In this document: in pieces, positions 1-64,000 of the stretch
Numbering within the stretch: position 1 is the first letter of the stretch
Layout of the letters: every line of letters starts with the position of its first letter
Assembly (NCBI GenBank): GCA_947631765.1
Contig: CANRMP010000006.1
Coordinates: 1 to 64,000, forward strand
Length of the DNA stretch: 64,000 nt
Direction of reading: 5' to 3'
From: an uncultured Clostridia bacterium
Lineage (GTDB): Bacteria > Bacillota > Clostridia > Oscillospirales > CAG-272
Position numbers and translations under genes: made by a program
The notes under the pieces: model-generated
The model's database searches: none
What the model was told of the DNA's origin: nothing
Seen by the model: the letters and a program-made list of their open reading frames with translations, nothing else

Positions 1-380
1 TGTTTGCCGAAGGCGAGAAACTCAAAAATGAGCGTTCAATATTCGCTTTCGGCGTCAATATTGTAGCACATTACGCGGTATTTGTCAAGGACGCTTCACG
101 CCGCCTACGGCGGCGGCTGTAATGTTGCAATTGATGTGAGACTCAAAGAAAGACGCATGGAAAAAGTGATTGAGTTTCAATTTTCAATAGAATAGAATTA
201 CGCACTAATCTTCATCCTCGCAATTGAAGCTTATCGAAAAGCAAAAGACATCTCCTTCGTATGCTGGCGTTATTACGTTTCAAAAGCTGCACTGATATGG
301 CGGAAAGCTCTGTTCTATCAATTGTTATTCATTTTCTCACTTCACCTCATTGACAAGCCCGAAAATTTTGAGATCTCGCT
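1..380. other. noncoding left edge, no gene recognised
   Basis: No ORF with a credible start and ribosome site lies here. Two hairpin-capable stretches are visible: an imperfect repeat near 6-52 (GCCGAAGGCGA with TTCGCTTTCGGC) and a short GC-rich palindrome near 110-124 (GCCGCCTACGGCGGC). The rest is AT-rich and featureless. It may hold the promoter of a gene outside the window, which I cannot judge. Confidence 0.5.
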
Positions 381-770
381 TTATTTGATGTTTTTCCGTC
401 TGATTTTTATAATGTCCGGCACGGCAGTCAGGGCGCAGCCGCAGGCGTAGCAGAGTATATCGTAAAAGCTGAAGGAAGTGCCCATCAGGGTTGACAGAAA
501 GGGGGATTTGTCAGCGCCTATAAGCGAGACCAAATGTATCCCCTGAGATATCTCGACCAGAACGGCAAAAATGAATATGTAGAGGGAAAGCAGGGAGATT
601 TTTTGCGGAAAAATGCTTCGCAATGCCGTGTACAGCAGCACGACAACCAGCACGTCGCCAAAATACGGTCTTATAAATCTGTCGTGAACAAAAAGCGCGA
701 TGATGACCTCTGTAAAAAGCAGAATAACCGTTGCTGCAATATAAATGATTCGTTCTTTTTTGATACTCAT
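381..770 (-). CDS. DUF2809-like small membrane protein
   Basis: Encodes about 129 aa, almost entirely hydrophobic, with four predicted membrane segments. The pattern resembles DUF2809, a family of unknown function. The R-PYFGD-VVV-LLY segment (around residues 33-50) and the EISQG motif further on fit that family. I place the start at the internal ATG at 770 because AGGGAG lies just upstream; the ORF track begins nine codons earlier. The gene stands alone and is divergent from hpt. The family assignment rests on motif memory only. Confidence 0.7.
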   Translation of the reverse strand: MSIKKERIIYIAATVILLFTEVIIALFVHDRFIRPYFGDVLVVVLLYTALRSIFPQKISLLSLYIFIFAVLVEISQGIHLVSLIGADKSPFLSTLMGTSFSFYDILCYACGCALTAVPDIIKIRRKNIK

Positions 771-876
771 GTTTTCTCCCTCGCGTTTGTTTCGCAATAT
801 TTCTTATATATGTATTATATTTCCGAACATCATATATTTTTTTAAATTTTCGTTATAAAATTATTAATAAATATCA

Positions 877-905
877 TTGACAGAGCGCAATTTATGTGTT
901 AAAAT
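877..905 (+). promoter_or_regulatory. sigma-A promoter of hpt-permease
   Basis: TTGACA (877-882), a 17-bp spacer and TAAAAT (900-905) form a near-consensus promoter. The predicted start near 912 gives a leader of about 75 nt before hpt. A perfect 9-bp tandem repeat (CATATTGGT twice, 941-958) lies inside that leader. Confidence 0.75.
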
Positions 906-985
906 GTTTATATATCATAAATGCTTGCGAAAAAGGTAGCCATATTGGTCATATTGGTTAATAATGTATTTACGGAGTTTTTGGT

Positions 986-1534
986 ATGGAATTTAAAAGC
1001 GTTGCCGAATTTGAAAAGGGCATAAAAGGCATTCTGATTTCGGAAAAAGAGATAAAAGCAAAGATTAAAGAAGCCGGAGAGTATCTTAACGGCATTTACG
1101 ACGGAACGCCCTTACTGCTTGTGAGCATACTCAAAGGTTCCTTTATGTTCCTTGCCGACCTTTGCAAAGAGGTAAAGGTCCCGTGCGAGGTGGGATTTAT
1201 GATTGCAAAAAGCTATTATCAGGGGACACAGTCCTCCGGTATAGTGAAGATAGAAATGGACCTTCAGCAGAATATCGGCAAATATCACGTGGTTATCGTT
1301 GAGGACATCGTGGACACCGGAAGGACCCTTAACGACGTGGTAAAGCTACTTCGAGCGAGAAATCCGGTGTCACTCAGAGTTGTCACTTTGCTGGACAAGC
1401 CCGATCGGCGGATCGTTGATTTTAAAGCAGACCTTTCCCTCTTTACGATAAGTGATCTGTTTGTGGTGGGATACGGGCTTGACTGCGGTGAATATTACAG
1501 AAATCTCCCTTACATAGCGGAATTTAAGGAATGA
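986..1534 (+). CDS. hpt: hypoxanthine phosphoribosyltransferase
   Basis: Purine salvage enzyme that converts hypoxanthine or guanine plus PRPP to IMP or GMP in the cytosol. The 182-aa length is normal for the family. The PRPP-binding loop VVIVEDIVDTGRTL sits at residues 102-115. The mobile catalytic loop with SYYQGTQSSG is at about 76-85. CGGAG precedes the ATG. Nine bases after the stop comes a purine permease, so uptake and salvage appear to be co-transcribed from the promoter at 877-905. I saw no purine riboswitch in the leader. Confidence 0.95.
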   Translation: MEFKSVAEFEKGIKGILISEKEIKAKIKEAGEYLNGIYDGTPLLLVSILKGSFMFLADLCKEVKVPCEVGFMIAKSYYQGTQSSGIVKIEMDLQQNIGKYHVVIVEDIVDTGRTLNDVVKLLRARNPVSLRVVTLLDKPDRRIVDFKADLSLFTISDLFVVGYGLDCGEYYRNLPYIAEFKE

Positions 1535-1543
1535 GGTGAAGGA

Positions 1544-2902
1544 ATGCTCCAAAAACTCTTTAAGCTGAAAGAAAACAACACAAACGTCAGGACCGAGATT
1601 ATCGCCGGAATTACCACCTTTATGACAATGGCGTACATCCTTGCGGTCAACCCGAGCATCTTAGGGGACGCCGGAATGGACCCCACCGCGGTGCTCATTG
1701 CCACATGTCTTGCCGCCTTTATTGGCACAGCCTGCATGGCTTTTATGGCAAATCTACCCTTTGCCATGGCAGCCGGAATGGGACTTAACGCCTTTTTGGC
1801 ATATACCATTGTAGGTCTTTACGGATATCCTTGGCAGGTGGCTCTCCTTGCGGTATTTATCGAAGGACTTATATTTATAGTCCTATCCCTCACGAAGGTC
1901 AGGGAAGCTATTTTTAATTCGATTCCACTATCCTTAAAACGAGCGGTCTCGGTAGGTATCGGTCTTTTTATCGCATTCATCGGACTTCAAAACGCGGGAC
2001 TTACCGTTGATAACGGCTCCACCCTTGTGTCTATGGTAAGCTTCACCGACAATTTCAGAACTGCGGGTATCTGCGCACTGCTCGCGCTTGTGGGAGTTGT
2101 TATTACCGCAATACTCTACATTAAGAGAATAAAGGGCTCGATTCTTATCGGTATTCTTGCCACATGGATTCTCGGAATTATATGTCAGCTCACTCATTTG
2201 TACGTTCCGAGCGGAGATTATTACTCGCTTATTCCGTCATTTCAGATGACAGACTTTACAAAGCTCGGAGAAACCTTCGGTCAGTGCTTTAACGTGAACT
2301 TCGACAAAGTAAAAATATTCAACTTCATAGTTATTATCTTCTCTTTCCTGTTTGTCGATATATTCGACACTCTCGGAACTCTCATAGGAGTAAGCTCCAA
2401 GGCGGGTATGCTTGACGAAAACGGCAGAATGCCGAAAATCAGACCCGCGCTTCTTGCAGACGCCATAGCGACAACTGCGGGCGCAGTGCTCGGAACCTCC
2501 ACAACGACAACCTTCGTGGAATCCTCGGCGGGCGTATCTGAGGGCGGACGTACCGGACTTACGGCTCTTACCACCGCGCTTCTCTTCCTTGCCTCCATAT
2601 TCTTTGCTCCCATATTTATCGCCATTCCCTCTTTTGCAACCGCTCCGGCGCTTATAATCGTGGGATTTTTGATGTTCAGCAGCATAACCGAAATAAAGTT
2701 TACAGATGACACATTCACGTCCGCAATACCTGCATACCTCTGCATTATTGCAATGCCCCTGTTCTACAGCATCTCCGAGGGCATCTCGATAGGCGTTATC
2801 TCCTATGTTATTCTCAACCTCATTTGCGGTAAGAGAAAAGAGATAAACCCCGTAATGTACGTGCTTGCGGTACTGTTTATTCTCAAATATGTGTTCCTGT
2901 AA
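1544..2902 (+). CDS. NCS2-family purine permease
   Basis: Polytopic membrane transporter of 452 aa with about 12 to 14 hydrophobic segments, matching the AzgA/PbuG-like branch of NCS2 (adenine, guanine or hypoxanthine uptake). The N-terminal RTEIIAGITTFMTMAYILAV is the hallmark of this branch. Another conserved stretch is GTSTTTTFVESSAGVSEGGR in the middle. GAGGTGAAGGA precedes the ATG, and the gene follows hpt by 9 bp. Pairing with hpt supports a purine base as substrate, but which base cannot be told from sequence. Confidence 0.92.
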   Translation: MLQKLFKLKENNTNVRTEIIAGITTFMTMAYILAVNPSILGDAGMDPTAVLIATCLAAFIGTACMAFMANLPFAMAAGMGLNAFLAYTIVGLYGYPWQVALLAVFIEGLIFIVLSLTKVREAIFNSIPLSLKRAVSVGIGLFIAFIGLQNAGLTVDNGSTLVSMVSFTDNFRTAGICALLALVGVVITAILYIKRIKGSILIGILATWILGIICQLTHLYVPSGDYYSLIPSFQMTDFTKLGETFGQCFNVNFDKVKIFNFIVIIFSFLFVDIFDTLGTLIGVSSKAGMLDENGRMPKIRPALLADAIATTAGAVLGTSTTTTFVESSAGVSEGGRTGLTALTTALLFLASIFFAPIFIAIPSFATAPALIIVGFLMFSSITEIKFTDDTFTSAIPAYLCIIAMPLFYSISEGISIGVISYVILNLICGKRKEINPVMYVLAVLFILKYVFL

Positions 2903-2993
2903 GATTTATTGACAAGCTTAACACTAAACCAAAAAACCGATGATAATAAGCAAGCTTTGCACTTGAAAAGCTATGCTCTTGTCACAAAAACAA

Positions 2994-3024
2994 CCGCCGC
3001 CGACAGGGTTTTCCGTGGCGGCGG
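2994..3024. other. GC-rich hairpin between permease and SDR
   Basis: CCGCCGCC and GGCGGCGG form a perfect 8-bp stem around a 15-nt loop. There is no T-run on the plus side, so it is a weak candidate as terminator of the permease transcript. It could equally be a stabilising or attenuating RNA hairpin ahead of the SDR gene. Confidence 0.4.
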
Positions 3025-3066
3025 CAGCTGTATATTGTATAATTGTAAAACGGGAGAAAAACAGAT

Positions 3067-3828
3067 ATGATAAGTATTGACCTTTCGGGAAAAACTGCTC
3101 TTGTGACCGGTGCTTCCGGGCAGCTTGGCAGAGTTATGGCAAAAACCCTTGCCGCGGCGGGCGCAAACGTCATTTTGCACTGCTTTAAGAACCACGAATA
3201 CGCCGCCTCTCTTTCAAGGGAAATTGCCGCTCTCAATGTAAAGACAATGACCGTGTCGGCAGACGTGGGAAAAACCGAGAGCGTTTTTGCTATGAAGGAC
3301 GAAATTGAAAAAGAGGGCATGATGCCGGACATAATAGTCAATAACGCGGTTATTCAATATAGCTGGACAGACATTTTGTCTCAGGATATCAAGGATTTTG
3401 AAAGTCAGTTTTACAGCTGCGTTATGCAAAACGTCAACATGGCGAAAGCCTTTGTGCCCGAAATGATAAAGAAAGGATACGGTCGCGTTATCGGAATCAA
3501 CACCGAATGTGCGATTCAATGCCTGCCGGGGCAGGGGGCGTATGCATCCGCCAAAAGGGGCATGGACGGCATAATTCGAGTGCTTGCAAAAGAGGTGGGG
3601 CAATACGGCATAACCGTAAATCAGGTGGCTCCCGGGTGGACAATTTCCGACAACGACCGCAAAAACCACAGCGAGGTGCGGCCCTCCGACATAAAAATCC
3701 CGCTGCGCCGCAGGGGTTCAGACCAAGAGGTGGCAAACGCTGTGCTCTTTCTCGCCTCCGACCTTGCAAGCTATATTACCGGCGCATATTTGCCGGTTTG
3801 CGGCGGAAACGTCATTCCGGCAATATAA
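3067..3828 (+). CDS. SDR-family oxidoreductase
   Basis: Short-chain dehydrogenase/reductase of 253 aa with an N-terminal Rossmann fold. The cofactor motif is TGASGQLGRVMA (near residue 15) and NNA appears in the middle. The catalytic YASAK is present and a C-terminal GAYLPVCGG resembles the FabG and glucose dehydrogenase groups. The residue 13 positions before the catalytic Tyr is Thr (INTECA) where the family has Ser. The gene is alone between a permease and a convergent tcdA. Substrate is unknown; 3-oxoacyl-ACP reductase is one possibility, but no fatty-acid genes are nearby. Confidence 0.85.
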   Translation: MISIDLSGKTALVTGASGQLGRVMAKTLAAAGANVILHCFKNHEYAASLSREIAALNVKTMTVSADVGKTESVFAMKDEIEKEGMMPDIIVNNAVIQYSWTDILSQDIKDFESQFYSCVMQNVNMAKAFVPEMIKKGYGRVIGINTECAIQCLPGQGAYASAKRGMDGIIRVLAKEVGQYGITVNQVAPGWTISDNDRKNHSEVRPSDIKIPLRRRGSDQEVANAVLFLASDLASYITGAYLPVCGGNVIPAI

Positions 3829-3872
3829 GGCCCGCGACAGCCAAAGCTTTATGTAGCGCCAAATAAACATAA

Positions 3873-3908
3873 CTCCCGCCATTTCGAAAAATTTTGAAAG
3901 GGCGGGAG
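3873..3908. terminator. shared terminator between SDR and tcdA
   Basis: CTCCCGCC and GGCGGGAG pair around a 20-nt AT-rich loop, between two convergent genes. T-rich sequence (tttttta) follows on the plus side some bases later. It could serve both directions. Confidence 0.6.
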
Positions 3909-3951
3909 CGTATTTATCGCTTTTTTATAGTTTTTATAGTTTTTTACATTT

Positions 3952-4710
3952 TTAAGGGCGCACTATAATATCCTTTATTACCTCTCCGGCAATAATAAGT
4001 CCCGCAACAGAGGGGACAAAGGCGGTGCTGCCCGGTACCTGCCGGCGTTCTGTACACCTTCTTTCTGTCCCGGGCGGACATACGCATCCCGTGCGACAGC
4101 TGATTTTCATGTCATCGACAGGAGTTATAGGCATCTCTTTTGAATATACCACCTTGAGCTTTTTTATTCCGCGGCGTTTAAGCTCATAGCGCATTACGCG
4201 CGCCAGCGGACAGACCGAGGTCTTATAAATATCGGCAACCTCAAATGCGGTGGGGTCAAGCTTATTTCCGGCGCCCATTGAGCTTATTATCGGAGTACCG
4301 GCGCTCTCGGCGTTGACGACCAGCGCGATTTTTCCCGTCACGGTGTCAATAGCGTCCACAATATAATCGTACTCGGTAAAATCAAATTGATTTGCTGTTT
4401 CGGGCGTGTAAAAGACCTTGTAAGATGTGACCTTCGCTTCGGGATTAATATCGTGAATCCTCTTTGTCGCAACGTCAACCTTGTACTGCCCCACAGTTTC
4501 AAGAGTGGCGTAAATCTGGCGGTTTATGTTGGTAACACACACCTTATCATCATCAATAATGTCGAGTGCGCCGACTCCCGAGCGGGCAAGCGCCTCTACC
4601 GTATATCCTCCCACGCCGCCGATACCGAATACCGCAACGCGTGATTTTTTCAGCTTATCCATGGCTTTTGCGCCAAATAGCAGTTCGGTTCGTGAAAACT
4701 GATTTAACAT
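3952..4710 (-). CDS. tcdA: tRNA threonylcarbamoyladenosine dehydratase
   Basis: E1-like ThiF/MoeB-fold enzyme of 252 aa. TcdA (CsdL) uses ATP to cyclise t6A37 of ANN-decoding tRNAs to ct6A. The nucleotide-binding GIGGVGG is at residues 29-35, followed by an Asp-rich strand (DIIDDDKV). The C-terminal part has a Cys-rich insert, CRTGCVCPPGTERRC, before RRQVPGSTAFVPSVAG. I recognise that insert from the Firmicute branch. AAGGAG precedes the ATG. It is the last gene of a cluster with mnmA, iscU and nifS, which fits a tRNA-modification role. Confidence 0.88.
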   Translation of the reverse strand: MLNQFSRTELLFGAKAMDKLKKSRVAVFGIGGVGGYTVEALARSGVGALDIIDDDKVCVTNINRQIYATLETVGQYKVDVATKRIHDINPEAKVTSYKVFYTPETANQFDFTEYDYIVDAIDTVTGKIALVVNAESAGTPIISSMGAGNKLDPTAFEVADIYKTSVCPLARVMRYELKRRGIKKLKVVYSKEMPITPVDDMKISCRTGCVCPPGTERRCTERRQVPGSTAFVPSVAGLIIAGEVIKDIIVRP

Positions 4711-4761
4711 ACCGAGCCTTGCTCCTTAATTATGTGTTATGTCTGTAAACTTGAAAAAATC

Positions 4762-5835
4762 TCAGCAGATTCTGCCGCCGCCGACGACAACATCCCCGTC
4801 ATAAAGCACCGCCGCCTGTCCTTTGGTTACGGCTCTTTGAGGATCGTCAAATTCTATTTCAAGCATGTCCTCCCGCACCTGAGTGACCGTCGCCCACTGC
4901 TCACTTTGTCGGTACCTGATTTTTACCTTTAAGCGCATCGGTTCCTTAATTTCGGAAATGGAAATAAGATTGACGTCGTTTACTCTCAGCGTTTTTGAAT
5001 AAAGCTCGCACTCTTTCCCGAGAGTCACGGTGTTGTTTATCGGGTCGACGGCGCACACGTACATCGGCTCACCAAACGCCACGCCCAGCCCCTTGCGCTG
5101 ACCAACAGTGTACCTTATGATCCCATTGTGTCTGCCGAGCACATTGCCGTCTTTGTCTATAAAATTCCCCTCGGGATAGACCTTACCTGTGCGGCGCATT
5201 ATAAAGTCTGCATAATCGCCGTTTTGAACAAAGCATATGTCCTGACTGTCATGCTTTGCATAATTTACAAAGCCCCGCGACTCCGCAATATTTCTGACCT
5301 CGGGCTTGGTAAGCTCCCCTAACGGGAAAATGGCGTGAGAAAGCTGCTCCTGCGTCAGAGAGTACAGCACGTAGCTTTGATCCTTGTTTTGGTCAAGCGC
5401 TTTTTTGAGCAGATATCTTCCGCTTGCAATATCTTTTTCGATTCTTGCGTAATGACCTGTGACAACCGCATCACAGCTAAGCTCCATTGCCCGGTGATAC
5501 AGCTTGTCGAATTTAAGATATCTGTTGCAGTCTATACACGGGTTCGGGGTCGCTCCGTTTTCGTAAGCGGCGACAAAGCGATTTATAACGTCTCTTTCGA
5601 AGTTTTCGGAAAAATTGAATACACGATGAGGGATGCCGAGCGTTCGCGCAACGCTTTTGGCATCCTCCACATCTTCAAGAGAACAGCATGAGCTTTCCTT
5701 GCGATAACCGACATCCTCGTTGTAAAAGAGCTTAAGCGTGACCCCGACACAGTCGTATCCGCTGTCCTTCATAATGCCGGCAGCGACTGCGGAGTCAACT
5801 CCTCCGCTCATGGCTATTAAAACTTTTTTGCTCAT
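4762..5835 (-). CDS. mnmA: tRNA-specific 2-thiouridylase MnmA
   Basis: Adds sulfur to C2 of U34 in Glu, Gln and Lys tRNAs, using ATP and persulfide sulfur from a cysteine desulfurase. At 357 aa it has normal length. The PP-loop SGGVDS is at residues 10-15. The catalytic cysteines lie in NPCIDCNRYLKF (about 99) and DICFV (about 200). GAGGAC lies eight bases before the ATG. It is in the same direction as nifS and iscU, so the local desulfurase is its probable sulfur donor. Confidence 0.95.
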   Translation of the reverse strand: MSKKVLIAMSGGVDSAVAAGIMKDSGYDCVGVTLKLFYNEDVGYRKESSCCSLEDVEDAKSVARTLGIPHRVFNFSENFERDVINRFVAAYENGATPNPCIDCNRYLKFDKLYHRAMELSCDAVVTGHYARIEKDIASGRYLLKKALDQNKDQSYVLYSLTQEQLSHAIFPLGELTKPEVRNIAESRGFVNYAKHDSQDICFVQNGDYADFIMRRTGKVYPEGNFIDKDGNVLGRHNGIIRYTVGQRKGLGVAFGEPMYVCAVDPINNTVTLGKECELYSKTLRVNDVNLISISEIKEPMRLKVKIRYRQSEQWATVTQVREDMLEIEFDDPQRAVTKGQAAVLYDGDVVVGGGRIC

Positions 5836-5924
5836 TGTGTGGTGTCCTCTTCTTTTTACGAAAACTGCCTGTTCCGGCTCGAAGGTGCGATATAAGTACC
5901 GTATGACCTTGGCAAATTCGCGTT

Positions 5925-6494
5925 TTAAGCGCTGAAATTCTCGTATATATCCTCAATGCTGCGCATTGCAAGAATGGTTTTTTCAATAAGGTCGTCAAGC
6001 TCCCAACCGAGCATTTCTGCTCCGCGCTCGATTACCTCTCTTGAACAGCCTGCGGCAAAATTCGGAGTTTTGAATTTTTTCTTGACCGATTTTAGCTCAA
6101 GATCCTTTACGCTCTTTGAAGGTCGCATTATAGCTACCGCTCCTATAAGACCGGTAAGCTCGTCGACGGCGTAAAGCACCTTCTCCATTTCATGCTCCGG
6201 CTTGATATCAACCGTCAGCGAATAGCCGTGACTTGCGGCAGCGCGGATAATCCGCTCGTCAACGCCGCGCTCTCGCATTATTTCCTGCTCTTTTATACAG
6301 TGTTCCTGAGGATACATCTCAAAATCAAGATCGTGAAGCAGTCCCACAATGCCCCAAAGCTCCTCCTCGTCGCCGTATCCGAGCTCTCTTGCAAAATAGC
6401 GCATAACTCCCTCAAGTATGATTGCGTGCTTTAAGTGAAAATGCTCCCTATTGTACTCTTTAAGCAGTTCCCACGCTTCGTCTCGTGTAATCAT
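5925..6494 (-). CDS. HD-domain phosphohydrolase family protein
   Basis: About 189 aa with an HD (HDIG-type) metal-binding fold. HAIILEGVMR supplies the first His, LLHDLDFE the HD pair, and ASHGY the following His. Substrate is unknown; HD proteins of this size often cleave nucleotides or phosphomonoesters. Several starts are possible (GTG 6503, ATG 6500, ATG 6494). I prefer 6494 because it has the best spacing from AAAGGG. It follows iscU by only a few bases and precedes mnmA by about 90 bp. Confidence 0.8.
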   Translation of the reverse strand: MITRDEAWELLKEYNREHFHLKHAIILEGVMRYFARELGYGDEEELWGIVGLLHDLDFEMYPQEHCIKEQEIMRERGVDERIIRAAASHGYSLTVDIKPEHEMEKVLYAVDELTGLIGAVAIMRPSKSVKDLELKSVKKKFKTPNFAAGCSREVIERGAEMLGWELDDLIEKTILAMRSIEDIYENFSA

Positions 6495-6506
6495 GCTCAT
6501 CACCCT

Positions 6507-6947
6507 TTAAATGTCGCAGGAGCCCTCTGAACAGTGAGCGCAGGATTCCTCGGGGAAAAGTGAGTGGTCGTATTCTATGCCGTTTTTATCATAGTAGTCC
6601 TTAATGGCAGCCTTAACCGCTTCCTCGGCAAGCACAGAGCAGTGTATCTTGTGAGGCGGAAGCCCCTCAAGCGCCTCGACCACCGCTTTGTTTGTAAGCT
6701 CAAGCACCTTGTCAATAGGCTGTCCTTTAATCATTTCGGTTGCCATTGAGCTTGAAGCAATGGCACTGCCGCATCCGAAGGTATTGAACTTAACGTCCGT
6801 GACGATATTGTTTTCTATCTTAAGATATATTTTCATAATATCGCCGCATTTCGCGTTGCCGACCTCGCCGACTCCGTCGGCGTCCTCAATAACGCCCACG
6901 TTTCTCGGATGCATAAAATGATCCATAACCTTTTCACTGTATAACAT
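6507..6947 (-). CDS. iscU: Fe-S cluster scaffold IscU/NifU-like
   Basis: Scaffold on which [2Fe-2S] clusters are built from persulfide sulfur and iron. At 146 aa it shows the three ligand cysteines: NAKCGD (C34), FGCGSA (C59) and [10 protein letters not shown] (C103). A C-terminal tail, CAHCSEGSC, adds three more cysteines, a form I know from clostridial NifU-like proteins. The gene overlaps the end of nifS by 14 bp, so the two are translationally coupled and presumably work together. Confidence 0.93.
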
Positions 6948-8124
6948 ACTTTTTCTTACCCTCCTGTAAATCTCTCCAAACGGGAGACATATTTCTTAAA
7001 TATGCCACCACGTCTTTTATTGCGTTTATCATATAATCAACCTCTTCCTCGGTGTTTTCCTCGGAAAGAGAAAGTCTGAGTGAACCGTGAGCCACGTCGT
7101 GCGGTCTGCCTATTGCAAGAAGCACATGGCTCGGGTCAAGGGAGCCTGAGGTGCAGGCAGAACCCGAGGACGCGCATATTCCTTTGCTGTCAAGAAGCAG
7201 AAGCAGGGATTCTCCCTCGATTCCCTCAAAGCACACGTTTACATTTCCCGGAAGCCGTTTTACCGGATCGCCGTTGAGAATTGTGTGCGGAATCTCCAAA
7301 ATGCCCTTTATCAATTTGTCTCTTAAGGGAATGAGCTTTGCGCTGTTCTTATCGATGTTTTCCGCCGCTTCCTCAAGAGATGCCGCAAGCCCCATAATTG
7401 CCGGAACATTCTCGGTTCCGGCGCGCTTGCCTCTCTCCTGAGCGCCGCCCTCAATCAGATTTGTAATGACTATGCCCTTTTTAACGTACAGTACGCCTAT
7501 TCCCTTAGGACCGTGAAATTTATGCGCGGAAAGGGAAAGCATGTCGATATTGTCCTTGACAACGTCAACCTTTATGTGTCCTACCGCCTGAACAGCGTCG
7601 GTATGGAAAAGCACGCCGTGCTCTCGGCATATCCTGCCTATTTCCGAAATGGGTTGTATAGAGCCTATTTCGTTGTTGGCGTACATAATTGTCACAAGTA
7701 CAGTATCCGGACGAATGGCGGCTTCAAGCTCGGCAGGGCTGACAATGCCATTTTCATGAGCGTCAAGTAAGGTTATCTCAAAGCCTCTCTTTTTCAGCTT
7801 ATCAAGAGTGTGAAGCACCGCGTGATGCTCTATGGAGCTTGAAATAATGTGCCTTTTGTTTTTTCTCTCTCCTATTGCCGCGGCAGTCAAAATCGCCTGA
7901 TTGTCAGACTCGCTTCCTCCCGACGTGAAGTATATTTCCCTGTCGGTGCACCCGAGTACCTTTGCGACCCTTTCTCTGGCGCTTGCAAGCGCTTCCGCCG
8001 CCCTCTGCCCGACGCTGTGAAGACTGGAGGGATTTCCGTACACACTATCAAGATAAGGAAGCATGGCGTTTATTGCGGTCTTGCTCATTTTTGTCGTTGC
8101 CGCATTGTCAGCATATATATTCAT
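6934..8124 (-). CDS. nifS: cysteine desulfurase, NifS/IscS family
   Basis: PLP enzyme of 396 aa that takes sulfur from cysteine as an enzyme-bound persulfide, feeding the adjacent scaffold and probably MnmA. The PLP lysine is in [12 protein letters not shown]. The active-site Cys lies in the loop [11 protein letters not shown]. The start [11 protein letters not shown] is typical, with AAGGAGGAC-type sequence just upstream of the ATG. It is the first gene of the nifS-iscU-HD-mnmA-tcdA cluster. Confidence 0.95.
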
Positions 8125-8149
8125 TAAAAGTCCTCCTTGGGCATCCCTG

Positions 8150-8190
8150 TATCGTAAGCCCTCGCGCCTGCGCGCTTAAGGCTTACGATA
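8150..8190. promoter_or_regulatory. inverted repeat upstream of nifS
   Basis: TATCGTAAGCC and GGCTTACGATA are perfect 11-bp arms with a 19-nt GC-rich centre. It lies between the end of the sulfhydrylase gene and nifS. There is no T-run on the minus side. It could be a hairpin that ends the upstream transcript or an operator for nifS; sequence alone does not decide. Confidence 0.5.
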
Positions 8191-8222
8191 TAAAATACCC
8201 ATTATATTATTAAATTTGTATT

Positions 8223-9515
8223 TCAGTCGCCGAAAGCCTGTGAGAGATCGGCGATTATATCATCGATATGCTCGGTTCCGATTGAAAGGCGAATAGTGTT
8301 CGGCTTTATACCTTGGTCGAGCAGCTCCTTTTCGGAAAGCTGAGAGTGCGTTGTGGTAGCGGGATGAATAACAAGGCTCTTTACGTCCGCTACGTTTGCA
8401 AGCAGTGAGAAGATCTTAAGTCTGTCAATAAACTCGTGCGCTTCTTTTTGCCCGCCTTTGATTTCAAACGTAAATATTGTGGCTCCGCCGTTCGGGAAAT
8501 ATTTGTTGTAAAGCTCGTGATCGGGATGGTCGGGAAGCGACGGATGGTTGACCTTTTCGACCTTCGGATGCCCTGCAAGAAAGTCAACAACCTTTTTGGT
8601 GTTCTCGACATGACGGTCAAGGCGCAAAGACAAGGTCTCGGTTCCTTGAAGGAGCAAAAATGCGTTAAAGGGGGAAATGCACGCTCCGGTATCTCTAAGC
8701 AATATGGCGCGAACGTAGGTTGCAAATGCCGCCGCTCCCGCCGCATCCACAAAAGAGACTCCGTGATAGCTGGGATTTGGGTCGGCAATGGCGGAAAACT
8801 TTCCGCTTGCTTTCCAGTCAAACCTTCCGGAATCGACGATAACTCCGCCGAGCGTTGTTCCGTGTCCGCCGATGAATTTTGTCGCCGAGTGAACGACAAT
8901 ATCTGCGCCGTGCTCAATGGGACGGATAAGATAAGGCGTGCCGAAGGTATTGTCTATAATCAAGGGTATCTTGTGGCTGTGCGCTATTTTTGCTATTTCA
9001 TCAATATTTGGTATGTCGCTGTTGGGGTTGCCGAGCGTTTCAAGATAAATTGCCTTGGTGTTGCTGCCAACGGCATTCTCCACCTCTTTTAAATTATGGG
9101 CGTCGACAAAGGTGGTCTTAACTCCAAACTGTGACAAGGTGTGTGAGAGAAGATTATATGTTCCGCCGTATATTGTCTTTTGGGCGACTATATGGTCGCC
9201 GTTTTGAGCGAGCGCCTGAATGGTGTATGAAATGGCGGCGGCTCCCGATGCGGTTGCAAGCCCCGCAACGCCCCCTTCAAGGGCGGCAATGCGGCTTTCA
9301 AAGACGTCTTGGGTAGTATTTGTAAGTCTGCCGTAAATATTTCCCGCATCGGCAAGCGAAAAACGCGCCGCCGCGTGAGCGGAATTTTTAAACACATAAG
9401 AGGTGGTTTGATAAATCGGCACCGCTCTCGAGTCTGTAACCGGGTCGGGCGTTTCCTGCCCTGCGTGAAGTTGAATGGTTTCAAATCTGTAATTATTATC
9501 GTATGTATATTTCAT
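8223..9515 (-). CDS. O-acetylhomoserine sulfhydrylase
   Basis: Cys/Met-metabolism PLP enzyme of 430 aa. It condenses O-acetylhomoserine with sulfide (or methanethiol) to give homocysteine (or methionine). YRFETIQLHAGQ at the N-terminus and the PLP lysine in HSATKFIGGHGT are diagnostic of the MetY group. A second family stretch is VHPATTTHSQL near the C-terminus. It is transcribed from a consensus promoter at 9733-9761 with a leader of about 210 nt. That leader holds a small ORF but no SAM riboswitch that I can see. Confidence 0.93.
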   Translation of the reverse strand: MKYTYDNNYRFETIQLHAGQETPDPVTDSRAVPIYQTTSYVFKNSAHAAARFSLADAGNIYGRLTNTTQDVFESRIAALEGGVAGLATASGAAAISYTIQALAQNGDHIVAQKTIYGGTYNLLSHTLSQFGVKTTFVDAHNLKEVENAVGSNTKAIYLETLGNPNSDIPNIDEIAKIAHSHKIPLIIDNTFGTPYLIRPIEHGADIVVHSATKFIGGHGTTLGGVIVDSGRFDWKASGKFSAIADPNPSYHGVSFVDAAGAAAFATYVRAILLRDTGACISPFNAFLLLQGTETLSLRLDRHVENTKKVVDFLAGHPKVEKVNHPSLPDHPDHELYNKYFPNGGATIFTFEIKGGQKEAHEFIDRLKIFSLLANVADVKSLVIHPATTTHSQLSEKELLDQGIKPNTIRLSIGTEHIDDIIADLSQAFGD

Positions 9516-9623
9516 GGTAAAATCCTCATTTCAAAATATTTTAGACTTTCGGCGTTTTACGCCTTAATTGCTGTTTTTATTATTTTCTATTTTATTTGTG
9601 TTATGTATGGCGGGATTTTACCT

Positions 9624-9680
9624 TCACATTCGACCGAAACGATAATAATGGCGAAGCATTTTTGGCAGTAAGTCTTTCAT
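9624..9680 (-). CDS. 18-codon leader ORF before the sulfhydrylase
   Basis: In the 5' leader of the sulfhydrylase, AAGGAG with good spacing precedes an ATG encoding MKDLLPKMLRHYYRFGRM and then TGA. It is too short for the ORF track. The strong ribosome site and the position between promoter and gene suggest a regulatory leader peptide. There is no run of one amino acid, though three Met and a basic-aromatic stretch occur. Whether it is translated is unknown. Confidence 0.45.
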   Translation of the reverse strand: MKDLLPKMLRHYYRFGRM

Positions 9681-9732
9681 TTATTTGCTCCTTCTTTTCA
9701 AATTACTCAATTCCTATGTGTTTGATATGTAA

Positions 9733-9761
9733 ATTATAGTGTTATCCTTCCTTTTTGTCAA
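9733..9761 (-). promoter_or_regulatory. consensus promoter of the sulfhydrylase
   Basis: On the minus strand TTGACA, a 17-bp spacer and TATAAT match sigma-A consensus exactly. Transcription would start near 9726 and leave a long leader before the ATG at 9515. Confidence 0.8.
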
Positions 9762-9841
9762 GAGTATTTTTAAAAAAATCAAAAATTTTTTTAATTTCAA
9801 AAATCAAACAAGGAAAAAGGAGTAAAAGGAGCGTGAAAAAA

Positions 9842-9880
9842 CCGACCGAAGGTCAAGCGCTTTGGCTTTTATTCGGTCGG
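9842..9880 (-). terminator. pnp terminator
   Basis: CCGACCGAA and TTCGGTCGG pair around a 21-nt loop just after the pnp stop. On the minus strand the stem is followed by a run of T, the standard intrinsic terminator form. Confidence 0.8.
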
Positions 9881-9889
9881 GTTTTACAA

Positions 9890-12115
9890 TTATTCATCCT
9901 CGCCGTTTCTTTCTCCGTTCTTGCGAGAACCGAAACGGGGAGCGCGTTTTCTTTCTCCGCCGCGGTCATTGTTTTTCGGTCTTCTGTCCTCATGACCCTC
10001 GGGTCTCGGAAGCGAGGCCTTAATAGAAAGGTTTGTCCTTCCCTTGTCGTCAACGCCGAGATACATAACGGTGACGGTGTCGCCTTCGTTTACCACATCC
10101 TCAACCTTTTCGACAAAGTTATAGGAAAGATCCTTGATATGGCACATTCCCTCTTTACCGGGCGCGTACTCGATGAAAGCTCCGATAGGTATGATTCTTG
10201 TGACCTTACCGGTGTATATAGCTCCGATTTCAGGCTCAAAGCAGATATCCTCGATCATTTTCTGAGCGGCAAGCGCGCCGTCGCGGTTGACAGAGGCGAT
10301 ATATACGGTGCCGTCCTCTTCGATATCGATCTTAGCGCCGGTATCTGCAGTGATCTTCTGAATGACCTCTCCGCCCTTACCGATGACCTCACGAATCTTT
10401 TCCGTCTTGATGTGCATTGTGAGCATCTTGGGAGCGTTTTCGGCAACCTCTGCTCTCGGCTCGGGTATACATTTTGTGATTATTTCGTCAATGATATATT
10501 CCCTGCCGTGGCGGGTCTTGTCAAATGCGGATCTTATAATCTCGGGGGTAAGACCGTCGATCTTTAAGTCCATCTGAATCGAGGTGATTCCCTTGTGCGT
10601 TCCCGCGACCTTAAAGTCCATGTCGCCGTAAAAGTCCTCGACGCCCTGAATATCGACCATTGTGTCCCAGCTACCGTCCTCGGCGGTGATAAGACCGCAG
10701 GATATACCCGCAACCGGAGCTTTAATCGGAACTCCGGCAGCCATAAGTGCCAGGGTGGAGCCGCAGACAGACGCCTGAGACGTAGAGCCGTTCGAGCTTA
10801 TTACCTCGGACACAAGGCGTATTGCATAAGGAAATTCTTCAACAGAAGGAAGCACGGGCAGAAGCGATCTTTCGGCAAGAGCGCCGTGACCTATTTCGCG
10901 CCTTCCGGGGCTGCGCGCGGGCTTTGCCTCACCTGTGGAGAAGCCGGGCATATTGTAATGATGCATATACCTCTTTGAGGTTTCCTCATCTATTGTATCA
11001 AGCTCCTGAGCGTCTGAGATAATGCCGAGAGTCGCAACGGTGAGAACCTGGGTCTGACCTCTGGTGAACATGCCGGAGCCGTGAACTCTCGGAATGAGGT
11101 CTACCTCGGCGGCAAGAGGACGTATTGTGTTCATATCTCTGCCGTCAACGCGCTTCTTGTCGACAAGCAGCCAGCGGCGCACGATTTTCTTCTGAATCTT
11201 ATAGACAAGCTCGGGAAGCATTGCCTCAAGCCCTTCGTACTTTTCGGAGAACTTTTCAAGTATAGCGTCCTGAATGGGAACCATTCTGGCGTCGCGCACC
11301 GTCTTATCGTCGGTATCCATAGCATACATGACGTCCTTTTCGCAGAAAGCAAAAATCTCGTCAAACATATCGTGGTCAAGCTCGCAGGAGGGATATTCGA
11401 ACTTCGGCTTGCCGACCTCGGCGACAATTCCGTCGATAAAGTCGCAAAGGACCTTAATCTCCTCGTGCGCTTTCATGATAGCATCAAACATCGTGTCGTC
11501 GTCAACCTCGTTTGCGCCCGCTTCGATCATAACGACCTTCTGATGCGAGCCCGCAACGGTAAGCTGAAGATCAGAGACCTTTCTCTCTTCGGAGGTGGGG
11601 TTGACGACAAGCTTTCCGTCAACAAGTCCCATGAAAACGCCTGCAATCGGTCCGTTCCACGGAATATCCGAAATGGAAAGGGCAATGGAGGCGCCGATCA
11701 TTGCGGTAATTTCGGGCGAGCAATCATAATCGACGCTCAGCACCATAAGGTTAATTGCCACGTCATTGCGAAGGTCCTTCGGGAAAAGAGGTCTGATGGG
11801 ACGGTCGATAACACGGCTTGTGAGAATAGCCTTTTCGCTCGGTCTTCCCTCACGTCTGGTATAGCCGCCGGGTATCCTTCCCACAGCATACATTTTTTCA
11901 TCAAAATCCACCGAAAGAGGGAGAAAATCAATACCGTCTCTCGGCTTTGCGGATGCGGTTGCCGTGGCTAAAATTGAGGTCTCACCGTATGTGACAAGGC
12001 AAGAACCGTTTGCGAGCCCCGCCATTTTGCCCGTTTCAACCTTAAGTGTTCTTCCTGCAAGAGTGGTTTCAAATACTCTGTAGTTTTTAAACTGCATTAT
12101 TTCTGACATTGCCAT
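9890..12115 (-). CDS. pnp: polyribonucleotide nucleotidyltransferase
   Basis: Phosphorolytic 3'-5' exoribonuclease of the RNA decay machinery, 741 aa. Two RNase PH-like domains span the N-terminal 550 residues, with FSTGEAKPARSPGRREIGHG between strands of the second. A KH domain (REVIGKGGEVIQKI) and an S1 domain (GAIYTGKVTRI) follow. The last 30 residues are a basic, disordered tail (RPKNNDRGG and onward). It follows rpsO in the classic rpsO-pnp order. A long hairpin lies in the intergenic region and a terminator after the stop. Confidence 0.96.
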   Translation of the reverse strand: MAMSEIMQFKNYRVFETTLAGRTLKVETGKMAGLANGSCLVTYGETSILATATASAKPRDGIDFLPLSVDFDEKMYAVGRIPGGYTRREGRPSEKAILTSRVIDRPIRPLFPKDLRNDVAINLMVLSVDYDCSPEITAMIGASIALSISDIPWNGPIAGVFMGLVDGKLVVNPTSEERKVSDLQLTVAGSHQKVVMIEAGANEVDDDTMFDAIMKAHEEIKVLCDFIDGIVAEVGKPKFEYPSCELDHDMFDEIFAFCEKDVMYAMDTDDKTVRDARMVPIQDAILEKFSEKYEGLEAMLPELVYKIQKKIVRRWLLVDKKRVDGRDMNTIRPLAAEVDLIPRVHGSGMFTRGQTQVLTVATLGIISDAQELDTIDEETSKRYMHHYNMPGFSTGEAKPARSPGRREIGHGALAERSLLPVLPSVEEFPYAIRLVSEVISSNGSTSQASVCGSTLALMAAGVPIKAPVAGISCGLITAEDGSWDTMVDIQGVEDFYGDMDFKVAGTHKGITSIQMDLKIDGLTPEIIRSAFDKTRHGREYIIDEIITKCIPEPRAEVAENAPKMLTMHIKTEKIREVIGKGGEVIQKITADTGAKIDIEEDGTVYIASVNRDGALAAQKMIEDICFEPEIGAIYTGKVTRIIPIGAFIEYAPGKEGMCHIKDLSYNFVEKVEDVVNEGDTVTVMYLGVDDKGRTNLSIKASLPRPEGHEDRRPKNNDRGGERKRAPRFGSRKNGERNGEDE

Positions 12116-12150
12116 AATAATATTAACTGCCTTTCTTTATTTTTTCACAA

Positions 12151-12227
12151 CGCACAGACCGGAATAAGAATAGTAGACGTCAAAAAAGCTTTTTTGACAT
12201 TTATTATTCGTATTCTCACACTGTGCG
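12151..12227 (-). promoter_or_regulatory. long hairpin in the pnp leader
   Basis: A 77-nt imperfect hairpin. CGCACAG/CTGTGCG closes the base and a middle helix pairs GAATA-type sequence with TATTC. The top is the perfect palindrome GTCAAAAAAG/CTTTTTTGAC. It sits between the rpsO terminator and pnp. In E. coli a hairpin at this place is cut by RNase III and mediates PNPase autoregulation. The analogous role here is inference. Confidence 0.6.
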
Positions 12228-12270
12228 ATGCGTTATTTAAAATATTGTTTTCGGTTAAAAAGCAACGAAC

Positions 12271-12296
12271 GGGTTGCCGCTCGAAAGCGGCAACCC
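12271..12296 (-). terminator. rpsO terminator (possibly leaky)
   Basis: GGGTTGCCGCT and AGCGGCAACCC form a perfect 11-bp stem with a CGAA-type tetraloop right after the rpsO stop. The T-run is delayed and interrupted (gttcgttgctttttt), so some readthrough into pnp is likely. Confidence 0.75.
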
Positions 12297-12306
12297 ACGT
12301 GTCTTT

Positions 12307-12573
12307 TTACTTTCTGAGTTCGAGCTTTTCGATTATTGCACGGTAGCGCTCAATATCCTTGTCCTGAAGATACTTCAGCAGATTACGCCTTTTACCGACC
12401 ATCTTAAGCATTCCGCGGCGGCTGTGGTGGTCCTTCTTATTGACCTTCAGATGCTCTGTAAGTTCGTTTATTCTCTTTGTGAGAATAGCAATCTGAACCT
12501 CGGGAGAACCCGTGTCGCCCTCGTGAATCGCGTACTTTGCGATAATCTCTTGTTTTACTTCTTTTTGCAGCAT
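12307..12573 (-). CDS. rpsO: 30S ribosomal protein S15
   Basis: Primary 16S rRNA-binding protein of the small-subunit central domain. From [10 protein letters not shown] it is 88 aa, the exact family length. Family stretches such as [26 protein letters not shown] and RRNLLKYL are all present. The ORF track starts 39 codons too early; the GAGGTGAAC before 12573 fixes the start. It heads the rpsO-pnp pair. The leader of 100 nt or more could carry S15 autoregulation, which I cannot verify. Confidence 0.97.
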
Positions 12574-12758
12574 TTTGTTCACCTCATAACAATTTCGGTC
12601 AGCACAGCAGACGGCGGGTGAACGAACAAGCGTCTTATATCCGTCAGCCGAGCAGCCGATAAAATAATAATGTCTCTGCCTTCGGTGCAACTCGGGCAGG
12701 CTAAATTATTCTACCACATTCAAATCTCAAATGAAATACATTTTATTAATGTTTACAT

Positions 12759-13901
12759 TTAATTTACAATCGGCAGGTCTCTTGTTTTGTACCTTGCAAA
12801 GATTTTGTCAAGCATAAGGGCGGAAGAATTGTCCTGAACGTACGCCATATAATACTCCTTTGCGCTCTTAACGTTAAGGTCGTAGCCCGCAGCTCCGAGT
12901 GCGCTTGCCACAAGGCAGGTGCATTTGTCGGAGGATGCCCTTGAAGGATAAAAGAACACCTGCAGCTGAGACTCTGGCATATAAGCGTTTTTACCCTCAT
13001 CCAAGGGCAGTGCCATAACACCAAGAGACATTTTCCCCGAAAGCTCCTGTATGACGCATATACGGTCAATGCACATAAGCGCCTCTCCGTTTTCAAACAT
13101 ACTAATATCGTTTCCGGTACAAAGCGGGGCAAGCTCCAAAGGCAAGTCCTTGTCGCACACAAGACCGCAGCTTTGTGCAAGAGGCGCCGAAAAGCCGCTC
13201 TCCTCAAGCGCCTTTGCCCCTTGTGCCTCTTTGTTGTAAAGAAGACAATACATATCGTCGGGACTGTAAAGGGCGTCGCTGTACAGGGCGTACAAGCCGT
13301 CATACCCGCTATTTAGCATATCGCTTATTTCAAAGTCAAAATACGGCCTATTCTCAACAAAGAAGGGTTTTGTCGAAAAATCCTGAATAAGCCCTTTTTC
13401 ATAAAGGAGCGGCATGTATTCGTAAGGCAGGTCTATAAGGTCGGCGTAATAGCTTCCGGAAAGCTCCCCGCTTGAAAGATATTCAATAATCTCGTTTTCG
13501 CCAATCGCCTTTTCGTAAAGCTTTATGTTGTATTTTTCCTCTACCTTCTTGTTTCTTTCATACAAAGCCGGGGCAATGTACGACGCCTCCTCGGGGAACA
13601 CAAGATTTTTTCCGGCAAGGGTTATAACAGTAAAATACATCTCGCCGAAATCGTCGTCGGGAAGCTCGTCAAGCAGTGCTTGCGGCATATACAAGCTCTC
13701 TTTTTCCTCTTTGGAGGTCGGAGCTTTCGGTATATTTACGTCCTTTACCGAATATGACGCGGTGCTTTTCTCGCTTTTTTTGTCGCTCACATCGTATGAC
13801 GCCACTATTTTGCATGAGCTCATAAGCACAGAGAGGGCGACAAGAAAAAGCGGCAACACTTGTTTTATAACGCCGCGGCGGATATATTTCGCATTATTCA
13901 T
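12759..13901 (-). CDS. solute-binding-protein-like lipoprotein
   Basis: About 380 aa with an N-terminal signal (PLFLVALSVLMSSC) whose Cys would be lipidated. The mature part resembles type 1 extracellular solute-binding proteins: alternating helices, with LYALYSDALYSPDDMYCLLYN as a typical segment. No ABC permease or ATPase is next to it, so its partner and substrate are unknown. Two ATGs are possible (13913 and 13901). I chose the second because GGGAG is too close to the first. The gene may be a single transcription unit. Confidence 0.7.
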   Translation of the reverse strand: MNNAKYIRRGVIKQVLPLFLVALSVLMSSCKIVASYDVSDKKSEKSTASYSVKDVNIPKAPTSKEEKESLYMPQALLDELPDDDFGEMYFTVITLAGKNLVFPEEASYIAPALYERNKKVEEKYNIKLYEKAIGENEIIEYLSSGELSGSYYADLIDLPYEYMPLLYEKGLIQDFSTKPFFVENRPYFDFEISDMLNSGYDGLYALYSDALYSPDDMYCLLYNKEAQGAKALEESGFSAPLAQSCGLVCDKDLPLELAPLCTGNDISMFENGEALMCIDRICVIQELSGKMSLGVMALPLDEGKNAYMPESQLQVFFYPSRASSDKCTCLVASALGAAGYDLNVKSAKEYYMAYVQDNSSALMLDKIFARYKTRDLPIVN

Positions 13902-13967
13902 ATTGTGGCGCATCTCCCTTTTGTAAAATCTATCTCAAAAGTATTATACCCCTAAATTGTGAATAAA

Positions 13968-15803
13968 TCAAACAAGCTCCACATTATAAATATCACACCA
14001 GCAGGAAAATTGATAAAGCCACGCTATAAGCTGAGGTCTTGACATAAGCTGGCCGAACCATGTGGCACTTTGCGAGCTGTCGTCAATAAGAGCGCTGACC
14101 TGTTTTTTGTCTATAATTGACGTGAATAAATTGTCCTTTTTCAGGCAGGAAGAAAGCAAAGCCTTGACCGCCTTCTCATATTCGGGAGAGTGGGTCTTGG
14201 GATACGGACTTTTCTTTCTGTAAAGCACTTTGTCGGGAAGCAGGTTTCGCTTTGCCGCCCCCTTGCGAAGCAGCGCCTTTTCCACTCCGTTTTCAAACTT
14301 TATTTTCCACGGCACGTTGTACACATACTCGATAATTCTGTGGTCGGCAAAGGGGACCCTTACCTCAAGAGAGCAAGCCATGCTCATTCTGTCCTTTCTG
14401 CAAAGCAGGTGCTGCATGAAAAAGGCGGTCGAAAGGACTGTCGCCCTTCTTGCAACTATCATTTCGCTCTCGTCCTCCTCAAGGCAGGGAGCGCTCTCCA
14501 CGGTCTTTTTGTAAACCTTTGACATGTATTCATAGCCCTCTTTTGAATTTACGGCGTCCTCTTTAAAAAGCCTCGTGCGTGCAAACGGGTCGTGTACCCA
14601 AGGGAAGAAATCCCTTTCAAGCATTTCGCTCCGATAAAACCAAGGATAGCCGCCGAATATCTCATCACTGCATTCTCCCGAAAGCGCCACCGTGTGGTTT
14701 TTTTTGACTAACGAGCAAAAATACAGCAGTGAGGAATCGATATCAGCCTGCCCGGGGTAGTCCCTTGCCTCGACCGCGCCGTAAAGGCAGTCAGCCACCG
14801 TGCGATTTGGCGCCACAAGCACTCTGTGGTCTGTTCCGAGCTCTTTTGCAAGCTCCTTGGCGTATTCGTCGTCGCTTGCTGGTTGAAAGAGCGTGTTTTT
14901 AAAGTTCTGCCTGTTGTTTTCGTATTCAAAGGAATAGCTTGAGAGCGACTCGCCCCTCTCCGCCAAAATTCGCGCGCCGATAGCGGTAATAACCGAGGAA
15001 TCAAGCCCTCCCGAAAGAAACGTGCAAAGAGGCACGTCGCTTACAAGCTGACGTCTTACCGCATCCCAAAGCAGGTCAATGACCGTCTCGGCGGCTTCCT
15101 CCCCGCTTCCCTTAAACTCCTTTGCCTCAAGCTCCCAATACCTCCATTTTCTCATCCCGTTTCGGTCGATAATTGCGTTTTCACCCGGCTGTATCTCGCA
15201 TATATCCCTGAAAACGTCGCTTGACGGAATTGTCGAGGGAGAGAGAAAAAGGAGCTGCCATATTCCCCTTTTATCCACCTTCGGAGCAACAATATTTCCC
15301 TTTATAAACGCCTTCGTCTCGGAGGCAAAATACAAACTCTCGCCCTTTTGAACGTAATACAGCGGCTTTACCCCGAGTCTGTCCCGACTGAGATATACCC
15401 GATTTTTTGCCTTGTCAAATACCGCAAAGGCAAATATTCCGTTAAGAAGCTTTGAGCAATGCTCCTTGTACATGATGTATGACCACAGCACCACCTCGGT
15501 GTCGCAATCGGTATTAAAATGCGCTCCAAGCGCAGAGAGCGCCCTACGAAGCTCGGGCGCGTTGTATATTTCTCCGTTATATACAATTGTATATTCGCGC
15601 CCTTCAAACACCGCGCTCATCGGCTGTTTTCCGTTTTCTATGTCTATAACGGCAAGCCGATTATGCGCAAAGCAGACATTTTCAAACTCAAAAAAGCCGT
15701 CGGCATCCGGTCCGCGGTGCCTCATAGTCCGACTCATTGCAAGCACCGCGCCGCCGTCTGCCGCGCCGCCGTTTGTATTGTATAATCCGCATATTGAACA
15801 CAT
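13968..15803 (-). CDS. asnB: glutamine-hydrolysing asparagine synthetase
   Basis: Converts aspartate, glutamine and ATP to asparagine in the cytosol. The true start is the internal ATG at 15803, giving MCSICGLYN with the Ntn nucleophile Cys at position 2 after Met removal. GAAAGGAAAG lies just upstream. The class II glutaminase domain covers about residues 2-190. The synthetase PP-loop LSGGLDSSV sits near residue 265, and GECSDEIFGGYPWF follows. Total 611 aa is normal for the AsnB group. Confidence 0.94.
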   Translation of the reverse strand: MCSICGLYNTNGGAADGGAVLAMSRTMRHRGPDADGFFEFENVCFAHNRLAVIDIENGKQPMSAVFEGREYTIVYNGEIYNAPELRRALSALGAHFNTDCDTEVVLWSYIMYKEHCSKLLNGIFAFAVFDKAKNRVYLSRDRLGVKPLYYVQKGESLYFASETKAFIKGNIVAPKVDKRGIWQLLFLSPSTIPSSDVFRDICEIQPGENAIIDRNGMRKWRYWELEAKEFKGSGEEAAETVIDLLWDAVRRQLVSDVPLCTFLSGGLDSSVITAIGARILAERGESLSSYSFEYENNRQNFKNTLFQPASDDEYAKELAKELGTDHRVLVAPNRTVADCLYGAVEARDYPGQADIDSSLLYFCSLVKKNHTVALSGECSDEIFGGYPWFYRSEMLERDFFPWVHDPFARTRLFKEDAVNSKEGYEYMSKVYKKTVESAPCLEEDESEMIVARRATVLSTAFFMQHLLCRKDRMSMACSLEVRVPFADHRIIEYVYNVPWKIKFENGVEKALLRKGAAKRNLLPDKVLYRKKSPYPKTHSPEYEKAVKALLSSCLKKDNLFTSIIDKKQVSALIDDSSQSATWFGQLMSRPQLIAWLYQFSCWCDIYNVELV

Positions 15804-15899
15804 ACTTATTTTCTTTCCTTTCAAAAGATATTTCTTTTTAAGTATATGCCCCTGCCGCATACGAGGTACCTTTTGTACCCTGCATTTAAGGCAAAAATC

Positions 15900-15935
15900 C
15901 GGTCAAAAAGAAGAACTCATTCTTCCTTTTGACCG
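15900..15935 (-). terminator. terminator after the trigger-factor-like gene
   Basis: CGGTCAAAAAGAAGAA and TTCTTCCTTTTGACCG form a long near-perfect stem with a 4-nt loop. On the minus strand it is followed by ATTTTT. It ends the GH36/trigger-factor-like transcript. Confidence 0.75.
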
Positions 15936-15973
15936 AATTTTTCGCTTTTCGGCTCTAAAGACCGTATTTTTAC

Positions 15974-17149
15974 TCAGTCGTCAAGTATCGTAACCTTTCC
16001 CGGCAAAACGAGAAGCATTCGTTCATACCGATATTGCAGGTAAAGATTTTCCCGACCCAAAAACTCCTCGTATTCCTCGATTGTTTTGACGTTGTAGCTT
16101 AAATAATAGCTCTGAAAAGAGGTATTGTAATCATTTTCAAGAAGCGCGCGGTACTCGGCGTAGTCCATCGTTATATTGCACGCCTTGAACAGATATTCAA
16201 GCACCATTCGTTCAAAAACCGCTTTTCTTGCGTAATTATCCGCCTCTTCGTAATAATAATCGTAAAGAGTCTCGATATCTTCGTCGTCAAGCTCGACGTT
16301 TTTATAATTTTCATCTATGGCATCCGTGATGTATTTGAGCCTTGCCTCATAAAGTCTGTCCTCGGGAAAGCTTTTAAGACTTACCGCATTAAAAAAAGCG
16401 TCATAAGCGTATTGGGCTGTGTAATACGAATATATATAATCTCTATACTCCTGCACGGTCGTGCACTTAGACGCTGTGTAGCGGTTGACAAGCGAATTGT
16501 CAAGCTCGGGCACCTCGCCCCTTGAAATGCTGTTGATATCTACGTCAAATTCACACATAACGCCGGCAAGAACCATGGAATCGTTGCCGTCGCTGTCGGC
16601 AAAGACAAAATCGTCGGCAAAAATCACTGTAACCTTAAGCTTGTCCCCCGCCTTTGCGCCGATAAGCTGATTTTCAAAGCTTTTAGCCCTTCGGTCGGGG
16701 TCGCTTTCACTCTCGTATGACGGAATAAAATTATCCGCACCTATTATAAGGTCAAAAGAGGAGTCCCGCAACGTTTCCTTTACAGAGCTGCCGAGAGTTT
16801 TTTCACAGCCGCTCAAAGCGTAGCTTATATTCACCTTGTCAAACATGGCAACGCTTGCCGCCTCGTCATTTACCGGCTCAAAAGCCGTGCTGTCAAAGCG
16901 CACCTGCATTATCGCGCGCTGCCACTCCTTTTCAATGTCCGAATTTTTCACCACAATGTCCTTCAGATCGGGAACGTTTATATATTCGGTCATATCAAAA
17001 TCATAGTTATTGACAAGCGTGCGGTCGTTTTCGGCGTTGTTTTTCTTTTTGCCGGAGCACGCGGCAAAAAGGCAGACGGCAAGCAAAAAAAGGAGTGGTA
17101 CTAAAATAAATTTTTTTATTTTTTTAATATCTGCGGTCTTATATTTCAT
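15974..17149 (-). CDS. trigger-factor-like lipoprotein
   Basis: About 391 aa. The N-terminal signal LLFLLAVCLFAACSG ends in a lipobox, so the protein should sit on the outer face of the membrane. The mature part resembles trigger factor without its ribosome-binding domain. There is an FKBP-like segment (FDKVNISYALSG through FADDFVFA) and then a long helical part resembling the chaperone arm. A role in folding exported proteins, like PrsA, is inference. It overlaps the end of the GH36 gene by 11 bp, so the two are co-transcribed. Confidence 0.65.
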   Translation of the reverse strand: MKYKTADIKKIKKFILVPLLFLLAVCLFAACSGKKKNNAENDRTLVNNYDFDMTEYINVPDLKDIVVKNSDIEKEWQRAIMQVRFDSTAFEPVNDEAASVAMFDKVNISYALSGCEKTLGSSVKETLRDSSFDLIIGADNFIPSYESESDPDRRAKSFENQLIGAKAGDKLKVTVIFADDFVFADSDGNDSMVLAGVMCEFDVDINSISRGEVPELDNSLVNRYTASKCTTVQEYRDYIYSYYTAQYAYDAFFNAVSLKSFPEDRLYEARLKYITDAIDENYKNVELDDEDIETLYDYYYEEADNYARKAVFERMVLEYLFKACNITMDYAEYRALLENDYNTSFQSYYLSYNVKTIEEYEEFLGRENLYLQYRYERMLLVLPGKVTILDD

Positions 17150-18695
17150 ATCCGCTGTACCAATCAAAATCCACTATTTCGCCGTTTATGCTGTATTTTG
17201 AAGGAAATCTGTTATACTCTGCGTCAAGCGGTATGCACTTGTCGCACCCCCTTGAGGCGTGTGAGTACAAAACCTTGTATATCTTCTTTTCCTCCTCATC
17301 CATACTGCCGTATGCGCATGAAATGAAGAAAGGAGAGGCGCTTTTGGCAAGCAGGGTTGCCCATTGCATATTGAGCTTTTTGTCAATTCGGCCCGGAATT
17401 ATTCCCACGCAGTCGGCGTCGGCGGCGTAAAAGGTGTTGTTCTGACAAAGCCTGAAGGCAAGCGTATTTACGCCCATTTTCCTTGTACGCGCCCAGTCGG
17501 TGCCGCTTGTGTCGTCCCCCGTTCTGTTTGCGTGAACAAGTCCCGCGGCAAGGTGCCCTATGCAGTTGCATCCGAGCACAAGCGCCTTATTGCCCGTGGC
17601 GTCAAGTATAGCCTTGTAAAAGTTTTTGACTATCTCGGCGCTTGTTTTCGTGCTGTCGGCAAAGGACCAGTCCCCGTCGGTGATGAGCCGGTTTCGCTCA
17701 CATCCCCACTTTCCGAACATGTCAAACGTCGAATAATCATGCTTTATCAGCTCATAGCCCCAATCAAAAACGATTTTTTTCGTGTCCTTTTTTATAAAAT
17801 CGAGAACCTCGGGAACCGACGGGTCAAGCATACATCTTAAAAATTCGGGGGAGTCTGTCGAAAGCTGTCTTTTATTAAGCCTCCATGAGCACGGGATGGT
17901 TTTGCTCTCGTCTCTAAGATATCTCACCCATATTCCGGGTCTTACGTCAAGCTTTTTAAACTCGTCCGCGACCTTTTTCATATCCTTAAAGCGCTCATTG
18001 ACTTCCCACGGACCGGCGCAGGAATTTATCTGCCAGCCGTCGTCAACAACCATAAACGGGCGGTTTTCAAGCCCTTGTGACAGCTCCGCTTGAAGTCTTG
18101 CGTCCTGTATTATCTCTTCATAAGAGCTGTTGCCGTAAGCATAGTACCAGTTGTTGCCGCCGTAAAGCGGCTTTTCGGGAAGCAGGGGCAAAGGGCACAT
18201 GAGCCTGCAAAAAAGAGTCGACGCTTCGGGAAAGCTCAGCCCGTGATACCTTGCGCTCACCACGGTGCAAAGATTCAGCGTTCTTCCGTTAAGCTGTACG
18301 CCCCTGCCTCCGCATCTGACGTCAAGCACAAGCGTTATTCCGTTTTCATCGTACCGCCAGCTTGCCATGGCGTCCGGCAGTGTCATCACCCCATAGCCCG
18401 CAATAACATCCTCTTCCTTTGCAAAAAAATACCAGGGCATATATCTGCTGCCGTCAAGTGCCTTAAAGCCAAGCTCCCCGTACGCTCTCTCCCAAGCGTC
18501 CGAGCAGACAAAAACCTTTCCCTCGCTTCTTTCCTTCCAACAAAGAGTTACAATTTTAGGACGACTGCAAACGGCGCGAAGAGTTATAAAGAGCATTCCG
18601 CTGACGGGAGAAATTTTAAGCTCGCAGTCCCCTTCTCCCGCCTCGTCTTGCAGTTCGATTTGTGTGATATCCGGCAAACGGTTGGTATTTACCAT
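17139..18695 (-). CDS. GH36-type alpha-galactosidase-like enzyme
   Basis: Glycoside hydrolase of about 518 aa with a GH36/GH31-like barrel. Visible motifs are MVVDDGWQI, RPGIWVRYL and ELIKHDYSTFD, where the Asp after KH is the expected nucleophile. TGDDTSGTDWARTR should supply the acid/base. No signal peptide is seen, so it acts in the cytosol. It is shorter than typical GH36 alpha-galactosidases (about 700 aa), and substrate may differ. The start at 18695 follows GGGAG; the ORF track is 16 codons longer. Confidence 0.8.
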   Translation of the reverse strand: MVNTNRLPDITQIELQDEAGEGDCELKISPVSGMLFITLRAVCSRPKIVTLCWKERSEGKVFVCSDAWERAYGELGFKALDGSRYMPWYFFAKEEDVIAGYGVMTLPDAMASWRYDENGITLVLDVRCGGRGVQLNGRTLNLCTVVSARYHGLSFPEASTLFCRLMCPLPLLPEKPLYGGNNWYYAYGNSSYEEIIQDARLQAELSQGLENRPFMVVDDGWQINSCAGPWEVNERFKDMKKVADEFKKLDVRPGIWVRYLRDESKTIPCSWRLNKRQLSTDSPEFLRCMLDPSVPEVLDFIKKDTKKIVFDWGYELIKHDYSTFDMFGKWGCERNRLITDGDWSFADSTKTSAEIVKNFYKAILDATGNKALVLGCNCIGHLAAGLVHANRTGDDTSGTDWARTRKMGVNTLAFRLCQNNTFYAADADCVGIIPGRIDKKLNMQWATLLAKSASPFFISCAYGSMDEEEKKIYKVLYSHASRGCDKCIPLDAEYNRFPSKYSINGEIVDFDWYSGYEI

Positions 18696-18730
18696 AGCTG
18701 TGCTCCCTTCAAAAAATTTAAAAACCGTTA

Positions 18731-18759
18731 TTGACATATTCAAAAACAGCGTATATAAT
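18731..18759 (+). promoter_or_regulatory. consensus promoter, first of two before the T-box
   Basis: TTGACA, a 17-bp spacer and TATAAT point rightward about 130 bp before the second promoter. It sits in the 5' region of the divergent GH36 gene. It would give a longer version of the T-box transcript. Confidence 0.6.
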
Positions 18760-18861
18760 ATACTGTAAGGATATAAAGCCCTGCAGCTTCAATATTCTTT
18801 TGTCCATTTTACCACAGGAAGGCGATATTTTCAACAGTTACACAAAAATTTAAAAAAACTG

Positions 18862-18890
18862 TTTACATTTCGCCTTGTATGATGTATAAT
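18862..18890 (+). promoter_or_regulatory. promoter of the cysteine T-box operon
   Basis: TTTACA, a 17-bp spacer and TATAAT, just upstream of stem I of the T-box leader. Confidence 0.75.
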
Positions 18891-18894
18891 AACC

Positions 18895-19134
18895 TTGAAA
18901 GGTCATGACCGGGAAGGTCGGCATATACCCTGCCAACAGAGAGAATCGCCGCGGGCTGAAAGCGATGGAGCATAGAGGGTTATGTCGGGTGCGCCCGCGA
19001 ACCGCAATTGCGAAAGGCATAGCGCCGATTAGCCTTGCCGTGCCGCTGCGTTAAAGCGTCCGAGAAAAAAAGCAGAGTGGAACCGCGCAAACACGCCTTT
19101 GTGTCCCGTAATTCGGGATATAAGGCGTTTTTTA
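18895..19134 (+). promoter_or_regulatory. T-box leader, probably tRNA-Cys responsive
   Basis: The T-box core AGAGTGGAACCGCG lies at 19074-19087. The terminator ACGCCTT/AAGGCGT plus six T lies at 19093-19134. Stem I shows CTGAAAG and an AGAGAGAA region, with a TGC triplet at 18990-18992 as candidate specifier. The UGGA of the T-box would pair with UCCA, matching the U73 of tRNA-Cys. Downstream genes include cysE and cysS. Uncharged tRNA-Cys should therefore stabilise the antiterminator and switch the operon on. The specifier assignment is inferred, not folded. Confidence 0.85.
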
Positions 19135-19163
19135 AATTTATTATTACAAGAAAGGAAAAAGCC

Positions 19164-19913
19164 ATGAAACTTGACACCGTTATCTGTGACCGCCCTTCAA
19201 AAACCATATACCGCGATGGAGACAAGGTAATCTATCTTTACAAAAAGGAATACTCAAAGGGAGATATTCTTAATGCGGCGCTCAACTATGCCCGCGTTGA
19301 GGAAATAGGAGTAAGCACCCCGAAGGTTCACGAGGTGACAATGATAAACGGCAGATGGGCGATTATTTCCGACTATATCGAAGGCACAACCCTTGCCGAA
19401 ATGATGAAAAATTCCCCCGAAAAAACAGACGAACTACTTGACCGTTTTGTGGCTGAACAGACAAAAATCCACACGTTCAGATGCCGCAAATTAGTAACTA
19501 CAAGAAACAAAATGCTTGACAAAATAGCCGAGGCTGACCTGTCCGACGCCGTAAGATACGAGCTTGAAACAAGAGTCGACACAATGTCAAAGCATGAAAA
19601 GCTCTGTCACGGGGATCTTTTGCCCTCGGACGTTATAATCAAAGCGGACGGCAGTGCAACAATTCTTGACTGGTCGCACGCAACCCAAGGAAGCGCCTCA
19701 GCCGACGCCGCGCGCACCTATCTGCTCTTTAATCTTAAAAACGAAGTTGAGCTTGCGCAAAAGTATCTGACAAAGTTCAGTGCCGCCTCCGGCATACCGA
19801 TAAGCCACATACAGCGCTGGCTTCCGATTGTCGCCGCTTCACAGTCTGTGAAAAACATCCCGGGGCAGAGAGAATTTTTGATGTCTTGGGTAAACGTCGC
19901 CGACTACGAATAA
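19164..19913 (+). CDS. APH-like small-molecule kinase
   Basis: A 249-aa protein with the aminoglycoside phosphotransferase fold, resembling the TIGR02172 group. YLYKKEYSKGDILNAA holds a candidate ATP lysine. LCHGDLLPSDVI is the catalytic loop, with Asp where Asn is usual. ILDWSHATQG is the metal-binding stretch. The start is the ATG at 19164 after AAAGGAAAAA; the ORF track begins inside the T-box. It is the first gene after the cysteine T-box, so a sulfur-related substrate is possible but unproven. Confidence 0.7.
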   Translation: MKLDTVICDRPSKTIYRDGDKVIYLYKKEYSKGDILNAALNYARVEEIGVSTPKVHEVTMINGRWAIISDYIEGTTLAEMMKNSPEKTDELLDRFVAEQTKIHTFRCRKLVTTRNKMLDKIAEADLSDAVRYELETRVDTMSKHEKLCHGDLLPSDVIIKADGSATILDWSHATQGSASADAARTYLLFNLKNEVELAQKYLTKFSAASGIPISHIQRWLPIVAASQSVKNIPGQREFLMSWVNVADYE

Positions 19914-19925
19914 ATTTTAAATCAC

Positions 19926-20750
19926 ATGCAAAAGGCAAATAAAATGGTAATATCGATAAATTTCGGGAAAAAGTCAGAAAGGCGCCTCAAAACGTCGAAG
20001 CGCCGCGAATCCCGAGCTATTGTAAACGAGCTTGACAGGGCGTCCGAAAAGGTAAGCACGCTTACTGCCGATATGCTCGGAATAATTGAAGAACTCAAAT
20101 CGGGCGCGCCGGATATTAAATACGACATAGAGCAGATAAGAGAGCGCGACCCTGCCGCCGCGGGAAGCCTTGAGGTGGCGCTTCTCTACTCCGGCTTTCA
20201 CGCCTCCCTTGCATACCGCATCGCTCACGCCTTCCATACAAGGGGATACGTAATAACCGCTCGCGCCATAAGTCAGGCGGCAAAGCTGATAACCGGCATT
20301 GAGATACATCCAGGCGCAGAAATAGGTCGGGGGCTGTTTATCGACCACGGCTCGGGAGTTGTGATAGGAGAGACCACCGTGATTGGCGACAACTGCACGA
20401 TATATCAGGGCGCGACTCTCGGAGGAACCGGAAAGCACGTCGGAAAACGGCACCCCACCATAGGAAATAACGTAATGATAGGCGCAGGCGCAAAGGTGCT
20501 CGGACCGTTTGAGGTCGGAGATAACGCCAAAATCGCTGCGGGCGCGGTTGTACTAAAGGAAGTGCCGCCGAACTCCACCGCAGTGGGAATCCCCGCGCGA
20601 ATAATAACAAAATCCTGCGCCTCCTCGGAGCAGGACCTCGACCAGATAAACATTCCCGACCCGCTTGCAAAAGAACTGCTTGAGCTGCACGAGAGACTTC
20701 ACAGTCTTGAGGAGGCTCTTTTGACGGGCAAAGAAAAAAATAAAGGATGA
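19926..20750 (+). CDS. cysE: serine O-acetyltransferase
   Basis: Makes O-acetylserine from serine and acetyl-CoA, the carbon precursor of cysteine. The 274-aa protein has an extended N-terminal helical region and then a left-handed beta-helix of hexapeptide repeats. Motifs are GLFIDHGSGVVIGET with the catalytic Asp-His, and IYQGATLGGTGK. The C-terminal tail after the beta-helix is about 40 residues. It lies between the kinase and cysS in the T-box operon, and its stop overlaps an ATG of the cysS frame. Confidence 0.94.
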   Translation: MQKANKMVISINFGKKSERRLKTSKRRESRAIVNELDRASEKVSTLTADMLGIIEELKSGAPDIKYDIEQIRERDPAAAGSLEVALLYSGFHASLAYRIAHAFHTRGYVITARAISQAAKLITGIEIHPGAEIGRGLFIDHGSGVVIGETTVIGDNCTIYQGATLGGTGKHVGKRHPTIGNNVMIGAGAKVLGPFEVGDNAKIAAGAVVLKEVPPNSTAVGIPARIITKSCASSEQDLDQINIPDPLAKELLELHERLHSLEEALLTGKEKNKG

Positions 20751-20773
20751 GCGCACCTGCGCGAAGTATAAAA

Positions 20774-22186
20774 ATGAAACTGTATAATTCTCTGACAAGA
20801 CAAAAAGAAGATTTTGTTCCCAAGGACCCGCAAAACGTCGGCATGTATACCTGCGGACCGACCGTCTATCACTTTGCGCACATAGGAAATCTTCGCAGCT
20901 ACATCATGGAGGATATACTTGACCGCTATATCAGATACTCGGGCTACAACCTAAAGCGCGTCATGAATATAACCGACGTAGGGCACCTCACAAGCGACGG
21001 AGACACCGGCGAGGACAAAATGTTAAAGGGCGCAAAGCGCGAGCATAAAAGCGTTATGGACATCGCCGCCTTTTACACCAAGGCGTTCTTTGAGGACTGC
21101 GAAAAGCTGAATATCAGAAGGCCAGACGTGGTGGAGCCCGCCACAAACTGCATAGGTCAGTTTATAAAGGCGATTAAAACACTTGAGCAGAAGGGCTATG
21201 CCTATCAGGCGGGCGGAAACGTATATTTTGACACCTCAAAGCTTGAAAAATACTACGTTTTCAACGATTTTACAGAAGAGGATCTCGCCGTGGGCGTTCG
21301 TGAGGGCGTTGAGGAGGACTCAAATAAGAAAAACAAAGCCGACTTTGTGCTTTGGTTCACAAAGTCGAAATTCGACGATCAGGAGCTTAAATGGAACAGC
21401 CCTTGGGGCGTCGGTTACCCCGGATGGCATATTGAATGCTCCTGCATAAGCATGAAGCATCTCGGAGAGCACCTTGACATCCATTGCGGCGGAATTGACA
21501 ACGCTTTTCCTCACCACACAAACGAAATTGCTCAAAGCGAGGCAATAATCGGTCACAAATGGTGCGATTTCTGGTTTCACGTGCATCATCTGAACACCGG
21601 AAGCGGCAAAATGAGCAAGTCAAGCGGCGAATTTCTGACCGTATCGCTTCTTGATGAAAAAGGCTATGACCCCCTGGCTTACCGCTTTTTCTGCCTCCAA
21701 TCGCATTACCGCAAAACGCTTGTCTTTACCTGGGAAAACCTTGATAACGCCGCAAACGCTTATTCAAAGCTTGTCGCAAAGGTCGCCTCGCTGAAAAAGG
21801 ACGGGGAGATAGAGAAAACCGCCTTTGAGCTTTGCCGCAGTGCTTTTTGCGAGGCGCTTGACAACGACCTTAACACTTCTCTTGCAGTCACCGCTCTTTA
21901 CGACGTGTTCAAAGCCGATACAAACGACGCGACAAAGCTCGCTCTTATCGAAGATTTTGACAGTGTTTTGGCGCTCGGTCTTATAGAGGGCGCAAAAAAG
22001 CTCAGCGCCATGAAAGCCGAAGAAAACGTCGGCAAAGCGTGGGTCGAGGACCTTATCGCAAAGCGCGCCATGGCGAAAGCCGAAAAGGATTACGCCACAG
22101 CCGACGCCATTCGAAAAGAACTTCTTGAAAACAACATAGTCCTGCAAGATACGCCAAACGGCACCAAATGGACTGTTAAAATGTAA
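20774..22186 (+). CDS. cysS: cysteinyl-tRNA synthetase
   Basis: Class I synthetase that charges tRNA-Cys. The HIGH motif appears as HIGN in FAHIGNLRSY and the KMSKS loop as KMSKSSG. The zinc ligands are in YTCGPT, ECSCIS and FPHHTNE. I set the start at 20774 because family members begin at MKLYN. An upstream ATG at 20747 overlaps the cysE stop as ATGA and is equally possible for translation coupling. The protein is 470 or 479 aa. Control by the T-box fits its own substrate tRNA. Confidence 0.95.
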   Translation: MKLYNSLTRQKEDFVPKDPQNVGMYTCGPTVYHFAHIGNLRSYIMEDILDRYIRYSGYNLKRVMNITDVGHLTSDGDTGEDKMLKGAKREHKSVMDIAAFYTKAFFEDCEKLNIRRPDVVEPATNCIGQFIKAIKTLEQKGYAYQAGGNVYFDTSKLEKYYVFNDFTEEDLAVGVREGVEEDSNKKNKADFVLWFTKSKFDDQELKWNSPWGVGYPGWHIECSCISMKHLGEHLDIHCGGIDNAFPHHTNEIAQSEAIIGHKWCDFWFHVHHLNTGSGKMSKSSGEFLTVSLLDEKGYDPLAYRFFCLQSHYRKTLVFTWENLDNAANAYSKLVAKVASLKKDGEIEKTAFELCRSAFCEALDNDLNTSLAVTALYDVFKADTNDATKLALIEDFDSVLALGLIEGAKKLSAMKAEENVGKAWVEDLIAKRAMAKAEKDYATADAIRKELLENNIVLQDTPNGTKWTVKM

Positions 22187-22209
22187 GCTTTTGACCCTTA
22201 TAAACTCAC

Positions 22210-22252
22210 TTTGCCCGAGGTAATGCACTACATTACCTCGGGCAAAATTTTT
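22210..22252. terminator. bidirectional terminator after cysS
   Basis: TTTGCCCGAGGTAATG and CATTACCTCGGGCAAA are perfect 16-bp arms around CACTA, followed by ATTTTTT. It lies between two convergent genes and should serve both. Confidence 0.9.
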
Positions 22253-22270
22253 TACAATGACCGTGCCTTT

Positions 22271-23830
22271 TTATCTTAGCTTATCAATAATCCCTATAAG
22301 CTCGTTTTTGTAAAAGTCGTTAGAGCCCGAACGAACAAGCGCATTTTTTACAAAGTCAAGATTTATTCCGTCGGCTGTAATATACTTGCTGTCATGCAGC
22401 AGCATTGAAAGCGCAATTACCCCGCCTGCAAATATAAAGTCGGGAGAAGGAGCGCTCACATACGAAGAATTTGTTATGCTGTAGCTGTCAAGCACACTTG
22501 TGTCTTCGTCGGGATTTTTGTATCTCACCTCAAGCGACATCCAGTTTTCAATATCGTTAGCGCCGTCCTTAAGCTTTATTTCATAGCAGACCGCAAGCTG
22601 TGCTCCCGAGCCGACCTCGCCGGCGTCCTTGGCGTCGTTTTCAAAATCCTCGTTATTCATAACGCGGTTTTCGTATCCGACAAGGCGGTACTCTTCAATT
22701 GCCTCGGAATTAAAGGTTATCTGGAATTTAACGTCCTTTGCTACGGTGTAAAGAGTTTGGGTGAGGTCACTGCCGAAAATCTTTTCGGCTTCGCTCTCTC
22801 CGTCCACAAAGTAGTATGCGCCGTTGCCGTTGTCGGCAATGGTTTCAAGCATGGCGTCAGAGTATCCGCCCGTTCCGAAGCCGACGGTTGAAATATAAAC
22901 TCCGCTCTCTCTTTTCTGCTCAACGTATTTTAAAATTTCATCGGTCGACGTGATACCCACGTTTAAATCGCCGTCGGTCGCCATGATAATGCGGTTGTTT
23001 CCGCCCTCGATATAATAGTCCTGCGCAAGGCTGTACGCTCTTTCCATTCCGGCGGAGCCGTTTGTTGAGCCGCTTGCCGAAAGCTTGTCAACAGCGCCTA
23101 ATATTTTGCTCTTGTCGGCGCCCGAGCATCCCGAAAGCACTACCTCTTCCTTTCCCGAATAGGTCACAATAGACACCACGTCATTGACACCAAGAACGTT
23201 TGTCAGGGTTCGGAAGGCCTTTTTCAAAAGCGGCAGCTTGTCGGCGCTGTTCATTGAGCCCGAAACGTCGATAAGAAACACAAGATTGTTTCCCTTGTTC
23301 TCGTTTTGCACTTCTTTTGCCTTAAAGGTCATCATAAGCAGCGCGGCGTCGGGATTCCAAGGGCAGCTTGATATTTCCGAGCGCATTCCGAAAAGGTCGC
23401 CGCCCGCGGGCGAGGATGCAGCATATTTAAAGTAATTGAGCATTTCCTCGGTGCGAATAGAGGCGCCGCAGTAATTCTTGATTTGCTCAAACGGCAGCCC
23501 CGAGTTTACAAACGAACGAAATCGCGTGTAAGAGGCGGTATCGACGTCGGAAGAGAAGGTGGAGACCGGTTCGGTTTCGGTGCTTACCCATGAATTCTCG
23601 ATAAGCTTTCCGTAATTTTCCTCGTAGTATTCATCCCATGAGCCGTAATCCTCCGGCAGTTCTTCGGTGGGAAAAAGGTCCTTTGAGGTGTCATTATTAT
23701 ACCCCTGCCCGAACTCATTCTCTCCTGCCAAGCTCTTGTCGCTTCCCGCCGAGCATGATACAAGCGTCCACATCATGCATAACGCAAGCGCCAAGGCGAC
23801 AAATGATTTATATTTGCTTGTGTTTTTCAT
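22271..23830 (-). CDS. vWA-domain lipoprotein (YfbK-like)
   Basis: A 519-aa lipoprotein; the signal ends in TLVSCSAG. After an N-terminal segment with FSSDVDTASYTRFRSFVNSG comes a von Willebrand A domain, with the MIDAS motif LIDVSGSMNS near residue 190. A C-terminal DUF3520-like part carries the end. The family is found on many bacterial surfaces and its function is poorly known; metal-dependent protein binding is expected. It lies after an ECF sigma factor and a likely anti-sigma gene in the same direction, so it may belong to their signal system. Confidence 0.85.
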   Translation of the reverse strand: MKNTSKYKSFVALALALCMMWTLVSCSAGSDKSLAGENEFGQGYNNDTSKDLFPTEELPEDYGSWDEYYEENYGKLIENSWVSTETEPVSTFSSDVDTASYTRFRSFVNSGLPFEQIKNYCGASIRTEEMLNYFKYAASSPAGGDLFGMRSEISSCPWNPDAALLMMTFKAKEVQNENKGNNLVFLIDVSGSMNSADKLPLLKKAFRTLTNVLGVNDVVSIVTYSGKEEVVLSGCSGADKSKILGAVDKLSASGSTNGSAGMERAYSLAQDYYIEGGNNRIIMATDGDLNVGITSTDEILKYVEQKRESGVYISTVGFGTGGYSDAMLETIADNGNGAYYFVDGESEAEKIFGSDLTQTLYTVAKDVKFQITFNSEAIEEYRLVGYENRVMNNEDFENDAKDAGEVGSGAQLAVCYEIKLKDGANDIENWMSLEVRYKNPDEDTSVLDSYSITNSSYVSAPSPDFIFAGGVIALSMLLHDSKYITADGINLDFVKNALVRSGSNDFYKNELIGIIDKLR

Positions 23831-23881
23831 TGTGCATACCTCCTTTGGGTTTTGATGTCGATTTATTATTGAAAATTTATG

Positions 23882-24586
23882 TCAGCCGTCAATAAGACTG
23901 AAAATAAAATTTGCAAAATCGTCGTCGGGGTACCCTTCGGGAATATAGTCGGGAAGATTGCCGAACACTGCTCCTCCGCTGTCGTAAAGCAGATAAGGAA
24001 TCAGCACTCTTCCGTCACCGAAGCTCACCCACATTCCGAAGGTCTCGGCTTGCCCCGTGGTGGAAATTATCGATTCTTCATTTTCAAAATAGTCCTCAAG
24101 CTTTTTTATGTTCTCCTCGCCCGTGACCGTAGCGGCGTAATACACCTCTTTGTTAAAGGTCCAGATAATTCTCACCTGCCTGTCAAATAGAAAGTCTCTT
24201 TCCCCTTCGGCGTATTTTACGGTTTCAAAGCTGTTTTTATCGAGCGATAAAACAAGCTCGCGCAAAATGTCGCCGCTCGGAGCCTCGGAATTTACCGGCG
24301 GTTCGACGTGTAAACGGTCGCTTGTAAGCTGTTCGCTCTGTTCAAGGCTGTCGGGAGCTTTTTCGGAGCTGTTTTTCGGCGAGAATTTTACGCCTGACAC
24401 AGCGGCGCCGACAAAGACCGAAAGAACAAGGGCGCAAATCACTGCGGCAGAGAGAACAAAGAGCTTCGCGCTACTTATTTTTCTTTGCTTTGAGACAGTA
24501 GAAAGCGCCTCGTTTATATATCTCTCGTCAATGCCGCCCATCTCGTCCACAAGATAGTCAAGCTTTTCTTTAAAATTGTCTTTCAT
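23882..24586 (-). CDS. single-pass membrane protein, likely anti-sigma factor
   Basis: A 234-aa protein with a cytosolic N-terminal region of about 40 residues (KEKLDYLVDEMGGIDERYI). One membrane helix follows (LFVLSAAVICALVLSVFVG), then an extracytoplasmic part. The topology and position, four bases after an ECF sigma gene, are those of an anti-sigma factor. I do not recognise a ZAS zinc motif. The outer part is unlike anything I know. The role is inferred from context. Confidence 0.65.
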   Translation of the reverse strand: MKDNFKEKLDYLVDEMGGIDERYINEALSTVSKQRKISSAKLFVLSAAVICALVLSVFVGAAVSGVKFSPKNSSEKAPDSLEQSEQLTSDRLHVEPPVNSEAPSGDILRELVLSLDKNSFETVKYAEGERDFLFDRQVRIIWTFNKEVYYAATVTGEENIKKLEDYFENEESIISTTGQAETFGMWVSFGDGRVLIPYLLYDSGGAVFGNLPDYIPEGYPDDDFANFIFSLIDG

Positions 24587-24590
24587 ATGC

Positions 24591-25142
24591 TCACTCGCCC
24601 TCCTTTATAGCTTCATACAGCCTTTGTCTCATACGCATGAGCATACTTTTAACCTTTGACTCGCCGATTCCCATGCTCCTTGAAATATCCTTAATCGATT
24701 CCGAGCAGAAATAGCGCCTGACAAAAACCGTTCGCTTTTCCTTTTCAAGACCCTCCAAAAACTTATTGATAAGCTTTGACAGCTCTCCCTTTTCCATGGC
24801 CTCAAAGACTGTTCCCCCGCTGTCGGGAATACAATCGCTCAGCTCCTCATAAATAAGAGTGTCGCCGGCATAACGCTTTTTTGAGCGCAGGGCGCGGTAT
24901 CTGTCAATCGATAAATTTCTGATAATCTTCATAAGATATGCCCCTAAAAATTCGGGACGGTCGGTGGGCATACTGTTCCACGCCGCAAGATAGGTGTCCT
25001 GCAAGCATTCCTCGGCGTCGGGCTTGGACAAGAGGATCCCATAAGACGTCCGCTCAAGATTTCTCCCGTATTTTGCATCGCTTTCATGTATCGCCGCCTC
25101 GTCTCTTTGCCAATAGAGCTCGACGATTTCCACGTCCTGCAT
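24591..25142 (-). CDS. ECF-type RNA polymerase sigma factor
   Basis: About 183 aa with sigma region 2 (ECLQDTYLAAWNSMP and GAYLMKIIRNLSIDRYRA) and region 4 (KRTVFVRRYFCSESIKDISRSM). Those regions bind core polymerase, the -10 and the -35. The start is uncertain: ATG at 25142, or a TTG at 25169 used in the ORF track; neither has a strong ribosome site. It heads a three-gene minus-strand group with the likely anti-sigma factor and the vWA lipoprotein. Targets cannot be read here. Confidence 0.9.
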   Translation of the reverse strand: MQDVEIVELYWQRDEAAIHESDAKYGRNLERTSYGILLSKPDAEECLQDTYLAAWNSMPTDRPEFLGAYLMKIIRNLSIDRYRALRSKKRYAGDTLIYEELSDCIPDSGGTVFEAMEKGELSKLINKFLEGLEKEKRTVFVRRYFCSESIKDISRSMGIGESKVKSMLMRMRQRLYEAIKEGE

Positions 25143-25326
25143 AACTTTTTTCAAAACCTTACGGCGCAAAAGCCGCTTTCCGTAAAGTCTTTTCCCCTTT
25201 CACTTGTAATAACGAAAAAATTTTAAATCGGTTGCGCGATAAAAAACTTTTTATGTTTTTTCCCGCTTCATTGTAGCATAAAATCACAAAAAAAGCAAAT
25301 TTCAAAAAAGCTCAATATTTTTGCGC

Positions 25327-25358
25327 AAAAAAAGACGCGGCGTGCGCGTCTTTTTTTA
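25327..25358. terminator. terminator after the 468-aa surface protein
   Basis: AAAAAAAGACGCG and CGCGTCTTTTTTT flank a short GC loop. It is symmetric, with A-run and T-run on either side. It follows the minus-strand surface protein gene. Confidence 0.75.
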
Positions 25359-25377
25359 TTATGTTAAATTATGCGGT

Positions 25378-26784
25378 TCAGCAAACCGTTCTTCTCTTCT
25401 TTGCAACAACTGCCGCGGTTGCGATAAGAGCTGCGAAGGATACAAGCACGAATGCAAGAGTTGCGTCTCCTGTGGGCTTGTTGTCCTCGGTCTTATCACC
25501 GCCGGCGGGAGCCTTGGGCTCGGTGCCGATAGAAGCGGAAGGTCCTTGTACGGTTGCATAGCGGTCGTTCTCGCTTACCGTTACGTTTCCGGTGTAAAGC
25601 TCGATTTCGCCAAGCTGAAAGTGACCCTGAGCGCCGTTAATCTGAGAGGTTATTACAAGCTTAAAGGTGCTGTAAGCTTCTGCCGGATCTATCTCATATG
25701 CAAATGGCGTGAAGTTCACGTTCTGAAGACCGGATTCAGCCTTGTCAAGAATAAGTACTTCGGTTTCGTCTTCCTTAACTCCGTAAAGCTTGAAAGCGTT
25801 GGGCGCTCTGTTGTTCCATGTAGCGTCGTCGTTGCCGGTGTACATTACAAAGTAATCGGGTTTAACGGCGGTAGCGGTCTTGAAGGTGATCTCTATGGGG
25901 TTGTCTGCTTTCGGCGCTTCGCCTGTTTCATATTTTTCATCTGTTCCGTCTTTAAGGTTTGCGGCTTTGTCATCTGCTCTGTTGGCTTTAACTTCGGTAA
26001 GGTCTATCTTTGTCGCTTTCTCTGTTACCTTTTTGTCGCCGATAAAGGTTCCTGCCATTGTATTGATGGTGACGGAGAACCAAACGTCCTTGTTTGCGCC
26101 TTCGGTGGTGCATTTAATCTCAAAGAGTGAATGGGTGGTCGTGTATTCGCCCTGTGATTCGAGAGTGTACACCTTTGTAGCAGTGTCATATGCGGTTACT
26201 TTGAATGTGGTGGCGTTTACGCTGCCAGCATTGTGCTCGTCATGCGTTCTGCCCTCAAAAGTATCTCCCACTTTGAATCCGGGATCTTCTGCAAAAGCGA
26301 CTTCGATTTTAGCGTTCTTTGCCTGACGGTCGCACACAACCTTAGCATAGCTTACCGGAATAGCCTTGCAAGAGGATGTAAAGGTCGTTTCATAAACTTT
26401 TCCGTTTTTGGCAGTGAGCTTAAAGGTGTTCTGTTCGCCTTCATTCAGCTTAACGCCGACCAAGCCGACTTCAAGAGAACTTTTTAAGGGATCATCGCCG
26501 GGAGCGTTACGAAGCTGGCAATGCCTGTTGCCAAGATAACCTACATTCCAGTATGCGGGATATCCGTTAATCTCAACTGTAACGTCGGAAAGGTCGTCAG
26601 CGATAGTCTCGGTGAAGGTCAGGTTACCTTCAACAAAGCCGTCGCCTCCTTTTACGCTGTTGCCATACCAGTTTTTATCATTCAGTTGCAACTGTCCATC
26701 AGCAGCAAATGCGGAAATAGCGCAGGGCACGACCATCATGCACACAAGTGCGATGGCAAGTATTTTTCTAAGCGATTTTTTCAT
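25378..26784 (-). CDS. surface protein with discoidin-like domain
   Basis: A 468-aa secreted protein. Residues 1-28 are a signal peptide (ending ISAFAAD). The middle holds repeated beta-rich segments. From about residue 300 comes a region resembling F5/8 type C (discoidin-like) domains, ending HFQLGEIELYTG. The C-terminus has NKPTGD, a hydrophobic helix and AKKRRTVC. This resembles a cell-wall sorting signal, though PTGD is not the classic LPXTG. No sortase gene is in the window. Ligand is unknown; carbohydrate binding is a guess. Confidence 0.7.
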   Translation of the reverse strand: MKKSLRKILAIALVCMMVVPCAISAFAADGQLQLNDKNWYGNSVKGGDGFVEGNLTFTETIADDLSDVTVEINGYPAYWNVGYLGNRHCQLRNAPGDDPLKSSLEVGLVGVKLNEGEQNTFKLTAKNGKVYETTFTSSCKAIPVSYAKVVCDRQAKNAKIEVAFAEDPGFKVGDTFEGRTHDEHNAGSVNATTFKVTAYDTATKVYTLESQGEYTTTHSLFEIKCTTEGANKDVWFSVTINTMAGTFIGDKKVTEKATKIDLTEVKANRADDKAANLKDGTDEKYETGEAPKADNPIEITFKTATAVKPDYFVMYTGNDDATWNNRAPNAFKLYGVKEDETEVLILDKAESGLQNVNFTPFAYEIDPAEAYSTFKLVITSQINGAQGHFQLGEIELYTGNVTVSENDRYATVQGPSASIGTEPKAPAGGDKTEDNKPTGDATLAFVLVSFAALIATAAVVAKKRRTVC

Positions 26785-26971
26785 ACTATTTTCCTCCTAA
26801 AATTCAGACAGTAATTTGCCTGTCTTATAACGATATTTTATAAGATAATTCACAAAAAGTCAATAGTTTTGTACAATTTTTTAACGCAGCTTTGAAAAAA
26901 TCTGCATTTTGCACAAAACCGAGCGTTCTTTTTTGTATGAATTGCATATTAAAATTTGAGGCTCCAGTAAA

Positions 26972-27000
26972 CAAAACGCCCGCGTTAAACGGGCGTTTTG
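26972..27000. terminator. terminator after the 236-aa surface protein
   Basis: CAAAACGCCCG and CGGGCGTTTTG form a perfect 11-bp stem with a 7-nt loop. It lies right after the stop of the minus-strand gene. Confidence 0.8.
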
Positions 27001-27013
27001 AAAAAAGGTTATT

Positions 27014-27724
27014 TTATTTCTTTTTCTTTGTAAGAAGGAATATAACAACTGCCGCAATAACTACGACTGCAACAACAACAATTGCAATGATAATGGGAGT
27101 TGCAACAGTGCTGCTCGACTCTTCTTTTTCGGCATTGCCTGTTGTTACTGCCGGCTGGGTTGCGGGAGCCTTTGTCGTTGTAACCACTGTTGTGGTTTCG
27201 CCGCCTTCATCTTCATCATCGTCGGGAGTTGCGGTTGTGGCGGTCTGGGAGGTTACACTGCCGCTTGAGGTGTAAGCCACAAGATTGTTGTCCTTGTCGT
27301 AAACCGAGAGCGAGACTTGGTATGATTTGCCGTTTTCGATTACAGCGCCCGGCTCTTCAACGTTGAAGCGGTACCAGCCGCCGCCGTTAACGTAATGAGA
27401 AATTGTGTAGTCTTTTCCGTCGATGTTGATTACCGCGTGTCCTTCGCCGCTCTGATATTTGAAGCCTTCAACGGTTGAAACGTTGAGCGCCGCGTCGACA
27501 AGAGCCATGGCTTCTGTGTCGCTGCTGTTGTAGATAACAGAAACCGCGCCGAGGTCGGTGTCATTGTACTCGTCGGTATGCTCAATGGCATAGAGCGTGA
27601 AGCCTGCTGTTATGTCGGTGCCCTCGCCGTCAGCCGATACCGCAAGTGCTCCTATTGAGAGCATACTTACCGCCAGAACTGCCGCAAGCAGCACGGACAA
27701 TAGTGTTTTTGCTGTTTTTTTCAT
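27014..27724 (-). CDS. secreted protein with C-terminal membrane anchor
   Basis: A 236-aa protein. A signal peptide (LLSVLLAAVLAVSMLSIGAL) is followed by a roughly 120-residue unique domain. A Thr/Asp/Glu-rich linker (TTTVVTTTKAPATQ) comes next. The end is a C-terminal helix, IIIAIVVVAVVVIAAVVIFLL, plus KKKK. The layout is that of a surface-displayed protein held by a C-terminal anchor. I do not recognise the outer domain. It faces lexA divergently and resembles its neighbour at 25378 in layout but not in sequence. Confidence 0.75.
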   Translation of the reverse strand: MKKTAKTLLSVLLAAVLAVSMLSIGALAVSADGEGTDITAGFTLYAIEHTDEYNDTDLGAVSVIYNSSDTEAMALVDAALNVSTVEGFKYQSGEGHAVINIDGKDYTISHYVNGGGWYRFNVEEPGAVIENGKSYQVSLSVYDKDNNLVAYTSSGSVTSQTATTATPDDDEDEGGETTTVVTTTKAPATQPAVTTGNAEKEESSSTVATPIIIAIVVVAVVVIAAVVIFLLTKKKK

Positions 27725-27872
27725 GGTAGGTTCTCCTTTGAAAATTTCAAATTAAAATTGCGGAGCAAGAATTATCAAATATTAATATCGCCCCGCTTCT
27801 GCGCTCATTATAGCATAAACGAAAATTTTTGTCAACAATTTGTCATACAAAATTCTTTCGGAAGTCCCTAAG

Positions 27873-27884
27873 GAACATTTGTTC
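27873..27884. promoter_or_regulatory. LexA box 1
   Basis: GAACATTTGTTC matches the Gram-positive SOS core GAAC-N4-GTTC exactly. It lies about 160 bp before lexA, upstream of box 2, in the divergent region with the surface protein. Confidence 0.8.
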
Positions 27885-27917
27885 ACAAAATGTTTACATA
27901 AATTCCTCCAAAATTCC

Positions 27918-27931
27918 CGAACAGCTGTTTG
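27918..27931. promoter_or_regulatory. LexA box 2 overlapping the lexA -35
   Basis: CGAACAGCTGTTTG is a slightly imperfect LexA box. It overlaps the -35 of the lexA promoter, where bound LexA would block polymerase. Confidence 0.7.
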
Positions 27932-27957
27932 ATTTTTTTCAAAATATGTGCTACAAT
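27929..27957 (+). promoter_or_regulatory. lexA promoter
   Basis: TTGATT, a 17-bp spacer and TACAAT. The start near 27964 leaves a leader of about 70 nt. Confidence 0.7.
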
Positions 27958-28034
27958 ATTAAAAAATGTATGCAAATGCATATACCGACTATCTGTTTTA
28001 GCGGTAATTTAGTTAAGGAAAGGCGGGAAAAGCC

Positions 28035-28658
28035 ATGTCCCAGCTTCTGAGTACAACCGAAAAAAGAATTTACGATTATATTGCGGAAACCATTCGAAGG
28101 GAAGGCTATCCGCCGACCGTCCGCGACATTCAGCAGTCCCTTTCCATAAAATCTACCTCGACGGTTCATTCCTATCTCGAAAAGCTTGAACAAAAGGGCT
28201 TTGTCACCCGTTCCTCGGGAAAAAGCCGCTCGCTCAGAGTCAACCTTGAGGCAACCGAGGAGAAAAAGACTGCAAAGGTGCCGGTTATCGGTACGGTTGC
28301 CGCGGGTCGCCCCATACTTGCCGAGGAAAATATCGAATATTATATCGAATTTCCGCTTTTCAAGCGCTCCTATAACGCTTCCTCCCTGTTTGCCCTTAAG
28401 GTCAAGGGAGAAAGCATGATCGAAGCGGGGATACTTGACGGAGATACCGTGGTTGTCGAGCGATGCTCTGTGGCGCAAAACGGCAGTATCATAGTAGCTC
28501 TTCTTGACGAGGACGACGGTCCCTCCGCCACGGTAAAAACCTTTTACAAGGAAAACAACCATTACAGACTACAGCCCGAAAACAAGGATATGGAGCCGAT
28601 TATTGTCACAAACGTCACAATTTTAGGCAAGGTCATATCGGTGCTCAGGTTCTACTGA
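28035..28658 (+). CDS. lexA: LexA repressor
   Basis: SOS master repressor, 207 aa. The N-terminal winged HTH has YPPTVRDIQQSLSIKSTSTV. The self-cleavage site is Ala-Gly in VAAGRPIL. The catalytic Ser lies in KGESMIEAGI and the Lys in SATVKTF. Two LexA-type operators upstream suggest autoregulation. AAGGAAAGGCGGG precedes the ATG. Confidence 0.95.
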   Translation: MSQLLSTTEKRIYDYIAETIRREGYPPTVRDIQQSLSIKSTSTVHSYLEKLEQKGFVTRSSGKSRSLRVNLEATEEKKTAKVPVIGTVAAGRPILAEENIEYYIEFPLFKRSYNASSLFALKVKGESMIEAGILDGDTVVVERCSVAQNGSIIVALLDEDDGPSATVKTFYKENNHYRLQPENKDMEPIIVTNVTILGKVISVLRFY

Positions 28659-28752
28659 TAAGGTATCAAAAAGGTTTTCCGACTTTGGTTTTGCACGCCT
28701 CCCTGCCGCAAGGCTTTAAAATTTGTATCTGAAAAAAAGAACGGTCACAATA

Positions 28753-29568
28753 ATGAAAAACAAAAATCCAACCCGCACTATGAGCCCTGCGGCGGCGTCT
28801 TATTGCAAAAGGACTGTATATCTGCTCTCTCTTGCCGCCTCCCTTCTTCTTGTCATTCTCTCGCTTGTCTATCAGGCGCTCGGCGCAAATTTCGGCGCGG
28901 GAGCTCTCGGAGTCAACATTTATTATTATTTTACTCAAATAATCTCGGTGTGCGTATTTTTCGCGCTGGCGTCAATCTCGATATATACTTATTTTGCCGG
29001 AAATTATCAGGCGTTTGCCCATTCGCTTTTGATGAACGGGCTTTCCTGCGTTTTTGTTTCGGTTCTGCTCAACACTCTTCTTATATGGCTCTTGGCTTTC
29101 TTGGACGACATCACCGACCTGCCCTTTGAGATAAGCAACAACACCTTGACAATTCTTAACGACGGCGGACTTATATATCTTATGTCGATGTCCTTTATAA
29201 GCGTGCTTTCCCTCTTTCTTGTGATGCTTGTTTCCCTTCTTATAATGAGACCTCTGCGAAAAAAGTACACAAAAAATTTCATAGACCTGTCGTTTGAGGC
29301 GCTTGCGGGCAAAAAAGAGGGCGAAAACCCGCTTAAGATTCCCATGGCTCTCTTTGCCGGATGCTTTGCCGTAATAAGCTTTATTTTTCAGGCGCTCGAC
29401 ACCTTTAACACAGTTGCCGAAATGGGCGCGCCCACCGACCTTTCGCAGTACGTTTATCTTTTAACTCCCTTTATAATGCTTGTTATTTACACCCTTGCGG
29501 GTTACTTTGTAATGCAGTATTTTACAGGCATTTTCGCAAATAAAATTCTTGAAAAAAGCCGAATATAA
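28753..29568 (+). CDS. six-helix membrane protein of unknown function
   Basis: About 271 aa with six or so hydrophobic helices (for instance LSLAASLLLVILSLVYQAL and PFIMLVIYTLAGYFVMQYF). Cytosolic loops are charged (RPLRKKYTKNF). I do not recognise the family. The start could be TTG 28723 or ATG 28753; no clear ribosome site supports either. It lies between lexA and birA in the same direction. No motif suggests a transported substrate. Confidence 0.7.
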   Translation: MKNKNPTRTMSPAAASYCKRTVYLLSLAASLLLVILSLVYQALGANFGAGALGVNIYYYFTQIISVCVFFALASISIYTYFAGNYQAFAHSLLMNGLSCVFVSVLLNTLLIWLLAFLDDITDLPFEISNNTLTILNDGGLIYLMSMSFISVLSLFLVMLVSLLIMRPLRKKYTKNFIDLSFEALAGKKEGENPLKIPMALFAGCFAVISFIFQALDTFNTVAEMGAPTDLSQYVYLLTPFIMLVIYTLAGYFVMQYFTGIFANKILEKSRI

Positions 29569-29614
29569 GCACAGCTTTGCAAAAGGGCTTTCGTTATATC
29601 AATTGTGCGTTTTT

Positions 29615-29659
29615 GCCGCAATTGTCACCTTGTTTTAAAATTAGGTTGACAATTGCGGC
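29615..29659. promoter_or_regulatory. inverted repeat with BirA-operator-like half sites
   Basis: GCCGCAATTGTCACCT and AGGTTGACAATTGCGGC are inverted arms with one base missing on the left. GGTTGACAA fits one half of the known BirA operator (TTGTnAACC...GGTTnACAA). TTGTCACC, 14 bases away, fits the other half less well. The right half overlaps the birA -35. A short T-run follows, so the arms may also act as an RNA terminator for the upstream gene. Confidence 0.6.
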
Positions 29660-29674
29660 TTTTTGTGATAGAAT
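29646..29674 (+). promoter_or_regulatory. birA-bioY promoter
   Basis: TTGACA, a 17-bp spacer and TAGAAT. The -35 is inside the right arm of the BirA-like repeat, so repressor binding would block it. Confidence 0.8.
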
Positions 29675-29717
29675 GGGTAAACAGAACGCATACTTGTGCA
29701 AACTTCAAAGGAGTATT

Positions 29718-30725
29718 ATGAAGACGTCAGAAAGAGTACTTGAAATTTTAGAAAAGAGCGCGGGAAGCTGTATTTCGGGAGAAGAGCTTGCAAAAACGCT
29801 TGATATAAGCCGCAACTCGGTTTGGAAAGCCGTGCAGACCCTTATTGGCGAAGGCTTTGAGATAGAAGCGGCGCCGCACAGAGGATACCGCTTTGCAAGC
29901 TGTAACGATATTATCTCAAAATCTGCAATTGCAGAAGCAATTGACCCCGACAAGCGGAGCTTTTTTGAAATTGAGATAAGAGAAAGCGTAACCTCGACAA
30001 ATACCGTGCTAAAGGAGCTTGCCTCAAACGGCGAGCGTGAGGGACATGTGCTTATTGCCCTTTCGCAAACTGCGGGCAAGGGGAGAGTCGGGCGCTCCTT
30101 TTATTCGCCGAAGGGCAGCGGCGTATATTTCAGTCTGCTGCTCAGACCCGCGCTTTCACCAAACGACACGGCGCTTATCACCTGCGTTGCCGCCGTGGCG
30201 CTCTGCCTTGCGCTAAAAGAAACTCTCTCGGTCGACACATGTATTAAATGGGTGAACGACGTGTATTTTAAAAACAAAAAGATATGCGGCATACTGACCG
30301 AGGCTTCACTTGATTTAAACTTTAACAGCGTGGAATACGCGGTGCTCGGCGTGGGAATAAACATATATCCGCCCGAGGGCGGTTTCCCGAGCGATATACA
30401 AGAGGTCGCCGGAAGCCTTGTGTCGGTGCGCCGTCCTTTTGCCCAAAGCCGCATTATCGGGCGCTTCCTCTCGGAATTTTACACGCTTTATTTTGATTTT
30501 GACCCTTATAAAATCTCCTCGATTTACCGCAAATTCAACTTTACGACAGGCAAAAAAATAGACGTAATATCAAAGGGCGCCAAGCGCCCTGCCACGGCGC
30601 TTGCAATTGACGACAGATGCAGACTTATTGTCCGCTATGAGGACACGGGAGAGCAGGATATCCTGCACGCCGGCGAAATAAGCATAAGACATTCAAAGGA
30701 GGGTGAAGACAGTGAGGGAAGGTAA
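29718..30725 (+). CDS. birA: biotin ligase and biotin repressor
   Basis: Bifunctional protein of 335 aa. It biotinylates carboxyltransferase carrier proteins and represses biotin genes as a holo-dimer. The N-terminal winged HTH has ISGEELAKTLDISRNSVWKA. The ligase loop GKGRVGRSFYSPKGSG and KWVNDVYF are present. AAAGGAG fixes the ATG at 29718, far inside the ORF-track start. It overlaps bioY by 14 bp and shares its operon. A BirA-like operator lies over the promoter. Confidence 0.95.
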   Translation: MKTSERVLEILEKSAGSCISGEELAKTLDISRNSVWKAVQTLIGEGFEIEAAPHRGYRFASCNDIISKSAIAEAIDPDKRSFFEIEIRESVTSTNTVLKELASNGEREGHVLIALSQTAGKGRVGRSFYSPKGSGVYFSLLLRPALSPNDTALITCVAAVALCLALKETLSVDTCIKWVNDVYFKNKKICGILTEASLDLNFNSVEYAVLGVGINIYPPEGGFPSDIQEVAGSLVSVRRPFAQSRIIGRFLSEFYTLYFDFDPYKISSIYRKFNFTTGKKIDVISKGAKRPATALAIDDRCRLIVRYEDTGEQDILHAGEISIRHSKEGEDSEGR

Positions 30726-31260
30726 AACAAAAAAGCTTGTCATGATATCGATGTGTACCGTGATAATTTGTATCTGCACCGTGATATCTATTCCTTTAAC
30801 CATTCCTTTCACCCTCCAGACCTTCGGAGTGTTTTTTGCCCTCTCTTACCTTGGCGGGAAAAGGGGGCTTGTGTCAATTCTGCTTTATATCGCCCTCGGG
30901 GCGATAGGTCTGCCCGTGTTTTCGGGCTTTCGGGGAGGGTTTGGAGTACTCTTTCAGGCAACCGGCGGGTATATTGTCGGCTTTGTGTTTATCGGACTTA
31001 TTTATATTCTCTTTACAAAGCTTATGGGAGAGCGCCTTGCCGTAAAAATTGCCGCTCTTGCGGCGGGCATGATTGTTTGTTATGCTTTCGGCACTCTCTG
31101 GTTTGTGATTTTCAGTATGAGAAGCGGTTCTCCCGTCGGAATGTTTGCCGCCTTTTGCACATGCGTTTTGCCATTTATCATTCCCGACGCCGCAAAGCTT
31201 ACCCTGGCAATAATAATAAGCGAAAGAATAAAAAAGATCGCCCTAAAAAAGGGCGACTGA
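30712..31260 (+). CDS. bioY: biotin transporter BioY
   Basis: S component of an ECF-type biotin transporter, 182 aa, with six hydrophobic helices. PFTLQTFGVFFALSYLGGK and GFRGGFGVLFQATGGYIVGF are strong family features. Start: GTG 30712 has proper spacing after AAAGGAGG, while GTG 30703 abuts it. It overlaps the end of birA. No EcfA/EcfT genes are near, so it would use a shared module elsewhere. Confidence 0.93.
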   Translation: MREGKTKKLVMISMCTVIICICTVISIPLTIPFTLQTFGVFFALSYLGGKRGLVSILLYIALGAIGLPVFSGFRGGFGVLFQATGGYIVGFVFIGLIYILFTKLMGERLAVKIAALAAGMIVCYAFGTLWFVIFSMRSGSPVGMFAAFCTCVLPFIIPDAAKLTLAIIISERIKKIALKKGD

Positions 31261-31295
31261 GGGTATATTTTATCTTTGTTCACTACGCCAAGCGG

Positions 31296-31957
31296 CTAAA
31301 TGAGGTCGCAAAAAAGCTCAAAAGGGTATATATTCGGAGGGGATACTTTAAAATCCATCGGCTTTCCGGTTTTAGGATGAATAAAAGCGATGTGGTGCGC
31401 CCAAAGAGCGGGGCGGTCGCCCTTGTCGCCGCTTCCGTATCTTCCGTCGCCCACAAGAGGCAGGCGGCGGGAGGCAAACTGCACCCTTATCTGATGCGTT
31501 CTTCCGGTATCGAGCTTGACTTTGACAAGGGAGAGAGTCTTTTCCCCGTGCTGCAAAGAGCAAACGCACTCATAGTGAAGCGTTGCCTCTCTTACGCCCT
31601 TGTGCATTTTCTTTACCGTATAGGTTTTGTTTTGCGAGGCGTCGTGAAAAAGAAGGTCGTTAAAAACACCTTCTTTTTCGGGCAAGGCGCCGTATACAAC
31701 GGCGATATATTCTTTTAAAAAATCTCTTTCACGAATTGCCGCGGTTAGAATGGAGGCGGCTTTTTGCGTGCGCGCAAAAAGCCGCCTCCTACGTTTTTAT
31801 CAAGGCGGTGAACGGTATAGACGTCCTTTTTGCTTTCATTGGCGTAGCGCTCCTTGAGAAGGCGCGGCATACTGCGCTTGTTGTTGTCCTCCTCTGACAA
31901 AACACCCGCCTCCTTGACGCAAACCGTTATATATCCGTCCTCATAAATAACGTCCAT
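31296..31957 (-). pseudogene. RluA-type pseudouridine synthase, frameshifted
   Basis: Two adjacent ORFs together make one RluA-family protein of about 220 aa. The front part (31745-31957) has the catalytic VHRLDKNVGG. The rear part (31296-31685 and upstream in its frame) has FARTQKAASILTAAIR, SLVKVKLDTGRTHQIRVQFA and the family C-terminus. The frames part at 31752-31789, inside a perfect 17-bp inverted repeat. There GG-VMV-FART has lost four bases. It follows atpC in the same direction. It is either inactive or a sequencing or assembly error. Confidence 0.8.
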
Positions 31958-32020
31958 GTCCCAAGGCTTATCCTTTCATTTTTTAACTTAAAAATCCGAA
32001 AAACCGCCCAAAGCACAAAT

Positions 32021-33708
<1,688 letters not shown>

Positions 33709-33727
33709 CTATGTTTGATACTGTTTG

Positions 33728-34582
33728 TTAATCCTCGTTCTTATTTGCGTTGGCGCCTGCCACCTCAATTACCTCGGTGGTGACGCTCGCCTGTCTCATT
33801 CTGTTCAATTGAAGCTCAAGAAGCTCGAGCATTTCCTCTGAATTGTCGCTTGCCGTCCTCATTGCCGTGAGGGTTGCTCTCTGCACGCCTTCGGCGGCTG
33901 AGAGCAGTTTTTCATAAACGTCCGCTTTAAGGCAGAGCAAAAGTGCTCTTTCAAGTATCTCCTCCTTGGAAGGCTCGAAAATACATTCGTCATTATTCTC
34001 GCCCGCCTCCTCGCTTTGAGCATTAAAGGGCAGGAACAGCTCGGTTACAGGCTCATGCACAAGCGCGTTGCGGTACTTTTGATATACAAATTCAATGCTT
34101 GAGGCTTTTCCTTTTTCCCATATGTCGATAAGATAAAGGGCAAGCTTTTCGGAGTCTTCATACGAGGGGATGTCGTCGAATCTGAAATCGGTCACAAGCT
34201 CCGCGTTTTTGTTTTTCAGCCGCACGGCTCCCCAATCTCCGCAGACAATAACAAGCGGTCTTTCGCCTTTTGTATTGTCGATAAGAGAATTTGCGTATTT
34301 TAAAATATCGCCGTTATATGAGCCGCAAAGTCCGGAATTTCCGGTAAAAACAACATAGCATTTTCTGTTTGTCTCCTGCCGTCCCTGCCACAAATTTTCC
34401 GCTTGATTTGTCCAAAGGCGGGAAAGCATGCTTTTACAGCTTTGATAATAGTCGTTAAAAATTCGGTATCTGGTGCCGGCGGTATTGTACTTGGAGGTCG
34501 CCACGGTTTTCATTGCGTCAGTAAGCTTCTTTGTGCTTTTTACGCTTTTAATGCGGTTTTTTAAGCTTCTGAGACTCGGCAT
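33728..34582 (-). CDS. atpG: ATP synthase gamma subunit
   Basis: Rotor shaft of F1, 284 aa. The N-terminal helix LRSLKNRIKSVKSTKKLTDAMKTVATSKY and the C-terminal helix LLELQLNRMRQASVTTEVIEV are typical. GNSGLCGSYN is the conserved middle motif. It overlaps the end of the fused b'-delta-alpha gene by 22 bp, supporting translational coupling and showing that the fusion gene belongs to this operon. Confidence 0.95.
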   Translation of the reverse strand: MPSLRSLKNRIKSVKSTKKLTDAMKTVATSKYNTAGTRYRIFNDYYQSCKSMLSRLWTNQAENLWQGRQETNRKCYVVFTGNSGLCGSYNGDILKYANSLIDNTKGERPLVIVCGDWGAVRLKNKNAELVTDFRFDDIPSYEDSEKLALYLIDIWEKGKASSIEFVYQKYRNALVHEPVTELFLPFNAQSEEAGENNDECIFEPSKEEILERALLLCLKADVYEKLLSAAEGVQRATLTAMRTASDNSEEMLELLELQLNRMRQASVTTEVIEVAGANANKNED

Positions 34583-36828
34583 ACGAAATCCTCCGTGAAT
34601 TTGGAAGCCTCAGAAATCATTTCAGAAATAAACTCATCGCTCATTTTATTGCCGGTTGCTATCTTTGCAAGCGTTTCCGGGCAGTTTATCTCAAAATATC
34701 TGAGCAGTTCTTTCTCGTATTTATCCATTACCGAAATCGGCACCTTGTCCGCCACACCCCTTGACACCGTGCAGATAACAAGCACCTGCTTTTCAAAGGG
34801 CATCGGGGAATACTGCTTTTGACAGAGAATTGCATTCATGCGCTTTCCTCTTTCAAGCAGCTCTGCGGTGCTTTTGTCAAGGTCGGAGCCGAACTGAGAA
34901 AACGACGCGAGCTCATTATACTGCGCAAGGGTCATTCTGAGACTGCCCGATACCTGCCGCATCGCCTTGGTCTGTGCCGAGCCTCCCACACGGGAGACAG
35001 ACAGTCCGACGTTGACCGCGGGGCGCTGTCCTTCGTTAAACAGGCTCGATTCAAGGAATATCTGACCGTCGGTTATTGATATAACGTTGGTGGGAATATA
35101 AGCCGAGATATCCCCCGCCTGTGTTTCAATAATCGGAAGTGCCGTCATCGAGCCGCCGCCGAGCTTATCCGAAAGGCGCGCGCTCCTTTCAAGCAGTCTT
35201 GAATGGAGGTAGAAAACGTCTCCTGGGTACGCTTCACGTCCCGAGGGACGGTGAAGCAGAAGCGACATTTCGCGGTATGCCACCGCGTGCTTTGAAAGAT
35301 CGTCGTATATTATCAGCACATCCTTGCCGGAATACATGAAATACTCGCCTATAGCAACTCCCGCATAGGTTGAGACGTAAAGCATCGGCGCCGTCTGAGA
35401 GGCTGTGGCGCTGACGATTACCGTGTAGCTCATTGCGCCCGCCATGCTGAGCTTCTTTGCAATTGAGGCAATTGTCGTCTCCTTCTGACCTATGCTGACA
35501 TAGATGCAGATAACGTTCTTGCCCTTCTGATTTATGATAGTGTCGACGGCAATTGCGGTCTTTCCCGTCTGCCTGTCGCCGATTATAAGCTCTCTTTGCC
35601 CTTTTCCGATGGGAATAAGCGCGTCTACAACCTTAAGCCCGGTGTAAAGAGGCTCGTTTACCGCCTGACGCTCGATAATACCGGGAGCTTTAAACTCTAT
35701 CGGGCGATATTCCTTGCAGTGCAGGCTTCCCTTGCCGTCAATCGGCTCGCCGAGCGGTCCGAGAATACGCCCGAGCAGCTTGTCTCCGACCGCAACGCTT
35801 GCCATTTTGCCGAGTCTTCGCACTCGGCTGTACTCCTGAATATGTTCATAGGAACCGAATACCACGCATCCTATCCTGTCGTCCTCGATGTCAAGTATCA
35901 TTCCCTTTTCGCCGCAATCAAACTCCACCAGCTCGCCGTACATTATGTCGGCAAGACCGTCAAGCCAGCAGATACCGTCCGAAACGCTGATAACTCTTCC
36001 GCGCTGATATATGTCGGTCTTTATTTCAAACGCCTGAATCTGACTGAGCATACTTTCATAAAGCTCGTCGCTGTTGTGAAAAGAGATATAGCTGTCCTCT
36101 CCAAGCTGAGTTGCAAGGTTGTAAAGATGGTTTTTAAGGGTGCTGTCATACACCGTGTCTCCTATTCTCACCTGAACTCCCGCAATAAGCGAGGGGTCAA
36201 CCGACACCCTGAAGGAGGGCTTTCCGTTTACCTTGTCCAAAAGCTCGGTTGCTCTGTCCTCCACCTTTTTTACAAGCGGAGCGGGAAGCTCGAACGCCGA
36301 TATAATCGTAACGTAAAGCACCTCGTGCTTTAAAAGATAAACTCTGTCTCCGTTTGTTATGCGAAGCATCGGCAAAATGTCGTCTATTATCTTCTCTTCC
36401 GCCGCGCGGAACATCGAAACGTAAGGCTCCTTTGCCACAAGCTCGGTAACAGCCCCCGCAACCTTATGGAGCATACGGCGGCGCAAATTTTCGTACATGT
36501 CGATTCTGCGCGCCTTGAGCTCCCTTTTAATTTCAGCCCGTCTGGTCTCCTCCGCCTCAAGAACGCCGGAAGACGCCGCCTCAACCGCTTCCTTGCGGTG
36601 CTTTTGCGACGTGAGAATAAGCGCTTCTCTTTGCGCTCTTGCCTTTTCGTTCTCCTCTTCTATAAGCCGCTCGGCGCTCCTTGAACGCTCAAAGCCCTTT
36701 TCCGCCTCAAGAAGCTCGTTTTTGACCTTGTCTCTGTGTCCGCCAAAGATTTTTTTAACCGTTTTTCTGCCGAATATGGCGAGGACAACAATAATTATGG
36801 CAAAGTTTATAAGCTGATATACAAACAC
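34561..36828 (-). CDS. fused ATP synthase b'-delta-alpha subunit
   Basis: A single 755-aa ORF with three ATP synthase parts. Residues 1-22 are a membrane helix (LINFAIIIVVLAIFG). Residues 23-130 are a charged coiled coil like a b subunit. Residues 130-245 resemble delta/OSCP, with SVDPSLIAGVQVRIGDTVYD at about 209-228. From about 253 to the end is a complete alpha subunit, with Walker A GDRQTGKT at 417-424. The start is GTG 36828 after GGAAAGG. Separate atpH and atpA genes are missing between atpF and atpG. A separate b gene exists, so b and b' would form an unequal pair. No stop or frameshift is seen in the ORF track. Confidence 0.9.
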   Translation of the reverse strand: MFVYQLINFAIIIVVLAIFGRKTVKKIFGGHRDKVKNELLEAEKGFERSRSAERLIEEENEKARAQREALILTSQKHRKEAVEAASSGVLEAEETRRAEIKRELKARRIDMYENLRRRMLHKVAGAVTELVAKEPYVSMFRAAEEKIIDDILPMLRITNGDRVYLLKHEVLYVTIISAFELPAPLVKKVEDRATELLDKVNGKPSFRVSVDPSLIAGVQVRIGDTVYDSTLKNHLYNLATQLGEDSYISFHNSDELYESMLSQIQAFEIKTDIYQRGRVISVSDGICWLDGLADIMYGELVEFDCGEKGMILDIEDDRIGCVVFGSYEHIQEYSRVRRLGKMASVAVGDKLLGRILGPLGEPIDGKGSLHCKEYRPIEFKAPGIIERQAVNEPLYTGLKVVDALIPIGKGQRELIIGDRQTGKTAIAVDTIINQKGKNVICIYVSIGQKETTIASIAKKLSMAGAMSYTVIVSATASQTAPMLYVSTYAGVAIGEYFMYSGKDVLIIYDDLSKHAVAYREMSLLLHRPSGREAYPGDVFYLHSRLLERSARLSDKLGGGSMTALPIIETQAGDISAYIPTNVISITDGQIFLESSLFNEGQRPAVNVGLSVSRVGGSAQTKAMRQVSGSLRMTLAQYNELASFSQFGSDLDKSTAELLERGKRMNAILCQKQYSPMPFEKQVLVICTVSRGVADKVPISVMDKYEKELLRYFEINCPETLAKIATGNKMSDEFISEMISEASKFTEDFVCRVSEA

Positions 36829-36870
36829 TGCCGTGACCTTTCCTTTCTGAGATCTGAATCCGAAAAAGCC

Positions 36871-37296
36871 TCAGATGAAGCCTCCCGAAACCTTATCCGC
36901 TATGATCTTTGAAAGCACGTCCAATTTCGCGTCAAGCTGTGCTTCCGCCGCCTCTTCGTCCTTGGCGAGCTTTTCAAGACCCTCGCGGTACTCCTTGTCA
37001 AGTCTTTCGTTCATTTGCGCCAGAGCCGCTCTTTTATTTGCTCTTGCCTCGTGCAGAGCGTCTTCGGTGTTTTTTTGCTCTTCACGCCGCAGATTTTCAA
37101 GCGCTTCGCGGTTTTCGTTCTTTGCCTTTTCAAGAAGTATGTCCGCATTCTTGCCTGCGTCAATACCCTTCTCGTTTCTTTCGTCTCTTTCGTGAATGAA
37201 TTTCAAAAGAGGCTTATACAACACGAAATTCAGCGCAACAAGCAGAATACAAAAATTCACAACCGTCCATATTATGACGGAAATATTGATACTCAT
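36871..37296 (-). CDS. atpF: ATP synthase b subunit
   Basis: Peripheral-stalk subunit of 141 aa. An N-terminal membrane helix (IIWTVVNFCILLVALNFVLYKPLLKF) is followed by a long charged coiled coil. The KPLLKFIHERDERN turn is typical. It is 42 bp before the fused gene. It would pair with the b-like part of that fusion to form the stalk. No strong ribosome site precedes its ATG, so its start is slightly uncertain. Confidence 0.93.
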   Translation of the reverse strand: MSINISVIIWTVVNFCILLVALNFVLYKPLLKFIHERDERNEKGIDAGKNADILLEKAKNENREALENLRREEQKNTEDALHEARANKRAALAQMNERLDKEYREGLEKLAKDEEAAEAQLDAKLDVLSKIIADKVSGGFI

Positions 37297-37453
37297 CTTT
37301 TTTGTCGGGAGGTTTTTTGGTCGCCCCCGCCCTTTCGATACATTGTATGTAAGCTGACGGCAAAATTCATTGCCGAAAAAGCCGAGGTACAGACGCGGTT
37401 TCCCGCCCCTGTAACTTGACCCATGATGCCGATTTTTTAAGTAAGACCGCGTA

Positions 37454-37684
37454 TTATATCCGCGATATAAGCATGAAAGCTATAAGAAGTCCGTAAATCG
37501 TCAACGCCTCAATAAGTGCCAATGCAATAATGAGGGTGGAACGTATGTTGTTTGCCGCCTCGGGCTGACGGGCAATACTCTCCATTGCCGCCGCCGCAGT
37601 CTTTCCCTGTGCCATGCTCGGTCCTATTGTACTTACCGCTATCGCTATAGCCGCCGCTATCGCTATCATTGCAGAGCTGTCCAT
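37454..37684 (-). CDS. atpE: ATP synthase c subunit
   Basis: Proteolipid of the c-ring, 76 aa, two membrane helices with the loop SIARQPEA. The ion-binding Glu is in LIEALTIYG. Compared with Na+ c subunits, Gln in MAQGK is kept. The Ser and Thr after the Glu are Ala and Leu, as in chloroplast and cyanobacterial H+ rings. I therefore infer proton coupling. The sequence ends soon after helix 2. Confidence 0.95.
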
Positions 37685-37745
37685 TTTAATATCTCCTTTA
37701 CCGACTGTATTTTTATTTTATTTTATTTTTTTGTATTTGTTTTTA

Positions 37746-38426
37746 TTATTCAAGCTCTTCAGTCGCTTCAAAAATGTAGATACTTGTGAGCATCGTAAAC
37801 ACTATTGCCTGAAGCGCACAGAAAAGAAGGCTTAGCACCATCATTATAATAGGCGCGCCTATCGGAATTATTTCATAAAGCTGCTCGGTGACCATTTCCT
37901 CGCCGAAAACGTTTCCGTAAAGCCTGAGGGCAAGGGAAACCGGGCGCACTATCTCATCAATAATTAGAAAAGGAAGCATGAAGAAAACCGGCAGGACAAA
38001 ATGCTTTAAATAATGAATTTTATGCGTCCTGAAGCCGAAAAAATGAAGTGCGCAGAAGGTCACGATACCAAGCCCCGCCGTGACCGACAGGGACGAGGTG
38101 GGCGCGTGGAACCAAGAGAACTCTCCCGCCCCGGGAATCAGCCCAGAATAGTTCGAAATTATAATAAAAATGAACATTGTCGCCAAAAACGGAAAACACA
38201 TTTTCAGTCTCTTGCTCTTTTTCCCCAAAGTGTCGCCGAAAAAGTTTTCGAGCTTTATTATCGCAACTTCGAGTATATTCTGCAAAAAACCGGGCGTGTC
38301 CTTAAGCTTTTTGGTGCCGATAAACGCAAAAAGCACCACAAGCGCAATAATCACCCATGAGGTCACAACCTCTCCGGTAACGTCAAGTACGCCGAAGAGC
38401 TTAAAGAGAACCTCCGATTCTCCCAT
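37746..38426 (-). CDS. atpB: ATP synthase a subunit
   Basis: Membrane stator subunit that forms the ion half-channels, 226 aa. The essential Arg lies in VSLALRLYGNVFGEEMV. Other family segments are GLIPGAGEFSWFHAPTSSLSVTAG and the C-terminal helix LLFCALQAIVFTMLTSIYIF. It is the second gene of the operon, between atpI and atpE. A run of GGAGG-like sequence precedes the ATG (gaggtgaaaaggc). Confidence 0.95.
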   Translation of the reverse strand: MGESEVLFKLFGVLDVTGEVVTSWVIIALVVLFAFIGTKKLKDTPGFLQNILEVAIIKLENFFGDTLGKKSKRLKMCFPFLATMFIFIIISNYSGLIPGAGEFSWFHAPTSSLSVTAGLGIVTFCALHFFGFRTHKIHYLKHFVLPVFFMLPFLIIDEIVRPVSLALRLYGNVFGEEMVTEQLYEIIPIGAPIIMMVLSLLFCALQAIVFTMLTSIYIFEATEELE

Positions 38427-38532
38427 GCCTTTTCACCTCCGAACCGAATTAGAATTATATTACCATACTTAATATTCGCATTTGTTTTTGTGTGTTTATA
38501 TGTTTTTCAAAAGCCGTGACAGGCAGAGGCGC

Positions 38533-38844
38533 TTACTCCCCGTCTTTTTTCTGTTTCTCTTTTTCATTTTCCTCTAACAGCTTTTTGGAGAGCCGATAAG
38601 AAAACAGAAAACCGGGAATTGTAAGCCCTATCGCCGTTCCGATAAGCACAGCGCCGAGCATTTCGAGCTTCTGACCCAAAAAGTAAGCCAAAACCAAAAC
38701 TCCGATATTCACTATGTTCCTTATAAGCGGCAATATCATGCTGCTGTTGCTGCTTTTTAAAAGAAATCCCGATACAAGATAATTTACATAGGAAAAGGCG
38801 AGTCCGCCTGAAAAAAACAGGAGCGCAACAAGCACATTATTCAT
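38533..38844 (-). CDS. atpI: AtpI-like small membrane protein
   Basis: About 103 aa with four hydrophobic segments and a charged C-terminal tail (NEKEKQKKDGE). Its position as first gene of the operon, just before the a subunit, is that of atpI, which helps c-ring assembly in several bacteria. The sequence itself is weakly conserved, so the call is mostly by place. GAGGTG supports the ATG at 38844 rather than GTG 38850. Confidence 0.7.
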   Translation of the reverse strand: MNNVLVALLFFSGGLAFSYVNYLVSGFLLKSSNSSMILPLIRNIVNIGVLVLAYFLGQKLEMLGAVLIGTAIGLTIPGFLFSYRLSKKLLEENEKEKQKKDGE

Positions 38845-38871
38845 AGCCACACCTCTTTTTAAACAAGGCTC

Positions 38872-38900
38872 ATTATATCACGACAAATGTTTTTTGTCAA
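38872..38900 (-). promoter_or_regulatory. consensus promoter of the ATP synthase operon
   Basis: On the minus strand TTGACA, a 17-bp spacer and TATAAT match consensus exactly, about 30 bp before atpI. All ATP synthase genes follow in the same direction. Confidence 0.85.
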
Positions 38901-38936
38901 TGATTTTTGCTCAAAAAACCGCACAGCAGCGGGTTT

Positions 38937-39419
38937 TTATTTTATGTTTTTAATTTGATTTTTCAAATACTCACAAAAGGCTTCCTCACATTCAAGGATC
39001 AGCGCCTGCCTTTCGCCGTTTAGCGTGAAAATGTACCAATACATATTTTCGCTCCCCGCAAACATCGTCGCGTTGAAGCGTTCTTTTTTTGTCACGTTGT
39101 AAATGCTCATGTCCTTTTCTTCTTTTACCACAAGGTCGTCTTTGGACATTTTAACGCTTGCAAAGGTCTTCGGAAGCTTTGAGCCTACCCTTATGACCTC
39201 AAGATACCCCTCCTCTTCGTCGACTGAATAAACGTAATCGAAAATCACGTATCTAAGCGTATAGACGGCGGCGGTGGCGACTGTGAGCACCGTAAGCTGA
39301 TTTAAAAAAGTATATCCCATATCAAGCGCTTCAAGTACAAATGCTACTACTATGACAACAAGATAAATTGCAGATACTATATATACTTTTTTGTTGTTTT
39401 TCTTTGGCTTGTATTTCAT
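38937..39419 (-). CDS. two-helix membrane protein, unknown
   Basis: About 160 aa. A basic N-terminus (MKYKPKKNNKK) is followed by two membrane helices (VYIVSAIYLVVIVVAFVLEA and LTVLTVATAAVYTL). A cytosolic beta-rich domain comes last (GYLEVIRVGSKLPKTFASV to LECEEAFCEYL), similar in pattern to bacterial PH-like domains. I do not recognise the family. The start at 39419 replaces a longer ORF-track start that lacks a ribosome site. It lies 28 bp downstream of the phosphodiesterase gene. Confidence 0.7.
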   Translation of the reverse strand: MKYKPKKNNKKVYIVSAIYLVVIVVAFVLEALDMGYTFLNQLTVLTVATAAVYTLRYVIFDYVYSVDEEEGYLEVIRVGSKLPKTFASVKMSKDDLVVKEEKDMSIYNVTKKERFNATMFAGSENMYWYIFTLNGERQALILECEEAFCEYLKNQIKNIK

Positions 39420-39447
39420 ATTAAAACCGCAACCTTTTTTGGATGTT

Positions 39448-39951
39448 TTACCAACTGTTCGAATATACGTCGGCAATATTAATTAGTATGTCACCGTTAC
39501 GGATTTCTATAAGCGCGTATGAAGGGCTGCCGTTCATGGGGAGCGAAATGCTTCCCGGGTTTACCATATAAAACGGTTTACCAAACCGCTTATCATCTAT
39601 ATATTCGCAAAGGCTCTCATGCGTGTGCCCGAAAATCACAATATCCGCCTGTCTCATGCTCCCCGCCGTCATAAGGCTTTCGGTTGTCAGCTTTGCGGAG
39701 TAAAGATGCCCGTGTGTTACAAATATCTTTTTTTCGCCAAGCTCGCAAAGCTGCTCATCCTGCTGCTTTGAAAAGATATCGCAGTTCCCCCGCACCGCAA
39801 TATACGGAAGATTTCTTTCAAGGCAGAGCTTGACAAAGTCCTCGCATCCGTCTCCGGCATGAATGAACATATCCGCGTCGTAATGCAGCGTCATTACCGC
39901 CTTCATGTTGTAATTGCTCCCGTGGGAATCGGACATTGCGATAATTTTCAT
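39448..39951 (-). CDS. YfcE/MJ0936-type phosphodiesterase
   Basis: Metallophosphoesterase of 167 aa. Metal ligands are in MSDSHGS (D-x-H), IHAGDGCEDF, AVRGNCD, VTHGHLY and FGHTH, all five motifs in the right order. It hydrolyses phosphodiesters such as model nucleotides; the natural substrate is unknown. GGGAGG precedes the ATG at 39951. The ORF track starts 31 codons earlier without support. It is probably co-transcribed with the small membrane protein after it. Confidence 0.9.
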   Translation of the reverse strand: MKIIAMSDSHGSNYNMKAVMTLHYDADMFIHAGDGCEDFVKLCLERNLPYIAVRGNCDIFSKQQDEQLCELGEKKIFVTHGHLYSAKLTTESLMTAGSMRQADIVIFGHTHESLCEYIDDKRFGKPFYMVNPGSISLPMNGSPSYALIEIRNGDILINIADVYSNSW

Positions 39952-40069
39952 AAAAGTAAAGCCTCCCGCAATACATTTTTTATTTTGCAAATATACCGGC
40001 GCCGGTGTCATAAAAGGCAGTTGAGAATATACTGTTAATATCAAAAGCAGAAATCGGAGTTTATATATT

Positions 40070-40330
40070 ATGGATATTAACAGCTCAAACGTCAGAGAAC
40101 TCGCCTCCCTTGACGATAAGGAATTTTCAAAAATAATTTACACAATTGCAATCTCGATAGGACTGACCCACGAAAAAGCCTTGCAAGCGGCAAAAAACAC
40201 CTCATTTTTCAGAGTACTTCTTAAAAATGCCTCAGACAAGGATATTGAAAACATGATGGGCAAGGTGGGCAAGGATAAGCTCCAAGACATCTATGACAGT
40301 CTGCCGCAGAGCGCAAAAAACAATATATAA
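40070..40330 (+). CDS. 86-aa helical protein, unknown
   Basis: Small soluble protein of about 86 aa, predicted all-helical, starting MDINSSNVRELASLDDKEF. No catalytic motif or membrane segment is seen. It heads a set of three small genes on the plus strand (next at 40417 and 40898), which suggests one operon. The 170 aa after it are rich in Ser, Lys and Gln. Function unknown. Confidence 0.7.
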   Translation: MDINSSNVRELASLDDKEFSKIIYTIAISIGLTHEKALQAAKNTSFFRVLLKNASDKDIENMMGKVGKDKLQDIYDSLPQSAKNNI

Positions 40331-40416
40331 TTTAAATTTGATTTAAAACCTGTCCGCCTGCCGCCGTCGGCGGCAAAACCCATATGCCGCACCTTGCGGC
40401 AGAAAAGGAGTTGTTT

Positions 40417-40893
40417 ATGAACGGTAACTTAGACCTCGGTTTTCTCCGTACCCTGACAGAAAATCCCGAGTTTATGCAAAAAGCAATAAGCATGGCGTCT
40501 GCATTGTCGTCAAGCGGTATTTTTTCACAAGCCTTTGAAGGTTCTTCGCAAAAATCCGACGCGCGGCAGGAAAGGGTCGACAAGGGCGCTTTCTCTTTTT
40601 CGGAAAGCGATACCCCCTCGCCCTCGGGAAGCGGCAACCTTGGAGACGTCCTTTCTCTTCTTTCCGGCGCTGCGGGGGGCAGTCAGCCTAAAGCTCAGCA
40701 AAATCAAAGCGAAGCCAAAGAAAGCGGCGAAAACAAAAAGGCAGACCACAAGGACAGAATAAGGCTGCTTGAAGCAATGCGCCCCTTTGTTCCGCCCGAA
40801 AGGCGAGATAAGCTTGATTTTATAATAAAGCTTTTGGGACTGATGCAAATTGCAAATCAGCTTGGACTAAAAAACATACTTGAAGGAAGGTGA
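40417..40893 (+). CDS. 158-aa low-complexity protein, unknown
   Basis: Start at ATG 40417 after AAAAGGAG; the ORF track is 11 codons longer. The first 40 residues and the last 50 (RIRLLEAMRPFVPPERRDKLDFIIKLLGLM) look folded and helical. The middle, with SESDTPSPSGSGN and QQNQSEAKESGENKKA, looks disordered. No signal peptide. It lies just before the gene at 40898. I recognise it only as a clostridial-type conserved hypothetical; function unknown. Confidence 0.7.
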   Translation: MNGNLDLGFLRTLTENPEFMQKAISMASALSSSGIFSQAFEGSSQKSDARQERVDKGAFSFSESDTPSPSGSGNLGDVLSLLSGAAGGSQPKAQQNQSEAKESGENKKADHKDRIRLLEAMRPFVPPERRDKLDFIIKLLGLMQIANQLGLKNILEGR

Positions 40894-40897
40894 AAAG

Positions 40898-41380
40898 ATG
40901 TACAGCAGAAAAAGCTTCGGATACAATCCCTCCTACACCCCGCCCCCTAACTACAACGGCGTGGCGTTCACAAGGAATTTTAAGCCCTATGCGGATATTG
41001 TCGAAGGCTCCGAAAAAGCCCCTGAGGAGAATAAAAACGAAATATCGGCTTTTGATGCGCAAAGCTTTAATGATATAAGCGATATAAGCGAGCCCGTCGA
41101 AGAAACAGGCGCTATCCCTGAAAAGCCGTCAGGCGAGCTCTTTCAAGATTATATTTCCCCGTGCGACAGCTGTTCACCCGAAGCCGAAGCGTGCGGCGAA
41201 AAGGAGTGCGAAAAGGGCTGCGAAAAAGAGGGCAAGAACGAGGTTGCCTCATTAATAAGCGGCAAGGATTTAAAAATAGAAGACCTGCTTATTATCGGCG
41301 CCGTCATACTGTTTGTCTCGGGCGAGTTTGACGGAGATCTCATGTTACTGCTCGGTCTGCTTCTTGTGGCGGGAATTTAG
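40898..41380 (+). CDS. acidic protein with C-terminal membrane helices
   Basis: About 160 aa; start at ATG 40898 after AAGGAAGGTG. The N-terminal half is polar (SRKSFGYNPSYTPPPNYNG). A Cys- and Glu-rich stretch follows (CDSCSPEAEACGEKECEKGC). The C-terminus is hydrophobic (DLLIIGAVILFVSGEF, LMLLLGLLLVAGI). The 3' end overlaps the convergent flippase gene by 36 bp. It is the third of three co-directional small genes. Function unknown; metal binding by the Cys cluster is possible. Confidence 0.65.
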   Translation: MYSRKSFGYNPSYTPPPNYNGVAFTRNFKPYADIVEGSEKAPEENKNEISAFDAQSFNDISDISEPVEETGAIPEKPSGELFQDYISPCDSCSPEAEACGEKECEKGCEKEGKNEVASLISGKDLKIEDLLIIGAVILFVSGEFDGDLMLLLGLLLVAGI

Positions 41381-42766
41381 AAATTTCCTTATATGCCCGA
41401 TATACGGAAATACATTTAAAAGAATTATTGAAACAAGCCCCGCTCCCTCAAGTATCATCCACCCGGGAACTCTAAAAAGCACCGCGCCGCACTGGAAGAG
41501 AATTATGGCGGTGTTCAGTATAAGCTTGCCGTATTTTATCTTAAACGCAGTGAACTTTCTTGTCGTGATAATTCTCAAAATGTATACCGCAATAAAGCTT
41601 GCAAGCGTTGCTATCGCCGCACCCTGCGCCCCGATTTTCGGTATTAGCAGTAAATTGAGCGTGATATTGACCGCCGCTCCGACAAGCGAGGTTATAAATG
41701 ACCACACTGTCTTTTTTGAAACAATGTACATGTTTCCGAGAAAAGAGGTGAAATTGAAAAACACCATTGCGACCGTGAGTATCGGAATATACCGCCATGC
41801 GTCGTGAAATTCCGAGTCGAACATAAGGAAGGTTATCACCAGCACAAAGGCAATTATACCCGAGGCAAGGATAAAGACCACTCCCGAAAACATATCGTAG
41901 ACGTTTGCAAGGAAGGTTTTGTATTCCCTGCTGTCTTTTTCGTCAATTGCGCTGTTTCGCCACGCGTTTACAAATATTCCGCTCAGCACCATAAGCAGTG
42001 TGGGAATTTTATATGCCGCGCTGTAAAGCCCGTTGGCGTCGTCTCCCACAAAATATGTGACCATGTACTTGTCGGAAACGTTGGTAATCCACCAGAAAAT
42101 CGACGTAGGTATCAGCGGTATGCTGTATTTGAGCATACTTTTTATTGTGGACGCCTTTACCGCCTTTGGCGAAAAGTTTCTCCAAAGCTTTGCCGCAAAG
42201 ACAATAAACAGCATTGAAAAGAAATCCGCAACGCTTACCGAAAGTACATACCCCACGTATGACATTTTCAAAGGTATAAGAAATATAACGTTGCAGGTTA
42301 TGGTAAGGCAGGTGTTTATTATTCCCTGCAGGGCGTACAGGCGGAACTTTCCCATTGCCCTTATAAACTGCGAGCAAATGGCGTGCAGTGCCGAGGTTAT
42401 AACGTAAAGAATTATCAGCCACTGCAATCCCTCAAAATAGGGAATGGACAAAAGTATCGGAATCGCGGCTCCAAACAGCAGGCACCCGAGAAGTAATGCG
42501 GCATAACCGGAGGTGAACACGTCGTTTTTGCGGTAGTCCTTGTCCATTGCAAAACGGAATACCGCCTCCCCTACCTCAAGCGATATTATGGGCAAAAGCA
42601 AGGTCGCCGTTTCGGTGATATTTGAGGCTATCGAATAGTCGGTTTTCGTCATCACCGAGGTATACAGGCGAACAAGCAGGAAAACAAGCACCTTGGAGCC
42701 TATCTGCCCGATACCTATTATCGCCGTGTTGTCAATCAGCTTTCTGTACTTCCCTTTGACAGCCAT
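41345..42766 (-). CDS. Wzx-type oligosaccharide flippase
   Basis: A 473-aa membrane protein with 12 to 14 helices. It belongs to the polysaccharide transport (MOP/MATE) group. N-terminal GIGQIGSKVLVFLLVRLYTS and the middle KYSIPLIPTSIFWWITNVSD are typical of Wzx. Such proteins flip lipid-linked sugar units to the outside for capsule or wall polymers. No glycosyltransferase genes are nearby, so the polymer is unknown. It converges on and overlaps the small gene at 40898. Confidence 0.88.
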   Translation of the reverse strand: MAVKGKYRKLIDNTAIIGIGQIGSKVLVFLLVRLYTSVMTKTDYSIASNITETATLLLPIISLEVGEAVFRFAMDKDYRKNDVFTSGYAALLLGCLLFGAAIPILLSIPYFEGLQWLIILYVITSALHAICSQFIRAMGKFRLYALQGIINTCLTITCNVIFLIPLKMSYVGYVLSVSVADFFSMLFIVFAAKLWRNFSPKAVKASTIKSMLKYSIPLIPTSIFWWITNVSDKYMVTYFVGDDANGLYSAAYKIPTLLMVLSGIFVNAWRNSAIDEKDSREYKTFLANVYDMFSGVVFILASGIIAFVLVITFLMFDSEFHDAWRYIPILTVAMVFFNFTSFLGNMYIVSKKTVWSFITSLVGAAVNITLNLLLIPKIGAQGAAIATLASFIAVYILRIITTRKFTAFKIKYGKLILNTAIILFQCGAVLFRVPGWMILEGAGLVSIILLNVFPYIGHIRKFLNSRHKKQTEQ

Positions 42767-42888
42767 CCTTTTTCCCTTCCCGGCTGATGCCGTATGTTAT
42801 TCTCTGCATTTTAACATATTTTATTTTATATTTCAAGTGCAACTTTATTTTTTGTTTTGTAACATTCTGTGAATACCCGAAAAGCGTG

Positions 42889-42917
42889 TTGACAAAGCCC
42901 GAAATTTAAGCTATACT
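42889..42917 (+). promoter_or_regulatory. rarA promoter
   Basis: TTGACA, a 17-bp spacer and TATACT. The start lies about 30 bp before the ATG at 42951. Confidence 0.75.
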
Positions 42918-42950
42918 TATGTTTAAGCAGCTATGAAAGGGGAAAAATTT

Positions 42951-44273
42951 ATGGAACAGCAAACCTTGTTTTCGGATGCAAGCGTCAATATGCAGCCTCT
43001 CGCCTCTCGGATACGTCCTCAGAATCTTCAGGAATTTTGCGGGCAGGAGCACCTTCTCGGCGAAGGTAAAATGCTGAGAAGAATGATAGAAAGCGACAAT
43101 ATCTGCTCCATGATCTTTTGGGGTCCCCCCGGAGTCGGAAAAACCACTCTTGCCCGTATCATCGCAAAAAGCACTAAGGCGAGCTTTATTGATTTTTCCG
43201 CCGTTACCAGCGGTATAAAAGAAATAAAACAGGTAATGGAGCAAGCGGAAAACAGCCGCGCCTTCGGCGAAAAAACCATCCTTTTCGTAGATGAAATACA
43301 TCGCTTCAACAAGGCTCAGCAGGACGCCTTCCTTCCCTTTGTCGAAAAAGGAAGCATTATCTTAATAGGCGCCACTACCGAAAATCCCTCCTTTGAGGTT
43401 AACGGCGCCCTGCTCTCCCGCTGTAAGGTCTTCGTCCTCCATGCGCTTAAAACCGAAGATATTATAATACTGCTTAAAAACGCCATTAAAAACCCCGCGG
43501 GCTTTGGCAATCAAAATGTGAATATCTCAGACGAGCTTATCGAAATTATCGCCGTGTTCGCAAACGGCGACGCCCGCTCCGCTCTCTCCACCCTCGAAAT
43601 GGCTGTGCTTAACGGCAATGTTGAAGGAAATCAAATAACCGTTACAAAAGAGACTATCGAACAGTGTACGTCTAAAAAATCCCTCCTGTATGATAAAAAC
43701 GGCGAGGAGCATTATAACTTAATCTCCGCTCTCCATAAGTCAATGCGCAACTCCGACCCGGACGCTGCTGTCTATTGGCTTGCCCGTATGCTCGAAGCGG
43801 GCGAGGACCCGCTGTATATCGCTCGCCGCGTTACAAGATTTGCCGCCGAGGATGTGGGACTCGCCGACCCGAGAGCCCTCGAGCTTTCTGTCGCCGCCTA
43901 CCAGGCTTGTCACTTTATCGGTATGCCCGAATGCTCCGTCCACCTGACAGAAGCCGTCGTCTACCTTTCCCTCGCGCCTAAATCAAACGCCCTCTATGTA
44001 GGCTACGAAAAAGCTAAAAAAGACGCTCTCACCACAATCGCCGAACCTGTCCCCCTCACCATCCGTAACGCTCCGACCTCACTCATGAAAGAACTTGACT
44101 ACGGTAAGGGCTATCAGTACGCCCATGACTTTAAAGATAAACTCACAAATATGCAATGCCTGCCCGACTCCCTCGTCAATAGAGAATACTATCACCCCAC
44201 CGACGAGGGGCTCGAAGCTCGCTTCAAAACCCGCCTTAACGAAATAAAAGAGTGGAAAAAATCACAAAAATAA
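42951..44273 (+). CDS. rarA: RarA replication-associated AAA ATPase
   Basis: RarA/MgsA protein of 440 aa that acts at stalled replication forks, related to RuvB and clamp loaders. The Walker A is GPPGVGKTTLARI, Walker B FVDEIHRFN, and the arginine-finger motif LLSRCKVF follows. The C-terminal tetramerisation part has YQACHFIGMPECSVHL. AAAGGGG sets the ATG at 42951. A long hairpin follows the stop at 44278. Confidence 0.94.
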   Translation: MEQQTLFSDASVNMQPLASRIRPQNLQEFCGQEHLLGEGKMLRRMIESDNICSMIFWGPPGVGKTTLARIIAKSTKASFIDFSAVTSGIKEIKQVMEQAENSRAFGEKTILFVDEIHRFNKAQQDAFLPFVEKGSIILIGATTENPSFEVNGALLSRCKVFVLHALKTEDIIILLKNAIKNPAGFGNQNVNISDELIEIIAVFANGDARSALSTLEMAVLNGNVEGNQITVTKETIEQCTSKKSLLYDKNGEEHYNLISALHKSMRNSDPDAAVYWLARMLEAGEDPLYIARRVTRFAAEDVGLADPRALELSVAAYQACHFIGMPECSVHLTEAVVYLSLAPKSNALYVGYEKAKKDALTTIAEPVPLTIRNAPTSLMKELDYGKGYQYAHDFKDKLTNMQCLPDSLVNREYYHPTDEGLEARFKTRLNEIKEWKKSQK

Positions 44274-44277
44274 CATC

Positions 44278-44325
44278 AAACAAATCACCACCCCGCGTCA
44301 GTCACCGCAGGGTGGTGATTTGTTT
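44278..44325 (+). terminator. rarA terminator-like hairpin
   Basis: AAACAAATCACCACCC and GGGTGGTGATTTGTTT are perfect 16-bp arms directly after the rarA stop. The T-run is short (TTTGTTT is within the arm), so it may act with the next hairpins. Confidence 0.7.
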
Positions 44326-44344
44326 GGCGGAGCACGGCTTGCGG

Positions 44345-44374
44345 TAAGGAATATTTCGCGCTCTGCTGAGCGCG
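44345..44374 (+). repeat. extra copy of hairpin 1 of the 44.4-kb element
   Basis: TAAGGAATATTTCGCGCTC with its hairpin CGCGCTC-TGCT-GAGCGCG repeats, 41 bp upstream, the first hairpin of the larger element at 44386. The two 5' ends are nearly the same. Confidence 0.7.
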
Positions 44375-44385
44375 AAGACAGGGGC

Positions 44386-44640
44386 TAAGGATATTTCGCG
44401 CTCTTCGGAGCGCGACGGGGGCTCTGCCCCTCTACCCCGCCGCCTTTTGTAAAGGCGGAAAAACATACGTACGCTCGTACAGTGCGTGCTCGCGCTTTGC
44501 GCCGTGAGTCTGTCTCACTACGTTCGACAGATAGCGGTCAGTCTGTATGCGCGCCGCTTCAAGTAAGCTTGAGCGGCGCGTATACACCCCGACCTGCAAA
44601 CCTTTCGGTTTGCCTCACGGCGCAGAGCTTAAATTTGCTG
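44386..44640 (+). repeat. structured ~250-nt element, copy 1
   Basis: A chain of hairpins. H1 is CGCGCTC-TTCG-GAGCGCG, H2 GGGGCTCTGCCCC and H3 CCGCCTTTTGTAAAGGCGG. Then comes a closed multi-branch unit, with closing stem GCGCCGTGAG/CTCACGGCGC. Inside it are TCTGTC/GACAGA, a long arm CGCGCCGCTTCAAG/CTTGAGCGGCGCG and GCAAACC/GGTTTGC. The copy at 45265-45505 is an inverted homologue, with many stems changed on both sides. Contains no likely gene. Confidence 0.75.
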
Positions 44641-45264
44641 TAACATTAAAACCTCGTGCGACTTGGTTGTTGCTTACGAAATGTGTCGTAAAGCGGAACG
44701 TGTTTGAAAATCTGTACTTGAAATATATAGCAAATTTTTCGCTTCGTGCGGACTTTATGTAACCCATATCGCCTATTTTTCTATCATTTCTTGCCTCATC
44801 TTCCCCCACGCTCCCCCGCCGCGGGACGTGGGGGAAGAGGGGGCAAGCCGTAGTAGGGGAAATAAAGGGAGCGGGAACAAAGAACGTGCAATCGCAACAT
44901 TTTTAGCTATAAACGAACGGCTACAGCTGCGTGAGAGAAAAATTATACAAACCGTAGCCGAAAAAATAGCCGGGACGGCAATGAAAAATCAGCACAATCA
45001 ACCGTTCCCACAATCATTAACAAGACGTGCGGCGAGGGGGGAAGAAAGGCAAGGCGTTGTCAGAAAAAGTCACTTAACTGCGAGCACACAAAAAGCGTTT
45101 TGGGCGCCGTCAATGTTAAAAAAAGCATAAAAAAGTAAGTCATATCGTTTTCTCCGGCACATTAAGTACAACGAACAAACGATATGACCGTTTTTCAAAT
45201 ATTATACAGCTGCATTTTGCTTTACCTTCGATTTCCGAAAGCATAACACATTTTTTTGCAATTT
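44641..45264. other. noncoding block between the inverted elements
   Basis: About 620 bp. It holds a hairpin CTTCCCCCACG/CGTGGGGGAAG (44800-44837) enclosed by CTTGCC/GGCAAG. CGGCTAC/GTAGCCG lies near 44921-44964. GTCATATCGTTT/AAACGATATGAC (45139-45188) is followed by a T-run. The ORF at 44828-45130 (100 aa, basic, no recognised motif) and the one at 44547 have no convincing ribosome site. I call neither a gene. Confidence 0.5.
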
Positions 45265-45505
45265 ACGCTTTGCGCCGGGAGCAAACCGTAGGTTTGCGGG
45301 TCGGGATATATATGCGGCGTGCAAGCTTGCTTGCTTCGCCGCACATATATCTTGACCGCTCTCCTCTGAGCGCAGCGATTGAGGAGAGCGGCGCAAAGCG
45401 CATCTTAGCACCATGCGAGCGCCCGTTTGTTTCTCCGGCTTTTCAAAAGCCGGCGGGGTCGAGGGGCTGAGCCACCGTCGCGCTCCGCAGAGCGCGAAAT
45501 CCCCT
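45265..45505 (-). repeat. structured ~250-nt element, copy 2 (inverted)
   Basis: On the minus strand it aligns with copy 1 over its full length. H1 is CGCGCTC-TGCG-GAGCGCG and H3 CCGGCTTTTGAAAAGCCGG. The closing stem is CGCTTTGCGCCG/CGGCGCAAAGCG. The inner stems are CTCTCCTC/GAGGAGAG, GATATAT-GTGCGGCG/CGCCGCATATATATC, and GCAAACC/GGTTTGC. The loops ATTTCGCGCTC and AGCGGTCA are shared with copy 1. Paired changes in H3 and the inner arms indicate selection on structure. Confidence 0.75.
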
Positions 45506-45550
45506 TCAGCTACGCGCCGCAGCTGCACTAAACCCCTTCATCAGCAAATC

Positions 45551-45576
45551 GCCACAGGGACTCCTGTCCCTGTGGC
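45551..45576 (-). terminator. terminator-like hairpin after GH115
   Basis: GCCACAGGGAC and GTCCCTGTGGC are perfect 11-bp arms with a TCCT loop just after the GH115 stop. No clear T-run follows on the minus side. Confidence 0.55.
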
Positions 45577-45603
45577 GGCAATGTGTTTTTTTGGTGGAAA
45601 GGT

Positions 45604-48600
45604 TTATTTCCAGCTTGATTTAGTTGTCAGGATGAGGCGGTCAATGACAAGACCGTCCTCGCGTCCCATGAGGGTAATTGTATGTTCACCCGACTGTGAG
45701 ACGGTGAAGGTACCGATTTTCTTCCACACGAAGCCTGCGGTATCCTTAAAGTCGTTAGTTGTTTGAGCATTTTTGCCATCCATTAAGACGATTATTGAGT
45801 CATCCGAGTCGCTCTGGCACTTAACCAAGGCGAAGAGGTTATAGGTACCTGCCGGAAGGTCGACCTTATAGTTAAGCTTAGCCGTTTTGCCGGTATTCGG
45901 ATCGGTGCTTGTATACTGGCTGTTTCCGTTAGGTCCGAAGAAGAGCGCGGAGCCGTAGATACCGCCGGTTTCCATCCAATGGAGCTTTTTATCGTCGGCA
46001 CTGGCGGTATTTGAGGCAAATTCGGTATTATTCAGCGCGGATTCCGCTTCGATAATCACGTCGCCGTTTTCGTCTGGTGCAAATGCAGAAGCTCCGCCGA
46101 CCTCAACATCATTATACTTGCGAATTTCAATTGCCGACACAATCCAGCTGCCGTCAAACGACAGGGTGACTGTACCGTCTGTTGATTCAATGATAAAGCA
46201 ATACTCGGCGGTATTGCCCGCGGCGACGTTAATTCCGGTTATGACGGAGGTACCGTTTGCAAGAACGTTCATATTGACAGCCGAAATTCCGCTTGCCAAG
46301 CGGTCGCCGACAGCGATTGTAAATATATACTTACCTGCGCCGGAGAGCACAAGACGAAGCTCTGCAGGATTATCCGAATAGATAAAGCCCTGATCTCTGT
46401 CGGAGGTACCGCTTGCCGACCTCCTTTCGGCTTTGAGCGAATCGAAGCCGGAGAGCCAGCCGTATCGTTTTGTTCTGATCGATTCGGTAAGGTTATCGAC
46501 ACCGAAGTATCCGCTGTGTGCTTTGTCGACGTCCGAGGTCAAATCGAAATTCAGATCGTCGGAAGCCGGCTCATACTTAAGCCCTTCAAAGGAGAGCTCG
46601 GGCGGGCAAGGCAGAATTTGATCTTCAATATCGGTGACGGTCTGATAGGTTTCGGGCGCACCCAGACGGGAGGAGAGAGCGCCGAGACTCTCGTGGAGAA
46701 GCTCGATTTTGTCAAACGCCATTCCGGCGTCCGCCTGATATATTCTAAGCTCATGCCAGCCGACGGTATCGAAGCTTACCGAAAAGCTCAGCTTTTCGAT
46801 GTTATATCTCACACCGTAGCTCCATTTGCTTGAGCCGCCGGTATCCACGGTGGTATTTCCGCGTAAGGTAGCAACGTTGCCGCCGTCCACCGAGTAGACT
46901 ATCCGACAGGTTTTGGCACTTCTGCCGTTTGTCGTCCCCTCATTCAGAGTGGGAATACGGAATAGAGTGCCGTTATATTTGCCGGTTGTGGTTACATAAA
47001 TTTGGTAGACAAGATAAGCGGATTTTTCGGAATAATCCGAGCCGATATTTGTTGACGAAGCGGAGGTGTCGGGGAAAACCTTCATGGAGCCGCCCGAAAC
47101 GCCGAGATTTGGCATGAGCTTCCATTCGCAGTCGCCGACCGCAACACTGTCGGTGTAGTGCTCCGCTTCAATGGAGATAATGCCGTTTTCCTCAAAGTAG
47201 CCTTTGAACCTTGTCTCGTTTGAGGGGTCTACCAGCGCGGAAATAAGCACGGGAATTTTTGTCGTATGCCCGTAGTTGTCGGAGATTATTATATCGCCCG
47301 AATAGGTGCCGGACAGCTTTTCTTTGTTAACTCCGACCCATATTCTTGTTTCCACATTGACGCTTCCGAGATATTCAACCTTTCCGCCCGATGCACTGCC
47401 GGTCAAAAGCTTGCCGTTTTGATCGTAGAACGAGAGCGCCTCATCGGCGGTCAGCTTGAAATCATAACCGGTATTGCCGAGCGAAAAGATGTCAATAAAG
47501 CGCTTTGAGGTTGTAAAAGAGGTAAAGCGCAGCTCTGCGGGAATGCCGCCGGTCTGCCCTTCGGACGCCGCCTTGACGCCGTCTTCGGCAAGATCAGCCG
47601 AGATATAGGTCACCGAGGGCTTGGAGGCGATAGGGGGAGAGCCGTTTGCTGTGGTATAGGGATTGAGAATCCCTCTCCACTTGCCGTTTTGCAGTGAATT
47701 GTAGGTTTTGATGTCTGCGGCGATTTCGGCAAACGCCTCTTCGGAGAGAGCGGCGTAGGCGTTAATACTTGCAAACCGCCCCTGACTCATGGCAAGCTGA
47801 TTTTTTTGCGCATAAACGTTAAGCTCAAGGGTGAGCCTCAGACAGCGGGTCTTGTAGTAAATCAGTTCATAGAACGAATCTTTCCTGATATCGGGCAGCG
47901 CATCATATATTTTTGCGGCGACCGCCTCAGCCCGCTTTGCGCGGGTTATCATTATTTCCGCCTCATCGCCGAAATTCACCAAGCTGTACTCGACGCCTTC
48001 ATTGTAGCCCTGATAATCGGGCTTGTAGGCAATGGCAACCTGATAATATTCGGTCATGGCGGAGGCAATTTCTTTGGCATCGCTTTCGGAAAGCGCAAAA
48101 TTCGTACGGCAGAAGGACGCAGTGAAGTCTTCAAGATTCTCGGGGCTAAAATCGTCGACAGACCACGCAAGCTTCAAAAAGAAGTCCATGGGTAATTCGG
48201 CGGGCTTAAGATCGCCGACGTTGAGTATCCAAAGGTCGTCCGAACCCGCATTGTACGCCTTGTTCATTTCTTCGTAAATCTGAGAGAGAGGGGTGCTGTC
48301 TATCCACAGATAGCTGCGCGGAACTCCCCTGTAGGAGACGTGATAATAAACGCCAAAGCCCGCATATGTGTTAAGCTCGGAGGCGTTCGGAAGCTGGCGA
48401 ACATATCCGTAGTTGTCGTCGCTGTACTCAATAATGCAGTCCTCGGGAAGCGATATGTCATATTTGTAGTATTCAGCCGCTTCCTTGTATGGACAGTAAC
48501 ATGTGACAAAATGCTCTTCCTTTCCGGTTTCCTCGGACAGGATGCTTTCGTACTTTTCAAGAATTGCAAGCTGCGCTTCTATAGCCTTTTTGACATAAGC

Positions 48601-49755
48601 CGCCTGCTGTTCGTAGGAGGCGTTCGGAACCGCAGAGTGAGCGATTCCCGAGTCGTGTACGCCGCGAAGCCCCAAGGTATAGATATTGTCAAAACGATAG
48701 TTTGCGGCAACGCGGTCTTCCCAATAGGCGTTCATGGCTTCGGCGTTTACCGTGTAATCGTAAGAAGCCTTCCAGTCGTTATTCAGCTTTTTCAGGTGGT
48801 ACTTGCCTTCATTTGCCTCGCACCACGGAACCCATTCGGTTTCGTTGTTGCAAAGCAGCATTTCGCAGTGGCTGGAACCCATAATTATGCCGTAGCTGTC
48901 GGCAAGCTCGGCATTGTAGGCAATGCCGGTATCGGGGTTTATAACCGCGTTGAAGGCGGTGGAGGTAGCGTGCATTGCGGGATAGAGAGTATTCGCCTTG
49001 AGGCGCAGAAGAAGCTCAAACATATGCCCGTAAACCTCGGGACCGGGGGTCCCGAGATTTTCGGTTCGTCTTACGAACCTTGCCGACCATGCCGCAAGGT
49101 TTTCCTCGTCATTGATAAAGATGCCGCGGTATTTCACGTCAGGCGCCTCACTGCCGGACAGCTCGGCAACCGACAGGGTGAGATTTTTATTCTCAATAAT
49201 CGGAACGTCGCCCCACCAATACCAAGGGGAAACGCCGATTTGAGACGAAAGCTCATAGATACCGTATATCGTGCCGCGAGTATCGCTTCCGGCAATTACA
49301 ACAGAGTACTCGGCGGTGTCGGTGAGATTCTTGTAAACGGCTATTTTATAGCCCTCCCACTTGTCCGCTATTTCGGAAACGTCAAGAACTCCGGCGTCGA
49401 TAAGACCGTCTATCATACCGCTTTGACCAATTGTTCCGATAATGATAGAAGTGGACGAAAGCTCTGCCACGTCGACCGAAAGCTCGGGCCTTGTACCCGT
49501 GACCTTTTCAAAATCGGTTTGGAGGTCTCCGGCCGCCCTTTGAGCCTGCGGCTCATCCGAGCTGTTTATGTAGAGCGTGGGTTTTGAGAGGTCAAGCTCC
49601 CCTTCTGCCACCAGAGAGCAGTCCCCCGAAATCGGAATAAGGACCTCCTCCGGCTTTTTTTCGGAACCTTTTTTCGAGCATCCTGCCGTAGCGCAAAGGA
49701 GTGCGGACAATGCAAGAACTGCGGCGATTCCTTTTAAAACTCTTGATTGCTTCAT
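45604..49755 (-). CDS. GH115 xylan alpha-glucuronidase-like lipoprotein
   Basis: A 1383-aa lipoprotein; the signal LALSALLCATAGCSKK ends in a lipobox Cys. GH115 enzymes remove 4-O-methyl-glucuronic acid from xylan. Family stretches are YRGIFINDEENLAAW (near 230), LGLRGVHDSGI and YYHVSYRGVPRSYLW. Beyond about residue 850 come the GH115 C-terminal domain (EAEHYTDSVAVG) and two further beta-sandwich regions. The last is CBM35/CBM6-like (IEAESALNN, DLPAGTYNLFALV). Start at ATG 49755. It would act on the outside surface. Confidence 0.9.
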   Translation of the reverse strand: MKQSRVLKGIAAVLALSALLCATAGCSKKGSEKKPEEVLIPISGDCSLVAEGELDLSKPTLYINSSDEPQAQRAAGDLQTDFEKVTGTRPELSVDVAELSSTSIIIGTIGQSGMIDGLIDAGVLDVSEIADKWEGYKIAVYKNLTDTAEYSVVIAGSDTRGTIYGIYELSSQIGVSPWYWWGDVPIIENKNLTLSVAELSGSEAPDVKYRGIFINDEENLAAWSARFVRRTENLGTPGPEVYGHMFELLLRLKANTLYPAMHATSTAFNAVINPDTGIAYNAELADSYGIIMGSSHCEMLLCNNETEWVPWCEANEGKYHLKKLNNDWKASYDYTVNAEAMNAYWEDRVAANYRFDNIYTLGLRGVHDSGIAHSAVPNASYEQQAAYVKKAIEAQLAILEKYESILSEETGKEEHFVTCYCPYKEAAEYYKYDISLPEDCIIEYSDDNYGYVRQLPNASELNTYAGFGVYYHVSYRGVPRSYLWIDSTPLSQIYEEMNKAYNAGSDDLWILNVGDLKPAELPMDFFLKLAWSVDDFSPENLEDFTASFCRTNFALSESDAKEIASAMTEYYQVAIAYKPDYQGYNEGVEYSLVNFGDEAEIMITRAKRAEAVAAKIYDALPDIRKDSFYELIYYKTRCLRLTLELNVYAQKNQLAMSQGRFASINAYAALSEEAFAEIAADIKTYNSLQNGKWRGILNPYTTANGSPPIASKPSVTYISADLAEDGVKAASEGQTGGIPAELRFTSFTTSKRFIDIFSLGNTGYDFKLTADEALSFYDQNGKLLTGSASGGKVEYLGSVNVETRIWVGVNKEKLSGTYSGDIIISDNYGHTTKIPVLISALVDPSNETRFKGYFEENGIISIEAEHYTDSVAVGDCEWKLMPNLGVSGGSMKVFPDTSASSTNIGSDYSEKSAYLVYQIYVTTTGKYNGTLFRIPTLNEGTTNGRSAKTCRIVYSVDGGNVATLRGNTTVDTGGSSKWSYGVRYNIEKLSFSVSFDTVGWHELRIYQADAGMAFDKIELLHESLGALSSRLGAPETYQTVTDIEDQILPCPPELSFEGLKYEPASDDLNFDLTSDVDKAHSGYFGVDNLTESIRTKRYGWLSGFDSLKAERRSASGTSDRDQGFIYSDNPAELRLVLSGAGKYIFTIAVGDRLASGISAVNMNVLANGTSVITGINVAAGNTAEYCFIIESTDGTVTLSFDGSWIVSAIEIRKYNDVEVGGASAFAPDENGDVIIEAESALNNTEFASNTASADDKKLHWMETGGIYGSALFFGPNGNSQYTSTDPNTGKTAKLNYKVDLPAGTYNLFALVKCQSDSDDSIIVLMDGKNAQTTNDFKDTAGFVWKKIGTFTVSQSGEHTITLMGREDGLVIDRLILTTKSSWK

Positions 49756-49824
49756 TAAATCATTCCTTTCTAAAAAATTGCCTGTCATTCACGTCAATTC
49801 TATTGTAGGATTCTGTTAGTTATA

Positions 49825-49853
49825 AGAATAGCACAAAGCCGTCGCTTTTACAA
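49825..49853 (-). promoter_or_regulatory. GH115 promoter candidate
   Basis: On the minus strand TTGTAA, a 17-bp spacer and TATTCT, about 70 bp before the GH115 ATG. The 300-bp region to the next gene also holds the GH38 promoter and no gene. Confidence 0.55.
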
Positions 49854-49970
49854 GTCAAAAAGCACAGATTTAAATTAAATTTTAATAAACTTTAATTCAT
49901 AGATGTAAATTCAACCGCCCGCCGGATTTATATCGTTTCATATTATCTGTAAAAATTCATAAAAAATAGC

Positions 49971-49999
49971 TTGACTTACGGCAAGCGGTGGTTTATACT
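49971..49999 (+). promoter_or_regulatory. GH38 promoter
   Basis: TTGACT, a 17-bp spacer and TATACT, about 50 bp before the GH38 ATG. Confidence 0.7.
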
Positions 50000-50055
50000 T
50001 ATAATAAGTAATTATATGCCAAAGGCTGATTATTAATAAAAACACGGAGGTATTT

Positions 50056-52890
50056 ATGGCAAAGAAAATAGTTCACCTGATAAACGGTACCCACTGGGAC
50101 CGCGAGTGGCGTCACACTGCCGAGCAGAGCAAGCTCCGCCTTGTGGATCTTGTCGACAACATCATAAACCTGCTGGAGCAGAAGGAAAGCTACAATTATT
50201 TCTGCATTGACGGCGGAACAATCGTTATAGAGGACTATCTGACGATCCGTCCCGAAAACAAAGAGCGCATTGTTAACCTTATCAAGGCGGGGAGAATTAA
50301 AATAGTCAATTGGTACACTCTTCCCGAAACAAACACCGTAGCTCCCGAGGCGCTTATACGCAACCTGCTTCTCGGTCACAAAATGGCAGCGGAGCTTGGC
50401 GGCGGCATGAAATCGGGATACACCGCCACATCCTACGGTCAGCCCTCACAGCTTCCCCAGCTGTATAAGGGCTTCGGCATCGAAACCGCGATTTTCTACC
50501 GCGGAACCAACAAGCATGTGCTCACACCCCTGTTTAATTGGGAGAGCCCGGACGGTTCTACTATAAATACCCTGCGTACCTTTGACGAGGTCACAAGAAC
50601 CAACTGGTTCTTCTATGTGCACGGTCCGGCAGTGCTCGGAAAGGGACTTAAGGACCTTACCTACACATATGACATTACGCAAAAGCCCGTACACATGGCT
50701 GACACAAAGTCGTATGAAAAAGCCTTCACTCTGCTTCACGAGGACTTTGACTACATACACGACAAGGAGGTTCAAAAGCGTTCGCTTGACTATCTGCTTG
50801 CACAGGCTGAGCCTTACGCCATAGGTGAGCATATCCTTGCCCTTAACATGGAGGACAATGACGAGCCGTACAGATACCTGCCCGAGCTTGTCGCCGACAT
50901 GAACAAAATTTATGATGACGTCGAGATAAAGCAGGACACCATGGACGATTATATGGACGCCATCATTACCGCCGCCAAGGATAAGGCGACTCACAAGGGT
51001 GAGCTTCGCTACACCACCATGGAGTACAACAACTTCAACGCCCTGCTCGGAGCAACCCACTCTTCAAGAATCAAAATCAAGCTTTACAACGACGACGTTG
51101 AGAACAACCTTATAAATCTCGGCGAGCCTCTTGCCGCTTTAGCTTCGCTTTACGGCAAGGAATATCCCACGACAAACATTCAAAGAGCATGGCAGCACCT
51201 GTTAAAGAACCACGCCCACGACTCGATTTGCGGAGCGGCAGTCGACAGAGCGCACGAGGATATGATGTACAATTTCTCGCTCGCAAAGACGGTTGCCGAG
51301 GAGGTCACAAACAGGAGCGTTATCGCCCTCTTCTCGAATATCAATACAAGCGCAAGCTTCAAATCGACCGACCATATTCTCACCCTCTTCAATACCCTTC
51401 CCTATGAGCGCGAGGAGGTTGTGGAGCTTGTAATCGACACTCCCAAGGGCAAGGTTCAAGTTACCGACAACGGGCTCCAGGGCATGGCGGACTGCGGAGA
51501 CTTTTATGATATCGTCGACGCAAACGGCAATGTTCTTCCGTCTGTTGAGCTTTCAAGAGACGACATTTCAATAGGCGTTGAGAGAGAGCTTGACACAAAA
51601 TCGATTAAATTCAACGCAAACAGAAAGCGTGTGCTTGTCAAGGTCAAGGTTCCTCAGTGCGGATATACCACAATTGCCATGCGTATGCGTCCTCCGGTTT
51701 TCGCATATCATCCCGAAATCATGGAGAACAGAAAGCTTATCGCACGCGACGGCGGACTTCTTGAAAACGACAACCTCAAGGTAGTTATAAACAGCAACGG
51801 TACACTGACAATCACCGATAAGATTACCGGTCACACCGTTGAAAACGCAATGTACTATACCGACACAGGCGAGGTCGGAAGCGCGCACGCAAGCCAGACT
51901 CCCAAGAGAAACTGCGTTTATACCTCGCTCGGCAGCGCCGCAAAGATCACAATGCTCGAATCAAACGAGCTTCGCGGTGTGTATAAAATAGAGCTTTCAA
52001 TGACCCTTCCCGCCGCCGCAACAATCGACGGCCAGGACAGGACAAGGGAGATAAAGACCCTGCCGATAACCACAATTCTGACGCTTGAAAAGGATGCAAA
52101 ATATCTCAAAGTCAACACCAAGCTTGTAAATGAGATTCGCGACCACAAGCTTTGCGTCAACTTCCCGACGGGAATTGAAAAGGCGGACTTTGCGGATAGC
52201 GAGAGTGCATGGGATGTGGCAAGCCGTACAATCAAATGGAGAGATCATAAGGATAACTTCGAGGGCTTCTTCCCCTTCCAGCCGATGCAGAACTTTGTTG
52301 ACGTTTCGGACGGCAAAACAGGCTTTGCGGTGCTCACAAAGGGACTTCGTGAATACGAAATTCAGGACGACACCCTCCGCACAATGAAGATAACCCTCAT
52401 ACGCACACAGCGCGCCTACATGACCGCAAACAACAACATGACCTATGAAGAGCTTGACAAGTACACAGGTCAGCACTCCTTCGGAACAATGGAATACGAG
52501 TACGCTATTATGCCTCATGCTGGCAGTTGGTTTGACGCGGGCGTTCTCCAGGCGGCTTACGCCCACAAGGTCACAATCAAAGCGGTACAGGGCGTATACA
52601 GCGACACGGGCGTGCTTGCGGATACCGGTTCATTCCTTGAATTTAAGGCAAATGACAAGAGCCTCATGATCTCCGCTCTTAAACAGGCGGAGAGCGGCAA
52701 GGGCGTTACCCTGCGCGTTTGGAATACCACGGGTGTTTCCGAGACGGTAGACGTAAATACCATTCTGCCCGTTACAAGGATCACAAGGACGCGCCTTGAC
52801 GAAAAGGCAATTGAGGAGATCCCCGTAAAGGACGGCAAATTCAGCTTTACTTTGGGCGCTCACAAAATCGAAACCTTTATTCTCGAGTGA
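50056..52890 (+). CDS. GH38-family protein, noncanonical active site
   Basis: A 944-aa protein with the full GH38 alpha-mannosidase layout. The zinc motif GTHWDREW is at residues 11-18, the NHAHDSICG His motif is in the middle and C-terminal beta domains follow. No signal peptide, so cytosolic. The nucleophile segment, usually like GY-x-x-D-S-F-G, reads GYTATSYGQPSQLPQ, with Thr125 where Asp is expected. That Asp is also a zinc ligand in known enzymes. It may be a separate subgroup with another mechanism or substrate, or inactive. AACACGGAGG precedes the ATG. Confidence 0.88.
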   Translation: MAKKIVHLINGTHWDREWRHTAEQSKLRLVDLVDNIINLLEQKESYNYFCIDGGTIVIEDYLTIRPENKERIVNLIKAGRIKIVNWYTLPETNTVAPEALIRNLLLGHKMAAELGGGMKSGYTATSYGQPSQLPQLYKGFGIETAIFYRGTNKHVLTPLFNWESPDGSTINTLRTFDEVTRTNWFFYVHGPAVLGKGLKDLTYTYDITQKPVHMADTKSYEKAFTLLHEDFDYIHDKEVQKRSLDYLLAQAEPYAIGEHILALNMEDNDEPYRYLPELVADMNKIYDDVEIKQDTMDDYMDAIITAAKDKATHKGELRYTTMEYNNFNALLGATHSSRIKIKLYNDDVENNLINLGEPLAALASLYGKEYPTTNIQRAWQHLLKNHAHDSICGAAVDRAHEDMMYNFSLAKTVAEEVTNRSVIALFSNINTSASFKSTDHILTLFNTLPYEREEVVELVIDTPKGKVQVTDNGLQGMADCGDFYDIVDANGNVLPSVELSRDDISIGVERELDTKSIKFNANRKRVLVKVKVPQCGYTTIAMRMRPPVFAYHPEIMENRKLIARDGGLLENDNLKVVINSNGTLTITDKITGHTVENAMYYTDTGEVGSAHASQTPKRNCVYTSLGSAAKITMLESNELRGVYKIELSMTLPAAATIDGQDRTREIKTLPITTILTLEKDAKYLKVNTKLVNEIRDHKLCVNFPTGIEKADFADSESAWDVASRTIKWRDHKDNFEGFFPFQPMQNFVDVSDGKTGFAVLTKGLREYEIQDDTLRTMKITLIRTQRAYMTANNNMTYEELDKYTGQHSFGTMEYEYAIMPHAGSWFDAGVLQAAYAHKVTIKAVQGVYSDTGVLADTGSFLEFKANDKSLMISALKQAESGKGVTLRVWNTTGVSETVDVNTILPVTRITRTRLDEKAIEEIPVKDGKFSFTLGAHKIETFILE

Positions 52891-52920
52891 CAAAACAACA
52901 AACCGCAATATTGCAAACAG

Positions 52921-52953
52921 AACCGATGGGAGTCCCGTCTTCCGTCGGTTTTT
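52921..52953 (+). terminator. GH38 terminator
   Basis: AACCGATGG and CCGTCGGTT pair around a 12-nt loop, followed by TTTTT. It lies about 30 bp after the GH38 stop. Confidence 0.8.
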
Positions 52954-52997
52954 GCATTTTAGGCGCTAATGTTTGCAATAAGTTAAAAGAAAATATC

Positions 52998-53026
52998 TTG
53001 AAATCCAGCGCAAAATCATATATAAT
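52998..53026 (+). promoter_or_regulatory. promoter of the HAD gene
   Basis: TTGAAA, a 17-bp spacer and TATAAT, about 55 bp before the ATG at 53080. Confidence 0.7.
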
Positions 53027-53079
53027 ATGAAAGTACCGCCTAATTCGGGAAAAAACCTCTTCTGTGAAAGGAATTTAAT

Positions 53080-54072
53080 ATGTCAAAGATAATAATAAAA
53101 GATCTGGGAGAATTTGACAAAGACTGCGGTCTTGTTGAAATTGACAAGTGCAGCGACGGATTTAACGCTGTCGGTAAGGATGGAGTTGTAAAAATTTACG
53201 CTACGGGTGACCGCAAGGTGGAGCTGCTTTGCTACGCAGACCATACAGTAGCTTACGTTCTCTCGGCGATAGGACACCCCGCCTATTATCCGATACATCC
53301 GGTAAGCCTCAAAAAGCCGATAAAAGCGGTGCTTATGGACCTTGACGGCACAAGCGTCAGAAGCGAGGAATTTTGGATATGGATAATCGAAAAGTCAATT
53401 GCCTCGCTGCTGGGGGATGAAAGCTTCCGACTTGAAGAGGCAGACCTGCCTCACGTTTCGGGACATTCTGTATCCGAGCATCTGCAATATTGCATAAACA
53501 AATATTGCCCCGGCGCTCCTCTTGAAAAAGCGCGCGACTTTTACTTTATGCACACGCACAGAGAAATGAACGAGATAATGGAGGGCAGAGGCAAGGCGGG
53601 CGCCTTCACTCCCTCTCCCGGACTCAAACCGTTTCTCCTTCGCCTCAAAGAGCTCGGAATAAAAATCGGACTTGTCACAAGCGGACTTTACGAAAAGGCT
53701 TATCCCGAAATACTCTCCGCCTTCAACACTCTCGACATGGGCGACCCAAAAGCGTTTTACGACTGTATCATTTCCGCGGGCTTTCCCCTTCGAAAGGGCG
53801 AGGTGGGCACTCTCGGCGAGCTTTCGCCCAAGCCTCACCCCTGGCTTTACGCCGAGACCTGCTCGGTGGGGCTCGGAATACCCTTTGAAATGAGAGACCA
53901 CGTTATAGGGATTGAGGACAGCGGCGCCGGCGTTTGCTCCGTGCGCATTGCCGGCTACAATACCATAGGTTATGACGGAGGAAACATTATTTCCTCGGGA
54001 ACCAAGGCTATGTGCGGTAAATATATGTACAGCTTTGAAGAAATCCTTCGTTACATTGAGGAAAATATTTGA
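53080..54072 (+). CDS. HAD-superfamily phosphatase with extra N-domain
   Basis: A 330-aa protein. The HAD motif I is MDLDGTSVRS near residue 87; motif II is LVTSGLYEKA; the later Lys/Asp motifs are in LSPKPHPWLYAE and GIEDSGAGV. The first 80 residues form an extra domain (DLGEFDKDCGLVEIDKCSDG) that I do not recognise. The layout resembles beta-phosphoglucomutase and sugar-phosphatase types. It follows GH38 with its own promoter, so a sugar phosphate is a reasonable but unproven substrate. Confidence 0.85.
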   Translation: MSKIIIKDLGEFDKDCGLVEIDKCSDGFNAVGKDGVVKIYATGDRKVELLCYADHTVAYVLSAIGHPAYYPIHPVSLKKPIKAVLMDLDGTSVRSEEFWIWIIEKSIASLLGDESFRLEEADLPHVSGHSVSEHLQYCINKYCPGAPLEKARDFYFMHTHREMNEIMEGRGKAGAFTPSPGLKPFLLRLKELGIKIGLVTSGLYEKAYPEILSAFNTLDMGDPKAFYDCIISAGFPLRKGEVGTLGELSPKPHPWLYAETCSVGLGIPFEMRDHVIGIEDSGAGVCSVRIAGYNTIGYDGGNIISSGTKAMCGKYMYSFEEILRYIEENI

Positions 54073-54189
54073 CAAAAACCGTCGAAAAGCTTATATTTTA
54101 TGAGCTTTGGTTTTGACTCAAAAAAACTGCATATTATATGAAAAGCAATCGCTTTTTATAACATTTGCCGGAAAGGAACGATCAAAAAG

Positions 54190-54735
54190 ATGAAAATTAC
54201 ATTATACGGCGCGGCAAGCGACAAAATAGACACTGTATACAAGGATGCGGTTTATGAGCTTGGCATAGAAATGGCGAAAAGAAACCACACAATGATTTTC
54301 GGTGCGGGCGCCGGCGGTCTTATGGGAGCCGCCGCACGAGGCGTGACCTTCGGGGGAGGAAAAATAGTCGGAGTCACACCCCACTTTATGCACGAGTTTG
54401 AGCCGATTTACGCAAACTGCACCGAGCTTATAGATACCGAAACCATGTCTGAGCGCAAAAACATAATGGAAGAAATGGCTGACGCTTTTATAATCGTTCC
54501 GGGCGGTATCGGAACCTTTGACGAGTTCTTTCAGATAATAACCCTTAAGGTGCTCGGCAGACACGATAAGCCTATCATTTTATTTAACGTAAACGGTTTT
54601 TGGGACAATATGCTTTCTGTTATCGGCTCGGATATATTCAAAGGCTTTATAAATATAAGCGTTGCCTCGGTATTTACTGTCTGCGAATCGGCAAAAGGAG
54701 CAATCGACGCGCTGGAGGCGCTTGTCAACAAATAA
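54190..54735 (+). CDS. LOG-family nucleotide phosphoribohydrolase
   Basis: A 181-aa protein of the LOG / lysine decarboxylase-like family, now known mostly as nucleoside 5'-monophosphate phosphoribohydrolases. GAGAGGLMGAAARG and PGGIGTFDEFFQ are the nucleotide-binding motifs; the latter matches the diagnostic PGGxGTxxE. Cytosolic. GGAAAGGAACG precedes the ATG. A terminator follows its stop. Substrate in this organism is unknown. Confidence 0.88.
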   Translation: MKITLYGAASDKIDTVYKDAVYELGIEMAKRNHTMIFGAGAGGLMGAAARGVTFGGGKIVGVTPHFMHEFEPIYANCTELIDTETMSERKNIMEEMADAFIIVPGGIGTFDEFFQIITLKVLGRHDKPIILFNVNGFWDNMLSVIGSDIFKGFINISVASVFTVCESAKGAIDALEALVNK

Positions 54736-54758
54736 AAACAATTTAAAAAAGTTTTAGC

Positions 54759-54803
54759 GAGCTCGGGGGAGCTTTTATTAAAAGGTCCCCCGACTCTTTT
54801 TTT
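54759..54803 (+). terminator. terminator after the LOG gene
   Basis: GAGCTCGGGGGA and TCCCCCGACTC pair around a loop of about 15 nt, then a long T-run. Confidence 0.85.
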
Positions 54804-54905
54804 AATATTTTTTAAACAAAGCTCAAAAATTTCTCAAACAATCGGGATGTACAATACAGTCAACAAGTGAGCTGTCACAAAAATTTAGAAAAGGAGCAAA
54901 CGACA

Positions 54906-55124
54906 ATGGCAAACTTTTTGAAAAACGCATTTCACGATATGAAGGAGAGCGCAAAGCGCCAGCACGAGATCGACAAGGCTAATTTTGAGGCCACAAAGAT
55001 GGAATCCTCCATCGCAGTCGGCAAAGCGAAACGCAAGGCCGAGCAGGAGCAGCAGCTTGAAGCGGCATTGGCGCGCAAAAAGGCGGCGCAGGAACAGTAC
55101 GACGCCGCAAAAGGCAAAAAGTAA
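54906..55124 (+). CDS. 72-aa charged coiled-coil protein
   Basis: Small protein, almost all helix, from MANFLKNAFHDMKESAKRQ to YDAAKGKK. Rich in Lys, Glu, Ala and Gln, and no membrane segment. AAAAGGAG precedes the ATG at 54906; the ORF track is 13 codons longer. It sits 61 bp before the ABC operon in the same direction. I do not recognise its function; a regulatory or structural partner of the transporter is possible. Confidence 0.75.
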   Translation: MANFLKNAFHDMKESAKRQHEIDKANFEATKMESSIAVGKAKRKAEQEQQLEAALARKKAAQEQYDAAKGKK

Positions 55125-55185
55125 TTCCGTAAGAAAGGGCGGTGTTTATCGCCCTTTCAGCGTAAGCAAAGAAGGAGGCAGGCAA

Positions 55186-56085
55186 ATGAACGCAATCGAA
55201 ATTCGGGGGCTCAGCAAGAGCTTCCGCGGGCTGTATGCCGTGGACAACCTGAACATGACTGTTCCCGTGGGAGCCATTTACGGCTTCATCGGAGAAAACG
55301 GCAGCGGCAAATCCACCACGGAGAAGCTAATCTGCGGCCATCTGGTGCCGGACAAGGGCAGTATCAAATTATTCGACAGGCCGTACACGGACGCGGGGGT
55401 GCGTGTCCGTGTGGGTGCGCTCATTGAGAACACCGGCTGTTTTCCAAATTCCAGCGTGTGGGACAACCTGATGATGCAGGCCATCAACCTGGGACTTTCC
55501 GACCGGGCGGGCGAGATCGACCGGGTACTGCGGATCGTCCGTATGGAGGATAACGCAAAGCTGAAATTCAAAAAATGTTCTCTCGGCATGAAGCAGCGCA
55601 TCGGCATCGCCATGGCCCTGCTGGGCGACCCCGCCCTGCTGATTTTGGACGAGCCTATCAACGGCTTGGACGCCGATGGCATGAGAATGATGCGGGAGAT
55701 ACTCGTGGACATCACCCAACAGTATGGCTGCACCGTACTCATTTCCTCCCACATCTTAGGCGAGCTTGAGAAGATCGCCACCCACTACGGTATTATCCGA
55801 CAGGGCAAAATGATCCAAGAGCTTTCCGCAAAGGATTTGGAAGGCCGTGCAAAGGTGTTTACCTCGCTGAAAACACAGAATATGCAGGGAGCTTTCGGAT
55901 TCCTGCGGCAGAAGTTTCCCGATGTTCGGGCAGAGGACGGCTATATCCGTATTTACGATGTAGATGATACGGAGGGCATTGTGGGACTTTTGATGCAAAA
56001 CAACTTCCCGGTCAGAGAAATCAAAAAGAACAAGATCGGTCTGGAAGAATACTACATCGAATTGATGAGTAAAAAGGAGGCGTGA
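55186..56085 (+). CDS. ABC transporter ATPase 1 (BcrA-like)
   Basis: ATP-binding subunit of 299 aa. Walker A is GENGSGKST, the signature LGMKQRIG, and Walker B ILDEPINGLD. A C-terminal extension of about 80 residues, as in BcrA/NatA types, ends in LEEYYIELM. GAAGGAGGC sets the start at 55186; the ORF track begins 67 codons early. It precedes a permease and a paralogous pair. Such exporters often give resistance to peptide antibiotics, which is inference here. Confidence 0.92.
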   Translation: MNAIEIRGLSKSFRGLYAVDNLNMTVPVGAIYGFIGENGSGKSTTEKLICGHLVPDKGSIKLFDRPYTDAGVRVRVGALIENTGCFPNSSVWDNLMMQAINLGLSDRAGEIDRVLRIVRMEDNAKLKFKKCSLGMKQRIGIAMALLGDPALLILDEPINGLDADGMRMMREILVDITQQYGCTVLISSHILGELEKIATHYGIIRQGKMIQELSAKDLEGRAKVFTSLKTQNMQGAFGFLRQKFPDVRAEDGYIRIYDVDDTEGIVGLLMQNNFPVREIKKNKIGLEEYYIELMSKKEA

Positions 56086-56089
56086 GAAG

Positions 56090-56905
56090 ATGGCACAGAC
56101 ACACGAACTGAAATTTGAAAATCCCAGCTTTGCCAAGCGAATCAAGGGTATGCTGGGTGTGGATTTCTACCGGCTGTTCCATACGCCGATGTACTATATC
56201 TTCCTGGCCATTGCCGCAATCATACCGGCCATGATCGTCAGCATGACGGGAGCAGACGGCGGCCAGACCATGTACACAAATGTCTGGAACATTGTGGCGG
56301 CGGATTCCCCGCGCTACATTGTCCATAACATCGGCGAATATGCCAACATGAATATGGTGTTTATCTTCGGCGGCATCATGGTATCCATCTTCATCGGCCA
56401 CGACTATCGCAGCGGCTATGTGAAGCAGCTTTTCACCACCCACGCCAAAAAGCGGGATTACATGATCTCAAAATCTCTGGTCAGCGCCTTCTCCATGGCG
56501 TGTATGTGCGTGACCTATCTCATCGGCGGCGTGGTCGGCGGAATGATCTCAGGGCTGTCATTTGAGGTCAACATCAGTTCGCTGCTCATCGCCATTCTCG
56601 GCAAAGTTGTCATGAGCCTTGGCTGGGCAAGCCTCTACACTTTCCTCAATGTGATTTTCCGGCGCTACTTCGGAATTTCCGTGGCGGCTTCGTTCTTCAT
56701 CGGCACAGGTATTCCTATCATCGGCGCGGCGGCGATTATCGGCAACAATTCGCTTCTCAACGTGTTCCTGTACGGTTCTTCGGTGTATGCTTGCCTTTCC
56801 AGCAATATTGTAACCATGCTCGTGTGCGCCGTTGTTTCCGTAGCATGGACCGTCATTTATAATCTGCTCGGCTCCCTTGTGCTGTCGAGATGCGATGTGT
56901 ATTAA
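56090..56905 (+). CDS. ABC-2 type permease 1
   Basis: A 271-aa membrane protein with about six helices (for instance MYYIFLAIAAIIPAMIVSM and GGIMVSIFIGHDYRSGYVKQ). FIGHDYRSG is a conserved motif also present, as VAEDFRSGYAK, in permease 2. It starts 4 bp after ATPase 1 and should form the membrane half of that transporter. Substrate unknown. Confidence 0.88.
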   Translation: MAQTHELKFENPSFAKRIKGMLGVDFYRLFHTPMYYIFLAIAAIIPAMIVSMTGADGGQTMYTNVWNIVAADSPRYIVHNIGEYANMNMVFIFGGIMVSIFIGHDYRSGYVKQLFTTHAKKRDYMISKSLVSAFSMACMCVTYLIGGVVGGMISGLSFEVNISSLLIAILGKVVMSLGWASLYTFLNVIFRRYFGISVAASFFIGTGIPIIGAAAIIGNNSLLNVFLYGSSVYACLSSNIVTMLVCAVVSVAWTVIYNLLGSLVLSRCDVY

Positions 56906-56918
56906 GGAGGTGGCAGGC

Positions 56919-57821
56919 ATGAATGCAATCGAAATCAGAGGACTTACAAAAAACTTTGGCAGTAAGCAAGCCTTAAAAGGGCTGAATATGACCGTCCCCG
57001 CCGGCGCGATCTACGGCTTTATCGGGGAAAACGGCTCCGGAAAATCCACAACCGAGAAGCTCATCTGCGGTCTGATGCCGTCAAGCGGCGGCACCATCAA
57101 GCTCTATGGGCGCGATTACACGGACCCGGATGTGCGGGCAAAGATCGGCGTGCTGATCGAAGCGCCCGGCTGTTTCCCAAACATGAGCGTATGGGGCAAT
57201 ATGATGCTGCAGGCGGCAAACCTTGGCCTGAAAAAGCCGGAAGAAGAAATCGGCAAGATCCTGAAGCTGGTCCGCATGGAGGGCGCGGCCTCCAACAAAT
57301 TCAAGAACTGCTCCCTCGGCATGAAGCAGCGCATCGGCATCGCCATGGCGCTGCTGGGCGACCCGGCCCTGCTGGTGCTGGACGAACCCATCAACGGTCT
57401 GGACGCGGACGGGATGCGGATCATGCGGGAGGTGCTGACGGACATTACGAAGGATAAAAACCGCACCGTGCTGATTTCTTCCCACATTCTGGGCGAACTG
57501 GAAAAGATCGCCACACATTACGGGATCATCCGGGGCGGCAGGATGATCGAAGAAATGACCGCCGAAGAATTGGACGCGGGCTGCCGCACCTATATCTACC
57601 TGCAAGCGGCAGAGAGGAACCGGGCGAAGGCGCTGCTGTCCTGTAAATACGCCCGCGTGGAGGAAGATGAAAGCGACTATATCCGTGTGTACGACGAGGC
57701 ACGGGCGGAGGAAATCGTTTCCTATCTCTATGAAAGCGGCATTACGGTCAGCGAGATCGGTACATCGAAAATCGGTCTTGAAGAATACTACATAGACCTC
57801 ATGAAAGAAAGGAGGGCGTGA
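56919..57821 (+). CDS. ABC transporter ATPase 2 (paralogue of ATPase 1)
   Basis: A 300-aa ATPase closely similar to the one at 55186. It has the same MNAIEIRGL start, Walker A GENGSGKST, signature LGMKQRIG, Walker B VLDEPINGLD and end LEEYYIDLM. The pair looks like a tandem duplication of an ATPase-permease unit. The start at 56919 follows AAGGAGGTGGCAGGC. It likely works with the permease at 57825, perhaps as a heterodimer with ATPase 1. Confidence 0.92.
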   Translation: MNAIEIRGLTKNFGSKQALKGLNMTVPAGAIYGFIGENGSGKSTTEKLICGLMPSSGGTIKLYGRDYTDPDVRAKIGVLIEAPGCFPNMSVWGNMMLQAANLGLKKPEEEIGKILKLVRMEGAASNKFKNCSLGMKQRIGIAMALLGDPALLVLDEPINGLDADGMRIMREVLTDITKDKNRTVLISSHILGELEKIATHYGIIRGGRMIEEMTAEELDAGCRTYIYLQAAERNRAKALLSCKYARVEEDESDYIRVYDEARAEEIVSYLYESGITVSEIGTSKIGLEEYYIDLMKERRA

Positions 57822-57824
57822 ACC

Positions 57825-58619
57825 ATGGCAGGGAAGGCGAGAAAAACAAATCGGGTAAAAAGTATGCTGGCGGTGGATTTACGCCGGATGTTTACGACAC
57901 GGTTTCTCTATATCATGATAGGTATTTGCCTCGTTATGCCGATCCTCATTCTCGTGATGACAACGATGATGGACGGCAGCGTAACGGTCGATCCGCAGAC
58001 CGGCGAGGAAACAGTCATGGAGGGCTTCAAAAACACCTGGCAGACCATTGGCTCACTTCCGGGCGAAGGTGGCATGATGGACATGAGCCTGACGAGTATG
58101 TGCAACATCAATATGCTCTATTTCTTCGTTGTCATCCTGGTGGGAGTATTCGTGGCGGAGGACTTCCGCAGCGGGTACGCGAAAAATATCTTCACCGTCC
58201 GGGCGCAAAAGGGAAGTTATGTAATCTCCAAAACGGTGGTATGCTTCATCGGTAGCGTTCTGATGTTCCTCGCCTACTTCACCGGAGCGATTTTTGGCGG
58301 AGCCATAGCTGGATTGCCTTTTGACTGGGCGGGATTCGGCATAGGCGGTGTGGTCATGAGTATGCTGTCAAAGCTCTTTATGGTGGCTGTTTTTGTGGGG
58401 ATCAGCTTGCTTGTCAGCGTTGCGGCCAAAAGCAAAACATGGCTTTCCATTGTAGGCGGACTTATGGCTTCCATGCTGCTCTACACGATGGTGCCCATGA
58501 TCACGCCGCTGGATTCCGGTATCATGAACGTGATCCTGTGTCTTGCGGGCGGCATACTGTTCAGCATCGGCCTTGGTGCAGTAAGTAAGATCGTGCTGAA
58601 TAAGACAAGTTTGGTATGA
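57825..58619 (+). CDS. ABC-2 type permease 2
   Basis: A 264-aa membrane protein with six helices or so (FLYIMIGICLVMPILILVM, FFVVILVGVFVAEDFRSG). Similar in layout to permease 1 but with an outer loop (DPQTGEETVMEGFKNT). It lies 3 bp after ATPase 2. A terminator follows it, so the two-component genes have their own transcript. Confidence 0.88.
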   Translation: MAGKARKTNRVKSMLAVDLRRMFTTRFLYIMIGICLVMPILILVMTTMMDGSVTVDPQTGEETVMEGFKNTWQTIGSLPGEGGMMDMSLTSMCNINMLYFFVVILVGVFVAEDFRSGYAKNIFTVRAQKGSYVISKTVVCFIGSVLMFLAYFTGAIFGGAIAGLPFDWAGFGIGGVVMSMLSKLFMVAVFVGISLLVSVAAKSKTWLSIVGGLMASMLLYTMVPMITPLDSGIMNVILCLAGGILFSIGLGAVSKIVLNKTSLV

Positions 58620-58632
58620 TTGGATCATCGGC

Positions 58633-58683
58633 GAAAGAGCGGGTCGGATCATCAGATTCGCCTCGCTCTTTCAAAATTTTTTG
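58633..58683 (+). terminator. terminator of the ABC operon
   Basis: GAAAGAGCG and CGCTCTTTC are 9-bp arms with a 22-nt loop, followed by AAAATTTTTT. It separates the transporter from the response regulator. Confidence 0.75.
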
Positions 58684-58769
58684 AAAAAAGTCAAAACGCA
58701 AACAAAACTTTAACATTTGGGTGCTACAATATGTTACAATAAGATAAAAGCTTTTCAAAGGAGCGCCCT

Positions 58770-59465
58770 ATGTTTAAGATATTGGTTTTGGAAGATGACA
58801 AGGACTTAAACCGCACAGTCTGTTCATTCTTGAACGCGAGCGGCTATAAGGCAATAGGCTGCCTGAATGCAAACGAAGCCTACAACGCCATGTATGAAAA
58901 CGTCTTTGACCTGATTGTATCGGATATTATGTTGCCAGGTATTGACGGCTATGAATTTGCAAAAACCGTGCGCTCCTTAAACGAAGAGATCCCCATTTTG
59001 TTTATGACGGCGCGGGACGATTTTGCCTCAAAACAGCGCGGCTACAGAATCGGTATTGACGATTATATGATAAAGCCCATTGACCTTGACGAGCTTTTTC
59101 TGCGGATCGGCGCCCTGCTTCGAAGGGCAAAAATCGCCGCCTCCCACAAGCTCGAAATAGGCAAGCTTAAGCTCGACATGGACGAGCGCACGGCAGTTTA
59201 CGGCGGCGAGGACATACCCGGGGAAGCTCCAAGGGAAATTCCCCTTACAACTCGGGAGTTCAATATTATTTACAAGCTCCTTTCTTATCCCGGCAAGACC
59301 TTCACCCGCACCCAGCTTATGGACGAGTTTTGGGATGCGGAGACGAACACCGCGCCGAGAGCGGTCGACGTTTATATGACAAAGCTGCGCGCTAAATTTG
59401 AAGCGTGCGATGAATTTGAGCTAAAAACCGTTCACGGGCTCGGCTATAAGGCGGTGATAAAATGA
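58770..59465 (+). CDS. OmpR-type response regulator
   Basis: A 231-aa two-domain regulator. The receiver has DLIVSDIMLPGIDGYEF with the phosphorylated Asp, and DYMIKPID with the conserved Lys. The C-terminal winged helix ends in TVHGLGYKAV. An extended -10 (TGCTACAAT near 58722-58730) is a possible promoter. It overlaps the kinase start by ATGA. The neighbouring ABC operon is the probable target, as for other antimicrobial-peptide sensing systems. Confidence 0.93.
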   Translation: MFKILVLEDDKDLNRTVCSFLNASGYKAIGCLNANEAYNAMYENVFDLIVSDIMLPGIDGYEFAKTVRSLNEEIPILFMTARDDFASKQRGYRIGIDDYMIKPIDLDELFLRIGALLRRAKIAASHKLEIGKLKLDMDERTAVYGGEDIPGEAPREIPLTTREFNIIYKLLSYPGKTFTRTQLMDEFWDAETNTAPRAVDVYMTKLRAKFEACDEFELKTVHGLGYKAVIK

Positions 59466-60571
59466 ATGGGAAAAATTCTCTGCGGCGACATAAACGACTG
59501 CTTGCCGCCATACGCAGTTATGTCGTGTTCTTTCTGCTTATAGCGTTTATAATCACCTGCTGTATGCTGCTTTTTCTTCACACCATGCAGACCTCGGTGG
59601 GAATCACGTTCACGGAAAAGGGCATTCGAACTGCGGCGATTTTGACTATGGGCAACGTGCTTCTTCTCAGCTTGCTATGCACCGTCATAGACGCTGTTCG
59701 CCGGAAGTTTACGGTAGAGCGCCCGGTGCGAAGAATAATACAGGGCGCGGAAAAGATCATGCACGGCGATTTTTCCGCGCGAATCAAACCGTTTCACAGT
59801 ATCGACAGCGACGCCGGGTTTGACGTCATTATCGACTGCTTCAACCGCATGGCAGAGGAGCTGTCGGGAGTTGAGACCCTGCGAACAGATTTCATTGCCA
59901 ATGTGTCACATGAGCTCAAAACTCCGCTTGCCGTGATGCAGAATTACGGAACTATGCTTCAAAGTCCAAGCCTTACCGAAGCAGAGCGGATAGAGTACGC
60001 CAAAGCCATCGCCGAGCAGTCCCGCCGCCTTGCCGACCTTATTACTAACATTTTGAAGCTTAACCGACTGGAAAACCAACAGATTTATCCCGCCGCAAAG
60101 CGCTACAATCTCGGAGAACAGCTTGCAGAGTGCCTGTTGAGCTTTGAGGACGCTTGGGAGAAAAAGCACATCGACATTGAAACGGACATCGAGGAAGAAG
60201 TGTTTGTGGAATCGGACGATGAGCTGCTGTCCCTGGTATGGAACAACCTCTTTTCCAATGCTTTGAAATTCACGGAACCCGACGGCACGGTGTCCGTGAC
60301 GCTGAAAACCGAGGGAGATTTTGCGACCGTCAAAGTGTCCGACACCGGCTGCGGCATCTCGCCGGAGACAGGCAAACACATTTTTGAGAAATTCTATCAG
60401 GGCGACACCTCCCACGCCACACAGGGCAACGGCTTGGGACTGGCGCTGGTGAAACGGGTGGTGGATATTGTCGGCGGCGATATTTCCGTGGAGAGCGAGG
60501 TCGGAAAAGGAAGTACCTTTACCGTGAAGATCAGGAGGGCAGCGAATGGAGAAATTCAAGGAGATTCTTAA
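59462..60571 (+). CDS. sensor histidine kinase
   Basis: A 369-aa membrane kinase. Two helices near the N-terminus (SYVVFFLLIAFIITCCMLLF, AAILTMGNVLLLSLLC) are close together, with a very short outer loop. This suggests sensing within the membrane. HAMP and H box (FIANVSHELKTPLAVMQNYG) follow, then N box WNNLFSNALKF and G boxes GCGISPETG and GNGLGLALVKR. It is coupled to the response regulator and overlaps the next gene by 26 bp. Confidence 0.93.
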   Translation: MNGKNSLRRHKRLLAAIRSYVVFFLLIAFIITCCMLLFLHTMQTSVGITFTEKGIRTAAILTMGNVLLLSLLCTVIDAVRRKFTVERPVRRIIQGAEKIMHGDFSARIKPFHSIDSDAGFDVIIDCFNRMAEELSGVETLRTDFIANVSHELKTPLAVMQNYGTMLQSPSLTEAERIEYAKAIAEQSRRLADLITNILKLNRLENQQIYPAAKRYNLGEQLAECLLSFEDAWEKKHIDIETDIEEEVFVESDDELLSLVWNNLFSNALKFTEPDGTVSVTLKTEGDFATVKVSDTGCGISPETGKHIFEKFYQGDTSHATQGNGLGLALVKRVVDIVGGDISVESEVGKGSTFTVKIRRAANGEIQGDS

Positions 60572-61460
60572 AAGAATATTCTGCCTGCCCCCTATTTGGA
60601 CGGTGGTTGCGGCACTTTTGGGCTATGGCTTTGTGATCGCGGTGGCGGTGTTCCACATACAGAACCCGATCCTGCAATACACTTCCTATATTGCTTCCGC
60701 TTATGCGCTGATCGTCACCTGCACGGGGCTGGTCTATGTCAACACAGCCATAGGAGGCGTCAGGAAATTTGTCTCCGAGCATCCGCTGATGAAAAAATTT
60801 CGCTCTACCAAGGTGGGCGAAAAATACTTGACCGATGTGCGCTTTAGGGCGGGAGTTTCTTTATATCAGGGCTTTTTTATCAATCTTCTGTATATCGTCA
60901 TGAAACTGGTATCGGGTATTGTCTACCGCTCCACATGGTTCATCGCGCTGGCTGTTTATTACATCCTGCTGGCCGTGATGCGTTTTTTACTGGTGCGACG
61001 GCTGAATGTGCAGGATGAAGCATCGGAGCTGCGCCGCTATCGGACGTGCGGGGTCATACTCCTGCTTATGAATCAGGCGCTTGTCGGAATAGTCGTTTTC
61101 ATGGTACAACAGAACCGAGGGTTTGAATATCCGGGTCTCTTGATTTACGCCATGGCGGCATATTCCTTTTATGCCGTCACTATTGCAATTATCAATGTTG
61201 TAAAGACAAGAAAGCACAAAAGCCCGATTCTCTCGGCGGCAAAGGCAATAAGCCTTGTTGCGGCAATGGTGTCAATACTTTCCCTTACAACGGCTATGCT
61301 TGCCCAGTTCGGAGAGGGCGACGACCCGATGTTCCGCCGCGCTATGACCGGCGCTGTCGGCGGCGGGGTGTGCGTAATTGTGATCGGAATGGCTGTCTAT
61401 ATGATCTGCCGTGCAAATATAAATCTCAAAAAAATCGAAATTAATAATTCTCAAACATAG
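60546..61460 (+). CDS. membrane protein linked to the two-component system
   Basis: A 304-aa protein with about eight hydrophobic helices. N-terminal MEKFKEILKRIFCLPPIWTV and the central YQGFFINLLYIVMKLVSGI are visible. No known motif. It overlaps the kinase gene, so it belongs to that operon and may be part of the sensing or response. Function unknown. Confidence 0.8.
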   Translation: MEKFKEILKRIFCLPPIWTVVAALLGYGFVIAVAVFHIQNPILQYTSYIASAYALIVTCTGLVYVNTAIGGVRKFVSEHPLMKKFRSTKVGEKYLTDVRFRAGVSLYQGFFINLLYIVMKLVSGIVYRSTWFIALAVYYILLAVMRFLLVRRLNVQDEASELRRYRTCGVILLLMNQALVGIVVFMVQQNRGFEYPGLLIYAMAAYSFYAVTIAIINVVKTRKHKSPILSAAKAISLVAAMVSILSLTTAMLAQFGEGDDPMFRRAMTGAVGGGVCVIVIGMAVYMICRANINLKKIEINNSQT

Positions 61461-61525
61461 CTTAAACCTTACAAAAACACTTGAGCGTTATAATGTCCGC
61501 AGAACCTTGAAAGGAACAATAAATC

Positions 61526-61909
61526 ATGGAAGAAAAGAAACAAACCTTCACTTACACATATTCCGCAAAGGAGAAAAAAGAAATCGAAGAAATTCGGAGC
61601 AAGTACGCGCCCCAAACAAAAGAAGAAACCTCAATGGAGAGACTTCGCAGGCTCGACAAAAGCGCGACAAGAGGAGCCGCTGTCCTATCGCTGATTATCG
61701 GAATACTAAGCTCCCTTGTTATGGGGGTCGGTATGTGCTGTGCGATGCTCCCCGGCTGGGACGAGTATTTTGCTTTGGGAATTGTGGTCGGAGCTCTCGG
61801 TATAATCGGCGTTATTTCGGCATATCCACTCTACAATTTCATGGCAAGGCGCAAAAGAAAGCTGCTTGCCCCCGAAATCATGCGACTGTCTGATGAGCTT
61901 ATGAAATAA
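61526..61909 (+). CDS. conserved two-helix membrane protein
   Basis: A 127-aa protein. A charged N-terminal part (FTYTYSAKEKKEIEEIRSKY) is followed by two helices (AAVLSLIIGILSSLVMGVG and LGIVVGALGIIGVISAYPLY). I recognise this as a common Firmicute conserved hypothetical, sometimes labelled a dihydropteridine reductase without good reason. AAAGGAACAA precedes the ATG. Confidence 0.8.
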   Translation: MEEKKQTFTYTYSAKEKKEIEEIRSKYAPQTKEETSMERLRRLDKSATRGAAVLSLIIGILSSLVMGVGMCCAMLPGWDEYFALGIVVGALGIIGVISAYPLYNFMARRKRKLLAPEIMRLSDELMK

Positions 61910-61936
61910 TTTTGTATACCTGTCATGACTTTTTAA

Positions 61937-61980
61937 TGCAAAAGACTGCATGCCCGTTTTTGGGGTTGCAGTCTTTTGCA
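61937..61980. terminator. convergent terminator
   Basis: TGCAAAAGACTGCA and TGCAGTCTTTTGCA are perfect 14-bp arms around a 16-nt loop between two convergent genes. Confidence 0.85.
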
Positions 61981-61985
61981 AAATA

Positions 61986-62189
61986 TCAATTTTTTCTTGT
62001 GTCAAAATAATTGACGATATGACTTACCGTAAGAAGCAGTACAACGGCTCCGAGCGCTCTTTCGGTCATAAGCGTTGCGGTGGCTATATTTGCGTTTTCG
62101 GAAAGAGAGTACCAAATTATGTAGCAAAAGAAAGCGGCGATAAGCGGCAATCCGACATTGAGAGTTTTTATTGCTTTTTTGGAAATCAT
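61986..62189 (-). CDS. 67-aa two-helix membrane protein
   Basis: Small protein with two hydrophobic helices (VGLPLIAAFFCYIIWYSLSE and ALGAVVLLLTVSHIVNYF). GGAGGTATATATAAAC precedes the ATG. It is convergent with the gene at 61526. I do not recognise it. Confidence 0.65.
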   Translation of the reverse strand: MISKKAIKTLNVGLPLIAAFFCYIIWYSLSENANIATATLMTERALGAVVLLLTVSHIVNYFDTRKN

Positions 62190-62380
62190 GTTTATATATA
62201 CCTCCGTTCAGGCGGGAAAGGGCTCCCCCGTACTCATTTATTGCTTGGCACAGGCTTGTCCGCGCGCCTGCTTTTTCGACTTACAATGACATTTTAACAC
62301 TAAAATGCGGTCTTTTCAAACCACAATTGAAGGAAAGTGCACAAAATTTTTCTTTGCGGCGTAATTTTGCGCATTTATGC

Positions 62381-62409
62381 TTGATTTTCATTTTAATATG
62401 TGATAAAAT
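62381..62409 (+). promoter_or_regulatory. promoter of the scaffold-GGGtGRT pair
   Basis: TTGATT, a 17-bp spacer and TAAAAT, about 60 bp before the ATG at 62473. The rest of the 280-bp gap is AT-rich with no gene. Confidence 0.65.
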
Positions 62410-62472
62410 AAAGCGATCATGATATGAGTCAAATATTATATCGGTAAAATATATTCAAAGGAGACAGAAATT

Positions 62473-63186
62473 ATGAGTACTGAAAACTATGAGTACCTGA
62501 CCAGCCGTGAAGTTGACAATATGTGCTGTGTTCAGAAAGGTCCCAAGCACGGTCCCGCTCCCATCCCCGAGGAGGGCTTGTGGGTTCAGGCAAAGGAAGT
62601 AACCGACATTTCCGCGCTGACTCACGGTGTGGGCTGGTGCGCACCTCAGCAGGGAGCCTGCAAGCTGACCCTTAATGTCAAAAAGGGTATTATCGAAGAA
62701 GCGCTGGTTGAAACCATCGGCTGTTCGGGAATGACGCATTCCGCGGCAATGGCTGCCGAAATCCTTCCCGGCAAAACCATACTTGAAGCGCTTAACACCG
62801 ACCTTGTGTGCGATGCAATAAACACCGCCATGAGAGAGCTGTTTTTACAGATCGTATACGGTCGTTCACAGTCGGCTTTCTCGGAAAACGGTCTTGCTAT
62901 CGGCGCGGGACTTGAGGACCTCGGCAAAGGCACCCGTTCACAGGTGGGAACCATGTACGGCACAAAGCTCAAGGGGGTACGATACCTTGAAATGGCTGAA
63001 GGGTACGTTACAAGACTGGCGCTTGACAAGGACATGCAGGTCATAGGATATGAATTTGTATCACTTGGCAAGATGACCGATTTTATCAAAAAAGGCATGG
63101 AGCCCAATGAGGCATACAAAAAGTCAATGGGTACATACGGCAGATTCGATGAGGCTTTCAAGTACATCGATCCCCGTAAAGAATAA
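62473..63186 (+). CDS. NifU-like scaffold partner of GGGtGRT protein
   Basis: A 237-aa protein related to IscU/NifU scaffolds but longer. Its Cys sites are NMCCVQKG, GWCAPQQGACKL and TIGCSGMTHSA, with a C-terminal extension ending EAFKYIDPRKE. In other Clostridia it is found next to the GGGtGRT gene, as here (21 bp apart). A role in Fe-S assembly or use is likely from the fold. The biochemical role of the pair is, to my knowledge, unknown. GGAGACAG precedes the ATG. Confidence 0.85.
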   Translation: MSTENYEYLTSREVDNMCCVQKGPKHGPAPIPEEGLWVQAKEVTDISALTHGVGWCAPQQGACKLTLNVKKGIIEEALVETIGCSGMTHSAAMAAEILPGKTILEALNTDLVCDAINTAMRELFLQIVYGRSQSAFSENGLAIGAGLEDLGKGTRSQVGTMYGTKLKGVRYLEMAEGYVTRLALDKDMQVIGYEFVSLGKMTDFIKKGMEPNEAYKKSMGTYGRFDEAFKYIDPRKE

Positions 63187-63207
63187 TCTAAGAGGAGGTA
63201 TTCAGAA

Positions 63208-64000
63208 ATGGCATTGTTTGAAAGTTACGAAAGAAGAGTTGATAAGATTCTCGGTGTGCTTTCCGAGTACGGCATCTCCTCTATCGAAGAGTGCAAAGAA
63301 ATAACCCTTAGTAAGGGCATCGACTGCGACAAAATAGTCAGAGAGACACAGCCCATCTGCTTTGAAAACGCCGTTTGGGCATACACTGTCGGCGCGGCAA
63401 TCGCAATAAAGAAAGGCTGTACAAAGGCGGCTGACGCCGCTGCCGCAATAGGTATCGGTCTCCAGTCCTTCTGCGTTCCCGGCTCTGTTGCCGAGAACAG
63501 AAAGGTCGGACTCGGACACGGAAACCTCGGCAAAATGCTCCTTTCGGAGGAGACAGAGTGCTTCTGCTTTTTGGCAGGTCATGAGTCCTTTGCCGCCGCA
63601 GAAGGCGCTATCAAAATAGCGCTCAACGCAAATAAGGTGAGAGTAAAGCCCCTGCGCGTTATTCTTAACGGACTCGGCAAGGATGCGGCGTTCATTATTT
63701 CAAGAATCAACGGCTTTACATACTGCGAGACCGTATTTGACCCCTATACCGAAGAGGTAAAAATCGTCTCCGAAACACGTTATTCGGAAGGTCCGCGCGC
63801 CGATGTCAGATGCTACGGCGCAGACAACGTTCCGGAAGGCGTTGCAATAATGAAGCTTGAACACGTCGGCGTTTCCATCACCGGAAACTCCACTAACCCC
63901 ACAAGATTCCAGCATCCCGTTGCCGGAACATATAAAAAGTGGTGCAACGAAAACGGCGTTGACTACTTCTCGGTGGCTTCCGGCGGAGGCACGGGACGTA
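63208..64000 (+). CDS. GGGtGRT protein, truncated by the window end
   Basis: The first 264 aa of the GGGtGRT family. The name-giving motif begins as SGGGTGR at the very end of the window. AGAGGAGG precedes the ATG. Other segments are MALFESYERRVDKIL, RKVGLGHGNLGKMLLS and NSTNPTRFQHPVAGTYKKWC. No membrane segment. The function of the family is unknown. It probably works with the scaffold gene before it. Confidence 0.92.
   Translation, partial: MALFESYERRVDKILGVLSEYGISSIEECKEITLSKGIDCDKIVRETQPICFENAVWAYTVGAAIAIKKGCTKAADAAAAIGIGLQSFCVPGSVAENRKVGLGHGNLGKMLLSEETECFCFLAGHESFAAAEGAIKIALNANKVRVKPLRVILNGLGKDAAFIISRINGFTYCETVFDPYTEEVKIVSETRYSEGPRADVRCYGADNVPEGVAIMKLEHVGVSITGNSTNPTRFQHPVAGTYKKWCNENGVDYFSVASGGGTGR

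Follow-up and report, generated by a model that had tools for sequence, protein, structure and literature searches.

REP sequences are short (20–40 bp) palindromes with a GTAG or CGTC tag at one of their ends; in general, most of them occupy gaps between genes that are convergent or unidirectional, and the CGTC REPs have no dedicated transposase (PMC3733652). The window analysed here, a 64,000-nt stretch of the genome of an uncultured Clostridia bacterium (G000; contig CANRMP010000006.1, positions 1–64,000), contains an inverted pair of multi-hairpin elements. This pair is probably an inverted composite of a dispersed, apparently mobile, non-coding intergenic palindromic repeat, BIME-like or MITE-like in kind. 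A first-pass annotation, made from the letters alone, had listed a MITE-type or REP-type mobile element among its readings, and this reading is favoured by dispersed intergenic copies, presence/absence differences between sister species, inverted dimers and tandem modules.

The composite, comprising two inverted copies and an interior, occupies positions 44354–45536 (no strand assigned) and is repeated at the loci L032, L031 and L033 with identities of 94%, 82% and 67%, respectively. Copy A, a full element, covers 44386–44640 on the + strand, as defined by alignment (279.5 bits to model R1). It matches the reverse complement of copy B, the inverted full element at 45260–45505 (− strand; alignment, 260.8 bits to R1), over the whole length with 75–76% identity, including an ungapped match of 217 nt at 75%. 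The local alignment score of the two copies is 249, against 37 for the best of 200 shuffles, so the end-to-end alignment reported in the first-pass annotation holds; of its limits for copy B, the outer end at 45505 stands, and the inner end, given as 45265, is corrected to about 45260. The part copy of the first hairpin that it placed near 44345 is real and corresponds to an extra hairpin 1 at 44355–44376 (+ strand), a 9-pair hairpin seen in the sequence as a tandem unit outside copy A. On the other side, comparison of composites delimits a variable outer array of copy B at 45506–45536 (− strand). The same comparison defines the non-coding interior (44636–45259, no strand assigned), which varies more from one composite to the next than the copies do. 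Within it, a GC-rich hairpin (44785–44850) is short in the window and L032; in L031 and L033 an additional palindrome is nested in it. Elsewhere in the window, the segments 55564–55841 and 57297–57574 form a 278-nt direct repeat (77% identity, spacing 1733), probably representing duplicated genes.

Each copy has the same order of parts, hairpins 1–4 followed by a closed three-arm unit. Folding of copy A places hairpin 1 at 44396–44415, hairpin 2 at 44417–44431, hairpin 3 at 44440–44458 and the three-arm unit, with the closing stem GCGCTTTGCGCCGTG / CACGGCGCAGAGC, at 44494–44628 (all on the + strand); the three-arm unit of copy B folds at 45265–45401 on the − strand. Both copies fold with the long arm and with a three-arm unit that GCGCTTTGCGCCG / CGGCGCAAAGC closes, in agreement with the closed multi-branch unit with three arms described in the first-pass annotation. 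Compared with shuffled sequences, the RNA fold of copy A has z-scores of −10.0 (+ strand) and −8.4 (− strand), and copy B folded as DNA gives −7.5.

In the genome that contains the window (2.07 Mb, 98% complete), about 14 main loci were found by search, with 17 full copies and several partial ones. Four loci (the window, L031, L032 and L033) are composites of about 1.15 kb, in which two inverted copies surround about 620 non-coding nucleotides and hairpin 1 is always outermost. At three others (L034, L035 and L036), a full copy is paired with a damaged one in inverted orientation, and seven of the roughly 14 loci have a single copy. Copy A is 98.4% identical to its counterparts in L031 and L032, and such near-identical copies appear to be recent. 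Between the window and L031, copy B is 98.2% identical over the surviving part and the interior 83–88%; the structured copies are thus more alike between composites than the interior. The outermost hairpin arrays differ among loci in both number and sequence, with about four hairpin 1 units in tandem upstream at L039, and the repeated unit ranges from about 75 nt (module) to about 245 nt (full element). The bases adjoining hairpin 1 differ between copies, and no constant tetranucleotide tag is seen.

Sites were compared between species by locating orthologous flanking genes in the sister species G003. Empty sites, which the first-pass annotation had proposed to look for, were found: five orthologous loci (L033, L035, L037, L039 and L040) lack the element in G003, the gap at L040 being about 138 nt there and about 487 nt here. 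Both species have the element at three sites (L031, L042 and L034), and part of the presence/absence difference could reflect loss. The intergenic flanks of the empty sites are too diverged between the species for insertion junctions or target duplications to be read. The flanking genes, taken as the longest open frames chosen by the analyst, are convergent at no fewer than 10 of the 14 loci, and they are unrelated (RarA, GH115, YfbR, CotH, ThiI, EtfA, BipA and others), with no neighbouring gene common to the loci. With most copies placed between convergent, unrelated genes and the sites partly empty and partly shared, we regard the element as a dispersed, apparently mobile repeat and not as a gene-linked RNA. 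A separate observation concerns rarA and yfbR; in G003 yfbR comes after rarA at a distance of no more than about 1 kb (L160, L161), and the two genes are about 39 kb apart here. Each of them precedes a similar composite in direct orientation (window 44273–45604; L031 = G000:C6 82946–84767), which suggests that their separation is a repeat-mediated rearrangement.

The repeat extends beyond these two species. In the sister species, 16 or more full copies share the three-arm plan, and their arms differ from those in this genome; they consist mostly of one to three modules of hairpins 1–3, the three-arm core, a linker and then, in most copies, at least one right-hand module. Matches of a covariance model, to the outer hairpin module, occur in 51 of the 196 genomes sampled from the family. 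Most of the family matches read share only hairpins 1–3 (about 75–110 nt), frequently with a CAAAGAAAAAGCTTT hairpin in front of them; in several, a variable core comes next and then a hairpin with TTTTTTCAAAAA. Inverted pairs of opposite polarity occur in other genera. No Rfam 15 family matches the element above its gathering score. None of the outcomes that the first-pass annotation had listed as refuting it came about, as other copies exist, the covariation is significant and Rfam holds no match; weak matches to microRNA and speF families were rejected, their scores being far under the cut-offs. An exact degenerate DNA pattern searched in 84,980 species gave four matches, two in Clostridia and two in Thalassospira; the two Clostridia matches do not fit the model and were judged to be chance. 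The element is absent from the phages and viral contigs searched, and the plasmid search returned a single 34-base fragment from Anaerotruncus colihominis. The literature searched, with partial coverage, holds no description of the repeat.

As the first-pass annotation had noticed for the window pair, several helices are changed on both strands and still pair, and this is reproducible over the 17 copies: 18 of 56 pairs show double changes, against 2–5 when partners are slid as a control, and 63 double-changed cells compare with 20.7 ± 3.1 in shuffles. In alignment A1, for example, hairpin 2 reads GGGG/CCCC or CCAAGG/CCTTGG, and hairpin 3 reads GCC/GGC or GGC/GCC. Such significant covariation could indicate a structured ncRNA family (a small RNA or 3′ UTR element), in which transcription would yield the strand that reads from hairpin 1 towards the three-arm unit, with selection acting on its fold as RNA. 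The retention of the three-arm plan in G003 with different arms, the slightly better fold of the + strand and some G-T excess once two weak pairs are included would also agree with this, but we consider it unlikely. A strand test covered those pairs that are predicted for the two strands alike and are Watson–Crick in the majority, leaving out two weak G-U-majority pairs of this genome (alignment columns 31–47 and 99–108). Among these strand-neutral pairs, G-T and A-C cells number 10 and 11 of about 833 in this genome, and 16 and 8 of about 1182 in G003. Wobble pairs make up about 1.3% in the element with the two weak pairs set aside, a count that would rise with their inclusion, whereas G-U pairs amount to 7.6% in the tRNAs of this genome. 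Low wobble and the lack of a clear strand bias are suggestive, though not final, evidence against selection at the RNA level. Moreover, neighbouring genes are not shared among loci, many orthologous sites are empty, and no match to a sigma-70-like promoter is found in the composite or its interior. A hairpin inversion in G003 also speaks against an RNA: at the apex of the long arm, a segment of 45 nt is present there in two versions, each the exact reverse complement of the other. Both orientations are about equally frequent (L118–L124, L127, L162 and L172).

Template switching in replication yields loop inversion together with coordinated multi-base changes in stems (PMC8794818), and another report likewise gives loop inversion and multi-base coordinated changes as template-switching products (PMC8604942). 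Therefore, the compensatory changes are evidence of persisting palindromes and not of an RNA product. Because wobble is rare, strand asymmetry is not clear and a hairpin is exactly inverted, DNA-level template switching fits the compensatory changes as well as or better than RNA selection. Of the earlier proposal of conserved RNA or single-strand DNA structure, the RNA part is disfavoured on the same grounds; a single-strand DNA structure is possible. Another suggestion of the first-pass annotation, the ends of a larger element, would make the pair degenerate terminal inverted repeats of a transposon that lost its transposase, and the composite a decayed or miniature classical transposon. The inverted ends and repeated interior at four loci, and at least one rve-domain protein encoded by the genome, agree with this rather improbable explanation; however, no coding element lies between paired copies at any locus read, most copies are single, the hairpin number of the ends varies, and genome-wide copy lists place no copy beside rve or reverse transcriptase genes. 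Least probable, in our estimate, is a chromosome-architecture element under selection, for instance a site for gyrase or a nucleoid protein in the gap between convergent genes. Convergent placement and outer copies more conserved than the interior would be expected of it, but in the sister species many of the orthologous sites lack the element, and REPs too are found mainly between convergent and unidirectional genes (PMC3733652), for which reason placement alone is no evidence of function.

Returning to the dispersed mobile repeat, the enzyme responsible for its movement was sought in this genome. The Y1 transposase TnpA (PF01797) has no match in it at E ≤ 0.001 (98% complete), and neither RAYT nor the TnpB zinc domain (PF07282) was detected there; all three were consequently rejected as mobilisers. 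RAYT-like genes are present in the congeners G001 and G004 and in G014. One of them, at L089 (G004:C77), lies about 430 nt from a hairpin 1–3 module with another open frame between, a proximity that is probably due to chance. This genome has one reverse transcriptase match and two rve matches, one of which is under the curated cut-off. The frame of the sole reverse transcriptase match (L176; G000:C14:59710–60438) is interrupted by TGA.

We hypothesize that an enzyme acting in trans, and not recognisably encoded in this genome, recognises the sequence in the form of folded DNA, single-stranded or cruciform, and copies it in this state. Template switching at hairpins during replication may then keep the arms matched, invert hairpins and multiply modules in tandem, while gaps between convergent genes would tolerate the insertions. 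It is also conceivable, albeit unlikely, that a large modular palindromic family multiplies here with no dedicated transposase, by template switching or through a host DNA-processing enzyme recognising the three-arm core in its folded state. By-products of such multiplication would be the tandem end modules, hairpin inversions and inverted composites. The family represents a case in which strong covariation could be read as a new RNA though the pattern fits the maintenance of DNA palindromes. Its exact hairpin inversions and modular copies within one genome offer a compact natural test bed for the spread and pairing of palindromes without a visible transposase.

Compared with known systems, the element has hairpin ends similar to those of non-autonomous IS200/IS605 elements, and its relatives in other genera possess a left end (hairpins 1–3), a right end (the TTTTTTCAAAAA hairpin) and a variable core. 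Unlike IS200/IS605, its end modules grow in tandem, no tetranucleotide target was identified, and neither TnpA (PF01797) nor the TnpB zinc domain is found in this genome. MITEs are resembled in the non-coding composites with inverted ends that are present or absent between relatives; terminal inverted repeats occur in the four composites, whereas seven loci have a single copy. In contrast to MITEs, the ends consist of several hairpins and vary, and most copies stand singly. No matching full transposon that could be a parent was seen at the loci read. The element differs from REP and BIME in its size of about 245 nt (20–40 nt in REP), its several hairpins and its three-arm core. It falls outside the size and the GTAG/CGTC tag that define REP, and tens of copies at most were detected here, not over 100. 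GTAG-class REPs differ further, as no RAYT was detected in this genome and no RAYT linkage was found; like CGTC REPs, the element has no recognised dedicated transposase. We place the family, uncatalogued in the sources searched, with repeats of the BIME/MITE kind, as a variant outside the named families. With REP, BIME and REPIN it shares a dispersed, intergenic and palindromic nature, a location mostly between convergent genes, and an arrangement in tandem and inverted dimers.

Follow-up and report, generated by a model that had tools for sequence, protein, structure and literature searches.

A GH38-like gene with threonine at the nucleophile site

The stretch of Clostridia DNA analyzed here, 64,000 nucleotides long and called the window below, carries an intact open reading frame at positions 50056-52890 of the forward strand, followed directly downstream by a gene for a protein of the HAD superfamily. 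The 944-amino-acid product of the first gene was identified as GH38-like through Pfam, homologues, and fold. Its matches to PF01074, PF09261, PF07748, and PF17677 (the GH38 N, middle, C, and C2 domains) were all above the cutoff, and no signal peptide was apparent at the N terminus. An AlphaFold model of this GH38 variant had a mean pLDDT of 82, with part of an insert at low confidence, and the predicted fold matched the solved bacterial GH38 mannosidases 5kbp and 2wyh best (Foldseek; TM about 0.82-0.88).

In SpGH38, the zinc ligands are H13, D15, D125, and H351, with D125 also acting as the nucleophile; D232 is the acid/base, and Y192 is hydrogen bonded to D125 (PMC2815779). The -1 subsite of that enzyme contains W18, R149, D352, and Y574, of which Y574 contacts the sugar O4, and the O2 equivalent is coordinated by zinc in GH38 (PMC2815779). 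At these key sites the window protein has H13, D15, T125, H388, D267, W18, R149, and D389. Positions 50413-50451 encode residues 120-132 (SGYTATSYGQPSQ), and the codon ACA at 50428-50430 (forward strand) specifies Thr125 where other GH38 proteins have the Asp that serves as nucleophile and zinc ligand. When the protein was aligned to 5kbp/3lvt and 2wyh, GYTATSYG lined up with GYFPDTFG and T125 fell on the Asp. A preliminary description of this DNA had claimed that Thr (ACA) replaces the catalytic Asp, and the codon, the alignments to enzymes of solved structure, and the SpGH38 numbering all confirmed it. The motifs that it had called intact, HWDREW and NHAHDSICG, are indeed so. The first (H13-W-D15-R-E-W18-R19; 50092-50112, forward strand) keeps zinc ligands H13 and D15 and the stacking residue W18, with R19 where ordinary bacterial GH38 proteins have Tyr. 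The zinc ligand H388 (51217-51219, forward strand; H351 of SpGH38) is in place too, followed by D389 (D352 of SpGH38). Also kept is D267 (50854-50856, forward strand), the counterpart of the SpGH38 general acid/base D232.

A genome scan recovered 32 loci whose products are 54-93% identical to the window protein (from Clostridia, Bacilli, Planctomycetes, and one Actinobacteria MAG) and three further loci at 28-31% identity. Thr occupies site 125 in all 32 close homologues, whose motif is YT[AP]T[SAG]YGQ; the distant three read YTPTSYGQ or MTNTSWGQ. Between the window protein and its nearest homologue (93% identity), dN/dS was about 0.03, a rough value with dS near 1.4. The GH38 variant is thus a maintained protein under strong purifying selection, as the preliminary description had supposed in calling it probably not decaying. 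Decay and a sequencing or base-call error are both ruled out by the Thr in 32 homologues and the low dN/dS.

The same genome holds four other GH38-type genes (G000:C2:179848, C1:119388, C9:54397, and C3:62060). In three of these paralogues the nucleophile motif still contains [PT]D; the remaining one, L040, has diverged strongly and reads LTADINGYSW.

A wider branch without the nucleophile

We ran a profile search over 291 genomes of the same class and over a second sample, 199 genomes from a second phylum. In the class genomes, a wider branch scored 630-765 bits, which lies between the Thr clade at about 1600 and ordinary GH38 proteins at no more than about 450 for each matched stretch. The wider branch shows the motifs YTPSSWGQ, YTPASWGQ, YSPFGWGQ, YNVFSFGQ, YSIFSFGQ, and YESFGWGQ. 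Site 125 is Asp in none of the 48 aligned branch members, which have T, S, F, or A, compared with 19 of 19 ordinary bacterial GH38 proteins. In a quick tree search with no bootstrap, the 48 members were monophyletic with an SH-aLRT of 98, and of 99 on an alignment stripped of the trait columns and of four outgroup rows. The second-phylum sample, in which one sequence (L147) is missing its start, gave the same picture: branch members again lacked Asp125 and carried R181, and ordinary members had the Asp. Thus, an alignment of GH38 members, the check that the preliminary description had called for, does show Thr at 125 defining a well-supported clade; as a marker, however, Thr is too narrow, since the larger branch that includes this clade has Thr, Ser, Phe, or Ala at the site. 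This variety means that side-chain chemistry is not required at the site. We found no paper on a GH38 branch lacking the nucleophile in the open-access literature.

Comparing residue classes over the 944 columns, we observed that one acidic position was lost in the branch (site 125), none was gained, and basic residues arose at three positions (R19, R174, and R181). R174 (50575-50577, forward strand) is R/K in 47 of 48 branch members and in 1 of 19 ordinary GH38 proteins; R181 (50596-50598, forward strand) is present in 48 of 48 and 0 of 19, respectively. L073 is an exception to the gained basic residues, as are two second-phylum sequences, L146 (R19 to Ser) and L159 (R174 to Thr), which makes R181 the firmest marker. 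L154, an ordinary member, combines the Asp with a nearby Arg. Both R181 and N183 fall in an insert that is specific to the branch and about 55 residues long (about residues 178-235; 50587-50760, forward strand). This insert replaces the loop bearing SpGH38 Y192, and Y192 is lost. Alignment to SpGH38 would put all three Arg residues near the active site. Where SpGH38 has Y574, the Thr clade has His and most other branch members have Trp; we rejected this change as a branch marker because Trp is present in some ordinary members too. Since Y574 contacts O4 and is replaced here, the sugar may not be mannose.

Set against SpGH38 (2wyh) and the E. faecalis GH38 (5kbp), the GH38 variant shares the four domains, the fold, the equivalents of H13, D15, and H351, W18, the acid/base, R149, and the equivalent of D352. 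It differs from them in having Thr for D125, in the loss of Y192 and the change of Y574, in the gained R19, R174, and R181, in the insert, and in its HAD partner.

We next weigh what could stand in for the lost Asp. The preliminary description had offered as its first option a retaining glycosidase that uses another residue as nucleophile, and conservation of Thr at the site in the core clade would agree with this. However, Phe, Ala, and Ser at 125 within the same branch make Thr an unlikely replacement nucleophile, and no newly conserved acid or Cys was found in the branch over the whole protein. Another acid replacing the Asp was rejected on the same count, nor did the alignment reveal an alternative Asp at the nucleophile position. 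We therefore regard a different nucleophile residue as very improbable. Its suggestion of another reaction fared better, this being the likely reason for the change.

H13, D15, H388, and D267 are invariant in the branch, and the sugar-stacking aromatic is invariant or nearly so across phyla. This bears on whether the protein is a pseudoenzyme, that is, a non-catalytic sugar-binding or regulatory protein. Such a protein could well have lost a residue essential to retaining catalysis, but its acid/base and metal site would be expected to be relaxed as well; their retention across phyla and the dN/dS of about 0.03 make this explanation an improbable one.

A 1,2-anhydro sugar route has been proposed for GH99. 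A retaining hydrolase using neighboring-group participation could follow a similar course, with the zinc-bound O2 of the alpha-mannoside, trans to the leaving group, forming a 1,2-anhydro sugar that is then opened by water. A nucleophile residue would be unnecessary, the O2 equivalent is bound by zinc in GH38 (PMC2815779), and the branch retains the remaining zinc ligands. However, we found no newly conserved residue that could act as general base for O2-H, and the route leaves the Arg residues and the HAD partner unexplained. We consider it a poor candidate, about as improbable as a pseudoenzyme.

The HAD partner and neighboring genes

Throughout the branch, the gene for the HAD superfamily protein (subfamily IA, C1 cap; 330 amino acids; 53080-54072, forward strand) is tightly linked to that of the GH38 variant. 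We found it in 23 loci in addition to the window. In 22 core loci its gene lies directly downstream of the GH38 variant on the same strand, with a gap of -4 to 189 bp, and the mean column identity of the protein over 22 loci is 72%. It also lies beside Phe- and Ser-type GH38 variants, and among the neighbors of the GH38 variant in the window it is the only one shared with the core and other branch loci. No adjacent HAD gene was visible in nine core genomes, six of which have it elsewhere. The genomes of L030, L031, and L035 do not have it; thus, the coupling is not obligatory.

Among the 291 class genomes, the GH38 variant occurs in 13 and the HAD in 12; 11 have both, 2 the variant only, and 1 the HAD only (Fisher P 4e-17, shared ancestry ignored). 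The corresponding counts in the 199 second-phylum genomes were 5, 3, and 3 with both (P 8e-6, again ignoring shared ancestry). Pooling the 490 genomes, 14 of 15 with the HAD also have the GH38 variant. The GH38 variant and the HAD diverge in a correlated way (r = 0.80, with none of 5000 permutations as high), for which shared inheritance alone would suffice.

By sequence, the HAD partner is nearest to the beta-phosphoglucomutase/hexitol-phosphatase group, and its nearest PDB sequence matches are beta-phosphoglucomutases, but its scores are far below all curated cutoffs. It shares with that group the subfamily IA motifs DxDGT, TSG, K, and ED and the C1 cap, and it differs in having an extra N-terminal domain of about 80 amino acids. 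H20 and R49, which we take to be the mutase residues of beta-phosphoglucomutase, align with Trp99 and Val131 and so are not kept. The missing mutase residues and the low scores both argue against a true beta-phosphoglucomutase. The protein is probably a sugar-phosphate phosphatase or mutase and, judging from its residues, may be a plain phosphatase.

Neighbors of the GH38 variant in the core loci include a GxGYxYP protein, a LacI regulator, a sugar ABC importer, a ROK kinase, a hexokinase, and a phosphomannose isomerase. The importers are of the ABC type, not PTS. A mannose-6-phosphate isomerase gene adjoins the HAD gene in L098, L135, and L140. Near Phe-type GH38 variants we observed a GH94 phosphorylase gene (L088:5281-7728, with the HAD gene between, and a homologue at L097:7608-9878).

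A candidate reaction for the branch

For an inverting phosphorylase one catalytic residue is enough, because phosphate itself acts as nucleophile and base (PMC8950772). In the branch, the general acid is kept at the sequence level and there is no enzyme nucleophile or base. Retention of the acid and the metal site, loss of the nucleophile, gain of Arg, lack of a new acid, and a partner from a class of enzymes acting on phosphoryl groups together fit what an inverting phosphorylase needs. We tentatively propose, a little short of an even chance in our judgment, that the window protein is a zinc-dependent inverting glycoside phosphorylase on a GH38 scaffold and that the HAD processes its sugar phosphate. 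With slightly more reserve, we extend this to the whole GH38-derived branch in several phyla, which might consist of zinc-dependent inverting phosphorylases acting on alpha-mannosides or sugars related to them, each served by a member of a new HAD subfamily devoted to the beta-sugar 1-phosphate.

Under this proposal, the covalent (retaining) mechanism would have been abandoned in an enzyme that still works. As in GH38, an alpha-mannoside-like sugar would be held at O2/O3 by zinc, and the leaving group would receive its proton from D267. The place of the lost Asp would be taken by a nucleophile from outside the protein. This would most probably be inorganic phosphate, less likely water, and the phosphate could be bound by R19, R174, and R181, going by their aligned positions. 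Attack on C1 would yield an inverted (beta) sugar 1-phosphate, which the co-inherited HAD would convert, and the products would enter glycolysis via mannose-6-phosphate isomerase and sugar kinases.

Among the markers listed for phosphorylases is the lack of a signal peptide (PMC8950772). We count it for the phosphorylase reading together with the HAD co-occurrence, the isomerase, the kinases, the GH94 gene, the ABC importer, and the LacI regulator. Several points count against it: the nearby kinases would equally suit a hydrolase releasing free mannose; if the HAD were a plain phosphatase, the energy of phosphorolysis would be wasted; the HAD is missing from the genomes of L030, L031, and L035; and the replacement of Y574 makes mannose less certain as the sugar. 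If the reading is right, the branch would resemble the inverting phosphorylases of GH65, GH94, GH112, GH130, GH149, GH161, and GT108 in its single catalytic acid, its cytosolic location, and its linkage to sugar-phosphate enzymes and importers. GH38 is unmentioned in a 2022 phosphorylase review (PMC8950772), and we found no report of a GH38 phosphorylase in the open-access literature.

The nearest named family by sequence is the mannosylglycerate hydrolase MngB (NCBIfam PRK09819), which the GH38 variant matched in part, at 426.7 bits, below the equivalog cutoff of 1138. MngB, the E. coli relative, acts on a phosphorylated substrate. This would speak for a hydrolase without an enzyme nucleophile that acts on an anionic manno-configured glycoside (phosphorylated, sulfated, or uronic), in which the Arg residues would bind the charge, zinc-activated water would attack C1 with inversion, and the HAD would remove phosphate. 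The same gained Arg residues and HAD linkage would be accounted for. However, the core loci have ABC importers rather than PTS, an anionic substrate does not by itself explain the loss of the nucleophile, and inverting hydrolases need a base, for which no newly conserved carboxylate is present. We judge this charged-substrate hydrolase unlikely, and it, the zinc-O2 epoxide route, and a binding protein are all less well supported than a phosphorylase.

The branch proteins pass as GH38 alpha-mannosidases by sequence, yet the GH38 mechanism is unusable for them. Should they prove to be phosphorylases, GH38 would gain its first, and gut and environmental bacteria would have a way to split alpha-mannosides by phosphorolysis. 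To our knowledge, no zinc-dependent glycoside phosphorylase has been described, and the branch would, if the proposal is true, be the first. Even if they are not phosphorylases, they are a clean natural experiment, a retaining glycosidase minus its nucleophile under strong selection. The branch also offers simple sequence markers (no Asp at 125, and R181) and a testable partner in the HAD.

Other genes near branch members were observed as well. Short, cytosolic-looking GxGYxYP (PF14323) proteins recur near the Thr clade, for example at L005:7359-8846 and L022:12858-14444. GxGYxYP is a putative glycosidase family of alpha-mannan loci for which activity had not been found as of PMC4071793, and it and the Thr clade, two orphan families, may belong to a shared pathway. 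Upstream of the GH38 variant in the window, and transcribed divergently from it, is a gene for a 1394-amino-acid GH115-like protein with a lipoprotein-type signal (45604-49788, reverse strand). The nearest relative, L001, does not have this gene; its upstream protein is 1447 amino acids long with no Pfam match. Finally, two URO-D genes (uroporphyrinogen decarboxylase/corrinoid methyltransferase type) flank the Phe-type member in L091 (6460-7503 and 11521-12600) and are perhaps there for a methylated sugar.
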